Shown: positions 1-49,429 of the stretch, in pieces
Numbering within the stretch: the first letter of the stretch is position 1
How the letters are laid out: each line of letters opens with the position of its first letter
NCBI GenBank assembly: GCA_023954685.1
Contig: JAGSHF010000003.1
Coordinates: forward strand, 1 to 49,429
Direction of reading: 5' to 3'
DNA: 49,429 nt
From: Flavobacteriaceae bacterium
GTDB taxonomy: Bacteria > Bacteroidota > Bacteroidia > Flavobacteriales > Flavobacteriaceae
Position numbers and translations under genes: made by a program
Notes under the pieces: generated by a model
Seen by the model: the letters and a program-made list of their open reading frames with translations, nothing else
Told to the model about the DNA's origin: nothing
Database searches by the model: none

Positions 1-1800
<1,800 letters not shown>

Positions 1801-1824
1801 AATCAGTCTAATTAGTGCATTTCA

Positions 1825-1875
1825 TCGATAAAATAATGGAATTTGTCGATAAATCGTAAAATTCTTTTATATTTG
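1825..1875 (+). promoter_or_regulatory. Putative flavobacterial promoter with TCGATAAA direct repeats
   Basis: TTG (1843-1845), 22 nt spacer, TATATTTG (1868-1875). TCGATAAA occurs at 1825-1832 and 1846-1853 (21 bp period). Confidence 0.5.
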
Positions 1876-1898
1876 TCTTTCAACTATTACTACAATTA

Positions 1899-2639
1899 AT
1901 GCAAAAAAACAGGATGATAACGGGTGTGATTATTGCCCTTACAGTGAGCTTTATAGGCTTTCAAATATTCCAGCAAGATATTGTTGCTGGTATTTTGAGG
2001 GCATGTATCTTGCCATTGGTTACTGTTTTATATTGTTTAAGTGGTAAACCTAAAAGTGGTTATTTCTTCAGCTTTTTAGTGCTTTATGCAATTTCCGAAT
2101 TTTTAGGTATTTTCACCTATTTTGCATACTACTCGGTTACTATTGATAATATTTTGTTTTATGTTGGAAACATCTGTTATATCATGGCCTATGTATGCTT
2201 GATTTTAGAAATATTTAAATCTATTAATTTAAAGAGCGTATTTAAACGTTTTCCTGTACACGTAATAATTTTATTGATTTTAGATATCTATAGCGTGTAT
2301 TTAGTTTCTGAAATTTCTGTAAATAGTGATTATTTAAATGGCGCTTTGGATTATACGATAGAAATAGTCTATAATACTGTTGTCATGTTATTACTTACAT
2401 TGTCATTACTTAATTATATAAGTAGAGATTCTAAAAAGGCAATGAATTTACTTTTAGGGTCGCTATGTATTGTTTTCTCAGAAGTGATTCAAGTCGCTTA
2501 TTTCTATGTTTCAGATAAGAATATATTACATGTTACATATGCTGTACTTCTTATTTTTGCATTCTGCTTTTATTATATTCAATCCGGTATGACTTATTCT
2601 AGGCATGAGGTTTACGACGCTAATCCGATAGAAAATTAG
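1899..2639 (+). CDS. Multi-pass membrane protein, YhhN/lysoplasmalogenase-like
   Basis: About 7-8 hydrophobic segments and overall pattern; family assignment is tentative. Confidence 0.5.
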   Translation: MQKNRMITGVIIALTVSFIGFQIFQQDIVAGILRACILPLVTVLYCLSGKPKSGYFFSFLVLYAISEFLGIFTYFAYYSVTIDNILFYVGNICYIMAYVCLILEIFKSINLKSVFKRFPVHVIILLILDIYSVYLVSEISVNSDYLNGALDYTIEIVYNTVVMLLLTLSLLNYISRDSKKAMNLLLGSLCIVFSEVIQVAYFYVSDKNILHVTYAVLLIFAFCFYYIQSGMTYSRHEVYDANPIEN

Positions 2640-2641
2640 AA

Positions 2642-3025
2642 TTAAAATCGACTACCAATAACGGGTATGTCTTTCCTATATATATACAAAATCATTAGTG
2701 TTAAAAAGAATGTTATTAGTGCTGTGTAAAATAAAGTACCATTATCATTATTAACAACGATACCTAATGAAGTAAGGTGCATCATAATTGCACCACCAAG
2801 TAATCCGAGTGTTAGAATAGCACCCATCCAGATTGTTTTTGGGATTAAAAGTAAAAGACCAGAAATCAACTCTAGAACACCTATACCAATCCTTCCATAA
2901 GGCTCCAGCCCAACAGTTTTAAAAATGTAAACACTATCTGGATGAGCCGTGAATTTAAATCTCAGAGTTTGAATAAGAATAACGGCAACAATAATCCTTA
3001 AGAGTAACGGGAAATATTTTTTCAT
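2642..3025 (-). CDS. DoxX-family membrane protein
   Basis: Four TM segments with DoxX-like GIGVLELISGLLLLIP. Confidence 0.7.
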   Translation of the reverse strand: MKKYFPLLLRIIVAVILIQTLRFKFTAHPDSVYIFKTVGLEPYGRIGIGVLELISGLLLLIPKTIWMGAILTLGLLGGAIMMHLTSLGIVVNNDNGTLFYTALITFFLTLMILYIYRKDIPVIGSRF

Positions 3026-3097
3026 GATAAGTCTGTATTTTTTATAATTAGACGCTACTAATCATAATACTTACATGTTTAAAAATTCATCTTATCA

Positions 3098-4009
3098 TTA
3101 TACAATTATAGAAGCGCCGTCTGCAGATTTGTTTTTATTACTATCGAAATAGAAATCTACTTGGCCTAAATACAGACCGTAACAGCCAACTTGATTCACA
3201 AGAACGTTTTTGTCATCACTATTTTTTTCTATAGTTGGTTTAGGCAAAAACGTGTGGGTATGACCTCCAATAATTAAATCAATATCTTTCGTTGCTCTTG
3301 CTAGGGTTAGATCACTAGCTTTTTGGTCATTGTTTTTATAGTTATACCCTAAGTGGGATAAGCATATTATAAGATCACATTTCTCGTCATCCTTTAAAAT
3401 ACGTGCCATGTCTTGGGAAATTTCAATAGGATTTAGGTATTTGGTTTCTTTAAATTGACTTGCTAAAACTAAACCATTAAGCTCAATTCCTAATCCAAAA
3501 ACCCCAATCTTTATACCATCCTTTACGAATGTTTTATAAGGTTTAACATGAGTGTCAAGAACCGTATTGGAAAAATCATAATTGGCGGAGATAAAATCAA
3601 ATTTAGCATGCGGTAATTGTGCATATAAACCTTCTATACCATTATCAAAATCATGATTTCCAATGGTTGCACAATCATACTTAAGCATGCTCATTAACTT
3701 AAATTCTAATTCACCGCCATAATAATTAAAATAAGGGGTGCCTTGAAAAATATCACCTGCATCAAATAATAAGGTGTTCGGATTATTTTTTCTAATAGAC
3801 TCAACTAGACTCGCACGTCTTGCAACCCCACCTTTATTAGCATTTCGGCCATCATCAGGTCCAAAAGGATCAATGTGACTATGCACGTCATTAGTATGTA
3901 AAATGGTAATTTTTTTTGTTTTTGAACTAAACGATTGTAAGCCTAAACTACCTAAAGTAACTAAGGCTGTTGATGCCGCCGTTTGTTGTATAAATGCTCT
4001 TCTCTTCAT
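3098..4009 (-). CDS. 5'-nucleotidase-type metallophosphatase domain protein with Tat-like signal
   Basis: ILHTNDVHSHIDPFG, DAGDIFQG, IGNHDFDNG and GGHTHTFLP metallophosphatase motifs; N-terminal MKRRAFIQQTAASTALVTLG. Confidence 0.9.
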   Translation of the reverse strand: MKRRAFIQQTAASTALVTLGSLGLQSFSSKTKKITILHTNDVHSHIDPFGPDDGRNANKGGVARRASLVESIRKNNPNTLLFDAGDIFQGTPYFNYYGGELEFKLMSMLKYDCATIGNHDFDNGIEGLYAQLPHAKFDFISANYDFSNTVLDTHVKPYKTFVKDGIKIGVFGLGIELNGLVLASQFKETKYLNPIEISQDMARILKDDEKCDLIICLSHLGYNYKNNDQKASDLTLARATKDIDLIIGGHTHTFLPKPTIEKNSDDKNVLVNQVGCYGLYLGQVDFYFDSNKNKSADGASIIV

Positions 4010-4015
4010 AATGGC

Positions 4016-4771
4016 TTAGTTACGGGTGAAACGGTTATCAATTACTGGGTTTAAAGTGTCTTTTTTTGTAAAATAATCTATCAGCACATTTCTTATCTTA
4101 TAATCTAGTACATGCACACTATCCTTTTTTTGAAAAAAAGTCATTCCGCTTCCGCCACCATATAAATAATCATTTGTGGCAATATGATAAATTCTTTCCG
4201 TATCTATGATATTTCCATTAATTGTGACTTCAATAATATTATCATTTTCATCTAATATCAGTTTCATTCCAGATATTGGATGTGCCCTTTTGGAGCGTTT
4301 TAAGTAATCAACTAATTCCAATACATAAACTCCTTTTAAGTCAACGACAACAACACTATTTTCAAAAGGCATAATTTGGTACGCCGCTCTTGTAGTCACA
4401 TTTCCTTTAGATAAGATGGATCTTATTCCACCATGGTTTAATAGGACGAGGTCAATGTCGTTATTTGTTCTCGAATTAAATACAGGATTTGTTTGTTCCA
4501 TAACAGCATCAGCCATTAAGTTTCCAATAGCTGTATTGAGCTCTCCATCACTTTTAGAGTAGGTGTCTACAGCATAACTAATAACGCTATCTAAATTCTT
4601 GTTAACGTTTTCTCTATAAGGTTTGATAAAATCTTCAATGCTTTGTTGCCCAGTTAAAGAATCATTAATATCTAATCTTTTGCCTACAATTTTAGTGAGT
4701 TGATGGTCTTGTTTACAGGAAACAAAAAGAAATAGGGTAAGAATTGGAATAAAAAATTTTAAGTTCATCAA
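4016..4771 (-). CDS. 5'-nucleotidase C-terminal domain lipoprotein
   Basis: LFLFVSC lipobox; NLMADAV, NHGGIRS, MPFENSVVVVDLKG and DYLYGGGSGM motifs of the 5'-nucleotidase C-terminal domain. Confidence 0.88.
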   Translation of the reverse strand: MMNLKFFIPILTLFLFVSCKQDHQLTKIVGKRLDINDSLTGQQSIEDFIKPYRENVNKNLDSVISYAVDTYSKSDGELNTAIGNLMADAVMEQTNPVFNSRTNNDIDLVLLNHGGIRSILSKGNVTTRAAYQIMPFENSVVVVDLKGVYVLELVDYLKRSKRAHPISGMKLILDENDNIIEVTINGNIIDTERIYHIATNDYLYGGGSGMTFFQKKDSVHVLDYKIRNVLIDYFTKKDTLNPVIDNRFTRN

Positions 4772-4837
4772 TTAGTTGTTTTTCATAACTTATTTAACAA
4801 GCGTGTTTCTTACTTTTGTTAAAAAGTTTAAATATAA

Positions 4838-5362
4838 ATGTTTTTAAAACGTTTTAAAGAAAAATCGAATCAAAAATATATTAACAACGTATTAAATAAT
4901 AGAGACGTTGAGATTCATAATGACCTCATAGAGTCGGTTGGTGTGATTGTAAAGTTTGACGAATTTAATAGTTATGATGATCTTAGGCAGGTATTTAAGC
5001 ACCTTGGCATAACTGATAATAAAGTCAAGTTTATTGCTTATATCAATGATGAAAAATTAATACCTAGTACTTGGGACACTTTTTTTTATCCCAAGTGTTT
5101 TGGATGGGGTGGTAATATCAATAATAACGATGTTAATGAATTTATTAATCAGAAGTTTGACGCATTGATAAGTTATTATAAGGAAGATAATCTTGAGTTA
5201 AACATGCTTACGGCTTTGTCAAAAGCCAATTTTAAAATTGGATTGTCTGATAAAGATCCTCGATTGCATGATTTTATTATAAATATTATGCCTTATCAAG
5301 TTGATATATTTAAAACAGAATTAAAAAAATATTTAAGAGTCCTAAATAAAATTAACGTATGA
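4838..5362 (+). CDS. Conserved hypothetical protein (DUF6913-like)
   Basis: 174 aa intact ORF overlapping dapA by ATGA; TACTTTTG element at 4811-4818. Confidence 0.6.
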
Positions 5363-6228
5363 AAGCATTAGTTGGAACGGGGGTCGCGCTTGTTACACCG
5401 TTTAAAAAGGATGGCAGTGTAGATCATAAAGCTCTAGAGACTATTGTAAATTTTAATATCGATAATGGTATTAATTATTTGGTGATAATGGGAACTACGG
5501 CTGAAAGTGCAACGTTATCCAAGTCGGAAAAAGAAGCTGTGATGAGCACAATAAAAGCGACCAACAATATGAGGCTGCCTTTGGTTCTCGGTATTGGCGG
5601 TAATAATACAGCACAGGTTGTCACGGAAATTAAGCAAATGGATTTATCTGATTTCACTGCAATACTGTCAGTGTCTCCATTTTACAATAAGCCAACACAA
5701 GAAGGTGTATATCAGCATTTTAAGACGATTGCTGAAGCATCTCCAAAGCCTATCATCTTGTACAACGTACCTGGTAGAACAGCATCTAATATGGCACCGG
5801 AAACAGTGATGAGATTAGCTCGAGATTTTGATAATATTATAGCGATAAAGGAAGCAGCCGGAGATATGGTTCAGGCCATGTACCTTATTAAAAACAAACC
5901 TGAAGATTTTTTAATCATTTCAGGAGATGATATGTTGACATTGCCTATGATTTTAGCGGGTGGTTCTGGCGTTATTTCGGTTATAGGTCAAGGTTTACCT
6001 AAGGAGTTTTCTAAGATGGTTCAATTAGCCTTAGAAGGCAATCATATTGAAGCCTATGGAATTCAGTATGAACTTATGGATGCTATTGATATGATTTTTG
6101 AAGAAGGTAACCCAGCTGGAATTAAAGCGGTTCTTGAAATTAAAGAGTTAAGTGAAGCCGCGATTCGCTTGCCTTTAATAGAAGCTTCAGATAATTTAAA
6201 GTCTAAATTAAAACGTTTCATGGCATAG
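5359..6228 (+). CDS. dapA: 4-hydroxy-tetrahydrodipicolinate synthase
   Basis: [37 protein letters not shown] motifs. Confidence 0.97.
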
Positions 6229-6342
6229 TATGCCTTGCATATATTTTGCCGAAAGTTAAATAATACTTAAACCATATTTTAAAACAAATGAGAGGTTATA
6301 TTTTAGCCGCAATAATTGTTTTCTAAATACATTATAAATGCT

Positions 6343-6350
6343 TATTTTTG
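6343..6350 (+). promoter_or_regulatory. Putative -7 element TATTTTTG for bamD
   Basis: Matches TAnnTTTG, 17 nt before the ATG at 6367. Confidence 0.45.
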
Positions 6351-6366
6351 CATCCTGTTTAAAATT

Positions 6367-7167
6367 ATGAAGAAATTTTTATACATCCTTATTATAACTG
6401 CTGCATTCAATTCATGTGGTCCATATCACAAAGCTGTTAAATCAACAGATGTTACATTGAAGTATAATATGGGTACGGAAATGTACGATGCCGGTAAATT
6501 TAGCAAGGCTAACCGCCTATTTACTCAAATTGTTCCGCAATATAGAGGGAAACCTCAAGCTGAAAAGTTAATGTATATGTACTCAAAAACGTTTTATGAG
6601 ATGGGTGAGTATTACACCTCAAACTATCATATGGAACGTTATGTGAATGCTTATCCAGAAAGTGAAAAAGCTGAGGAGATAGCGTTTTTAGGAGCGAAAA
6701 GTTATTATTTTTTATCTCCAGTTTATACAAAAGAGCAAAAAGAAACGATTGATGCGATACAAAAAATGCAGAGTTTCATTAATCAATACCCTGAATCTGA
6801 ACATTTAGTAGAGGCTAATGCCCTGGTTAAAGAATTGGATGATAAATTAGAAATAAAAGCGTTTAGTATTGCCAAGCAATACAATCTTATTTCAGATTAT
6901 CAAGCGTGTATTAAATCATTTGATAATTTTATATTAGAATTTCCAGGGACAGTTTATAAAGAAGAGGCCATGTATTACAGATTTGATGCGGCGTATAAAT
7001 TGGCAATTAATAGTGTTGAAGGAAAGAAGTTAGAACGTATAGCCAATGCTATTTCTAATTTTAATATCTTACAAAAAGAATTTGCAGATTCAAAATTTAT
7101 GGAAGATGCAAATCAAATGATGTCGGAATTGAATGCGATGTCTGAAGCATATAAAACAAAAAGTTAA
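6367..7167 (+). CDS. bamD: Outer membrane protein assembly factor BamD
   Basis: Start reassigned to the internal ATG at 6367, giving MKKFLYILIITAAFNSCG lipoprotein signal; TPR-like architecture. Confidence 0.9.
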   Translation: MKKFLYILIITAAFNSCGPYHKAVKSTDVTLKYNMGTEMYDAGKFSKANRLFTQIVPQYRGKPQAEKLMYMYSKTFYEMGEYYTSNYHMERYVNAYPESEKAEEIAFLGAKSYYFLSPVYTKEQKETIDAIQKMQSFINQYPESEHLVEANALVKELDDKLEIKAFSIAKQYNLISDYQACIKSFDNFILEFPGTVYKEEAMYYRFDAAYKLAINSVEGKKLERIANAISNFNILQKEFADSKFMEDANQMMSELNAMSEAYKTKS

Positions 7168-7177
7168 TTATATAAAG

Positions 7178-7507
7178 ATGGATTTAAAGAAAGTTAATGC
7201 TCCAGTAAATACTGAAACTTACGATAGAAATGCTATTGATAAACCAACAGAGAATATTTATGAAGCTATTTCTGTAATTGCAAGAAGAGCAGAGCAGATT
7301 AATACTGAAATTCGTAAGGAGCTAATCGATAAACTTGAAGAGTTTGCTACATATAACGATAGTCTAGAAGAAATTTTCGAAAATAAAGAGCAAATTGAAG
7401 TGTCTAAGTTTTACGAAAAACTACCTAAACCTCACGCTTTAGCGGTTCAAGAATGGCTAAACGATAAAATTTACTACAGAAATACAGAAGACGATTCTCA
7501 AGCTTAA
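7178..7507 (+). CDS. rpoZ: DNA-directed RNA polymerase omega subunit (Bacteroidota RpoZ-like)
   Basis: Start at ATG 7178; NIYEAISVIARRAEQINTEIRKEL motif; location between bamD and coaBC. Confidence 0.85.
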   Translation: MDLKKVNAPVNTETYDRNAIDKPTENIYEAISVIARRAEQINTEIRKELIDKLEEFATYNDSLEEIFENKEQIEVSKFYEKLPKPHALAVQEWLNDKIYYRNTEDDSQA

Positions 7508-7516
7508 ATAAGAGAG

Positions 7517-8728
7517 ATGTCTATTTTAAGCGGTAAAAACATATTACTAGGCATAACAGCTGGTATTGCCGCATATAAGACAGCGTCATTAGTAAGGTTA
7601 TTTATAAAAGCAGGTGCCAATGTAAAAGTTGTTATGACACCTGCTTCTAAAGACTTTATTACACCTTTAACCTTATCAACACTTTCAAAACATCCCGTTA
7701 TTTCATCTTTTACAAATGAGGATGACGAGGAGGCTATCTGGAATAATCATGTGGAATTAGGGCTTTGGGCAGATTTGTTTTTAATTGCACCAGCTACAGC
7801 AAATACGTTGTCAAAAATGGCAACTGGTAATAGTGATAATGTGTTACTCGCTACATATTTATCGGCAAAATGTCCGGTGTATTTTGCACCAGCGATGGAT
7901 TTGGATATGTATAAACATGAATCCACAAAAAAATCAATAGTAACATTAGAAAATTACGGAAACACCATGATTCCTGTCGAGTCAGGAGAACTTGCTAGTG
8001 GATTGATAGGTGAAGGAAGAATGGCTGAGCCAGAAACTATAATTCACTTTATCGAGGGTCACGTTTTAAAACAATTACCTTTATATAAACAAAAATTTCT
8101 AATCACTGCAGGTCCAACTTATGAAGCCATTGATCCCGTTCGCTTTATTGGAAATCATTCAAGCGGTAAAATGGGTTTTGAAATTGCAAAAGCTGCTGCA
8201 AAACTAGGAGCTGATGTTGTTTTGATTTCTGGTCCTACTCATCAAAAAAGTAATTCATCTAATATAATCTTTGTACCAGTAGTGAGTGCACAAGAAATGT
8301 ATGAGGCGGCTCATTTATATTTCAAAACTGTTGACGTCGCTATTCTTTCAGCGGCTGTTGCAGACTATCGCCCTAAATATGTTGCTGATCAGAAAATAAA
8401 AAAGAAAGATACTACGTTAACATTAGAATTAGAAAAGACTAAGGATATTTTAGCTTCACTTGGTAAGATTAAAGAGAAACAAATTTTGGTTGGATTCGCT
8501 TTAGAAACTCAGAACGAAATTGAAAATGCAATAAAGAAACTAAATGCTAAAAATTTAGACATAATTGTTTTAAATTCGTTAAATGATGATGGTGCAGGAT
8601 TTGGAGGAAATAGTAATAAAGTTACTATTATTACTGGGGAAGAAGATATGACAGCTTATGATTTAAAATCGAAATCAGATGTGGCTAAGGATTTAATGAA
8701 TGAAATTATAAAATATATAAATGCGTAA
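7517..8728 (+). CDS. coaBC: Bifunctional phosphopantothenoylcysteine decarboxylase/phosphopantothenate-cysteine ligase
   Basis: LGITAGIAAYK, APAMDLDMY, ITAGPTYEAIDPVRFIGNHSSGKMG motifs. Confidence 0.97.
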   Translation: MSILSGKNILLGITAGIAAYKTASLVRLFIKAGANVKVVMTPASKDFITPLTLSTLSKHPVISSFTNEDDEEAIWNNHVELGLWADLFLIAPATANTLSKMATGNSDNVLLATYLSAKCPVYFAPAMDLDMYKHESTKKSIVTLENYGNTMIPVESGELASGLIGEGRMAEPETIIHFIEGHVLKQLPLYKQKFLITAGPTYEAIDPVRFIGNHSSGKMGFEIAKAAAKLGADVVLISGPTHQKSNSSNIIFVPVVSAQEMYEAAHLYFKTVDVAILSAAVADYRPKYVADQKIKKKDTTLTLELEKTKDILASLGKIKEKQILVGFALETQNEIENAIKKLNAKNLDIIVLNSLNDDGAGFGGNSNKVTIITGEEDMTAYDLKSKSDVAKDLMNEIIKYINA

Positions 8729-9611
8729 GGTTTTAGCAGTATGTTTTGGTCTATTGGGCACTGCAGTTTTTTCTCAAGAATTGATTTGTGAAGTTGTAGT
8801 TAATGCTAGACAGACTGGAAATGAAAATGTTCAGGTATTTAAAACTTTAGAAACTCAACTCAATGAGTTTGTGAATAATACCACTTGGACCAATAGAGCC
8901 TTTGGGAATCAAGAACGAATCTCTTGCAGCATGGTCATTAATATTGATGATTATGTTTCTGATAATTTTAGTGGTTCAATCCAAGTATCATCATCACGTC
9001 CAGTACATAATTCAACCTATACTACACCGGTTTATAATTTTAACGACAGAGATTTTAATTTCCAATATCAAGAATTTCAAAATTTAAATTATAATGCGAA
9101 TCAGTTTGAATCCAATTTGGTTTCAGTTATAGCATTTCATATTTATATAATTTTAGGATTGGACGCTGATACGTTTTCTCTTAATAGCGGTGACGAGTAT
9201 TTTTTGCAGGCTCGAGAAATAGTTGGCTATTCCCAACAAAATGCGGTTAGTGGATGGGCACCACCAAAAGGAGGAGATCAAACACGAAGTCAGCTTATTG
9301 ATAATATCATGTCTCCAACTTACAAAGAGTTTAGAATTGTTATGTATGATTATCATAGGAATGGTTTGGATAATATGAGTGATAACCAGAAGAAGAGTAA
9401 AACTAATATTGCCGAAAGTTTAGATTTATTTTTAGATATGCATCGCAGACGTCCCAATTCGTTTATTCAACGTGTGTTTTTTGATGCGAAATCTGACGAG
9501 ATTCAGGATATTTTTTCTGACGGACCAAGTGTAAATATTACAGGTTTACTCTCTACTTTGACAAAAATAGCGCCCATGTATTCTAATATATGGCGCAATA
9601 TAGAATTTTAA
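8721..9611 (+). CDS. DUF4835 family secreted protein
   Basis: Signal peptide, then QELICEVVVNARQTGNENVQVFKTLE; conserved position between coaBC and recN. Confidence 0.85.
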   Translation: MRKVLAVCFGLLGTAVFSQELICEVVVNARQTGNENVQVFKTLETQLNEFVNNTTWTNRAFGNQERISCSMVINIDDYVSDNFSGSIQVSSSRPVHNSTYTTPVYNFNDRDFNFQYQEFQNLNYNANQFESNLVSVIAFHIYIILGLDADTFSLNSGDEYFLQAREIVGYSQQNAVSGWAPPKGGDQTRSQLIDNIMSPTYKEFRIVMYDYHRNGLDNMSDNQKKSKTNIAESLDLFLDMHRRRPNSFIQRVFFDAKSDEIQDIFSDGPSVNITGLLSTLTKIAPMYSNIWRNIEF

Positions 9612-9679
9612 AAAACTGAAGATTAAATTCTTTATTTTTACCTTAGAAAAAGAATCAGTATTAATTAATATACCAAGTC

Positions 9680-11332
9680 TTGCTTACATCCCTATCTATT
9701 CAAAATTATGCTTTAATTGATGTACTTAATGTAGATTTTAATAATGGTTTGTCAATCATTACTGGAGAAACTGGAGCAGGGAAATCGATACTACTAGGTG
9801 GTTTATCGCTTATTCTTGGAAAGCGTGCGGAGTTATCCGCGATTAACGATACTTCAAAAAAGTGTATTATTGAAGCGGTATTTGATTTGGCTACTTATGA
9901 TTTGAAACCAGTTTTTCAAAACTTGAATATTGATTACGATACTGAAACAATATTAAGGCGTGAAATATTGCCATCGGGAAAGTCACGGGCTTTTATTAAT
10001 GATTCTCCTGTAAACCTGAGTGTGCTCTCTAAATTGAGTCAATTTCTAATTGATATTCACTCACAGCATCAAACATTGGAACTTACAGAGCATAATTTTC
10101 AATTAGACATGTTAGATGCATTGGCAAACAATAAAAATTTGATTGCTAAATATATGGCCTCACTTTCTCATTATAAAGAAGCAACTAAAGACTTAGAGAT
10201 TCTTATGATGACTAAGGCTGAAGCCATCAAAGAATATGATTATAATGCTTTTTTACTGAATGAACTGGAGGAAGCTAATTTAAAGCCTGATGAATTAAAA
10301 ATTTTAGAGGCTGAGCAGCATACTTTGAGCAATGTTGAATTTATAACTCAGGAACTTCAAAGTGCTCATCATATCATTGGTGATGACCAAGTTGGCATTT
10401 TACAGGCTTTAGCAATATTAAAACTGAATTTATCTCGGCTATCAGAAATCTCTACATCTTATGTCAGCTTATTTGAAAGGGTCAATAGCAGTTACATTGA
10501 ACTTGATGATTTGTATACGGAAATTGAACATCTTCAAGATAATTTAGAACTCAACCCTAGTCGTTTGGAAGAATTGAATTCTAAACTTCAAAGCATTCAT
10601 AATTTGTTTTTAAAACACAATACAGAGCGGGTTGAAGATTTAATTCAAATACAGTATGATTTAGATCAAAAAGTGGAATCATACGACGCTATTGATGATG
10701 CCATAGTGATTAAACAAAATTTAATTCAGGATCTTGAAAGTAACTTGAATGACTATGCTGTTGAGATTCATAATAATCGTAAAAATGTACTACCGGAATT
10801 AATTATTCAATTGGAGGCTTTATTGGAAGATTTGGGAATGGAAAACGCTAAATTTAAAATAGAGGTGCAGTTAACTAATCAATATTTTGCAAATGGTAAA
10901 GATGAAATTACACTGTTGCTAAAGGCAAATAAAGGAGGTGCTTTTTTGCCATTGAAAAAAGCTGCGTCTGGAGGAGAGTTATCAAGAATAATGTTGGCGA
11001 TAAAGTCCATTTTGGCTAATTATATGCAATTACCAACTATTATGTTTGACGAAATAGACACAGGAGTATCTGGTGAAATATCGAATAAAATGGGAGCTAT
11101 TATGCAGCAAATGAGCAAAAACATGCAAGTGTTCGCTATCACGCATTTACCGCAGATAGCAGCAAAAGGAGATACGCATTTTAAAGTGTTTAAGTATGAT
11201 GAAGACGAAGTAACCAAAACCAGTTTGGTTAAGTTAAATACGGATGAGCGTATTGTAGAAATTGCACAAATGTTAGGGGGAAAACAAATGACAACATCGG
11301 CCATCGCACATGCAAAACAGTTACTTAATTAA
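9680..11332 (+). CDS. recN: DNA repair protein RecN (TTG start)
   Basis: ITGETGAGKSILLGGL Walker A, SGGELSRIMLAIK signature, FDEIDTGVSG. Confidence 0.97.
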   Translation: MLTSLSIQNYALIDVLNVDFNNGLSIITGETGAGKSILLGGLSLILGKRAELSAINDTSKKCIIEAVFDLATYDLKPVFQNLNIDYDTETILRREILPSGKSRAFINDSPVNLSVLSKLSQFLIDIHSQHQTLELTEHNFQLDMLDALANNKNLIAKYMASLSHYKEATKDLEILMMTKAEAIKEYDYNAFLLNELEEANLKPDELKILEAEQHTLSNVEFITQELQSAHHIIGDDQVGILQALAILKLNLSRLSEISTSYVSLFERVNSSYIELDDLYTEIEHLQDNLELNPSRLEELNSKLQSIHNLFLKHNTERVEDLIQIQYDLDQKVESYDAIDDAIVIKQNLIQDLESNLNDYAVEIHNNRKNVLPELIIQLEALLEDLGMENAKFKIEVQLTNQYFANGKDEITLLLKANKGGAFLPLKKAASGGELSRIMLAIKSILANYMQLPTIMFDEIDTGVSGEISNKMGAIMQQMSKNMQVFAITHLPQIAAKGDTHFKVFKYDEDEVTKTSLVKLNTDERIVEIAQMLGGKQMTTSAIAHAKQLLN

Positions 11333-11335
11333 TAG

Positions 11336-11343
11336 TATCTTTG
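11336..11343 (+). promoter_or_regulatory. Putative -7 element TATCTTTG for fabI
   Basis: Matches TAnnTTTG upstream of fabI. Confidence 0.45.
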
Positions 11344-11387
11344 TGTTACAATAACAAAAAACTAATTAACAACATAAATAAAAGATC

Positions 11388-12203
11388 ATGTCTTATAATT
11401 TATTAAAAGGAAAAAAGGGAATCATTTTTGGAGCATTAGACGCTAATTCTATTGCTTGGAAAACCGCAGAACGTGTTCATGAAGAGGGTGGTGAATTTGT
11501 CCTTACAAATGCGCCAATTGCAATGCGCATGGGGCAAATTAATGAATTAGCGGAAAAAACTGGATCACAAATTATTCCCGCGGATGCAACATCTGTGGAA
11601 GATTTGCAAAACCTCGTTGAGAAATCTATGGAAATTCTCGGTGGAAAAATTGATTTTGTGTTGCATTCTATTGGAATGTCAATAAATGTGAGAAAAGGAA
11701 GATCTTATATGGATCAAAAATACGATTGGACACAAAAAGGGACAGATGTTTCTGCAATGTCTTTTCATAAAGTAATGCAAACACTTTATAAGGCGGACGC
11801 CATGAATGAATGGGGGAGTATTGTAGCTTTAACATATATGGCAGCACAACGAGTATTTCCAGATTATAATGATATGGCAGATAATAAGGCTTATTTGGAG
11901 AGTATTGCTCGCAGTTTTGGTTACTTCTTTGGAAGAGATAAAAACGTCCGTGTGAATACGATTTCTCAATCACCAACACCAACAACAGCAGGGCAAGGGG
12001 TAAAAGGTTTTGATGGCTTTATTGCTTATGCTGATAAAATGTCACCGCTAGGTAATGCTACTGCATTAGATTGTGCTAATTATACAGTGAGTTTGTTTAG
12101 TGACTTAACGAAACGAGTTACTTTACAAAACCTATATAATGATGGTGGTTTTAGTAATATGGGCGTTAGTGATGCGGTTATGGACACCTTTGTAGGCGAA
12201 TAA
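11388..12203 (+). CDS. fabI: Enoyl-[acyl-carrier-protein] reductase (NADH)
   Basis: SDR fold; GIIFGALDANSIAWKTAE, LHSIGM, LTYMAAQRVFPDYNDMADNKAYLES. Confidence 0.96.
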   Translation: MSYNLLKGKKGIIFGALDANSIAWKTAERVHEEGGEFVLTNAPIAMRMGQINELAEKTGSQIIPADATSVEDLQNLVEKSMEILGGKIDFVLHSIGMSINVRKGRSYMDQKYDWTQKGTDVSAMSFHKVMQTLYKADAMNEWGSIVALTYMAAQRVFPDYNDMADNKAYLESIARSFGYFFGRDKNVRVNTISQSPTPTTAGQGVKGFDGFIAYADKMSPLGNATALDCANYTVSLFSDLTKRVTLQNLYNDGGFSNMGVSDAVMDTFVGE

Positions 12204-12225
12204 TAAAATGATTAAAAAATATAAA

Positions 12226-12252
12226 AGTGCTCCTCAGAGCACTTTTTTTTTG
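12226..12252 (+). terminator. Rho-independent terminator after fabI
   Basis: AGTGCTC-CTCA-GAGCACT followed by a T tract. Confidence 0.88.
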
Positions 12253-12402
12253 TCTAGAACTTATCTTACTATATTTACTTGAAAAACTATTTGAACTAAA
12301 AAACATTAAGTGATGTTCAATATATTTTCAATAATTTTGAATTGGATAAAAAGATATATGAATCTTCAATACTAATTAATCACCAATAAGTACCTTTATA
12401 GC

Positions 12403-13407
12403 ATGACATCTAAAGATATTTCTTTTATAATCCCTGTTTTTAATAGACCCGAAGAGGTGAAAGAACTCTTAGAAAGTTTTACGAACTTAAATGGAATTAA
12501 GGATTTCGAGGTTGTTATTGTTGAAGATGGTTCAACGATCTCATCAAATGAAGTTGTGGATGAATATAAAGAACACTTAAATCTATCTTATTTTTTTAAA
12601 TTCAATACTGGACCAGGGGATTCTAGAAATTATGGCATGCAGAGAGCAAGGGGAGAATACTTTATCATTTTAGATTCAGATTGTATTTTACCTCCTCAAT
12701 ACTTAACGAAGGCTCTTAACAGTTTAAACCAGCATTATGTAGATTGTTTTGGCGGTCCAGATGCTGCACACGCTTCTTTTTCGAACCTTCAGAAAGCCAT
12801 TAATTTTGCAATGACCTCCTTTGTAACGACCGGAGGTATTAGAGGGAATAAGAAAAGTGTAGATAGGTTTCAACCAAGAAGTTTCAACATGGGTATTTCT
12901 AAAATAGCTTTTGAAGCCACACAAGGCTTCGGTAGAATTCATCCAGGCGAAGATCCTGATTTGTCTATCAGATTAACAAAATTAGGGTTTAAAACTAAAC
13001 TAATTCCAGAAGCTTATGTATTTCATAAACGAAGGATTTCATGGAAAAAATTTTATCAGCAAGTACATAAATTTGGTTTGGTAAGACCAATATTGAATAC
13101 TTGGCATCCAGAAACAAAAAAGATAACATATTGGTTTCCTTCTTTATTTTGTTTGGGTCTTATAGTTGCAATTCTAAGTTTTATTTTTGGATATGCTCTG
13201 CCTTTGATTGGATATGGGTGTTATTTTTTCCTTTGCTTTGTACTGGCATGGTTAGACTCAAAAAGTATAGAGGTGGCAATATTTGCAATAATTGCTGTAA
13301 TAATTCAATTTTTTGGATATGGATATGGATTTATAAAATCAACTTTTAAATTAGGGTTTTCTGGTAAAAATGCCGAGCAACTGTTTCCTAAACTTTTTTT
13401 TAGTTAG
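12403..13407 (+). CDS. Family 2 glycosyltransferase with C-terminal TM segments
   Basis: SFIIPVFNRPEEV, VVIVEDGS, ILDSDCILPP, HPGEDPDLSIRL. Confidence 0.88.
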   Translation: MTSKDISFIIPVFNRPEEVKELLESFTNLNGIKDFEVVIVEDGSTISSNEVVDEYKEHLNLSYFFKFNTGPGDSRNYGMQRARGEYFIILDSDCILPPQYLTKALNSLNQHYVDCFGGPDAAHASFSNLQKAINFAMTSFVTTGGIRGNKKSVDRFQPRSFNMGISKIAFEATQGFGRIHPGEDPDLSIRLTKLGFKTKLIPEAYVFHKRRISWKKFYQQVHKFGLVRPILNTWHPETKKITYWFPSLFCLGLIVAILSFIFGYALPLIGYGCYFFLCFVLAWLDSKSIEVAIFAIIAVIIQFFGYGYGFIKSTFKLGFSGKNAEQLFPKLFFS

Positions 13408-13412
13408 ACAAT

Positions 13413-14372
13413 ATGAGCGCGTTAAATTCTAAATTTGGTAACATGTTAAAAAGCAAGAAATTCAATGTGCTTGGTTTTTTTTTAATTTTGGCTTTGTTGT
13501 TTTCTGTACTAACGAAACTATCAAAAAAATATACGCAGACATTCGCATTTCAAATTGAAATGAAAAATGTTCCGAAAGCGGATGTTATATTACAAGATTC
13601 CTCTCAACAAATTGATGTTACTGTAAGTACATATGGTTTTAACTTAATAGCATATTATTTAAAAACCCCAAAACTAAGTCTTGATTTCAGCAATTTAGAG
13701 CGCACAAAAAAAGCCTACATATGGACTGAGAAAACAGATATATCTAACATTGCATCTCAATTTGATCGAAACGTTGAAATATTGACAATTAAACCAGACA
13801 GTATTCACTTTAGATATGATGCTAATTTTACTAAAAAAGTACCGGTAGTATTGACGTCTGATATAAAGTTTGCTTCGGGTTTTGATGTGATAGATCATTA
13901 CATTCTTAAACCGGATTCTGTTGAAATTATTGGCCCAAAAGTTATTTTGGACTCTATAAATAGCATAGAAACGGATCTTTTAAAATTGAATAATATAAAT
14001 TCCCCAATTACTGCCGAATTAAAGTTGAACGTCGCTAAAATTCAAGAATTCGTTAATGTTTCTCATGAAAGTATTGTGGTTAAGGCTAATATTGAAAAGT
14101 TTACAGAAGGTTCGGTTAGTGTGCCAGTTACGGTGATCAATATTCCGAAAGGGCTCGAAATTAAGTATTTTCCAAAAGAGATTAACGTCGTGTTCTATGC
14201 GAGTTTGAGTGGTTTTAATAACATAAGTTCTAATAACTTTCGTATTGAATGTGATTTTAGTAAATTGGAGGAGTCAGAAACTACTCTTAAAGCAGTTATC
14301 GTGCAAGAACCGCGTCAAGTAAAAAATGTAAGACTGAATACTCGACAAATTGAATTTATCATAATAGAATAA
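13413..14372 (+). CDS. YbbR-like domain protein
   Basis: N-terminal TM and YbbR-type repeats (VPKADVILQDSSQQIDVTV; KPDSVEIIGPKVILDSINSIET); adjacent to coaE. Confidence 0.75.
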   Translation: MSALNSKFGNMLKSKKFNVLGFFLILALLFSVLTKLSKKYTQTFAFQIEMKNVPKADVILQDSSQQIDVTVSTYGFNLIAYYLKTPKLSLDFSNLERTKKAYIWTEKTDISNIASQFDRNVEILTIKPDSIHFRYDANFTKKVPVVLTSDIKFASGFDVIDHYILKPDSVEIIGPKVILDSINSIETDLLKLNNINSPITAELKLNVAKIQEFVNVSHESIVVKANIEKFTEGSVSVPVTVINIPKGLEIKYFPKEINVVFYASLSGFNNISSNNFRIECDFSKLEESETTLKAVIVQEPRQVKNVRLNTRQIEFIIIE

Positions 14373-14376
14373 TAAT

Positions 14377-14970
14377 ATGGAGCCAAAAATAGTAGGGCTA
14401 ACAGGAGGAATAGGTAGTGGTAAAACCACAGTTGCTGCAATGTTCAAAGAATTAGGTGTTCCTACATATATTGCCGATGATGAAGCTAAACTTCTCATGA
14501 ATCGATCTAAAGTCATAAAAAGGAAACTTGAAACTTTATTGGGTACAGAGGCTTATATTGATGGAAAACCGAATAAAACCTTTATAGCTTCAAAAATTTT
14601 CAAGGATAAGCTGTTGCTAGAACAAATGAATGCAATAGTACATCCTAAAGTTGCTGCTCATTTTAAAAAGTGGACTTCTATGCAAACCAGCCCTTATGTT
14701 ATAAAAGAAGCAGCAATTTTATTTGAAAACGGGAGTTACCGCTATTTAGATTTTGTAATAACGGTAACGGCACCGTTGCAAGAACGCATGAGTAGAGTAT
14801 TAAAGCGAGATGACACTACATTAGAGCGCGTCAAGGCTATTATTGAAAATCAATGGTCTGATGCTGAAAAAATAAAACAATCTCATTTTGTTGTTGTAAA
14901 TAAGGACCTTTTATCAACTAAAGCACAGGTCGAAAATATCCATAAAGAAATCCTTAAATTCATTTCATAG
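14377..14970 (+). CDS. coaE: Dephospho-CoA kinase
   Basis: VGLTGGIGSGKTTVAAMF P-loop, YIADDEAK, HPKVAAHF. Confidence 0.97.
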   Translation: MEPKIVGLTGGIGSGKTTVAAMFKELGVPTYIADDEAKLLMNRSKVIKRKLETLLGTEAYIDGKPNKTFIASKIFKDKLLLEQMNAIVHPKVAAHFKKWTSMQTSPYVIKEAAILFENGSYRYLDFVITVTAPLQERMSRVLKRDDTTLERVKAIIENQWSDAEKIKQSHFVVVNKDLLSTKAQVENIHKEILKFIS

Positions 14971-14980
14971 CTCCCAAATT

Positions 14981-14996
14981 TTAACATTTTTGTTAA
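14981..14996. promoter_or_regulatory. Perfect inverted repeat TTAACA-TTTT-TGTTAA upstream of histidine kinase
   Basis: 6-bp perfect arms, with more TTAA-containing motifs between 14996 and 15045. Confidence 0.4.
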
Positions 14997-15047
14997 TGTA
15001 AGGTTAAATGGTATAATTGCTAAATGTTAAAATCTTAATTTTGATTA

Positions 15048-16616
15048 ATGAATAAGAAGTTATTTGTCTTATTGGTTGTATTAATGACCCTGTCACTTAT
15101 TGGTATTATTTTTGTGCAGAGTTATTATATCAATAATACTTTTAAAAATGAACAAGACCAATTTACTTTCAAAGTAAAAAAGGCTTTAAGTTATACCTCT
15201 AATGAAATAGAAGAACGGGAGTATCAGGGATATGTACGACCATTAGAAAAATTAATGGCACAAGGAATACAACCGGATTCAACAAGCATTAGGGAATTAA
15301 TTGTTCAAAGACAAAATATTAATAGTGATGAGCTTATCATTTATAAAAATGGCATTTTAGAAGAAAACTTTAAAATTCCATCGTTCATTGACATAGGTTT
15401 AGACAGTGTAAACTTTAGTCGGTTTACAAACCGAACAGAAACCAAGGTGTATAATAATTCAGATCTTGATGGTAATTTATCAATGAGTCCTGAGAACGCA
15501 GTTGTGAATGTTTTTAAAATGGACAAACTGCAAAAAGAAACATTTGAATCTCATTATCGTCAACAAATCAATAGTACGCCTATTCATGATCGAGTGACTC
15601 CAGAGCAAATATCAAAGCTATTATCGAAAAAATTAAAAGAGGAAGATATTGATATTGGTTATGAGTTTGCTATTTATGATAAGGACTTAGGAACTAAGGT
15701 ACAATCCGATAATTTTGAATTGGATCGAAATTTAACAATAGGCGTCCCTATATTTTTAGACAACAATGGGGAAAGCGATTTGAGATTATATGTTAATTTT
15801 CCTGAACGTAAAAAATTCATTTTGTCCTCAATAATTGGCATGTCGTTGCTTTCATTCATATTCACAACAATTATTATTATTGCATATAGTAGTGCCATTT
15901 ATCAGTTAATTAAACAGCGAAAGATTTCGCAAATTAAAACGGACTTCATTAATAATATGACGCATGAATTTAAAACACCGATTGCGACTATAAACTTAGC
16001 TTTGGACGCTATAAGAAACCCTAAAATTATTGGTGATGAAACGAAAGTGAAGCGCTATCTCACAATGATAAAGGAAGAGAATAAAAGAATGCATGCTCAG
16101 GTTGAAAATGTTTTAAGAATATCTAAGCTTGAAAAAAATGAATTAAATATTAGTAAGGAACGTGTAAAGATGCACGAACTTATAGAAGATGCATTAACTC
16201 ATGTTGAGTTGATAGTTGAAGATAGTAAAGGCTATGTGCAGACGCATTTTAATGCAGCAAAAACATCCGTTTTAGCGAATGAAACGCATTTCACCAATGT
16301 GTTGGTAAATGTTTTGGACAATGCCATTAAATATTCTAATGATGCTCCGAAGATTGATGTTTACACTGAAAATGCAGGAAATAACATTATAGTTCGTATC
16401 AAAGATCAAGGGAACGGTATGTCAAAATCTGTTCAAAAACGTGTGTTTGAAAAATTTTATAGAGAGCATACCGGTGATGTACATAATGTAAAAGGTCATG
16501 GTTTAGGCTTGGCCTATGTAAAACGAATAATAGATGACCATAATGGTCATATTACAGTAGAAAGTGAAAAAGGAAAGGGTAGTACCTTTATTATAAAATT
16601 ACCTCTAATATCATAG
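15048..16616 (+). CDS. Sensor histidine kinase (RprX-like)
   Basis: Two TM segments, FINNMTHEFKTPIATI H-box, N/G1/G2 boxes (NVLDNAIKYS, DQGNGMS, GHGLGLAYVK). Confidence 0.93.
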   Translation: MNKKLFVLLVVLMTLSLIGIIFVQSYYINNTFKNEQDQFTFKVKKALSYTSNEIEEREYQGYVRPLEKLMAQGIQPDSTSIRELIVQRQNINSDELIIYKNGILEENFKIPSFIDIGLDSVNFSRFTNRTETKVYNNSDLDGNLSMSPENAVVNVFKMDKLQKETFESHYRQQINSTPIHDRVTPEQISKLLSKKLKEEDIDIGYEFAIYDKDLGTKVQSDNFELDRNLTIGVPIFLDNNGESDLRLYVNFPERKKFILSSIIGMSLLSFIFTTIIIIAYSSAIYQLIKQRKISQIKTDFINNMTHEFKTPIATINLALDAIRNPKIIGDETKVKRYLTMIKEENKRMHAQVENVLRISKLEKNELNISKERVKMHELIEDALTHVELIVEDSKGYVQTHFNAAKTSVLANETHFTNVLVNVLDNAIKYSNDAPKIDVYTENAGNNIIVRIKDQGNGMSKSVQKRVFEKFYREHTGDVHNVKGHGLGLAYVKRIIDDHNGHITVESEKGKGSTFIIKLPLIS

Positions 16617-16623
16617 TATAATT

Positions 16624-17334
16624 ATGGAAGAGCAAAACAAGAAAATACTTTTAGTAGAAGATGATCCAAATTTTGGAACCGTATTGAGAGATTATTTAAC
16701 GATGAATGATTATGACGTAGTTCATGCTAAAAATGGTATGGAAGGCTTTGAGAAATTCAAAAAAGATGATTACGATTTGTGTATTCTTGATGTGATGATG
16801 CCTTATAAAGATGGTTTTACTTTAGCTAAAGAAATACGTGAAAAGAATACAGAAGTGCCTATTATTTTCCTTACGGCTAAGGCCATGAAGGAAGATGTCC
16901 TTAAAGGTTATAAAGTGGGGGCTGATGATTATTTGAATAAACCTTTTGATAGTGAAGTATTATTAATGAAAATTAAAGCTATCATACAGCGTAAAGCTAC
17001 AGATAGTGTTGCAGATAGCAAGCAATTTGAATTTACAATTGGCGGGTTTCATTTAAATTCTAAACTACGTTTTTTAAAATATCTAGGGGGAGAGCCTACA
17101 AAATTATCTCCTAAAGAAAATGAATTATTACGTTTATTAGCTTTACATGAAAACGATTTAATGCCACGTGAATTGGCCTTAACAAAGATATGGAGAGATG
17201 ATAACTATTTTACTTCAAGAAGTATGGATGTTTATATTGCAAAACTTCGTAAATACTTGAAGTTAGATGAAAATGTAGAAATCTTGAATATTCATGGTGA
17301 AGGATTTCGATTAGTAATCAACCATAAAGCTTAA
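16624..17334 (+). CDS. OmpR-family response regulator (RprY-like)
   Basis: Receiver (VEDDPNFG, DVMMPYKDG, FLTAKA, KPF) plus winged-helix output. Confidence 0.95.
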   Translation: MEEQNKKILLVEDDPNFGTVLRDYLTMNDYDVVHAKNGMEGFEKFKKDDYDLCILDVMMPYKDGFTLAKEIREKNTEVPIIFLTAKAMKEDVLKGYKVGADDYLNKPFDSEVLLMKIKAIIQRKATDSVADSKQFEFTIGGFHLNSKLRFLKYLGGEPTKLSPKENELLRLLALHENDLMPRELALTKIWRDDNYFTSRSMDVYIAKLRKYLKLDENVEILNIHGEGFRLVINHKA

Positions 17335-17357
17335 TTATTTAGTGTTAATTAAGAAAT

Positions 17358-17393
17358 AAACCCAGTACGATATTTTTTTGTACTGGGTTTTTT
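17358..17393. terminator. Bidirectional Rho-independent terminator between response regulator and miaA
   Basis: AAACCCAGTAC...GTACTGGGTTT hairpin with flanking A/T tracts between convergent genes. Confidence 0.85.
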
Positions 17394-18300
17394 ATACCTC
17401 CATTTTAGTATGAATAGTCTTAATTATAGTATCTAACTTGGATTCGTTATCAAACCATAATGTAGCTGTATCTTTTTTAAACCAGGTGAGTTGGCGTTTT
17501 GCAAATCGGCGAGAATTTTTTTTAATTTCTGAAATTGCGAACTCTAATGTCCAAATATTATCGAAATAATTAAAGATTTCTTTATATCCAACGGTATTCA
17601 AAGCATTTAAATGTTTGTAAGACTTTAATGATTTTACTTCATCAATCAAGCCGTTGTTCACCATAGCATCAACACGTTGGTTAATACGATCATAAATAAT
17701 CTGTCGATCAGCTGTAAGTCCAATACTAATTACTTCAAATGGTCTCTTGTTTTTGCTTTGACCTAAAAAAGAGGAGTAAGGCTGCCCACTTCCTATGCAA
17801 ATCTCTAAAGCTCTAAGTACACGATGTGGGTTATCTATAGCGATGTTGTTGTAGCCTTCTGAATCTAACTGCTGCAATTCTAATTGCAGGGCCTCTAAGC
17901 CCTCTTTAATTAGGCGTGTATTAAGGTGTGTTCTAATGTCTGGATGTACTTCTGGAAAATCATCTAATCCTTTGATAACGGCATTAACATATAAGCCTGA
18001 CCCACCCACCATTATGGCGATGTCATGCTTTCTGAAAATAGCATCTAAAATTTGTAAAGCCTCTTTTTCAAAACTCCCAACATTGTATTTATCTTTAATT
18101 GATTTATGATGAATACAATGGTGTTTTGCAGCTGTTAATTCTTTTAGCGTTGGTGCTGCAGTGCCTATCTGCATTTCTTTGAAAAACTGTCTTGAATCTG
18201 CCGAGATTATTTCGGTATTAAAATGTTGAGCAAGTTTTATGCTTAATACTGTTTTGCCAATAGCTGTTGGTCCAACAACAGAAATTAAATATTTACTCAT
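17392..18300 (-). CDS. miaA: tRNA dimethylallyltransferase
   Basis: VVGPTAIGKTVLSI P-loop, SADSRQFFKEMQIGTA, RRFAKRQLTWFKK. Confidence 0.97.
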   Translation of the reverse strand: MSKYLISVVGPTAIGKTVLSIKLAQHFNTEIISADSRQFFKEMQIGTAAPTLKELTAAKHHCIHHKSIKDKYNVGSFEKEALQILDAIFRKHDIAIMVGGSGLYVNAVIKGLDDFPEVHPDIRTHLNTRLIKEGLEALQLELQQLDSEGYNNIAIDNPHRVLRALEICIGSGQPYSSFLGQSKNKRPFEVISIGLTADRQIIYDRINQRVDAMVNNGLIDEVKSLKSYKHLNALNTVGYKEIFNYFDNIWTLEFAISEIKKNSRRFAKRQLTWFKKDTATLWFDNESKLDTIIKTIHTKMEV

Positions 18301-19126
18301 CGTTTAAGCGTTCTCCACATTTATAACAGAATTCTGAGTTGTCTTTATGAGAAATTGCCATACAACTAGGACAAGCTTGTGTATTTGTTGCGATATTGGA
18401 TTTATTTTTGGAAATTTCGGAAGAAACAATACCAGTAGGAATTGCGATAATGCCATAACCCATAATCATAATGACAGATGCAATTAATTGCCCTAGTGCT
18501 GTGGTTGGAGCAATATCCCCATAACCAACTGTCGTTAAAGTTACAATAGCCCAGTAGACACTTCTTGGGATACTTGTGAACCCGGAATTTTGATTGCTTT
18601 CAACCAAATACATTATGGTGCCTAATATGATACAAAGTATAAGTACAAATGACAGGAATACGGCAATTTTTGCGCGACTCGCTATTAATGCTCGTTGAAA
18701 ATTTGTTGTGGCCCCAATAAAACGCGTAAGCTTTAATATTCTAAAAACACGCATTAAACGCAATGCTCTAAGCGCTACTAAAGAATGTGATCCTACTAGA
18801 AAGAATGAGAGGTATTTCGGGATTGTCGATAACAAATCTATGATGCCATAGAAGCTAAAAATGTACTTAAGAGGATTCCTAACAGATGCTATTCTCGCAA
18901 TATATTCTATAGAGAATAAAATAGTGATGATCCATTCAGAAACGTTTAAGAATGTATGATATTTGTTATCAAAACTACTGACACTTTCAAGCATTACTAA
19001 AATAATGCTCGCAATAATAGTAATAAATAGGACGAGGTTGAATAATTTACCCGAAGGCGTATCGGCTTCATAAAGAATTTCATGAAGTTTATGTCGCCAA
19101 TTCTTTTTCCAGTTCGTTAATGCCAT
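18293..19126 (-). CDS. Voltage-gated-type potassium channel with C-terminal zinc ribbon
   Basis: Six TM ion-transport domain, arginine-rich S4 (RALRLMRVFRILKLTR), LTTVGYGD filter, C-terminal CPSC...CYKC. Confidence 0.9.
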   Translation of the reverse strand: MALTNWKKNWRHKLHEILYEADTPSGKLFNLVLFITIIASIILVMLESVSSFDNKYHTFLNVSEWIITILFSIEYIARIASVRNPLKYIFSFYGIIDLLSTIPKYLSFFLVGSHSLVALRALRLMRVFRILKLTRFIGATTNFQRALIASRAKIAVFLSFVLILCIILGTIMYLVESNQNSGFTSIPRSVYWAIVTLTTVGYGDIAPTTALGQLIASVIMIMGYGIIAIPTGIVSSEISKNKSNIATNTQACPSCMAISHKDNSEFCYKCGERLNDE

Positions 19127-19147
19127 TAATTCAAATGTAAGAAAAGA

Positions 19148-20530
19148 TTATTTATTTTCTTCCTGTTCTTTTAAGTGAATCACTTTTAGACGCTTATTTC
19201 GTCTTAAATAACTCTGAATAATGTGTTGCGTATCTCTATTATGCTCCATTGGTGTTATGATAGATTGCAATACATCAATATTGTTAATCTGGTAATTTAA
19301 ATTAAAAAAACCAAAGCCTTTATAGGTGCCATTTTCAATAAGTATCGCACTGCGTTCATCAATAGCTCTCCCTCGATCAATAATAACCAAGCTATCATTT
19401 TGGAAACTATTGTTTGCAATAACTTTTTTGATGCGTTTGTTGTAACTCTCTGGTTCTTCCTCTTCGTTACAAGCACCAAAGCATTCTTTTATAGAATGAT
19501 TAAAACAATGATTTTGTGTTTGATGGAGTCCGTTAAGTTTTTGACAAAGATTGTGCTCTTCAGTAGCTTTTAGCATAAAACTTTTAGCACTTTGCAAATT
19601 AGCGAATGTAGTAATGGGCTTTTCTTTCCCATTAACTTGTGCTATTTTTAAATTGGTATACCCTTGTTCATCAGTAAAACTAAATAAACCGTGCGTAAAT
19701 AAAGAACGCTTTTGTGAGCGATTATACTTAGGTTTATTACGTTTAATTTCTTGACTTTCTTTTAGAAGTGCAACCAACTCACTTCCAGTATCTTCATAAG
19801 TTACCGCAACAACATCAAGTTGAATACGTTTTGATTTAGAATTGGTACCTGTAAAATGCTGATTAATACGTTTCTTTATGTTCTTACTTTTACCAATGTA
19901 TACAATTTCACCATCTGCTTTGTGAATATAGTATACACCAGTTATTGAAGGTAAGGTCTCAATGATATCAATCAATCTTGGCTCAGTTTTCTTTTTAGCT
20001 TCAAGTTTTATGTATTCTTGAATAACAGTTTTATCCACATCTTTTGCCAGAAGCATTTTAAATAACGTTACTGTAGCTTGGGCATCACCAGCTGCTCTGT
20101 GCCTGTCACTAACAGGTATTCCTAGTGCTCTTGTAAGTTTTCCTAAACTGTAAGAATCTTGATCGGGAATTAGTTTTTTTGCCAGTTCTACCGTACAAAG
20201 CGTCTTACGTTTAAACTCAAACCCAAGACGTTTAAATTCTGTTTTTAAAATCCGATTGTCAAATTGTGCATTGTGAGCAACAACAATACAATCATTTGTT
20301 ATTTCAACGATGCGCTTGGCGACCTCATAGAACTTCGGTGCGTTTTTTAGCATGTTACTGTTTATGCCGGTAAGGTTGACTACAAAAGGTTGGATTTCTC
20401 GTTCCGGGTTAATTAGACTTATAAATTGATCGACGACTTCATGGCCGTCAAATTTATATACAGCAATTTCAGTTATCCCTTCCTCATTGAACTTACCTCC
20501 AGTGGTTTCTATGTCTAATATTGCGTAAAT
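19148..20530 (-). CDS. DnaQ-like 3'-5' exonuclease + GIY-YIG (UvrC N-terminal-like) fusion, probable ATT start
   Basis: The listed ORF starts at ATG 20353, but the frame upstream reads IYAILDIETTGGKFNEEGITEIAVYKFDGHEVVDQFISLINPEREIQPFVVNLTGINSN, holding the exonuclease Exo I motif. There is no ATG/GTG/TTG/CTG back to the in-frame TAA. GIY-YIG: ITGVYYIHKADGEIVYIGKSKNIKKRINQHF. Confidence 0.85.
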   Translation of the reverse strand: MYAILDIETTGGKFNEEGITEIAVYKFDGHEVVDQFISLINPEREIQPFVVNLTGINSNMLKNAPKFYEVAKRIVEITNDCIVVAHNAQFDNRILKTEFKRLGFEFKRKTLCTVELAKKLIPDQDSYSLGKLTRALGIPVSDRHRAAGDAQATVTLFKMLLAKDVDKTVIQEYIKLEAKKKTEPRLIDIIETLPSITGVYYIHKADGEIVYIGKSKNIKKRINQHFTGTNSKSKRIQLDVVAVTYEDTGSELVALLKESQEIKRNKPKYNRSQKRSLFTHGLFSFTDEQGYTNLKIAQVNGKEKPITTFANLQSAKSFMLKATEEHNLCQKLNGLHQTQNHCFNHSIKECFGACNEEEEPESYNKRIKKVIANNSFQNDSLVIIDRGRAIDERSAILIENGTYKGFGFFNLNYQINNIDVLQSIITPMEHNRDTQHIIQSYLRRNKRLKVIHLKEQEENK

Positions 20531-20550
20531 AAAAAAATGTTTTGTGTGTG

Positions 20551-21216
20551 TTAATAATTACGTGCTCCAAAGATACTACTTCCAACTCTAATCATCGTAC
20601 TTCCACAACGAATTGCTAGTGGATAATCACCGCTCATTCCCATAGAGATTATATGTAGATTACAATTTGTTGATTTAATAGTTTTCATTTTTTCAAAAGT
20701 AGTCTTTAAGGTATCAAATTCACTTTTAATTTGCTCTTGGTCGTCAGTAAATGTTGCCATGCCCATAAACCCTACTATATTAATGTGTTGTAACTCTGAA
20801 AACGCAGGGGATTGCAAAATGGGACCTACCTCTTCAGGTGTCATTCCAAACTTTGAATCTTCTGATGCTATTTTTAATTGAAGCAAACAATTGATAACCC
20901 GTTTGTTATTACTAGCCTGTTTGTTAATTTCTTTGAGTAATTTAAAATTATCAACGCCATGTATGAGATCTACAAAACTTGCCATGTACTTCACCTTATT
21001 ACGTTGTAAATGACCAATCATGTGCCATTTAATATCTTCGGGAAGCTTTTCTTGTTTTTCTACCATTTCTTGAACTTTATTTTCACCAAAAATGCGTTGT
21101 CCGACATTGTATGCTTCTTGGATGGCAGAAATAGGTTTGGTCTTAGAAACAGCAACCAATGTTACATCTTGAGGAATTTGAGATTTAATGGTTTTTAAAT
21201 TTTCTGAAATATTCAT
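20551..21216 (-). CDS. YggS-family pyridoxal-phosphate homeostasis protein
   Basis: VTLVAVSKTKP, FGENKVQEMVEK, WHMIGHLQRNK, SMGMSGDYPLAIRCGSTMIRVGSSIFG; start trimmed to MNISENLK. Confidence 0.95.
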   Translation of the reverse strand: MNISENLKTIKSQIPQDVTLVAVSKTKPISAIQEAYNVGQRIFGENKVQEMVEKQEKLPEDIKWHMIGHLQRNKVKYMASFVDLIHGVDNFKLLKEINKQASNNKRVINCLLQLKIASEDSKFGMTPEEVGPILQSPAFSELQHINIVGFMGMATFTDDQEQIKSEFDTLKTTFEKMKTIKSTNCNLHIISMGMSGDYPLAIRCGSTMIRVGSSIFGARNY

Positions 21217-21217
21217 A

Positions 21218-22444
21218 TTAGAATTCATAAATGGTAACACCACTTCTTAGTTTAGGTTCAATAAAAGTACTTTTTGGAGGCATGGTTAAATGTTCGTCTG
21301 CGATAGATTTTAGCTCGGTAATGGTAATAGGAACTAAACCAAAACCAACTTTAAATTCACCACTATCAACCTTGCTTTTTATAGTAACTAAATCACTTTT
21401 ACCATGAGAATAATCCAAACGTTGATCATTACGTACATCTTCAATGCCTAAAATTGGCTGAAGTATAGTTTTATATAAAATTTGAGTATCCAAGGCATCC
21501 AGAGCATCATTAATAATGTAATTATCTTTTCTAAGATACAATGAATAAAACTCGCCATCCAAATACATACTAAAGTGATGTTTGTTTGATGGTTTATATA
21601 ATGTTTCACCTCTATTTTCTATACGGAACATAGTGTCAAGTTTCATCAAAAACTCTTCTTTTGTCATTCCGTTTAAATCAGTGATTAGTCTATTAAATTC
21701 ATGAATTAATAATTCGGACTCAGGAATTAAATAGCTCATGAAATAATTATAAGAATCGTTTTTAGTATTTATTTGATGTTCATCAGATAGAAGCACAGAA
21801 GAAGCAGATCTGTGATGACCATCTGCAATATAAAGACTTTTGATATTCGAAAATTCAGTTTGTAGTGTTTTAATCTGTTCAGACTCATCAATAACCCATA
21901 GGTAATGGGTATCTCTATAAGTTGTTGTAAATTCAAACTCGGCACGCTCTTTTTGTTTTTGCGAAATAAGCCTGGATAATATATCATTATCCGGATAGGT
22001 GAGCAATACAGGTTCTGCATTAAAGCCAACCGTTTTTAAGTATTCTTTAAATGTGTGCTCCCGATACTCAATAGTATCTTCGTGTTTTTTAATGATGTCT
22101 TTTTTGTAATCGTGAATGCTCGCTGCGGCAACTATGCCGTTAAAAATATTGCCATCACGATTCACAATTTTATACACATAAAATGAGGGTACATTATCTT
22201 GAACAAATATAGAATCTTCCTTAAACTCTAAATACCTGTTTCGAACAAGTTTATATCTGTCTTCTCCTTTTAAATCTAAATGGTATTTGTAACCTGGATT
22301 GACAATGTGTAAAAATGAAAAGGGATTGTAATCGAGTCGAGCTTCCCGTTCAGGTTGAGTATAAGTCTGGTATGATCTAGATGCTACAAGACTTACCTTG
22401 TCTCGGGTTGGTCGAACAGCTTTAAATGGAATTATGGTTGCCAT
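21218..22444 (-). CDS. DUF1015 family protein
   Basis: PFKAVRPTRDKVSLVASR, YIADGHHRSASSV motifs. Confidence 0.9.
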   Translation of the reverse strand: MATIIPFKAVRPTRDKVSLVASRSYQTYTQPEREARLDYNPFSFLHIVNPGYKYHLDLKGEDRYKLVRNRYLEFKEDSIFVQDNVPSFYVYKIVNRDGNIFNGIVAAASIHDYKKDIIKKHEDTIEYREHTFKEYLKTVGFNAEPVLLTYPDNDILSRLISQKQKERAEFEFTTTYRDTHYLWVIDESEQIKTLQTEFSNIKSLYIADGHHRSASSVLLSDEHQINTKNDSYNYFMSYLIPESELLIHEFNRLITDLNGMTKEEFLMKLDTMFRIENRGETLYKPSNKHHFSMYLDGEFYSLYLRKDNYIINDALDALDTQILYKTILQPILGIEDVRNDQRLDYSHGKSDLVTIKSKVDSGEFKVGFGLVPITITELKSIADEHLTMPPKSTFIEPKLRSGVTIYEF

Positions 22445-22506
22445 GGTTTAGTTTTCAGTGGAGTAGAACGTTGTTTGCCACTTATCGTCAGTATTAAAAC
22501 TAGAGA

Positions 22507-23397
22507 TTACTTTAAAAACTGCTTGGCAATTTTCTCAGCTTTTTTGCTTTCAGTATAATCATAAAAACCTTCTCCAGACTTTATTCCTAATTTCCCAGCT
22601 CTTACCATATTGACTAATAACGGGCATGGCGCATATTTAGTGTTCTTAAAACCATCATACATCACATTTAAAATGGAAAGACAAACGTCCAGGCCAATAA
22701 AATCTGCCAATTGAAGGGGTCCCATTGGATGAGCCATCCCTAGTTTCATAACGGTGTCGATTTCTTGAATGCCAGCAACACCATTATAAAAAGTCTCAAT
22801 AGACTCATTTATCATTGGCATTAATATTCGATTAGCAACAAATCCCGGATAATCGTTGACTTCAACTGGTGTTTTACCAAGTTGTTTCGAAAGTTCCATG
22901 ATCATATGTGTAACCTCGTCACTTGTATTGTAACCTCTAATGATCTCAACTAATTTCATAATTGGAACCGGATTCATGAAATGCATACCAATAACCATAT
23001 CAGGCCTTGAAGTTACTGCACCAATTTGTGTGATGGAAATGGATGATGTATTAGTTGCAAGTATTGTATCATCAGGACAAGCTTCATCTAATTGTCTGAA
23101 AATATTTAATTTTAAATCTACATTTTCAGTGGCTGCTTCCACAACTAAACTCGCATATTCAACACCTTCATTGATACTCGTATATGTGCTTATGTTACCA
23201 AGAGTTTCTGCTTTGTCCGCCTCTGTTATTTTTTCTTTAGCAACCATTCTGTCTAAATTTTTAGAAATGGTAGCTATTCCTTTTTTTAGAGAGGCCTCGT
23301 TAATATCAATAAGTTGAACTTTAAATCCACATTGCGCAAAAGTGTGAGCAATTCCGTTACCCATAGTTCCAGCACCTATTATTGCGACGTTTTTCAT
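22507..23397 (-). CDS. 3-hydroxyacyl-CoA (3-hydroxybutyryl-CoA) dehydrogenase
   Basis: VAIIGAGTMGNGIAHTFAQ Rossmann, GMHFMNPVPIMKLVEI, NDYPGFVANRILMPMINE. Confidence 0.95.
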   Translation of the reverse strand: MKNVAIIGAGTMGNGIAHTFAQCGFKVQLIDINEASLKKGIATISKNLDRMVAKEKITEADKAETLGNISTYTSINEGVEYASLVVEAATENVDLKLNIFRQLDEACPDDTILATNTSSISITQIGAVTSRPDMVIGMHFMNPVPIMKLVEIIRGYNTSDEVTHMIMELSKQLGKTPVEVNDYPGFVANRILMPMINESIETFYNGVAGIQEIDTVMKLGMAHPMGPLQLADFIGLDVCLSILNVMYDGFKNTKYAPCPLLVNMVRAGKLGIKSGEGFYDYTESKKAEKIAKQFLK

Positions 23398-23422
23398 AAA
23401 ATTTTTATTAATTTATTTTTCT

Positions 23423-24400
23423 CTAAAATTGTTCGATTATCATTGTTGCTACGCGAAGCGCTTCAGTACCGTCATGGAGTGTTACGACCGGTGCCGTGTT
23501 ATTATTTATGGCATCGGCAAATGTTTCTAATTCATCTAAAATCGCGTTGTTTGATGCAATCTCCGGATTGTCAAAATAGATTTGTTTTTTTAAACCTTCT
23601 GCATTTTGTAAAATCATATCAAAATCACCAGGTAATTCAGGGGCATCCTTCATTTTAACCACTTCACATTTCTTCTCAAGAAAATCAACTGAGATATAAG
23701 CGTCCTTTTGAAAGAACCTCGTTTTTCTCATATTCTTTAGAGAAATTCTACTAGCGGTTAGATTTGCCACACAACCGTTTTCAAATTCAATTCTGGCATT
23801 TGCAATATCTGGTGTATCACTTATTACTGAAACACCACTTGCAGAAACATGTTTTACTTTAGATCCTACTACGCTTAGAATAATATCGATGTCATGAATC
23901 ATTAAATCCAAGACCACAGGGACATCCGTACCTCTTGGATTAAATTCGGCTAAACGATGGGTTTCAATAAACATGGGGTTTTCAAGATGATCTTTTACCG
24001 CAATAAAAGCTGGGTTAAAACGTTCAACGTGTCCAACTTGACCTCTTAAATTGTGTTTAGCAAGAAGCTCCCTTATGTTTTCAGCTTCTTTTACCGTATT
24101 GGTTATGGGCTTCTCAATGAAAATATGTTTTCCTTTTGCAATAGCTTGAATAGCACAGTCATAATGTGAAAGGGTTGGTGTTACAATATCCACCATATCC
24201 ACGGCATCAATTAATCCTACAATAGTGTCAAAATAAGTATAACCAAATTCTTCAGTAACTTTTTTTGCATTTATTGGGTCTGCATCATAGAATCCTACGA
24301 GTTCGTATTTTTCAGATTGATTTAGAAGTCTTAAATGAATTTTTCCGAGATGACCAGCACCAAGAACACCAGCTTTTAGCATTGTATTTTCGTTTTTCAC
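23423..24400 (-). CDS. Gfo/Idh/MocA family oxidoreductase
   Basis: AGVLGAGHLGKIHLRLL, IFIEKPITNTVKEAE. Confidence 0.92.
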   Translation of the reverse strand: MKNENTMLKAGVLGAGHLGKIHLRLLNQSEKYELVGFYDADPINAKKVTEEFGYTYFDTIVGLIDAVDMVDIVTPTLSHYDCAIQAIAKGKHIFIEKPITNTVKEAENIRELLAKHNLRGQVGHVERFNPAFIAVKDHLENPMFIETHRLAEFNPRGTDVPVVLDLMIHDIDIILSVVGSKVKHVSASGVSVISDTPDIANARIEFENGCVANLTASRISLKNMRKTRFFQKDAYISVDFLEKKCEVVKMKDAPELPGDFDMILQNAEGLKKQIYFDNPEIASNNAILDELETFADAINNNTAPVVTLHDGTEALRVATMIIEQF

Positions 24401-24504
24401 AAAAATAGTTTTTTTGCCTCAGAAAAAAGCAAAAAGAAATTATAAATTAGGTTTGTACTTTTTTAAGATTGGTTTACTTTTAAATTTTAAAACTCATAAT
24501 AACT

Positions 24505-25146
24505 TTGAAAGATACGTTCAAACATAAAGGATTAAGAGAGCAGCTTGTTAAAACGGTCGCGTCTAAAGGAATAACAGATGAAAATATTCTAAACGCAATA
24601 CGAAAAATCCCAAGACACCTATTCATGGATTCAGGTTTTTTAGATCATGCATATCAAGATAAAGCTTTCCCTATTGCGGCGGATCAAACTATTTCACAGC
24701 CATATACCGTGGCGTTTCAAACTGAATTATTAAATATTGAGAAAGAATCAAAAATTTTAGAGATTGGGACAGGTAGCGGATATCAAACGGCGGTTTTATG
24801 TGAGTTAGGAACAAAGGTGTATAGTATTGAAAGGCAGCAAGAACTGTTTAAGAAAACATCTAATTTTTTACCTAAATTGGGGTATCGTCCTAAAAAATTA
24901 ATATTTGGAGACGGATACAAAGGTTTACCAGAAGAAGCACCTTTTGATGGCATTATTGTAACCGCTGGAGCACCATTTGTACCAAATCCATTGTTAAGTC
25001 AGCTAAAGATTGGTGGTCGGCTTGTGATACCTGTGGGTGCTGACGTACAAACCATGACCTTAATTATTAGAAAGGGGCCTAAAGAATTTGAAAAACAAGA
25101 ATTTGGGGATTTTAGGTTTGTTCCTTTATTAGAAGATAAAAATTAG
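24505..25146 (+). CDS. pcm: Protein-L-isoaspartate O-methyltransferase (TTG start)
   Basis: IPRHLFMD, QTISQPYTVAFQTELL, LEIGTGSGYQTAVL, GDGYKGLPEEAPFDGIIVTAGAP. Confidence 0.96.
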   Translation: MKDTFKHKGLREQLVKTVASKGITDENILNAIRKIPRHLFMDSGFLDHAYQDKAFPIAADQTISQPYTVAFQTELLNIEKESKILEIGTGSGYQTAVLCELGTKVYSIERQQELFKKTSNFLPKLGYRPKKLIFGDGYKGLPEEAPFDGIIVTAGAPFVPNPLLSQLKIGGRLVIPVGADVQTMTLIIRKGPKEFEKQEFGDFRFVPLLEDKN

Positions 25147-25187
25147 TTTAATTTTTTTACCTTGTGTTGTCATAACAATCCATTATA

Positions 25188-26693
25188 ATGACGCGTTCAC
25201 TAATTTTATTTGCCGTTTTCTATGGTCTTAGTTTTTCGATTTTTTCACAAAACTTAGATACACTTTCCTTAAAATATGCCAAAGCTTCTTTTGCCGAACT
25301 GCATCAATTTTTTAGCTTACCCAATGATGCCTATCAGCCAGATCAAATTGAACCTAATGTAAGTTGGTGTGAAAAGGCATTTACAAAACGCGGATTTAAT
25401 ACAGAACGTCTAAAAACTGAAACAGTCCCATTGTTATTGGCCACTAAAATAAATCCTGCTGCTACGAAAACAGTTCTTATTTATTTGCAAGTTGATGGTC
25501 AGCCTGTGGATACAACCAAATGGCATCAACCAAACCCATATACACCAGCGTTAAAAATAAAAGATACGAAAGGGGAATGGGAAATTATCAATTGGAACAA
25601 ATTAGAAGGTGAAATTAATAGAGATTGGCGGATATTTTCACGTTCGGCTTCGGATGCGCGAGGTCCAGATATGATGTTCTTAACGGCAATGGATATTTTG
25701 AATGATTTGAAAGTACAACCAAATTTTAATATCAAGGTCATTATGGATTTTGAAGAAGAATTGGGCTCACCGCAATTGCCAGCTGCAGTTCGTAAATATA
25801 AAAATGAACTGGCGTCTGATATGTTGGTCATTTTTGATGGGCCACGTCATTTGTCAAATGAGCCAACGTTGAGTTACGGCGCTAGAGGGATTGCAACAAT
25901 TTCATTAGAGGTTTTTGGCCCACGAGTACCTTTGCATAGCGGTAATTACGGAAATTACGCACCAAATCCAGCTATGAAACTGTCTAAATTATTGGCTACA
26001 ATGTGGGAAGATGATGGGCGTGTGGCAATTCCTAAATGGTATGATGGGATTACTATCTCTGAAGATGTTAAAGCAATTTTAAAGCAAGTTCCTGACGATG
26101 AAACTCAAATTCAGAAAGATTTTGGAATTGCTTCAACCGAAAATATCGGCAATAATTTTCAAGAAGCCATTCAGTATCCGGCCTTGGGCATTTTAGGAAT
26201 GGAAGCCGCTTGGGTTGGAAACCAAACAAGAACGATTATTCCTGCGTCAGCCATCTCAGAAATGAATATTAGATTAGTTAAAGAAACCGATGGTGATCAT
26301 ATGGTGAATTTAGTGAAAGATCATATTATGAAACAAGGATATTTTTTGGTTGAAAATGAGCCAACAGAAGCAGAACGTATGACACATGATAAGATTGCAC
26401 GTTTTAATGCAGAGGTTTCATATGGTGCCTTTAGAACGGAATTTAACACGGAAATTGGAGCTTGGTTACGAAAAGGAATGAAACGTGCTTTTGGAAAAGA
26501 TCCTATTCAAATAAGAACTGCTGGTGGATCAATACCTATTTCGCCTTTTGTAATTACTTTAGGACTACCGGCTGTTGCGGTCCCAACGGTTAATCCAGAT
26601 AATAACCAACATAGCCCAAACGAAAATATTCGATTGGGCAATTATATTGATGGTATTAAAACGATTGCCGCTATTTTGATGGAAGAGTTGTAA
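25188..26693 (+). CDS. Secreted M20 family peptidase
   Basis: Signal peptide; VIMDFEEELGSP, AWVGNQTRTIIPASAISEMNIRLV. Confidence 0.88.
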   Translation: MTRSLILFAVFYGLSFSIFSQNLDTLSLKYAKASFAELHQFFSLPNDAYQPDQIEPNVSWCEKAFTKRGFNTERLKTETVPLLLATKINPAATKTVLIYLQVDGQPVDTTKWHQPNPYTPALKIKDTKGEWEIINWNKLEGEINRDWRIFSRSASDARGPDMMFLTAMDILNDLKVQPNFNIKVIMDFEEELGSPQLPAAVRKYKNELASDMLVIFDGPRHLSNEPTLSYGARGIATISLEVFGPRVPLHSGNYGNYAPNPAMKLSKLLATMWEDDGRVAIPKWYDGITISEDVKAILKQVPDDETQIQKDFGIASTENIGNNFQEAIQYPALGILGMEAAWVGNQTRTIIPASAISEMNIRLVKETDGDHMVNLVKDHIMKQGYFLVENEPTEAERMTHDKIARFNAEVSYGAFRTEFNTEIGAWLRKGMKRAFGKDPIQIRTAGGSIPISPFVITLGLPAVAVPTVNPDNNQHSPNENIRLGNYIDGIKTIAAILMEEL

Positions 26694-26721
26694 CCTTTGA
26701 TGTATTAAAACAAAAAACACC

Positions 26722-29700
26722 CTAATTAGTGATTTCTTTTTTACCGGCTTTTTTAAGGAGTTGGTTTACTTTTGATAAATCAGCATTTAGTGTTTGATTT
26801 AGTTGGTCTAAATGCTGTTCTAATTCAGCAGAAAGCTCTTCAAATACTTGATACGCACCATCTGTAGGTTTTGCATCTCCATTTTCAACACTGCGCCTTA
26901 ATGAAGCCAAACGATTGTTAAGCTTAATAGGAAAGTTTAATGGATCTTGCCCTGATTGGTTTTTTACTTGATATAAATCTTCTTCAATTGCTGATATTTT
27001 CTGAACAAAAGGTGTTATTGTATTTTTATAATTTGAATTTGATATTTCATCCTTTGCTTCATTTAATTCTAACTTAATCGCACGAATTTTTATCACCGCT
27101 TCATTGGCAGCACTAGTTCTGTTCATAATTTTTGATGCCAGATCAAATTGTTCTTGTAGATCAGCTTTTGTGATGCCTTTTAAATTAGGGTCCATTTTTA
27201 TTTCAAAATCAAAAGTTTTTGAATAATCTCCAGCAATCATTTTTACTTTGTAATTGCCTAGTGGTGCTTTTGGTCCACGAGCGGGACGACCACTCCAAAT
27301 AATCATTCCATCAAAAGTCGTGGCTCCAGGATAACGTAGATTCCAACTGAAAGTATTTAAACCTTTCGCAGTTTTAGGTTTATCAGGACTTCGATTCCAC
27401 CAAGGAATGTTTGGATCCTTTTTGTATTTTGGTTGATCTCCTATTTGTGTTGAAATAACATTACCGCTAGCATCTAATATTTCAAAAGTAATAGATTCTA
27501 GTTCTTCGCTTAAATAGTATTGTAGATCTAGATTGTTAATACCTCTTATGGCATCACTAGGTTCAAAAAATACTGCTTTTTGCGATTTCATTTCCCCTTT
27601 ATATTGGCGAAAAGGTTGAATGTTATCTAGAATCCAAAAACCACGACCATGTGAACCTAATACGACGTCATTATCCTTAATAACTAAATCACGTATTGGT
27701 GTATCAGGAAGTTCTAATTGAAGACTTTGCCATAATTCGCCGTCATTCATAGAGAAGTAAACGCCATGTTCTGTGGCCAAAAATAGCAGGCCAGATCTCA
27801 CCGGATCCTCTCTAACAGCTCTGGCAAAATGACCTTCTTCAATACCATTGATTATTTTAGTCCATGTTTTGCCGTAGTCATGAGTTTTAAAAACATAGGG
27901 AGCTCTATCATCTACTTGATATCTATTTGCAGCAATATAAAGTGTTCCAGGATTATGCACAGATTCATCAATAATACTTATTCTTGAAAATTTTGGTAAA
28001 TCTTTAGGGGTGATATCTTCCCAGTGATCACCTCCATCTCTAGTGATATGCATTTTACCGTCGTCAGATCCAGCCCAAATGGTATTGATATCATGATTTG
28101 AAGGCGCCAAAGCAAATACCGTTGCATATATTTCAGGGCCATTCATATCCATAGTAATTATGCCTCCCGTTTTTCCAAGTGTTTCAGGATCTGCATAAGT
28201 TAAATCTGGACTGATTTTTTTCCATGTCTGCCCGTCGTTAGTCGTTTTCCAAACATGTTGTGAGCAGGTATACATTACATTTTCATCCTGTGGTGCAAAC
28301 ATGATAGGGAAGGTCCATTGCCAACGTTCTGGTAATGCACTAGCAGGTTCACCTGAGAAAAAACGTGGATAAACTTGAATATCTCTCGTTTGACCATTAC
28401 TTCTGTCGTATCGAGTTAATAAGGCGCCTTGACTCCCTGCATAAAAGATATCTGGTTTTGTAGGATGTTGAGTAATCCAACCACTTTCACCACCACCAAC
28501 GGGATAATACCACCCGTGATTTGACCCGCGCCCTAGTTTATGATCCCATCCATCACTTGGTACAGCAACTGTACTATTATCTTGTTGGGCTCCAGCAACG
28601 TGATATGGTACATCACTTGTGGTCATAACATGATATAATTGTGTGGTGATATAATCTTGTTCAGTCCAACTTTTCCCGCCATTAATGGTTACATTTCCAC
28701 CACCATCATTAGCATTAATCATACGCTCTGGGTTGTTTGGATCAATCCATAAATCATGATTATCACCATGAGGGACTTGAATTGTGATATCAAATGTTTT
28801 TCCACCATCCAATGATTTGTATAAACCTGTATTTAAGCCATATACCACATCCTTATCCCATGGATCGGCATATATTCTAGAATAATAAAATGCACGTTGT
28901 CTTAATTTGCGTTCATCATTTGTTCTCGTCCATGTTTTTCCGGCGTCATCAGATCTAAAAACACCACCTTCATTAGCTTCAACAATAGCCCAAACTCGAT
29001 TAGAATCTGCAGGAGAAACCGTTACGCCAATTTTTCCAATTGGACCTTCTGGCATACCTGTGTTTTTTGTGAGGTCTGACCACGTTTCACCACCATCTGT
29101 ACTTTTCCAGAGCTTGCAATCTGGTCCACCACCCCACATTTTCCATGCCTTACGTTGCACCTGCCATGTACTTGCATATAAAACTTTTGGATTGTTTCTA
29201 TCAATAATTAAATCTACTGCTCCAGCTTTTTCGCTAACAAACAATGTTTTATTCCACGTGTTGCCACCATCAGTACTTTTGAAGACGCCACGTTCTGGAT
29301 TATCACCATAAGGATGACCTAAAGCTGCTACATAAACGATATCTGGATTTGTAGGATGAATACGAATACGAGATACAGCTTGTGTTTCTTTTAGACCCAA
29401 ATGACGCCAAGTTTTGCCACCATCTGTAGTTTTATAAACACCATCACCTTGTGTGATACTGCCTCGTAATTGTACTTCTCCCATCCCTATATAAACAATA
29501 TCAGGATTGGTTTCAGCAACGGCTACGGCACCAACAGATGAACTAGTAATTTGACCATCGGTTACGGGTGACCAATCGTTACCACCATCAACAGTTTTCC
29601 ATAAACCACCACCTGTAGCTCCAAAATAGTATTCGTTTGGCCTGCCAGGGCTTCCGGCTGCACCTAAAGAACGACCACCTCGATATGGCCCTATATTTCG

Positions 29701-29826
29701 CCATTCTAACTGATTGTAAAACTCTTTAGGAATTTGGGTATCTTGATTATTGGTTGATTGTGCTATCAGGTTCGGCAAGTTAAAAAGTAGAAGAACCATG
29801 AAAAACAGCATAGTAAAGCGTTTCAT
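26722..29826 (-). CDS. Secreted VPS10/sortilin-like BNR-repeat protein (beta-propeller)
   Basis: Signal peptide; repeated (S/T)TDGGxTW motifs (TVDGGNDWSPV, TTDGGKTWRHL, STDGGNTWNKT, STDGGETWSDL). Confidence 0.88.
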   Translation of the reverse strand: MKRFTMLFFMVLLLFNLPNLIAQSTNNQDTQIPKEFYNQLEWRNIGPYRGGRSLGAAGSPGRPNEYYFGATGGGLWKTVDGGNDWSPVTDGQITSSSVGAVAVAETNPDIVYIGMGEVQLRGSITQGDGVYKTTDGGKTWRHLGLKETQAVSRIRIHPTNPDIVYVAALGHPYGDNPERGVFKSTDGGNTWNKTLFVSEKAGAVDLIIDRNNPKVLYASTWQVQRKAWKMWGGGPDCKLWKSTDGGETWSDLTKNTGMPEGPIGKIGVTVSPADSNRVWAIVEANEGGVFRSDDAGKTWTRTNDERKLRQRAFYYSRIYADPWDKDVVYGLNTGLYKSLDGGKTFDITIQVPHGDNHDLWIDPNNPERMINANDGGGNVTINGGKSWTEQDYITTQLYHVMTTSDVPYHVAGAQQDNSTVAVPSDGWDHKLGRGSNHGWYYPVGGGESGWITQHPTKPDIFYAGSQGALLTRYDRSNGQTRDIQVYPRFFSGEPASALPERWQWTFPIMFAPQDENVMYTCSQHVWKTTNDGQTWKKISPDLTYADPETLGKTGGIITMDMNGPEIYATVFALAPSNHDINTIWAGSDDGKMHITRDGGDHWEDITPKDLPKFSRISIIDESVHNPGTLYIAANRYQVDDRAPYVFKTHDYGKTWTKIINGIEEGHFARAVREDPVRSGLLFLATEHGVYFSMNDGELWQSLQLELPDTPIRDLVIKDNDVVLGSHGRGFWILDNIQPFRQYKGEMKSQKAVFFEPSDAIRGINNLDLQYYLSEELESITFEILDASGNVISTQIGDQPKYKKDPNIPWWNRSPDKPKTAKGLNTFSWNLRYPGATTFDGMIIWSGRPARGPKAPLGNYKVKMIAGDYSKTFDFEIKMDPNLKGITKADLQEQFDLASKIMNRTSAANEAVIKIRAIKLELNEAKDEISNSNYKNTITPFVQKISAIEEDLYQVKNQSGQDPLNFPIKLNNRLASLRRSVENGDAKPTDGAYQVFEELSAELEQHLDQLNQTLNADLSKVNQLLKKAGKKEITN

Positions 29827-29957
29827 AATTGGAATTAGTTTTTAGAAAAAAGTTGGTTATATATTGTGTTCTAAAATTACCAAATAAAATCAGTAAAATG
29901 AATGATATCATATTTATTAATACATCTATATTTAAATAGATTAAGATGTTAAAACAT

Positions 29958-30512
29958 TTAATCTAATACTTCAACAATTGCCTCTACTTCACAGGCCATA
30001 TCCCAAGGTAATGATGCCATGCCAACTGCCGAGCGCGCATGTCTTCCACGGTCTCCAAAGACTTCTATCATCAAATCGGTATATCCATTTATAACTGCTG
30101 GCTGTTGTGTGAATGTTGATTCAGCATTAACCATCCCTAATACTTTTACTATTCTTACAACTTTATTTAAATCGCCAAGTTCATTTTTTAGGATAGCAAT
30201 ATGATTAATAGCCGTTAATCTTGCAGCTTCATAACCTTGCTCAATAGTTAAATCAGTACCCACTTTACCAACAATACGATTCCCTTTAGAATCTCTAGGG
30301 CCATTTCCAGATAAATAGATTTGATTACCACTTTTTACGGCAAATTCAATTTTTATGCCTTTAGGTAAAGTAGGTTGTTTAAGCTCAATACCCATTGAAA
30401 TAATTCGTTCTTCAACATCATAATCATAAAGGGCTTGAGTAGCTGTGCTGTTTTTAGTTTCATTTGCACATGAAACTAAAAGAAGAAAAAGAAATGGCAT
30501 TAAAAATTTCAT
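29958..30512 (-). CDS. RidA/YjgF-family protein with lipoprotein signal
   Basis: MKFLMPFLFLLLVSC lipobox; RidA-like YLSGNGPRD and C-terminal RSAVGMASLPWDMACEVEAIVEV. Confidence 0.85.
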   Translation of the reverse strand: MKFLMPFLFLLLVSCANETKNSTATQALYDYDVEERIISMGIELKQPTLPKGIKIEFAVKSGNQIYLSGNGPRDSKGNRIVGKVGTDLTIEQGYEAARLTAINHIAILKNELGDLNKVVRIVKVLGMVNAESTFTQQPAVINGYTDLMIEVFGDRGRHARSAVGMASLPWDMACEVEAIVEVLD

Positions 30513-30590
30513 AATTAAGTGTTGAGAATTAAACCTGCATTAAAGTTATGAAATTTATAGGTTATAGGGTATTAGTTCTAATAATTCTAC

Positions 30591-30602
30591 TGATAAATAT
30601 CA
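30591..30602. promoter_or_regulatory. FNR/CRP-like palindrome TGAT-AAAT-ATCA
   Basis: Perfect arms; centre 36.5 nt upstream of the last base of TAATTTTA (30626-30633). Confidence 0.45.
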
Positions 30603-30653
30603 TATTTTTTCTGAAATGTATCTATTAATTTTAAAGAACTAAACTTAAAGATT

Positions 30654-31379
30654 ATGATACCAAAGAAAAACCCAAATGTAGATGTAGGACGAAATAGTAG
30701 TTTATATTTCGCTATTGGACTAATAATTATGCTATCAATAACCTATAGTATGATTCAATATAAAAGTTATGATATTAAAAAAGATTCTTCAGAATTAGTT
30801 GAAATGCAAGAAGAATTTGAAGATGATATTCCTATTGTAAATCATGAAACACTTCCACCTCCTCCGCCACCGGCAGCTGCACCTGAAATTATAGTTGTTG
30901 TTGAAGATATTGATGAGGTTGAAGAAACGGTTATAGAGAGTACTGAAACTACTCAAGAAGAGCAGATTGCTGATTATGTGGCAGTAGAGGAAGTTTATGT
31001 AGAGGAAGTTGAAGAAGAAATAGAAGTTCCTTTTTCTGTAGTAGAGCATGTGCCGGTTTTTCCTGGATGTACTGGTGATAATAATGATGAATTAAAAGCA
31101 TGTTTCGAGAAAAAAATCCTTAATCATGTGATGAAAACTTTCAAATACCCTGATCGGGCTATGGAAATGGGTTTACGAGGGAAGGTTTATGTATTGTTTG
31201 CTGTTGGAACTGATGGTTACATCACCAATATAAGAACCCGCGGCCCTGAAAAGATATTAGAAGATGAGGCTGTTCGAATTATTGCTTCGTTGCCAAAAAT
31301 GACGCCAGGGATGCAACGTGGAAAACCTGTAAAAGTACCTTATAGTTTACCAATTAATTTTAAACTCATACAGCAGTAG
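30654..31379 (+). CDS. TonB-family (energy transducer) protein
   Basis: N-terminal TM, PPPPPAAAPE then acidic linker, C-terminal TonB domain (YPDRAMEMGLRGKVYVLFAVGTDGYI...PVKVPYSLPINFKL). Confidence 0.9.
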   Translation: MIPKKNPNVDVGRNSSLYFAIGLIIMLSITYSMIQYKSYDIKKDSSELVEMQEEFEDDIPIVNHETLPPPPPPAAAPEIIVVVEDIDEVEETVIESTETTQEEQIADYVAVEEVYVEEVEEEIEVPFSVVEHVPVFPGCTGDNNDELKACFEKKILNHVMKTFKYPDRAMEMGLRGKVYVLFAVGTDGYITNIRTRGPEKILEDEAVRIIASLPKMTPGMQRGKPVKVPYSLPINFKLIQQ

Positions 31380-31516
31380 TGTTATTATGATTTTGAAGAC
31401 CTTGCCAATCATATGAATTAATTCTATAAATAATGAATCTATTTTAAAACTTGCATTGACCATGTGAAAACTAGCGATCATAAGATGTTTTAATCGCATT
31501 AAAAAAGTACGGTATG

Positions 31517-32437
31517 CTACTCCTTTTTTAAATTTGGTTGGCCCTTTACATTAAAATCAAAAATATCATTACGTGCATAATGACCAATCACATCAAAATC
31601 AAGTTTGCTTCGTTTTATATCTTCTAAATCTAATTCAGTAACCAAAACGCCAGCTTCGTTAAATAGTGGGCCTGCAATAATTTTTCCAAGAGGGGATACT
31701 ATGACAGAGCCCCCAGGGCAGAAATTTTCATCTTGATTGGCAACTTCATCTTTATATTTATCTGGATACATTGAGGCGGTCATGTATTGATTACAACCTA
31801 AAACAAAACAACGTCCTTCCAATGCTATTTGCTGCATAGTTGCTGTCCATTGGTCACGTGAATCTGCAGTAGGCGCTATGTAAATTTCTACACCTTTTAA
31901 ATACATACTCATTCGTGCTAATGGCATATAGTTTTCCCAACAAATGAGTCCACCTAGTTTACCTATTTTGGTATCAAAGGTGACCAAAGATTCTGCGCCC
32001 GCTTCAGCCCAAACTAGCCGTTCAGTTCCTGTAGGTTTTATTTTTCTATGTACACCAAGTAAGCCTTCAGTAGGAGAGAGGTAAATCATAGAACAATATA
32101 AACTGCCATTGGTTTGTTGCTTTTCAGTTATGCCAATGACCATGTAAATATCTTGTTCTTTAGATAATTGTTCTAAACGAGTGAGGTCCTCACTTTCTAA
32201 ATCTAAACTGTTATTGTAATAATCAGCATAATGTTCTCTTCCCTCATCTGTTCTACTACCAATAGTGGCGCCAAAAGAAAAACCTCTTGGATATCCGGGA
32301 ATAAATGACTCGGGAAAAACTATGAGCTCACAACCTGCTTGGGCTTGTTGTTCTGCAATTCTAACTACTTTTTGAAGGGTACTCTCCTTATCAAAAAACG
32401 CAGGAGCGTCTTGTACAACGGCAACTTTTACTTTCAT
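31517..32437 (-). CDS. Nitrilase-family carbon-nitrogen hydrolase
   Basis: Catalytic E (FPESFIPGYPRG), K (HRKIKPTGTERLVW) and C (GGLICWENYMPL). Confidence 0.92.
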   Translation of the reverse strand: MKVKVAVVQDAPAFFDKESTLQKVVRIAEQQAQAGCELIVFPESFIPGYPRGFSFGATIGSRTDEGREHYADYYNNSLDLESEDLTRLEQLSKEQDIYMVIGITEKQQTNGSLYCSMIYLSPTEGLLGVHRKIKPTGTERLVWAEAGAESLVTFDTKIGKLGGLICWENYMPLARMSMYLKGVEIYIAPTADSRDQWTATMQQIALEGRCFVLGCNQYMTASMYPDKYKDEVANQDENFCPGGSVIVSPLGKIIAGPLFNEAGVLVTELDLEDIKRSKLDFDVIGHYARNDIFDFNVKGQPNLKKE

Positions 32438-32439
32438 GT

Positions 32440-33312
32440 TTAATCCTTATATTCTTTTCGCTTAATAAATCGTGCTGTTATTATTTTTATATCTTTAAGA
32501 GGCTTGTCCCTTTCATTTGTTTTCATAACAGCAATTTTATCTACAACATCCATACCACTAACAACCTGACCGAAAACCGTATAATTTTGATCTAAATGTG
32601 CAGCTCCTCCTTCAGTTTTGTATGTTATCCTGTGAGCTTCTGGATAACTATATTTTGGCATAGATTCCAATTCAATTTCAGTTAATGAATCCAATTGTTT
32701 TTTAATGCTTTCGTATTGTGTTTCCTTGGATTTATCCCAATTATCAAATAAGCCTTGCAATTTTTGCTGCAACTTTTTTTGCTTAGGATTATTGATAACA
32801 TTATTGTAAGCCAGCCATTTGTTAATTCTTCCCACGGCAATATCTAATGTACTGTCATTGTAAACACGTCCTTGGACGATGGTGAATTGTGTGCTGCTTG
32901 ATTCCCTATTTGGGTTGGTATTGTCACCTTCTCGCGCCGCATTAAGTGCACCGCGTTTATGAAATAAATTAGGTTGAAATTCTGGCGGTATTCTATAAGG
33001 CAAATCTGTTTCACCGGGTACTTTATCCGATGTCAACTTCTTAGTTTCTGGATCACCTGTTTGAATTATGAAATTTTCAATTACTCTATGAAAAGATAAG
33101 CCATCATAGAATTTGTCATTAACTAATTTGATAAAGTTATCACGATGCTGAGGTGTTTCATCTGAGAGTCGCATGATAATGATTCCAGCATCTGTAACCA
33201 TTTCAATATCTTTGTTAAGATCACTTTTTTCAACTTTGTTTTGAGCATTACTATTGAAGCTAATCATTAATGAAAAAGATAATATTAGGGATCTAATAGA
33301 GATTTTATACAT
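32440..33312 (-). CDS. Secreted cyclophilin-type peptidyl-prolyl isomerase
   Basis: Signal peptide; FHRVIENFIIQTGDPE, GALNAAREGDNTNPNRESSSTQFTIV, YTVFGQVVSGMDVVDKIA; insertion between the last two blocks. Confidence 0.92.
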   Translation of the reverse strand: MYKISIRSLILSFSLMISFNSNAQNKVEKSDLNKDIEMVTDAGIIIMRLSDETPQHRDNFIKLVNDKFYDGLSFHRVIENFIIQTGDPETKKLTSDKVPGETDLPYRIPPEFQPNLFHKRGALNAAREGDNTNPNRESSSTQFTIVQGRVYNDSTLDIAVGRINKWLAYNNVINNPKQKKLQQKLQGLFDNWDKSKETQYESIKKQLDSLTEIELESMPKYSYPEAHRITYKTEGGAAHLDQNYTVFGQVVSGMDVVDKIAVMKTNERDKPLKDIKIITARFIKRKEYKD

Positions 33313-33325
33313 TGCAGTGTATGGT

Positions 33326-34828
33326 TTATTCGGTTAAAAATTTTCTAATATCATTAGATAACTTTATTAAATCTGGTTCATGCGTATACATCATATGACC
33401 ACCTTCATAGTAGGTCATACTTACACGTTCTCGAACAATGCCATTTCTAGAAAAAGTGTATTCGGCATCAAAAAATGGTGTTATTAAATCATAATAACCA
33501 CTTGCAACCAATACTTTCATTGCTGTATTTCTGCGCATGACTTTACCTAATTGTGGCGCAGTGTTAACTGGCATTGGTTCCCAATAGGATCCATCAGGTA
33601 CTGTTCTCCAGCGCCATTTAGAACCTATACTCCCGTTTGACGTTAAATAAGGTCTGTTCATTTCAATATTTAAGGCAGATGCATAATAGTGGTTGAGGGC
33701 AGCAGTATATGCCGCACTAATTTGATACGAAGCCGGATCTCCCAGGTTAGGTCCTTCAGAAACATCATCGGCCTCATCTCCCATAAATCTGCCATCAAGC
33801 CTACCTATAGCAAAACCTTTTTCTGCCAATAGATTTTTCTGAAAGCGATGCATTAAGATGCGATTATTAGATCTTGAAATATAGGCCTTATCTAAACCGG
33901 TAAAATAGGCCAGTTTTTCAGCTATGCTATTTTCCTCTGAAGCACTTAAAAGCGAACCTTTATAAAGTGCAGGCCCATAAGTATTGTACGTAAAATCACG
34001 AGATTCATCAACAAATGCTTCTAGTGATTTACCTCGACCGGCTTTTTTATGATACCAAGCAGTGGCAGCCATACTGGGCAAATATGTAAGATATGATGTG
34101 ATATTATCGTGCATGGATGTAGAACCATCATAGTCTAATGCTTGAGAGATAAGAATCAATCCATTGAGAGCCATATTTTGCCCGCCATTTTCTAAAACAT
34201 TAGCAACGGCTGCGGCACGTGTTGTGCCGTAACTTTCACCAGCCATATACTTAGGTGAATTCCATCGTTTATTCTCTGTTATCCATTGACGCATAAATTT
34301 AGCAATTGACGTCGCATCTTCATTCAATCCCCAATAATCGTCAACTTTTCCATTTCCTATTACACGGCTATAGCCGGTGCCAATGGGGTCAATAAAAACG
34401 AAATCAGTAAGGTCTAATAAACCATTAGTATTGGTTTCAAGTTTGAAAGGAGCCGCACCGTCATCAGATTTTGCATCAGAATCTACTTTAACCAGTTGGG
34501 GGCCAAATAAGCCCATATGAAGCCATACGGAAGCCGAACCCGGCCCGCCATTAAAGACAAATGTTACAGGACGGTTTGAGGATTGAACATCATCTTGTAT
34601 ATAGGCTACAGACCATAAAGAAGCGACGGGTTCTCCGTCATTATTTTTAAGATAAGTTTCTTTTGCTACAGCTGTATAACTTATGGTCTTATTGCCAAAA
34701 ACGCCTTTGTGTTGTGTTACAAAAGATTTTGCTTCAGGAATTGGTTTTGAGTCTATTTGTTCCGCTTCTTGAGAAAACACAAACAAACATGAAAGGCATA
34801 ATATTATTGCCAAATAATTATTTTTCAT
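33326..34828 (-). CDS. Secreted S10 family serine carboxypeptidase-like peptidase
   Basis: FVFNGGPGSASVWLHMGLFGP, AGESYGTTRAA, C-terminal GYYDLITP and GGHMMY. Confidence 0.93.
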   Translation of the reverse strand: MKNNYLAIILCLSCLFVFSQEAEQIDSKPIPEAKSFVTQHKGVFGNKTISYTAVAKETYLKNNDGEPVASLWSVAYIQDDVQSSNRPVTFVFNGGPGSASVWLHMGLFGPQLVKVDSDAKSDDGAAPFKLETNTNGLLDLTDFVFIDPIGTGYSRVIGNGKVDDYWGLNEDATSIAKFMRQWITENKRWNSPKYMAGESYGTTRAAAVANVLENGGQNMALNGLILISQALDYDGSTSMHDNITSYLTYLPSMAATAWYHKKAGRGKSLEAFVDESRDFTYNTYGPALYKGSLLSASEENSIAEKLAYFTGLDKAYISRSNNRILMHRFQKNLLAEKGFAIGRLDGRFMGDEADDVSEGPNLGDPASYQISAAYTAALNHYYASALNIEMNRPYLTSNGSIGSKWRWRTVPDGSYWEPMPVNTAPQLGKVMRRNTAMKVLVASGYYDLITPFFDAEYTFSRNGIVRERVSMTYYEGGHMMYTHEPDLIKLSNDIRKFLTE

Positions 34829-34848
34829 ACTATGGATTTTAATCTCAG

Positions 34849-36396
34849 TTAATCGTATTTTTTATCATTTGTTTTTCTTGGTAATTTTTCTTCTCGCTGC
34901 GATGTTTGCCATATAAAATAGGCAATGATCGTTGCTGCTTGTTTAAGATCCTCAGCCACCAAATGATCAAAATTATCCATGTTAGAGTGATGTGTTTTAG
35001 TAGAATACGCAATTGGTTCTTGAATGAACTGAAACCCTGGGATTCCCGCTATATCAAATGCTAAATGATCTGTACCTCCGGTGTTGCCTAAACTAATGGT
35101 GGAAGCATCTAGCTTGTGAAAAGGTTTAAACCATTCTCTAAAAATGGGAGATACCGCTTGATTACCTTGTAGGTAAATCCCTCTAATTTTTCCAGTACCA
35201 TTATCCATATTATAATAAGCTGAAACATTTTTCTGAGCTTGTTTTAATGTTGAAACACTAAACCCGTCCAAATTGGCATAATGTTTACCTACATATTTAC
35301 GTGAGCCAAAAAGCCCTTGCTCTTCACCTGTCCAAAGAGCGATTCTTAATGTACGCCTTGGTTGGATACCCGTTTCTTTGATCGTCTCTATAAGAATTCT
35401 TGCAGCTTCCATCATAACTGCTGAACCAGAGCCATTGTCGGTGGCGCCAGTGCCGGCATGCCATGAATCAAAATGAGCACCAAACATCACCACTTCATCT
35501 TTAAGATCTGTACCAGGAATTTCTGCAATAATATTGTTTTCATTGCCTTCTGGGTTTGTATATTTTGATTGAGAGTCTACGCTGAGGCTAACAGGGACTC
35601 CTTTTTGAATCATTCTAAAAATACGGTTATAGTGTTCAATTGCTAAAGTGATTTGCGGTACAACATATTTATCGTTATCACGTGCATTACCTTCGGCAGT
35701 TCTAGCCCCAGAAACAAAGACAGTTCCTAAGTCACCTTTATAACTTCTATCTAAAACAGCAATTGGTTTTTCTGCCTCTAACAATTGATAAGTTGCTTGT
35801 CTTAATGTAAGTCCAGAGTTTCTGCCAAAGCCACTAAAATTTCTTGGTGCAGGAGTATTTGCATTGGCTAATTTTAAAAGACTCTCACTATCATGACGTG
35901 TTGCTGTTGCCTCAAAAGCTTCTTCTACGGGTCTAATACTATCTAGTAAAACAAATTTTCCTGCGAGTTTGCCTTCGTATTGTTTTAAATCTTCAATTTT
36001 TTTTGCATCTAAATAAATAACGTCACCACTTCCAGTTGTAGGAGCAGACCAAGCTTTTGGATAAGCAAGAATTGGCCAATACGTTGGTGATTGGGCATGC
36101 ATTTCAAAATGTGTCATGTCCCAACCACGTCCAAAGCCCTCCCATTGTTGGAGTTCTGAATTTTTCATCCCCATTTTTGAAAGCTCATCTTTTGCCCATT
36201 CAGCTGCATTTTTGAGCCCAGTGGATCCTGTGAGGCGTTGACCGTAAACATCGGTCATCCAACTGGCTATGTCCATGACTTGGCTATTTTCCATGCCGTG
36301 TTTCTTGATTATATCAGCAATATCATCTGTTTTAGTATCTTGAGCATAGCTACTAATCGATAGCGCTATTGCAAATAGTATTAGTATTTTTTTCAT
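34849..36396 (-). CDS. Secreted M28-type metallopeptidase
   Basis: GAHFDSWHAGTGATDNGSGSAVMMEAARIL, WTGEEQGLFGSRKYV, GGTDHLAFDIAGIPGFQF. Confidence 0.92.
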   Translation of the reverse strand: MKKILILFAIALSISSYAQDTKTDDIADIIKKHGMENSQVMDIASWMTDVYGQRLTGSTGLKNAAEWAKDELSKMGMKNSELQQWEGFGRGWDMTHFEMHAQSPTYWPILAYPKAWSAPTTGSGDVIYLDAKKIEDLKQYEGKLAGKFVLLDSIRPVEEAFEATATRHDSESLLKLANANTPAPRNFSGFGRNSGLTLRQATYQLLEAEKPIAVLDRSYKGDLGTVFVSGARTAEGNARDNDKYVVPQITLAIEHYNRIFRMIQKGVPVSLSVDSQSKYTNPEGNENNIIAEIPGTDLKDEVVMFGAHFDSWHAGTGATDNGSGSAVMMEAARILIETIKETGIQPRRTLRIALWTGEEQGLFGSRKYVGKHYANLDGFSVSTLKQAQKNVSAYYNMDNGTGKIRGIYLQGNQAVSPIFREWFKPFHKLDASTISLGNTGGTDHLAFDIAGIPGFQFIQEPIAYSTKTHHSNMDNFDHLVAEDLKQAATIIAYFIWQTSQREEKLPRKTNDKKYD

Positions 36397-36414
36397 GTTG
36401 GTATATGATTGTGA

Positions 36415-37308
36415 TTAGTTAATTAGTTTCATTGTTTCTCCAGCACTTATTTTAAAAGGCAAAACATTTTGACGTGGCGGGTAAAGACATGTTGTAAATT
36501 CTGAAAAGGCACAGGGTGGATTATAAAGTTTGTTAAAATCGATCATGACGACACCGTCTGTCTCAGGTAAATCTAAATACATGTATCGACCTCCACCATA
36601 TGTGTTTTCAACAGAAGATTCATCACTTACCATAGTAAAACCATTTTCACCAACATCTAAAGTATAAGATTCCTCTTTATATATAAATGTTACTTTGCCT
36701 ATAAAATCAACGCTACGCTTACCGTCTACTTCCGCTTTTACTACTTCTGATTTTAGACTTTTAAAATATGAAAACTGAGCTTCAAAGATAAATTCCGAAT
36801 TCAATTCAAACCATTCATAACCTTTAAAGGCATTAATAAATGGATTCTTTGCATCCCAGACTCTTAGGTATTTTTGACCTGATCTCGTAATAATCTGCCA
36901 ACTTAAGCGGTTATGTTTTATTTTTTGAGAACTACCATATTTATCAAAGTTTAAACTAGTATTAACAATACTATCCTTCGCATTAGACTTGATAACAATG
37001 TTTTCTGAAGCATTAAATATCAAACGGTTATTATCTACTATAATACTGCCAATTGTTTTAGGGATATCATCAATATTAAAAACAAAAGTGTTTTTTTTAT
37101 CACTGCCAAATGTGGTTGTGTCATCTTCTATTTTATATAAAGCAATTAATTGAAGATAATTGTTTTTGCGCTCTTTTGTTTTGGAGTCTAAAAATGCTTT
37201 CCAATTATATTGATATGCACTATCAATTACAAAACGTTGATTTTCTTTTTTGCAAGATGCAAGTAAAAAAACAATCAATACAATTTGTAAATATTTCATG
37301 GTTAGCAA
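36415..37308 (-). CDS. DUF1684 family lipoprotein
   Basis: LLASC lipobox; C-terminal GGGRYMYLDLPETDGVVMIDFNKLYNPPCAFSEFTTCLYPPRQNVLPFKI. Confidence 0.9.
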   Translation of the reverse strand: MLTMKYLQIVLIVFLLASCKKENQRFVIDSAYQYNWKAFLDSKTKERKNNYLQLIALYKIEDDTTTFGSDKKNTFVFNIDDIPKTIGSIIVDNNRLIFNASENIVIKSNAKDSIVNTSLNFDKYGSSQKIKHNRLSWQIITRSGQKYLRVWDAKNPFINAFKGYEWFELNSEFIFEAQFSYFKSLKSEVVKAEVDGKRSVDFIGKVTFIYKEESYTLDVGENGFTMVSDESSVENTYGGGRYMYLDLPETDGVVMIDFNKLYNPPCAFSEFTTCLYPPRQNVLPFKISAGETMKLIN

Positions 37309-37448
37309 ATGAGCCTAGAAAGTTAAAGAATTTAAATTAAAAGATTTTGAGATATATTAATTTTATTAGAATTACCTTGGTATCGGTAACTTTTTTCATT
37401 TAGATTCGTCATAAAGTTATTAAACTAAAATGAGGTTAATTTTATTAG

Positions 37449-37997
37449 ATGAAACTATTTGCAAAGGAAGTTGTGAGTTCAATAAAAAATATAGGTGCTA
37501 TAGCGCCAAGTTCTAAGTATTTAGCAAAGGATATAATTAAGCATATAGATTTTAAAGAAAATCAAGTTATCTTAGAATTTGGTTGTGGTAATGGGGCAAT
37601 AACAAGACAAGTTTTAAAACAAATACCTGCTAGCTCTAGATTAATTTCACTTGAAATTAATGAACCATTTTTAAAACATTGTCAAAATTCATTTAGTATT
37701 TACAAAAATTTTGAAATTTATAATCATTCAGCTATTGAGTTTGATGTGCTTTTAAAACAATTACAAATAGAAAAAGTAGATTACTTAATTTCTAGTTTAC
37801 CTCTTGCTATTTTGCCAAAAACAGATTTGGATGACTTGTTTAAAAAAATACCCAATTACCTAGAAAACAATGGAAGCTTTCTACAATATCAATATAGTTT
37901 GAATAAATACAAGTATTTGAAAACAGTATTTGATTCTGTAAAGTTAGATTTTACACCAATAAATTTGCCCCCAGCATTTATTTATAGATGCGTATAA
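37449..37997 (+). CDS. Class I SAM-dependent methyltransferase (phospholipid N-methyltransferase/KsgA-like)
   Basis: GAIAPSSKYLAKDII, VILEFGCGNGAITRQVLK, NGSFLQYQYS. Confidence 0.82.
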   Translation: MKLFAKEVVSSIKNIGAIAPSSKYLAKDIIKHIDFKENQVILEFGCGNGAITRQVLKQIPASSRLISLEINEPFLKHCQNSFSIYKNFEIYNHSAIEFDVLLKQLQIEKVDYLISSLPLAILPKTDLDDLFKKIPNYLENNGSFLQYQYSLNKYKYLKTVFDSVKLDFTPINLPPAFIYRCV

Positions 37998-38500
37998 AAG
38001 TTTATTCTTTGACTTACGCTTAGCTTTAAAATCATCACTAGCTTGTACAAACGCTATTTCATTAGTATCACTATCTTCCTTTCAACAAATTTTAAGCCCT
38101 TAAGAGTTTTAAAATTTAATTTTTGCTGTGTTATAAGTCTTAGCTCATATTCTTGTTAACCTAAAAAAACTTTTGTCTTTATCAACTATGGCAACATCAA
38201 GCCCAGCCTTAGGGATAGTTTATATATTGGTATCAAAATTTTTATCAATGTTTTATAGGAGAACATCTTCTTTTGCTGAAAAATTGATAATCTAGACCCG
38301 GAATAAAAGTAGAACGATTCATTTTTTCATTTGTCAAGTTTAAATGAAGGTTGTTAAGAGGGAAGGGGTGATTGAGTTTCTTTTTTTATTTATAGTTAAT
38401 AATATTACAGGTCATCCGTCAAAAATTACAGTTGGGTAAAATGCTTTTTAAAATAGAATGATGCTGTTGCATATTTGTACCATAATTAAAAATCATTAAT
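37998..38500 (-). pseudogene. Possible decayed gene remnant
   Basis: Minus-strand fragments such as NRSTFIPGLDYQFFS, TIPKAGLDVAIVDKDKSFFRLTRI and EDSDTNEIAFVQASDDFKAKRKSKNK, interrupted by stops/frameshifts. Confidence 0.3.
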
Positions 38501-38501
38501 C

Positions 38502-39119
38502 ATGCAAAAACTAATAATTATCACAATGATGTTTGTCACAGCACTTGTCACATCACAAACCAATTATGAAAAAGGAATGCAAAAGGCCTTTGAGCTTTGG
38601 AGTACAAATCCTATCGAAGCCTCTAATTTATTTGAACGTATAGCAACAGCAGAAACTGACAATTGGTTGCCCCCATATTATGCTGCACAAGTTTTAATTG
38701 TTGATAGCTTTAATGAGAAAGACAAAGAAAAACTTGAAGCTAAATTAAATAAAGCTCAGGATTTAGTATATGACGCCTCGGCTATTTCAAAACAAAATTC
38801 AGAAATTTTGGTACTTCAAGCGATGTTACATACTGCGTATGTCGCTTATGACGGGGCAAACTATGGGATGAAACTTTCTCCTAAAATCACTGCACTCTAT
38901 GCACAAGCAAAACAAATAGATCCGAAAAATCCTAGAGTGATATTTGGAAAAGCAGAGTGGGATATGGGTAGTGCTCAGTTTTTTGGACAAGACACAGCTC
39001 CATTTTGTAAAGATATTGAGAGTGCCTTGGAACTTTTTGCTAACTTTAAACCAGAAACTCAATTTCACCCGAATTGGGGAAAAGATAGAGCTGAACAAGT
39101 ACTAAATAACTGCAAATAA
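38502..39119 (+). CDS. Secreted TPR-like hypothetical protein
   Basis: Signal peptide and alpha-helical repeat character; immediately upstream of the LytS-type kinase. Confidence 0.65.
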   Translation: MQKLIIITMMFVTALVTSQTNYEKGMQKAFELWSTNPIEASNLFERIATAETDNWLPPYYAAQVLIVDSFNEKDKEKLEAKLNKAQDLVYDASAISKQNSEILVLQAMLHTAYVAYDGANYGMKLSPKITALYAQAKQIDPKNPRVIFGKAEWDMGSAQFFGQDTAPFCKDIESALELFANFKPETQFHPNWGKDRAEQVLNNCK

Positions 39120-39128
39120 AAATTAGAA

Positions 39129-40520
39129 ATGAAGAAGCTTATTAGAATAGTATCCATTAGCCTTTTGATCGCTTTCATATTATTTATTATAGATATATTA
39201 TTTGATTACGCTTCAAATAAAGATCTTGATTATAATTTTAAACCGATTGAGATCTTTGGCTTCGGTTTTATGTATAGTGCAATACTAGTTAAGACTTATG
39301 GTTATTTTGTAATGTATAGTTTGCCATTGACAATAGTAAATTCTTCATATTTTGCATATTTAAATCATCAAGTAGTTTGGAATCGATATAAGAAATACCG
39401 TCTAGCCATTGGTTTTTGTGGTTCTGTTATAATCACAATTGGGACGCTTTTTTTAGTAAGAATATTTCATAGAATGGTTTTGGATGGTGTTAGTTATGAT
39501 GAATTTCTGGACACCGAGAGATTAACGTTTTATTATACGGCGCTGATAATAACAATTGTGGCATCATTATTTTTTCATGCCTTTTATTTTTATCAACAGT
39601 TACAAAAGAATAAGATAAAAGAGCAAAAAGTAATAGCAGGTACAGCAAGTGCTAAATTTGATGCTTTAAAAAATCAGTTGGACCCTCATTTTCTATTTAA
39701 TAGTTTAAATGTACTCACGAGTTTAATTGAAGAAAACCCTGAAAATGCACAAAAATTTACAACGAGCCTTTCTAAAGTATATCGTTATGTGCTGGAACAA
39801 AAGAACAAAGAGTTAGTGACTGTTGATGAAGAATTGGCATTTGCAAAAACCTATATGTCGCTCTTAAAAATGCGCTTTGAGGATAGTATTATTTTTGAAA
39901 TTCCAAAAGCTGCGTTAAATCCAGAAAGTAAGGTTGTACCATTATCACTTCAACTATTATTAGAGAATGCTGTGAAGCATAATATGGTAACAACCAGTAA
40001 ACCATTGCATATTAAAATATTTGAGAAGAACGGTTTGTTGGTTGTTGAAAATAATTTACAACTTAAACAAATCGTGAAAAAAAGTAGTGGTGTTGGTTTA
40101 GAAAATATTAGACAGCGCTATGATTTATTAACAGATAAAAAAGTAAATATCAATCAACAAGCTGAAAGTTTTGCAGTAGCAATACCGGTGCTTACAAAAC
40201 AAATATCAATCATGAGAACGCAAACAAAAGAGCAATATGACGATAGTTATGTCCGTGCTCGTAAACACGTAGAAGAAGTAAAAGAATTTTATTACAGCCT
40301 AATTTCATATGTTGTAGTTATACCATTTTTAGCATTCATAAATTACTGGACATCCTGGCATTATCAGTGGTTTTGGTGGCCAATGTTTGGTTGGGGAATC
40401 GGGTTAACTTTTCACGCATACAAAGTATATGTTAACGATGGTGTGTTAGGTCGTAATTGGGAGCGCAAGAAAATTGAAGAATTAATGAGAGAAGAAGAAA
40501 AAAATAACCGTTGGAATTAA
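39129..40520 (+). CDS. LytS/YehU-type histidine kinase with C-terminal 2TM domain
   Basis: LKNQLDPHFLFNSLNVLTSLI (His_kinase), LLLENAVKHN; C-terminal RARKHVEEVKEFYYSLISYV...GWGIGLTFHAYKVYVNDGVLGRNWERKKIEELM. Confidence 0.92.
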   Translation: MKKLIRIVSISLLIAFILFIIDILFDYASNKDLDYNFKPIEIFGFGFMYSAILVKTYGYFVMYSLPLTIVNSSYFAYLNHQVVWNRYKKYRLAIGFCGSVIITIGTLFLVRIFHRMVLDGVSYDEFLDTERLTFYYTALIITIVASLFFHAFYFYQQLQKNKIKEQKVIAGTASAKFDALKNQLDPHFLFNSLNVLTSLIEENPENAQKFTTSLSKVYRYVLEQKNKELVTVDEELAFAKTYMSLLKMRFEDSIIFEIPKAALNPESKVVPLSLQLLLENAVKHNMVTTSKPLHIKIFEKNGLLVVENNLQLKQIVKKSSGVGLENIRQRYDLLTDKKVNINQQAESFAVAIPVLTKQISIMRTQTKEQYDDSYVRARKHVEEVKEFYYSLISYVVVIPFLAFINYWTSWHYQWFWWPMFGWGIGLTFHAYKVYVNDGVLGRNWERKKIEELMREEEKNNRWN

Positions 40521-40531
40521 ACTTAGAAATT

Positions 40532-40858
40532 ATGGACTATTCAGATAAAGAAAAGAAATATATAAAAGTTAAGGCTCGCGTTGAAAAACTAAGGTCATTT
40601 TACACCCATCTCACGGTATATATGGTTGTTAATGGAATTATTTATTCGATAAGAATTGTTAAAAATTTTCTCCGAGGAGAATCATTTATGGATGCCATTT
40701 TTGACTTTAGTATTTCTGGTATATGGTTGGTATGGGGAATTGTTTTAATTATACATGCCTTTTCAGTGTTTGGATTGCCACATATATTAGGTAACAATTG
40801 GGAAGAGGAAAAGATTAAGCAATTTATGGAAGAAGATAAACATAATAATTTTAAATAA
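40532..40858 (+). CDS. 2TM domain-containing protein (paralog 1)
   Basis: ARVEKLRSFYTHLTVYMVVN...LIIHAFSVFG...LGNNWEEEKIKQFM; ATG at 40532 preferred over TTG at 40511. Confidence 0.88.
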   Translation: MDYSDKEKKYIKVKARVEKLRSFYTHLTVYMVVNGIIYSIRIVKNFLRGESFMDAIFDFSISGIWLVWGIVLIIHAFSVFGLPHILGNNWEEEKIKQFMEEDKHNNFK

Positions 40859-40864
40859 AAGAAA

Positions 40865-41218
40865 ATGAAAAAGGATAATATAGAACCGTATAGAGAGGAG
40901 CAATCATGGAATGATTATAAAAAAGAAGAAGCTTATTTAAGAGCAAAAAAGAAACTGGATAAACTCATTGGGTTTTATTGGCACCTTGCAGTTTATATCG
41001 TTATAAATACATTTTTAATTATATTGATAACCACTAACTCAGATCAAGGTTTTTGGAATTTTGGAACTTTCGCAACTCCATTTTTTTGGGGCATAGGACT
41101 GCTTTTTCATTTTCTTGGCGTTTTTGGACCAGATTTTGTTTTCGGTAAAAATTGGGAAGAGAAAAAAATGAAAGAATACATGGAAAAAGATAAGGAAGAA
41201 TACAAACGTTTTCAATAA
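40865..41218 (+). CDS. 2TM domain-containing protein (paralog 2)
   Basis: RAKKKLDKLIGFYWHLAVYIVIN...FWGIGLLFHFLGVFG...FGKNWEEKKMKEYM. Confidence 0.88.
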   Translation: MKKDNIEPYREEQSWNDYKKEEAYLRAKKKLDKLIGFYWHLAVYIVINTFLIILITTNSDQGFWNFGTFATPFFWGIGLLFHFLGVFGPDFVFGKNWEEKKMKEYMEKDKEEYKRFQ

Positions 41219-41224
41219 AACATT

Positions 41225-41515
41225 ATGAATAAAAAGTATCTTCAAGCCAAGAAAAGAGTGAGGTCATTACAGTATTTTTATATTCATTTATTTTTATTTC
41301 TAATTGTAAATATTGCGTTAATGTTCAAACTTATTTTATTGGAAAAAGATGAAAGTTTAAACTTTTTTGTTTGGGTAGTTTTGAATTTTATGGTGACTTG
41401 GAGTATTGTAATGCTTGTTCATGTTTGGCTTATCTTTAAAGATAGTATTATTTTTAGTAGAGCCTATCAAAATAAGCTAACTCAGGAACTTATGAAAGCG
41501 AATCAAAAAGAATAG
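41225..41515 (+). CDS. 2TM domain-containing protein (divergent paralog 3)
   Basis: QAKKRVRSLQYFYIHLFLFLIVN...WSIVMLVHVWLIF; lacks the NWE(E)KK tail motif. Confidence 0.8.
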   Translation: MNKKYLQAKKRVRSLQYFYIHLFLFLIVNIALMFKLILLEKDESLNFFVWVVLNFMVTWSIVMLVHVWLIFKDSIIFSRAYQNKLTQELMKANQKE

Positions 41516-41517
41516 AT

Positions 41518-41991
41518 ATGCTTAATGATATTATTCATAGCAATATAGGTTGGTTTCATTTTATTACATCAGTATTGGCTTTATTAACGGGTACTATTGT
41601 GTTACTTAATGAAAAAGGAACAGGGTTTCACAAAAAGATAGGCTATGTTTATGTCATTTCAATGTTTGCCTTAAACTTTAGTTCTTTTTTTATTGTTAGT
41701 TTTGGAGGATTTAGCATATTTCATTTTTTTGCAATTGTGAGCTTATTAACGGTTCTTGGAGGTATGAGAGCGGTTTGGTTAAGGCATGTAAATTGGCTGG
41801 TAGCCCATTATTATTTTATGAGTTGGTCTGTAGTTGGATTGTATGCTGCGCTTTGGTCAGAAATTGGAACGCGATTTACATCAAATATGAAAGATTTCTG
41901 GTGGGTTGTAGTTTTGGTAACGGTGCTTACCATTGCAATTGGGGCGAGAATAATAAATAAAAACGGAAAAAAATTAAATTTAAGATCATGA
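41518..41991 (+). CDS. DUF2306-like small membrane protein
   Basis: Four TM segments; HFITSVLALLTGTIVLLNEKGTGFHKKIGYVYVISM pattern. Confidence 0.65.
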   Translation: MLNDIIHSNIGWFHFITSVLALLTGTIVLLNEKGTGFHKKIGYVYVISMFALNFSSFFIVSFGGFSIFHFFAIVSLLTVLGGMRAVWLRHVNWLVAHYYFMSWSVVGLYAALWSEIGTRFTSNMKDFWWVVVLVTVLTIAIGARIINKNGKKLNLRS

Positions 41992-42743
41992 ATGTAATAA
42001 TTATTGAAGACGAAAAACCATCGGCAAGACGCTTACAGCGTATGCTAAATAATTTAGACATTAATGCTGAGGTCATGCTGCATTCTGTTGAAGAATCGAT
42101 GGTATGGTTTCAAGAGAACAAACACCCAGATCTTATTTTTTTAGACATACAATTAAGTGATGGTTTATCTTTTGAAATTTTTGAAGAAATAGATATTCAA
42201 TCTGCTGTAATTTTTACAACTGCTTATGATGAATATGCTTTGCAAGCCTTCAAATTAAATAGTATCGATTATTTACTGAAACCTATTGATGATGAAGACC
42301 TTAAAAAAGCGATGGGTAAGTATAAAGACCGCGTGCCAGTAATGAATAAAGTTACACTTGATTTTAATGATATTAAAAACTTGTTAATCAATCCAATAGA
42401 CAGGGAATATAAAAAAAGATTTTCTATTAAAGTTGGGCAGCATTTAAAGCTTGTAAATATTGACGATATAGAATGTTTTTATAGCGAGAATAAAGGGACT
42501 TATTTGTATACGACAGAAGGAAGAAACTATTTGTTAGATACAACTTTGGAGCAGTTAATAGATGAATTAGAACCGGAAAAATTCTTTAGAATAAATAGAA
42601 AATTTTTTATAAATATTAACGCTATCAAGGACATGGTGAGTTATACCAATTCGCGATTACAAGTTAAACTTCAAACCTATAAGGATCAAGATGTCATAGT
42701 AGCAAGAGAACGGGTTAAAGATTTTAAGGATTGGTTGGAGTAA
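41988..42743 (+). CDS. LytTR-family response regulator
   Basis: Receiver IIEDEKPSARRLQ, DLIFLDIQLSDG, FTTAYDEYALQAF; LytTR domain FFRINRKFFININAI. Confidence 0.95.
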   Translation: MNVIIIEDEKPSARRLQRMLNNLDINAEVMLHSVEESMVWFQENKHPDLIFLDIQLSDGLSFEIFEEIDIQSAVIFTTAYDEYALQAFKLNSIDYLLKPIDDEDLKKAMGKYKDRVPVMNKVTLDFNDIKNLLINPIDREYKKRFSIKVGQHLKLVNIDDIECFYSENKGTYLYTTEGRNYLLDTTLEQLIDELEPEKFFRINRKFFININAIKDMVSYTNSRLQVKLQTYKDQDVIVARERVKDFKDWLE

Positions 42744-42753
42744 TTGACTATAG

Positions 42754-44214
42754 CTATTTCAACTTTTCAAGAAAGAATTTACTTTTCTTTTTTAGTTTAT
42801 AAGTTTGATATGTATTTAATACACCAAGTTTACTCATCAATCTATAAATCTTAGTTTTTAAGTCAGGGTTTATCGGTAAATTTAGAACGACTTTGTTATT
42901 GTTTGATAGATAAAAGATAATACGATCATAGAGTCTATTATTAAATACACCGCGTTGTGAACGTTTAACGCTTAACATTAAATTTAACAAATACCTTGAA
43001 TTGAAAGGGGACATTACCGTCACATCGATGGCATTGCCTTCCGTTTTTAATTTTGCAACCCAGTTACTTTCAAACTCTTCCCAGTAAAACAAATCCAAGA
43101 TGTTATAATTTAAAAGAGCAGTTTGATTGGTAATTCGTTTTAACCAATTTTTATATTGATTAATGGGAAATAAGGCAGGTGAATGATCTTTTAGAACAGC
43201 CAGGTCTACGGGGGTTATTTTTTTGTGATATCCCAGCAAACAACTGCTTACTTCACTAATATTGGCATTAAGGAGTACATTGTCAGGCTTTGCCAAACTA
43301 GAAATTGTAATGTACCTTGGGAAATCAATACTATCAATGTATTCTTTTTTAAATGCTTGTTGAGGGGTATCAATTTCTTCAATAACTAAAAATTCTTTGT
43401 TGTATAATGCCGTAAGTTTTTTTGGTATTGTAATGTCATTGTGTTTAGCATCCATATGTGAATGCTTTGATACAAAATACTTGCAAGTTCCAGTCACTTC
43501 TTGACTTGCTAAAAACAATATTCTACTATCATAACCTCCAGTTACAGGTAATATAATATCATGTCTTTGGGATATAGCCTCGAGATATCCTTTAATAATT
43601 TTTGAGGCTTTTTTTGCAACGACATCTAAAGGTAACTCCTCTTTTTTAAGAACTGGAAAAAACCGTTTAACGGTTTTAGCGTATACGTTTATATAATGAT
43701 TTGCTAGTAAATGTTTTACATTGTTTACGTGCGTTGTATCGCCCACAAATAAACGCTTTTTCTTAAAATGATTGGATTCATAATAATTGATAGCGTCAAT
43801 GTTGGAATGAGGTTCATGCGGGATAGCAGCGTTGATAATTTTTGGTTGTGTACCGAAAGCTTCAAAATTTTTATCGTAGTATATTTCGTTTTGAGCACAG
43901 GCATCATTAAATAAGACAAACTCTTTTTGATCCTTGTATATGATAACATATTCGCCATAGAATTGAGAAATTTCCACTAAAAAATCATTAAGATTAGATC
44001 CAGAAATTGAATTTAATATTTCGGAATCTTTCAGTGCAGGGTGCTCCCAACTATAAAGAGATCCTAAAAGGTAGACTTCTATATCCTTAGTTTTTACAGT
44101 TGATACCCTTAAATCAATATGATGGTGTAAATAGTATGTTCCAATTTTTATTGTATCAAAACCGTCAAAAGAAGAAATATCTTTCGACGTCAATAAAAAT
44201 TGTTTTCTAAACAC
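42754..44214 (-). CDS. Asparagine synthetase-like PP-loop protein
   Basis: ILPVTGGYDSRILFLAS PP-loop-like motif; N-terminal GATase-II-like region (FYGEYVIIYKDQKEFVLFNDACAQNEIYY) lacking Cys2. Confidence 0.75.
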   Translation of the reverse strand: MFRKQFLLTSKDISSFDGFDTIKIGTYYLHHHIDLRVSTVKTKDIEVYLLGSLYSWEHPALKDSEILNSISGSNLNDFLVEISQFYGEYVIIYKDQKEFVLFNDACAQNEIYYDKNFEAFGTQPKIINAAIPHEPHSNIDAINYYESNHFKKKRLFVGDTTHVNNVKHLLANHYINVYAKTVKRFFPVLKKEELPLDVVAKKASKIIKGYLEAISQRHDIILPVTGGYDSRILFLASQEVTGTCKYFVSKHSHMDAKHNDITIPKKLTALYNKEFLVIEEIDTPQQAFKKEYIDSIDFPRYITISSLAKPDNVLLNANISEVSSCLLGYHKKITPVDLAVLKDHSPALFPINQYKNWLKRITNQTALLNYNILDLFYWEEFESNWVAKLKTEGNAIDVTVMSPFNSRYLLNLMLSVKRSQRGVFNNRLYDRIIFYLSNNNKVVLNLPINPDLKTKIYRLMSKLGVLNTYQTYKLKKKSKFFLEKLK

Positions 44215-44475
44215 TTAAATTTTGGTATTAATTTTTGCATCCTTTTTAGGTGGCATCGGACCCCTTAAGTGAATGATCAACCCATTTAAGAAATTTCGAA
44301 GAAATTGATCACCACATTCAACATATTTAGGATGATTTTCATTTCTAAAAATTGCACCTAGTTCGCTTTTACTCACTTTAAAATCTACTAAACCACAAAT
44401 TTTTACAATATCGTCGTCACGTAGCTTATGCGCCACGCGTAATTTTTTAAAGATGTCATTATTTGTTAATCCCAT
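44215..44475 (-). CDS. DUF1456 (YehS-like) protein
   Basis: MGLTNNDIFKKLRVAHKLRDDDIVKICGLVDFKVSKSELGAIFR...FLRNFLNGLIIHLRGP. Confidence 0.8.
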   Translation of the reverse strand: MGLTNNDIFKKLRVAHKLRDDDIVKICGLVDFKVSKSELGAIFRNENHPKYVECGDQFLRNFLNGLIIHLRGPMPPKKDAKINTKI

Positions 44476-44496
44476 AGGGCAAAGGTAATCCAAATA

Positions 44497-45672
44497 TTAA
44501 TCTTCTTCAATTCTATTGTCATCAAATGCTGAAGGCAATAACTTAGGAATAAATTTAATAACTAACGGGAGTAATATCATACCTCCTGGAAGTATAAAAA
44601 TGGCCAGACTAGGAATGGTCTTAAAGATATCTAATAATTGATCTTGTGTTTTTTTCTGTTCATCTTCTGTTAAATCGCGAACTGTAGATTGTGTAAGGAG
44701 ATACATTAAATCCTTACTCTGCTTTAATTCTTTTTGCAATCGTTTACCATTTCTAGTAATAAGTTTGTTCACCATTTTACTCGAGTTGTTGTAAAATGAT
44801 TTTACAATGTTTTTTGAGCTCAATAAAGGAATACGCTCCATATTGGCTGTAAAAAAATGCACGAGAAAACTGATAGAATTTTTAATGGTGGTATCATCTA
44901 CATCAAGGCTTTTGCCCAAATGGTGCAAAAATTTTAATTCGTGATCATCAATTTTTCCGTCTCCCCAAGTCGACATACAGCCCAAATCAATTGCGTATTG
45001 TTTCTCCAAATCACTTTTTAAATTAGGAATTGCGGCTTCATAACTCAATTTTCCAATGTCGTTATATCGGTATGAAGATTCAAAAAGTTTAATTAGTCCT
45101 TCATCATATTTGGTTTTTGTATTTTTTGAATTCAAAACGTTAATTGAAACGGATTCGAGAGAAGCTTCTAGATTTCTAATATAAGTGCCCGATACTCGAT
45201 GTTTGCTCAAATAATCACGATAAGCAAGAACATCAATATATAACAAGGCATTGGTTAAAAAATAGTTGAAGTTTTTTGTAAGTACATTATCATCAATTTG
45301 AACACGTTTGTGAATGATTTTTTCTAATACCCCTTCAGATTTGCGACCTCCAAGAAATTCCTCAAAAACAGTACGTTTATGGGCATTAATTTCAGTATAA
45401 AAATCAATAATACTATCTATGACGTTGGTGTTTTCTTCAACTTGATGATGTGTGTAAAGTAATGCAATGAATAAATTTGTCTTACTTAATTCTTCATCGG
45501 TTAAACCTTTTTGATCTATACAAGAGTTTACTATGACTTGATTGCTACCATATATGAATCCACTTTGTCTTAAAGCCTCGTAAAAGGGCATTTCAGACAT
45601 TTGGAAAATAGCATTATCTGTACCAATTTCTTTGAGGAGTTTTTTTATCCAACCAATGGCCGATGGGTTCAT
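44497..45672 (-). CDS. LETM1-related (biofilm-associated) protein with TerB-like segment
   Basis: FKTIPSLAIFILPGGMILLPLVIKFIPKLLPSAF LETM1-like hydrophobic segment; AIDLGCMSTWGDGKIDDHELKFLHHLGKSL TerB-like. Confidence 0.65.
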   Translation of the reverse strand: MNPSAIGWIKKLLKEIGTDNAIFQMSEMPFYEALRQSGFIYGSNQVIVNSCIDQKGLTDEELSKTNLFIALLYTHHQVEENTNVIDSIIDFYTEINAHKRTVFEEFLGGRKSEGVLEKIIHKRVQIDDNVLTKNFNYFLTNALLYIDVLAYRDYLSKHRVSGTYIRNLEASLESVSINVLNSKNTKTKYDEGLIKLFESSYRYNDIGKLSYEAAIPNLKSDLEKQYAIDLGCMSTWGDGKIDDHELKFLHHLGKSLDVDDTTIKNSISFLVHFFTANMERIPLLSSKNIVKSFYNNSSKMVNKLITRNGKRLQKELKQSKDLMYLLTQSTVRDLTEDEQKKTQDQLLDIFKTIPSLAIFILPGGMILLPLVIKFIPKLLPSAFDDNRIEED

Positions 45673-45690
45673 AAAAACTAATATTAAACT

Positions 45691-45718
45691 AAAAATGACC
45701 GCTTAAAGCAGTCATTTT
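45691..45718 (-). terminator. Rho-independent terminator downstream of sodC
   Basis: Minus strand AAAATGACTGCTTTAAGCGGTCATTTTT hairpin and T tract. Confidence 0.75.
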
Positions 45719-45735
45719 CAGCTATTATAAATATA

Positions 45736-46326
45736 TTATTGAATAATGCCCCCACAACTTACGCGGGCTCCGGCTGCTCCAGAAGGTTGTGATTCAAGAT
45801 CATCAACACCTTCATGGACAATTATTGCTTTGCCTAAAATATCTTTTGTGTCATCACCACAACCTATACACCATTCATCTGTTGTCACAGAAATAGACCC
45901 TTTTCCTTCAGCATTTGCAGTGAAATTACCTATATCACCTTTGTGATACCCATTTTCACTACCCCATTGACCATGAGGTTGCGCCGTTGGATTCCAGTGA
46001 CCACCGCTCGATTTCCCATCATCTGATGAACAATCGCTACTTTCGTGAATGTGAATAGCATGTTCTCCTTCATTTAGGCCGTTAATTACGGCTATCATAG
46101 TAACCTTATTGTCATGTTCCTTAAATGTAATATTTCCTGTGACATTGGAGTTGCTTTTAGCTTCTAGTTTAAAAAAAACAAGCTCACCTTCTTCGGTTTC
46201 TTCATTGCTATCCGCTTCTTGTATAGTGACCTCTTCGGTTTCAGTGTTTTTTGTCTTGTTGTCATTTTTACAAGAAGTGATAAAAACAAATCCTGTTAAT
46301 GCTATAATAAATGTGATTTTTTTCAT
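45736..46326 (-). CDS. sodC: Cu/Zn superoxide dismutase, lipoprotein
   Basis: TSC lipobox, GEHAIHIHESSDCSSDDGKSSGGHWNP, GDIGNF, KAIIVHEGVDDLESQPSGAAGARVSCGGI. Confidence 0.96.
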   Translation of the reverse strand: MKKITFIIALTGFVFITSCKNDNKTKNTETEEVTIQEADSNEETEEGELVFFKLEAKSNSNVTGNITFKEHDNKVTMIAVINGLNEGEHAIHIHESSDCSSDDGKSSGGHWNPTAQPHGQWGSENGYHKGDIGNFTANAEGKGSISVTTDEWCIGCGDDTKDILGKAIIVHEGVDDLESQPSGAAGARVSCGGIIQ

Positions 46327-46391
46327 GATTTAATGTTCTAGATATTTTGGTTGAAATTAATTTAAACTTTCACTATTTGCAAATCTTTAAG

Positions 46392-46405
46392 ATGATAAAT
46401 GTCAT
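46392..46405. promoter_or_regulatory. FNR/CRP-like palindrome ATGAT-AAAT-GTCAT upstream of hemN
   Basis: One mismatch in the arms; centre 46398.5, 36.5 nt from the end of TAGTTTTG (46428-46435). Confidence 0.6.
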
Positions 46406-46452
46406 ATTTTATTAACTCTACATGCAATAGTTTTGTTTCATATTAATAATTT

Positions 46453-47817
46453 ATGTCAAATACATTGGTTAATAAATACAATATTCCAGGGCCTAGATAC
46501 ACGAGCTACCCAACGGTGCCGTATTGGGATGATACTACTTTTTCTCTAGAACTATGGAAGCAAACCTTAAAGCAGTCCTTTATAGAAAGCAATACTACTG
46601 AAGGGATTAGTTTATATATTCATTTACCTTTTTGTGAAAGTTTATGTACATTTTGTGGCTGCCATAAGCGAATTACTAAGCAACATGAAATGGAATCACC
46701 TTATATAATTGCGTTGCTTAAAGAATGGACATTATATGTTGAGCTTTTAGAAGAACAACCAAATATTAAAGAGATTCATCTTGGGGGAGGCACACCAACT
46801 TTTTTTTCACCAACCAATTTGAAACTTCTTATTAACGGAATCTTAGAGAAATCAATTTTGGCTAAAGATTATGAATTTAGTTTTGAAGGCCATCCTAACA
46901 ATACAACTGAGGCGCATTTGCAAACGTTTTATGACCTTGGGTTTCGTCGTGTTAGTTTTGGTGTTCAAGATTATAATGAAACAGTACAGAAAGCCATTCA
47001 TCGTATTCAACCTTTTGAAAATGTTAAAAGCGTAACAGAATATGCAAGAGCAATTGGTTATACCTCTATAAGTCATGATATTATTTTTGGATTACCATTT
47101 CAAACAAAAGGACACGTACTAGCCACTATAGAAAAAACAAAATTATTGATGCCAGATCGTTTGGCATTTTATAGTTATGCGCATGTGCCTTGGATTAAAG
47201 GGAATGGGCAGCGTGGATTTAATGATAGCGATTTACCATCAGCATTAGAAAAACGCGAGCAATACGAGTCTGGAAAAGAATATTTAGCACAATCAGGTTT
47301 TGTGGAAATTGGTATGGATCATTTTGCTTTACCTGAAGATTCATTATACCAATCTATGGTTAATGGTGAGATGCATAGAAACTTTATGGGTTATACATCA
47401 TCTAAAACTCAGGTAATGATCGGGCTTGGGGTATCATCCATTAGTGATAGTTGGTATGCTTTTGCTCAAAACGAGAAAAAACTAGAAGATTATTATAAGT
47501 CTTTAAGTGAAGGGGTTATACCGGTTTATCGTGGTCATGGATTAAGTAAAGAGGATTTATGTGTTAGAAAGCATATCCTCAATTTAATGTGCGATTTAAA
47601 AACATCATGGGTTTCAGAAGATTTAAAATTCAATGAATTACCGGACGTATTAATAAAATTAAACGAAATGGAACGCGATGGATTGGTTAGTATTGATTCC
47701 AGTTCAATTGTAGTAACAAAAAAAGGGAGGCCTTATATCAGGAATGTTTGCATGGCATTTGATTTACGCTTACAATGTAAACAACCCCAAACGAAATTAT
47801 TTTCAATGACCATTTAA
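46453..47817 (+). CDS. hemN: Oxygen-independent coproporphyrinogen III oxidase
   Basis: IPGPRYTSYPTVPYW, radical-SAM CESLCTFCGCHK, HLGGGTPTF, SFGVQDYN. Confidence 0.96.
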   Translation: MSNTLVNKYNIPGPRYTSYPTVPYWDDTTFSLELWKQTLKQSFIESNTTEGISLYIHLPFCESLCTFCGCHKRITKQHEMESPYIIALLKEWTLYVELLEEQPNIKEIHLGGGTPTFFSPTNLKLLINGILEKSILAKDYEFSFEGHPNNTTEAHLQTFYDLGFRRVSFGVQDYNETVQKAIHRIQPFENVKSVTEYARAIGYTSISHDIIFGLPFQTKGHVLATIEKTKLLMPDRLAFYSYAHVPWIKGNGQRGFNDSDLPSALEKREQYESGKEYLAQSGFVEIGMDHFALPEDSLYQSMVNGEMHRNFMGYTSSKTQVMIGLGVSSISDSWYAFAQNEKKLEDYYKSLSEGVIPVYRGHGLSKEDLCVRKHILNLMCDLKTSWVSEDLKFNELPDVLIKLNEMERDGLVSIDSSSIVVTKKGRPYIRNVCMAFDLRLQCKQPQTKLFSMTI

Positions 47818-47827
47818 TTAAAAGATT

Positions 47828-48670
47828 ATGAGCATAAAAAAAATTATTGTACCAGTAGATTTTTCAAAACATTCAGAGTATGCTTTAGAGGCAGCTTCTA
47901 CAATAGCAAAAAAGTATGGTGCGGAGCTTTTGGTTCTTCATATGCTAGAATTATCAGATTCAGTTTCTTTAACACAAACGGGAAGTGATAATGTAGCTCA
48001 GGCTGTATTTTATTTAAAATTAGCTGAAAAAAAGTTTGATGCTTTTTTGGATAAGGATTACTTAGAAAATGTTAAAGTCAAACCAATTGTTAAGCATTTT
48101 AAAGTGTTTAGTGAAGTCAATGAAGTAGCCAAAGAGCATGACGTTGATTTAATTGTCATGGGATCTCATGGTACCGGAGGTGTTAAAGAACTTTTTGTGG
48201 GTTCTAACACAGAAAAGGTTGTTCGTCACTCTGATATTCCTGTATTAGTGGTAAAACACAATCCCATATTAATGGATTTTGATAATGTAGTTTTTGCCTG
48301 TGATTTTTCAGAAGAATCTATACCTGCGTATTTAAAGGCCTGTAAAATGTTTGAGTTGTTAGGGTCTAAAATGCAGATGCTTTACGTCAATAGACCGGAT
48401 GCGAGTTTTTTAAGCACTACTGAAATTGAAAAAGTTGTAGCAAACTTCTTTAAAATTGCAGATCATAGTTTAAACAAAATGAAGGAAGTACATTATGTGT
48501 CGGATTATAGTGTTGAAAGAGGGGTTCTTAACTTTTCTAATGTTATTGGGGCCGATTTGATTGCGGTTGTAACCCGGGGAAGAAAAGGTTTGTCACATTT
48601 CTTTGAGGGGAGTGTTTCTGAGGATATTGCGAATCATTCGACTTTACCAGTAATGACATTTAGATTTTAA
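47828..48670 (+). CDS. Tandem universal stress protein (UspA)
   Basis: KIIVPVDFSKHSEYAL, VMGSHGTGGVKELFVGSNTEKVVRHSDIPVLVVK; second repeat ending VVTRGRKGLSHFFEGSVSEDI. Confidence 0.95.
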   Translation: MSIKKIIVPVDFSKHSEYALEAASTIAKKYGAELLVLHMLELSDSVSLTQTGSDNVAQAVFYLKLAEKKFDAFLDKDYLENVKVKPIVKHFKVFSEVNEVAKEHDVDLIVMGSHGTGGVKELFVGSNTEKVVRHSDIPVLVVKHNPILMDFDNVVFACDFSEESIPAYLKACKMFELLGSKMQMLYVNRPDASFLSTTEIEKVVANFFKIADHSLNKMKEVHYVSDYSVERGVLNFSNVIGADLIAVVTRGRKGLSHFFEGSVSEDIANHSTLPVMTFRF

Positions 48671-48694
48671 AATATTTTTTTATTTAAATATAGA

Positions 48695-48731
48695 AAGGAG
48701 CTTTACTATTAATAGGTAAGCTTCCTTTTTT
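48695..48731 (+). terminator. Imperfect Rho-independent terminator after the usp gene
   Basis: AAGGAGCTTTAC...GTAAGCTTCCTTTTTT with one internal mismatch. Confidence 0.7.
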
Positions 48732-48785
48732 AGAAAGTTTATGGTTTTTTATAAGGTTGATATTTAAATAAGACATTTTAGTCCG

Positions 48786-48805
48786 AATATGATTTATATC
48801 ATATT
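48786..48805. promoter_or_regulatory. FNR/CRP-like 20-bp perfect palindrome AATATGAT-TTAT-ATCATATT
   Basis: 8-bp perfect arms; centre 48795.5, 36.5 nt from the end of TACATTTG (48825-48832). Confidence 0.65.
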
Positions 48806-48853
48806 TTAAAGATGATTTAGGATTTACATTTGCAGTATTAAACTAAACAAATT

Positions 48854-49351
48854 ATGAAAATAACACTAAAATTATTCACCGTTTTATTCGTGTCACTGCT
48901 ATTGAGTTGCGGTGGTAAAGAAGAAAAGAAAAAAGAAAAAGTTCAATTAAAAAAACAAACCACAGAAAAAAAGGCCGAGACTAAGTCTACTGTACCACCA
49001 TCAAAAACCATTGATTTGGCAAATAAAGGGGTTGGCCCTATTACATCATTAACACTTCCTGACACGATAGATCAAAATATGGTAATTAAAGGAAAAGAGG
49101 TTTTTGATAAAATGTGTACCGCCTGTCACCGAACAGATAAAAAGTTTATTGGTCCTGCTCCAACAAAATTATTGGAACGTAGAACACCAGAATGGGTAAT
49201 GAATATGGTGCTAAACCCTGATGAAATGGTGCAAAAAGATCCATTAGCAAAAGCATTACTAATGGAGTTTAATGGGTCTCCGATGGCTAATCAAAATTTA
49301 ACTGAAGAAGAAGCAAGATCAGTATTAGAATATTTCAGAACCTTAAAATAA
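48854..49351 (+). CDS. c-type cytochrome lipoprotein
   Basis: LLLSC lipobox, FDKMCTACHRTDKKFIGPAP heme motif and distal Met region. Confidence 0.92.
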   Translation: MKITLKLFTVLFVSLLLSCGGKEEKKKEKVQLKKQTTEKKAETKSTVPPSKTIDLANKGVGPITSLTLPDTIDQNMVIKGKEVFDKMCTACHRTDKKFIGPAPTKLLERRTPEWVMNMVLNPDEMVQKDPLAKALLMEFNGSPMANQNLTEEEARSVLEYFRTLK

Positions 49352-49357
49352 AAACCA

Positions 49358-49429
49358 ATGCAAACCTTTAAAAAAAGCATGCTGTTATTGCTAACTATTG
49401 TAGCATTTAGCGCATGTAAAAACGAAACA
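49358..49429 (+). CDS. Start of a lipoprotein gene, truncated by the window
   Basis: MQTFKKSMLLLLTIVAFSACKNET, typical lipobox. Confidence 0.7.
   Translation, partial: MQTFKKSMLLLLTIVAFSACKNET

Follow-up and report, generated by a model that had tools for sequence, protein, structure and literature searches.

To our knowledge, few bacterial genes have conserved start codons of a non-AUG type. Among them, infC, the gene of initiation factor IF3, starts with AUU in E. coli and ATC in Streptomyces (PMC5472188) and with AUA in S. aureus (PMC13009471), and IF3 autoregulates infC expression. In both E. coli and Streptomyces, non-canonical starts are subject to repression by IF3 (PMC5472188). Besides infC, E. 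coli pcnB, encoding poly(A) polymerase I, is reported to start with AUU, which limits the amount of a nucleic-acid enzyme (Binns and Masters 2002, as cited in PMC9410913 and PMC13009471). Likewise, conserved non-canonical starts are found in ccpN of S. aureus and B. subtilis (AUA) and in S. aureus cvfC1 (AUU) (PMC13009471), both of which carry an extended Shine-Dalgarno sequence aiding the weak codon. In S. aureus, reporters with natural AUU/AUA starts reach about 10-30% of what AUG gives (PMC13009471). In Streptomyces, the conserved weak start of sigR (GTC), repressed by IF3, keeps a stress function low and sets the sigma/antisigma ratio (PMC5472188). In regard to the protein, the Cho+Exo and Cho-like+Exo nucleases of Mycobacteria and Betaproteobacteria combine an N-terminal DEDDh exonuclease, a GIY-YIG domain and a Cys cluster, and GIY-YIG incision together with exonuclease digestion has been proposed as their repair reaction (PMC1564403).

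The nuclease gene described here has the same three protein elements and, like infC, a conserved AUH start with presumably weak initiation; its product has no known role in initiation, so an autoregulatory loop as in infC is not expected. Its nearest functional analogue appears to be pcnB, although the pcnB product polyadenylates RNA and E. coli relies on Shine-Dalgarno sequences. Unlike ccpN and cvfC1, Bacteroidota mRNAs lack an extended Shine-Dalgarno sequence, and the leader here is G-poor and open, while sigR belongs to another codon class. The best reading of the sequence comparisons presented below is that this gene joins infC, pcnB, sigR and ccpN in the class of conserved weak starts.

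The nuclease gene and its product

The window, that is, the whole stretch of 49,429 nucleotides analysed here, is one contig (C93) of a draft genome of 3.04 Mb, 80% complete and distributed over 242 contigs. The nuclease gene lies on its minus strand (19148..20530) and encodes 460 amino acids when read from ATT at 20528..20530. Its stop-to-stop frame extends over 19148-20557 and is preceded by an in-frame TAA (20558..20560, minus strand), after which come nine sense codons (TTA TTA ACA CAC ACA AAA CAT TTT TTT) and, from position 20530, ATT TAC GCA ATA TTA GAC ATA GAA ACC ACT GGA, the N-terminus thus reading (M)YAILDIETTGG. An earlier note on this DNA, in which the listed ORF began at ATG 20353, had stated that no ATG, GTG, TTG or CTG is present between the TAA and this ATG and that ATT stands at 20530, and direct reading of the frame confirmed both. 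The first ATG/GTG/TTG of the gene in the window is codon 60 (ATG, 20351..20353, minus strand), which is likely the choice of an ORF caller, and a start there loses the DxE ExoI motif. The upstream neighbour on the same strand (20551..21243) is yggS by resemblance, of the PLP homeostasis family, separated from the ATT by a 20 nt spacer (20531..20550) that is G-free here. The in-frame stops rule out both a start further upstream and a fusion by read-through from yggS.

Read from ATT, the protein matches the Pfam profile RNase_T (PF00929, E=8e-32) over residues 4-157 and GIY-YIG (PF01541, E=3e-11) over residues 198-270, and a Cys4 cluster, with four cysteines in LCQKLNGLHQTQNHCFNHSIKECFGAC as read from the sequence, follows the GIY-YIG domain. 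The NCBIfam Cho and UvrC models align to residues 185-373, and the nearest solved structures in the PDB are the exonuclease domains of DinG and PolC and, for UvrC, 1yd6. The product can be described as a probable DNA-repair nuclease of Cho+Exo-type layout, differing from the named Cho+Exo and Cho-like+Exo subfamilies in that the NCBIfam Cho model matched at 83 bits, below its curated cut-off of 367 bits, and that Pfam gave no match to a UvrB-binding domain. The first 59 residues make up the first third of the RNase_T profile, including the DxE motif, and without them the match covers profile positions 63-164 only, in agreement with the earlier claim that the frame upstream of 20353 holds the ExoI motif.

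The start column across orthologs

Orthologs were gathered from whole genomes and from named GTDB genomes with tblastn anchoring, and 217 distinct full-length genes were kept. The column corresponding to 20528..20530 holds weak or canonical start codons only, namely TTG in 78 genes, ATT in 66, ATG in 49, ATC in 12, GTG in 11 and ATA in 1, with nothing else in any of the 217, against a baseline of 8.3% for the same set plus CTG in the ten in-frame codons upstream. The 79 orthologs with ATT, ATC or ATA (ATH) have a median of 3 open codons upstream of the column; in 74 of them no in-frame ATG, GTG, TTG or CTG occurs before the upstream stop (5 have one), and their first internal canonical start is found at codons 19-60. 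Given start-type codons in 217/217 genes, stops just upstream, and internal canonical starts only from codon 19 onwards, the column is taken as the initiation codon, and it is near certain, as far as comparison of sequences can tell, that translation in the window starts at ATT 20530.

The 105 orthologs that share 70% identity or more with the window protein carry ATT (48), TTG (46) or ATC (11), and none carries ATG or GTG; the 70% cut-off is one of convenience, and an ATG-free clade also appears on the tree. The closest relatives, with 77-78% identity (L073-L075), all have ATT. Outside Flavobacteriaceae, most genes have ATG, TTG or GTG in the column, and ATC occurs once. Of the two options raised in the earlier note, ATT translation or a truncated form, the first is thus strongly supported by the conserved position, by the stops just upstream in relatives and by the ATT of the closest relatives, and the ortholog alignment it had proposed as a check revealed a conserved rare start, with ATG at the column in 0/105 close orthologs.

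As a separate observation, one genome contains two near-identical gene starts, one with ATT and one with TTG (G371:C23:9712-9746 and G371:C77:2-36), which could be either a real duplication or a mixed assembly.

Sequence context and competing explanations

In 199/217 ortholog loci, yggS precedes the nuclease gene in the same orientation; the association is deeply conserved, and no link in function between the two genes is obvious. This arrangement, together with often short spacers (median 26.5 nt in ATH orthologs), would be expected if the nuclease were translated by coupling to, or re-initiation from, yggS, which would render the start codon less important. Although the most viable of the alternatives, such coupling is unlikely to explain the weak start, as spacers vary from 5 to 186 nt across weak-start genes (ATH or TTG) with no clear trend by start class, and a yggS end within 300 nt is lacking at some weak-start loci.

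A tandem (TTTTAAC)n of 2-10 copies abuts the start codon in 19/157 weak-start orthologs and in 0/60 of those with ATG/GTG. Loci with the array directly upstream of the start include L018, L087, L097, L118, L134, L139 and L205, and in five genomes (G029, G441, G444, G445, G446) it is the only (TTTTAAC)n of three or more copies. It may represent a length-variable spacer tuning expression.

Leaders between -25 and -4 contain 5.6% G in ATH, 7.3% in TTG and 14.1% in ATG orthologs, values uncorrected for phylogeny, and the difference persists when only low-GC genes or only long spacers are considered. Furthermore, A is enriched at -11/-12. The nucleotide at -3 is mostly not A in every start class, and A at this position favours initiation in F. 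johnsoniae (PMC6847099), so the start codon would not be the sole cause of low initiation.

A FastTree tree that excluded the first 13 residues has a largest ATG-free clade of 126 members (72 ATH, 53 TTG, 1 GTG) and implies at least 24 ATH/TTG switches among the 105 closest orthologs. So many switches between ATT, ATC and TTG, along with the mixed start codons in the wider class, could reflect neutral drift, in which a gene of low expression wanders without regulation among near-cognates, any of which suffices in AT-rich genomes. Drift of this kind is improbable, since ATG should remain frequent under a neutral walk but is found in 0/105, and AUG to AUU switches occur in other prokaryotes about once per 61,358 ancestral AUG starts (PMC5622118). 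The leader and codons 2-8 are also kept open, unlike at a neglected site, and paralog and neighbours retain canonical starts: the paralogs used as a control (about 39% identical, same architecture) start with ATG or TTG in 20/20 cases, yggS genes with a visible upstream stop start with ATG (90), TTG (20) or GTG (7), and canonical starts were present in every yggS or channel-gene neighbour whose 5' end was complete. ATT and TTG are two substitutions apart, and the single-step route between them that keeps a start codon runs via ATG; with repeated switches, ATG has probably been visited, and then lost, repeatedly. TTG itself is only moderately weak as a start, and annotators treat it as canonical. 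A weak start in more than 100 related species, and never ATG, looks like a maintained brake and not an error. Selection against AUG likely keeps it in Flavobacteriaceae, where the weak start is, with good confidence in the explanation as a whole, best seen as an old trait.

Codons 2-7 (20510..20527, minus strand; TAC GCA ATA TTA GAC ATA) were compared between 147 weak-start orthologs (at least 55% identity) and 46 with ATG/GTG, codon 5 being left out of the scoring. In weak-start orthologs, this segment shows the strongest synonymous constraint among the non-Ser codons of the gene: codons 2, 3, 4, 6 and 7 are TAC, GCA, ATA, GAC and ATA far above codon usage, with TAC2 in 142/147 (background 35%), GAC6 in 139/147 (26%) and ATA7 in 145/147 (27%). 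The ATG/GTG orthologs are looser (35/46, 19/46 and 32/46, respectively). When the region from -30 to +45 was folded against synonymous resamples of codons 2-8, z was +1.58 for ATH, +1.42 for TTG and +0.87 for ATG/GTG, where positive values mean that the natural codons fold less than the resamples and leave the start site open; resampling codons 9-15 gave z of about 0 in the weak-start classes. Single swaps to TAT, GCT or ATT at codons 2-4 have a predicted cost of 0.8-1.4 kcal/mol, compared with only 0.06-0.5 kcal/mol at codons 6-7, so structure accounts for GAC6 and ATA7 only in part. The coupling of downstream codons to start class is suggestive only, because it was not significant in phylogenetically independent pairs (8 supported pairs).

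The near-fixation of TAC GCA ATA NNN GAC ATA in weak-start orthologs, and the slight structural effect predicted for swaps of GAC6 or ATA7, could also point to a sequence-specific RNA or DNA element over codons 1-8, such as a protein or sRNA site, with the weak start as its by-product. Such an element is similarly improbable: the start column varies freely, but among start codons only, and structure avoidance accounts well for codons 2-4. A known RNA element was rejected, as Rfam gave no match at the start site. Avoidance of out-of-frame NTG was also considered as the cause of codons 2-7; it fits TAC-GCA, as TAT-GCA would create ATG, and in part ATA-GAA, as ATT-GAA would create TTG, but leaves GCA3 and GAC6 unaccounted for.

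At codon 13 (20494-20492), weak-start orthologs use AAG more often than AAA (89 vs 56), against their AT-rich codon usage, in comparison with 6 vs 37 in ATG/GTG orthologs.

It is very improbable that the true start is ATG 20353, the ORF caller's choice, with a GIY-YIG-only protein lacking the ExoI motif and the upstream frame as a remnant. An ATG at codon 60 is common to about 30 ATH orthologs, but the first internal canonical codon differs in many others, and conservation is high across the 59 upstream residues, which begin exactly where the ATG orthologs do. The truncated protein that the earlier note had left as an option would mean that dozens of species leave the most conserved part of the protein untranslated. 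Finally, although the genome is a fragmented and incomplete draft, a sequencing or assembly error or recent loss of an ATG start, also raised earlier, is refuted by 66 orthologs, taken from independent isolates and assemblies, that have ATT in this column, and by the missing ATG in all 105 closest orthologs, and has next to no probability.

A possible brake on nuclease synthesis

The explanation preferred here, which we regard as probable from the sequence comparisons, is that AUU is genuinely translated and that selection against AUG limits synthesis of the nuclease and gives it IF3 sensitivity. Initiation with fMet at AUU 20530 of this chromosomal Cho+Exo-type repair nuclease would be held by the weak start to a fraction of AUG output and would depend on the fidelity factor IF3, while the surrounding mRNA would be kept open (G-poor leader, A-rich -11/-12, unstructured codons 2-8) so that the weak codon still works. 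The brake could exist because an excess of the exo/endonuclease does harm; such harm, low expression and sensitivity to IF3 are what we infer from this pattern. By analogy with pcnB, a nuclease with both exo and endo domains is plausibly one to keep scarce. With the leader open and the start codon poor, the codon itself could be the step that is adjusted, but the base at -3 argues for further restraint.

As a positive control for non-canonical starts in the same genomes, infC was inspected in this genome (G000:C100:2226-2726, L293) and its relatives (L283-L312). In this genome and in nearly all relatives inspected, infC of Flavobacteriales has no ATG/GTG/TTG start, and its conserved context, G[C/T]C ATA GCA ATH CGT/AGA, points to an ATA start. 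The combination of ATA GCA ATH with the lack of a canonical start suggests that these cells start translation at ATH codons. The examples of infC and sigR make the IF3 tuning of the nuclease put forward in the earlier note plausible, and infC here also has a non-canonical start.

Our literature search found no paper describing a Bacteroidota nuclease with a non-AUG start, and the main text of the F. johnsoniae ribosome-profiling paper makes no mention of AUU/ATT starts or infC. In practical terms, start callers restricted to ATG/GTG/TTG would annotate this nuclease in truncated form, without its catalytic motif, in about a third of species. What makes the case unusual is that a whole family of bacteria without Shine-Dalgarno sequences avoids AUG in a repair-type nuclease, and the natural AUU/AUC/UUG/AUG variation among relatives offers a ready test of why genes avoid AUG. 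More tentatively, the family as a whole may place this nuclease under initiation-fidelity control, in which AUU, AUC or UUG would let the IF3-to-ribosome balance set nuclease output and an open, G-poor leader would replace the extended Shine-Dalgarno sequence.
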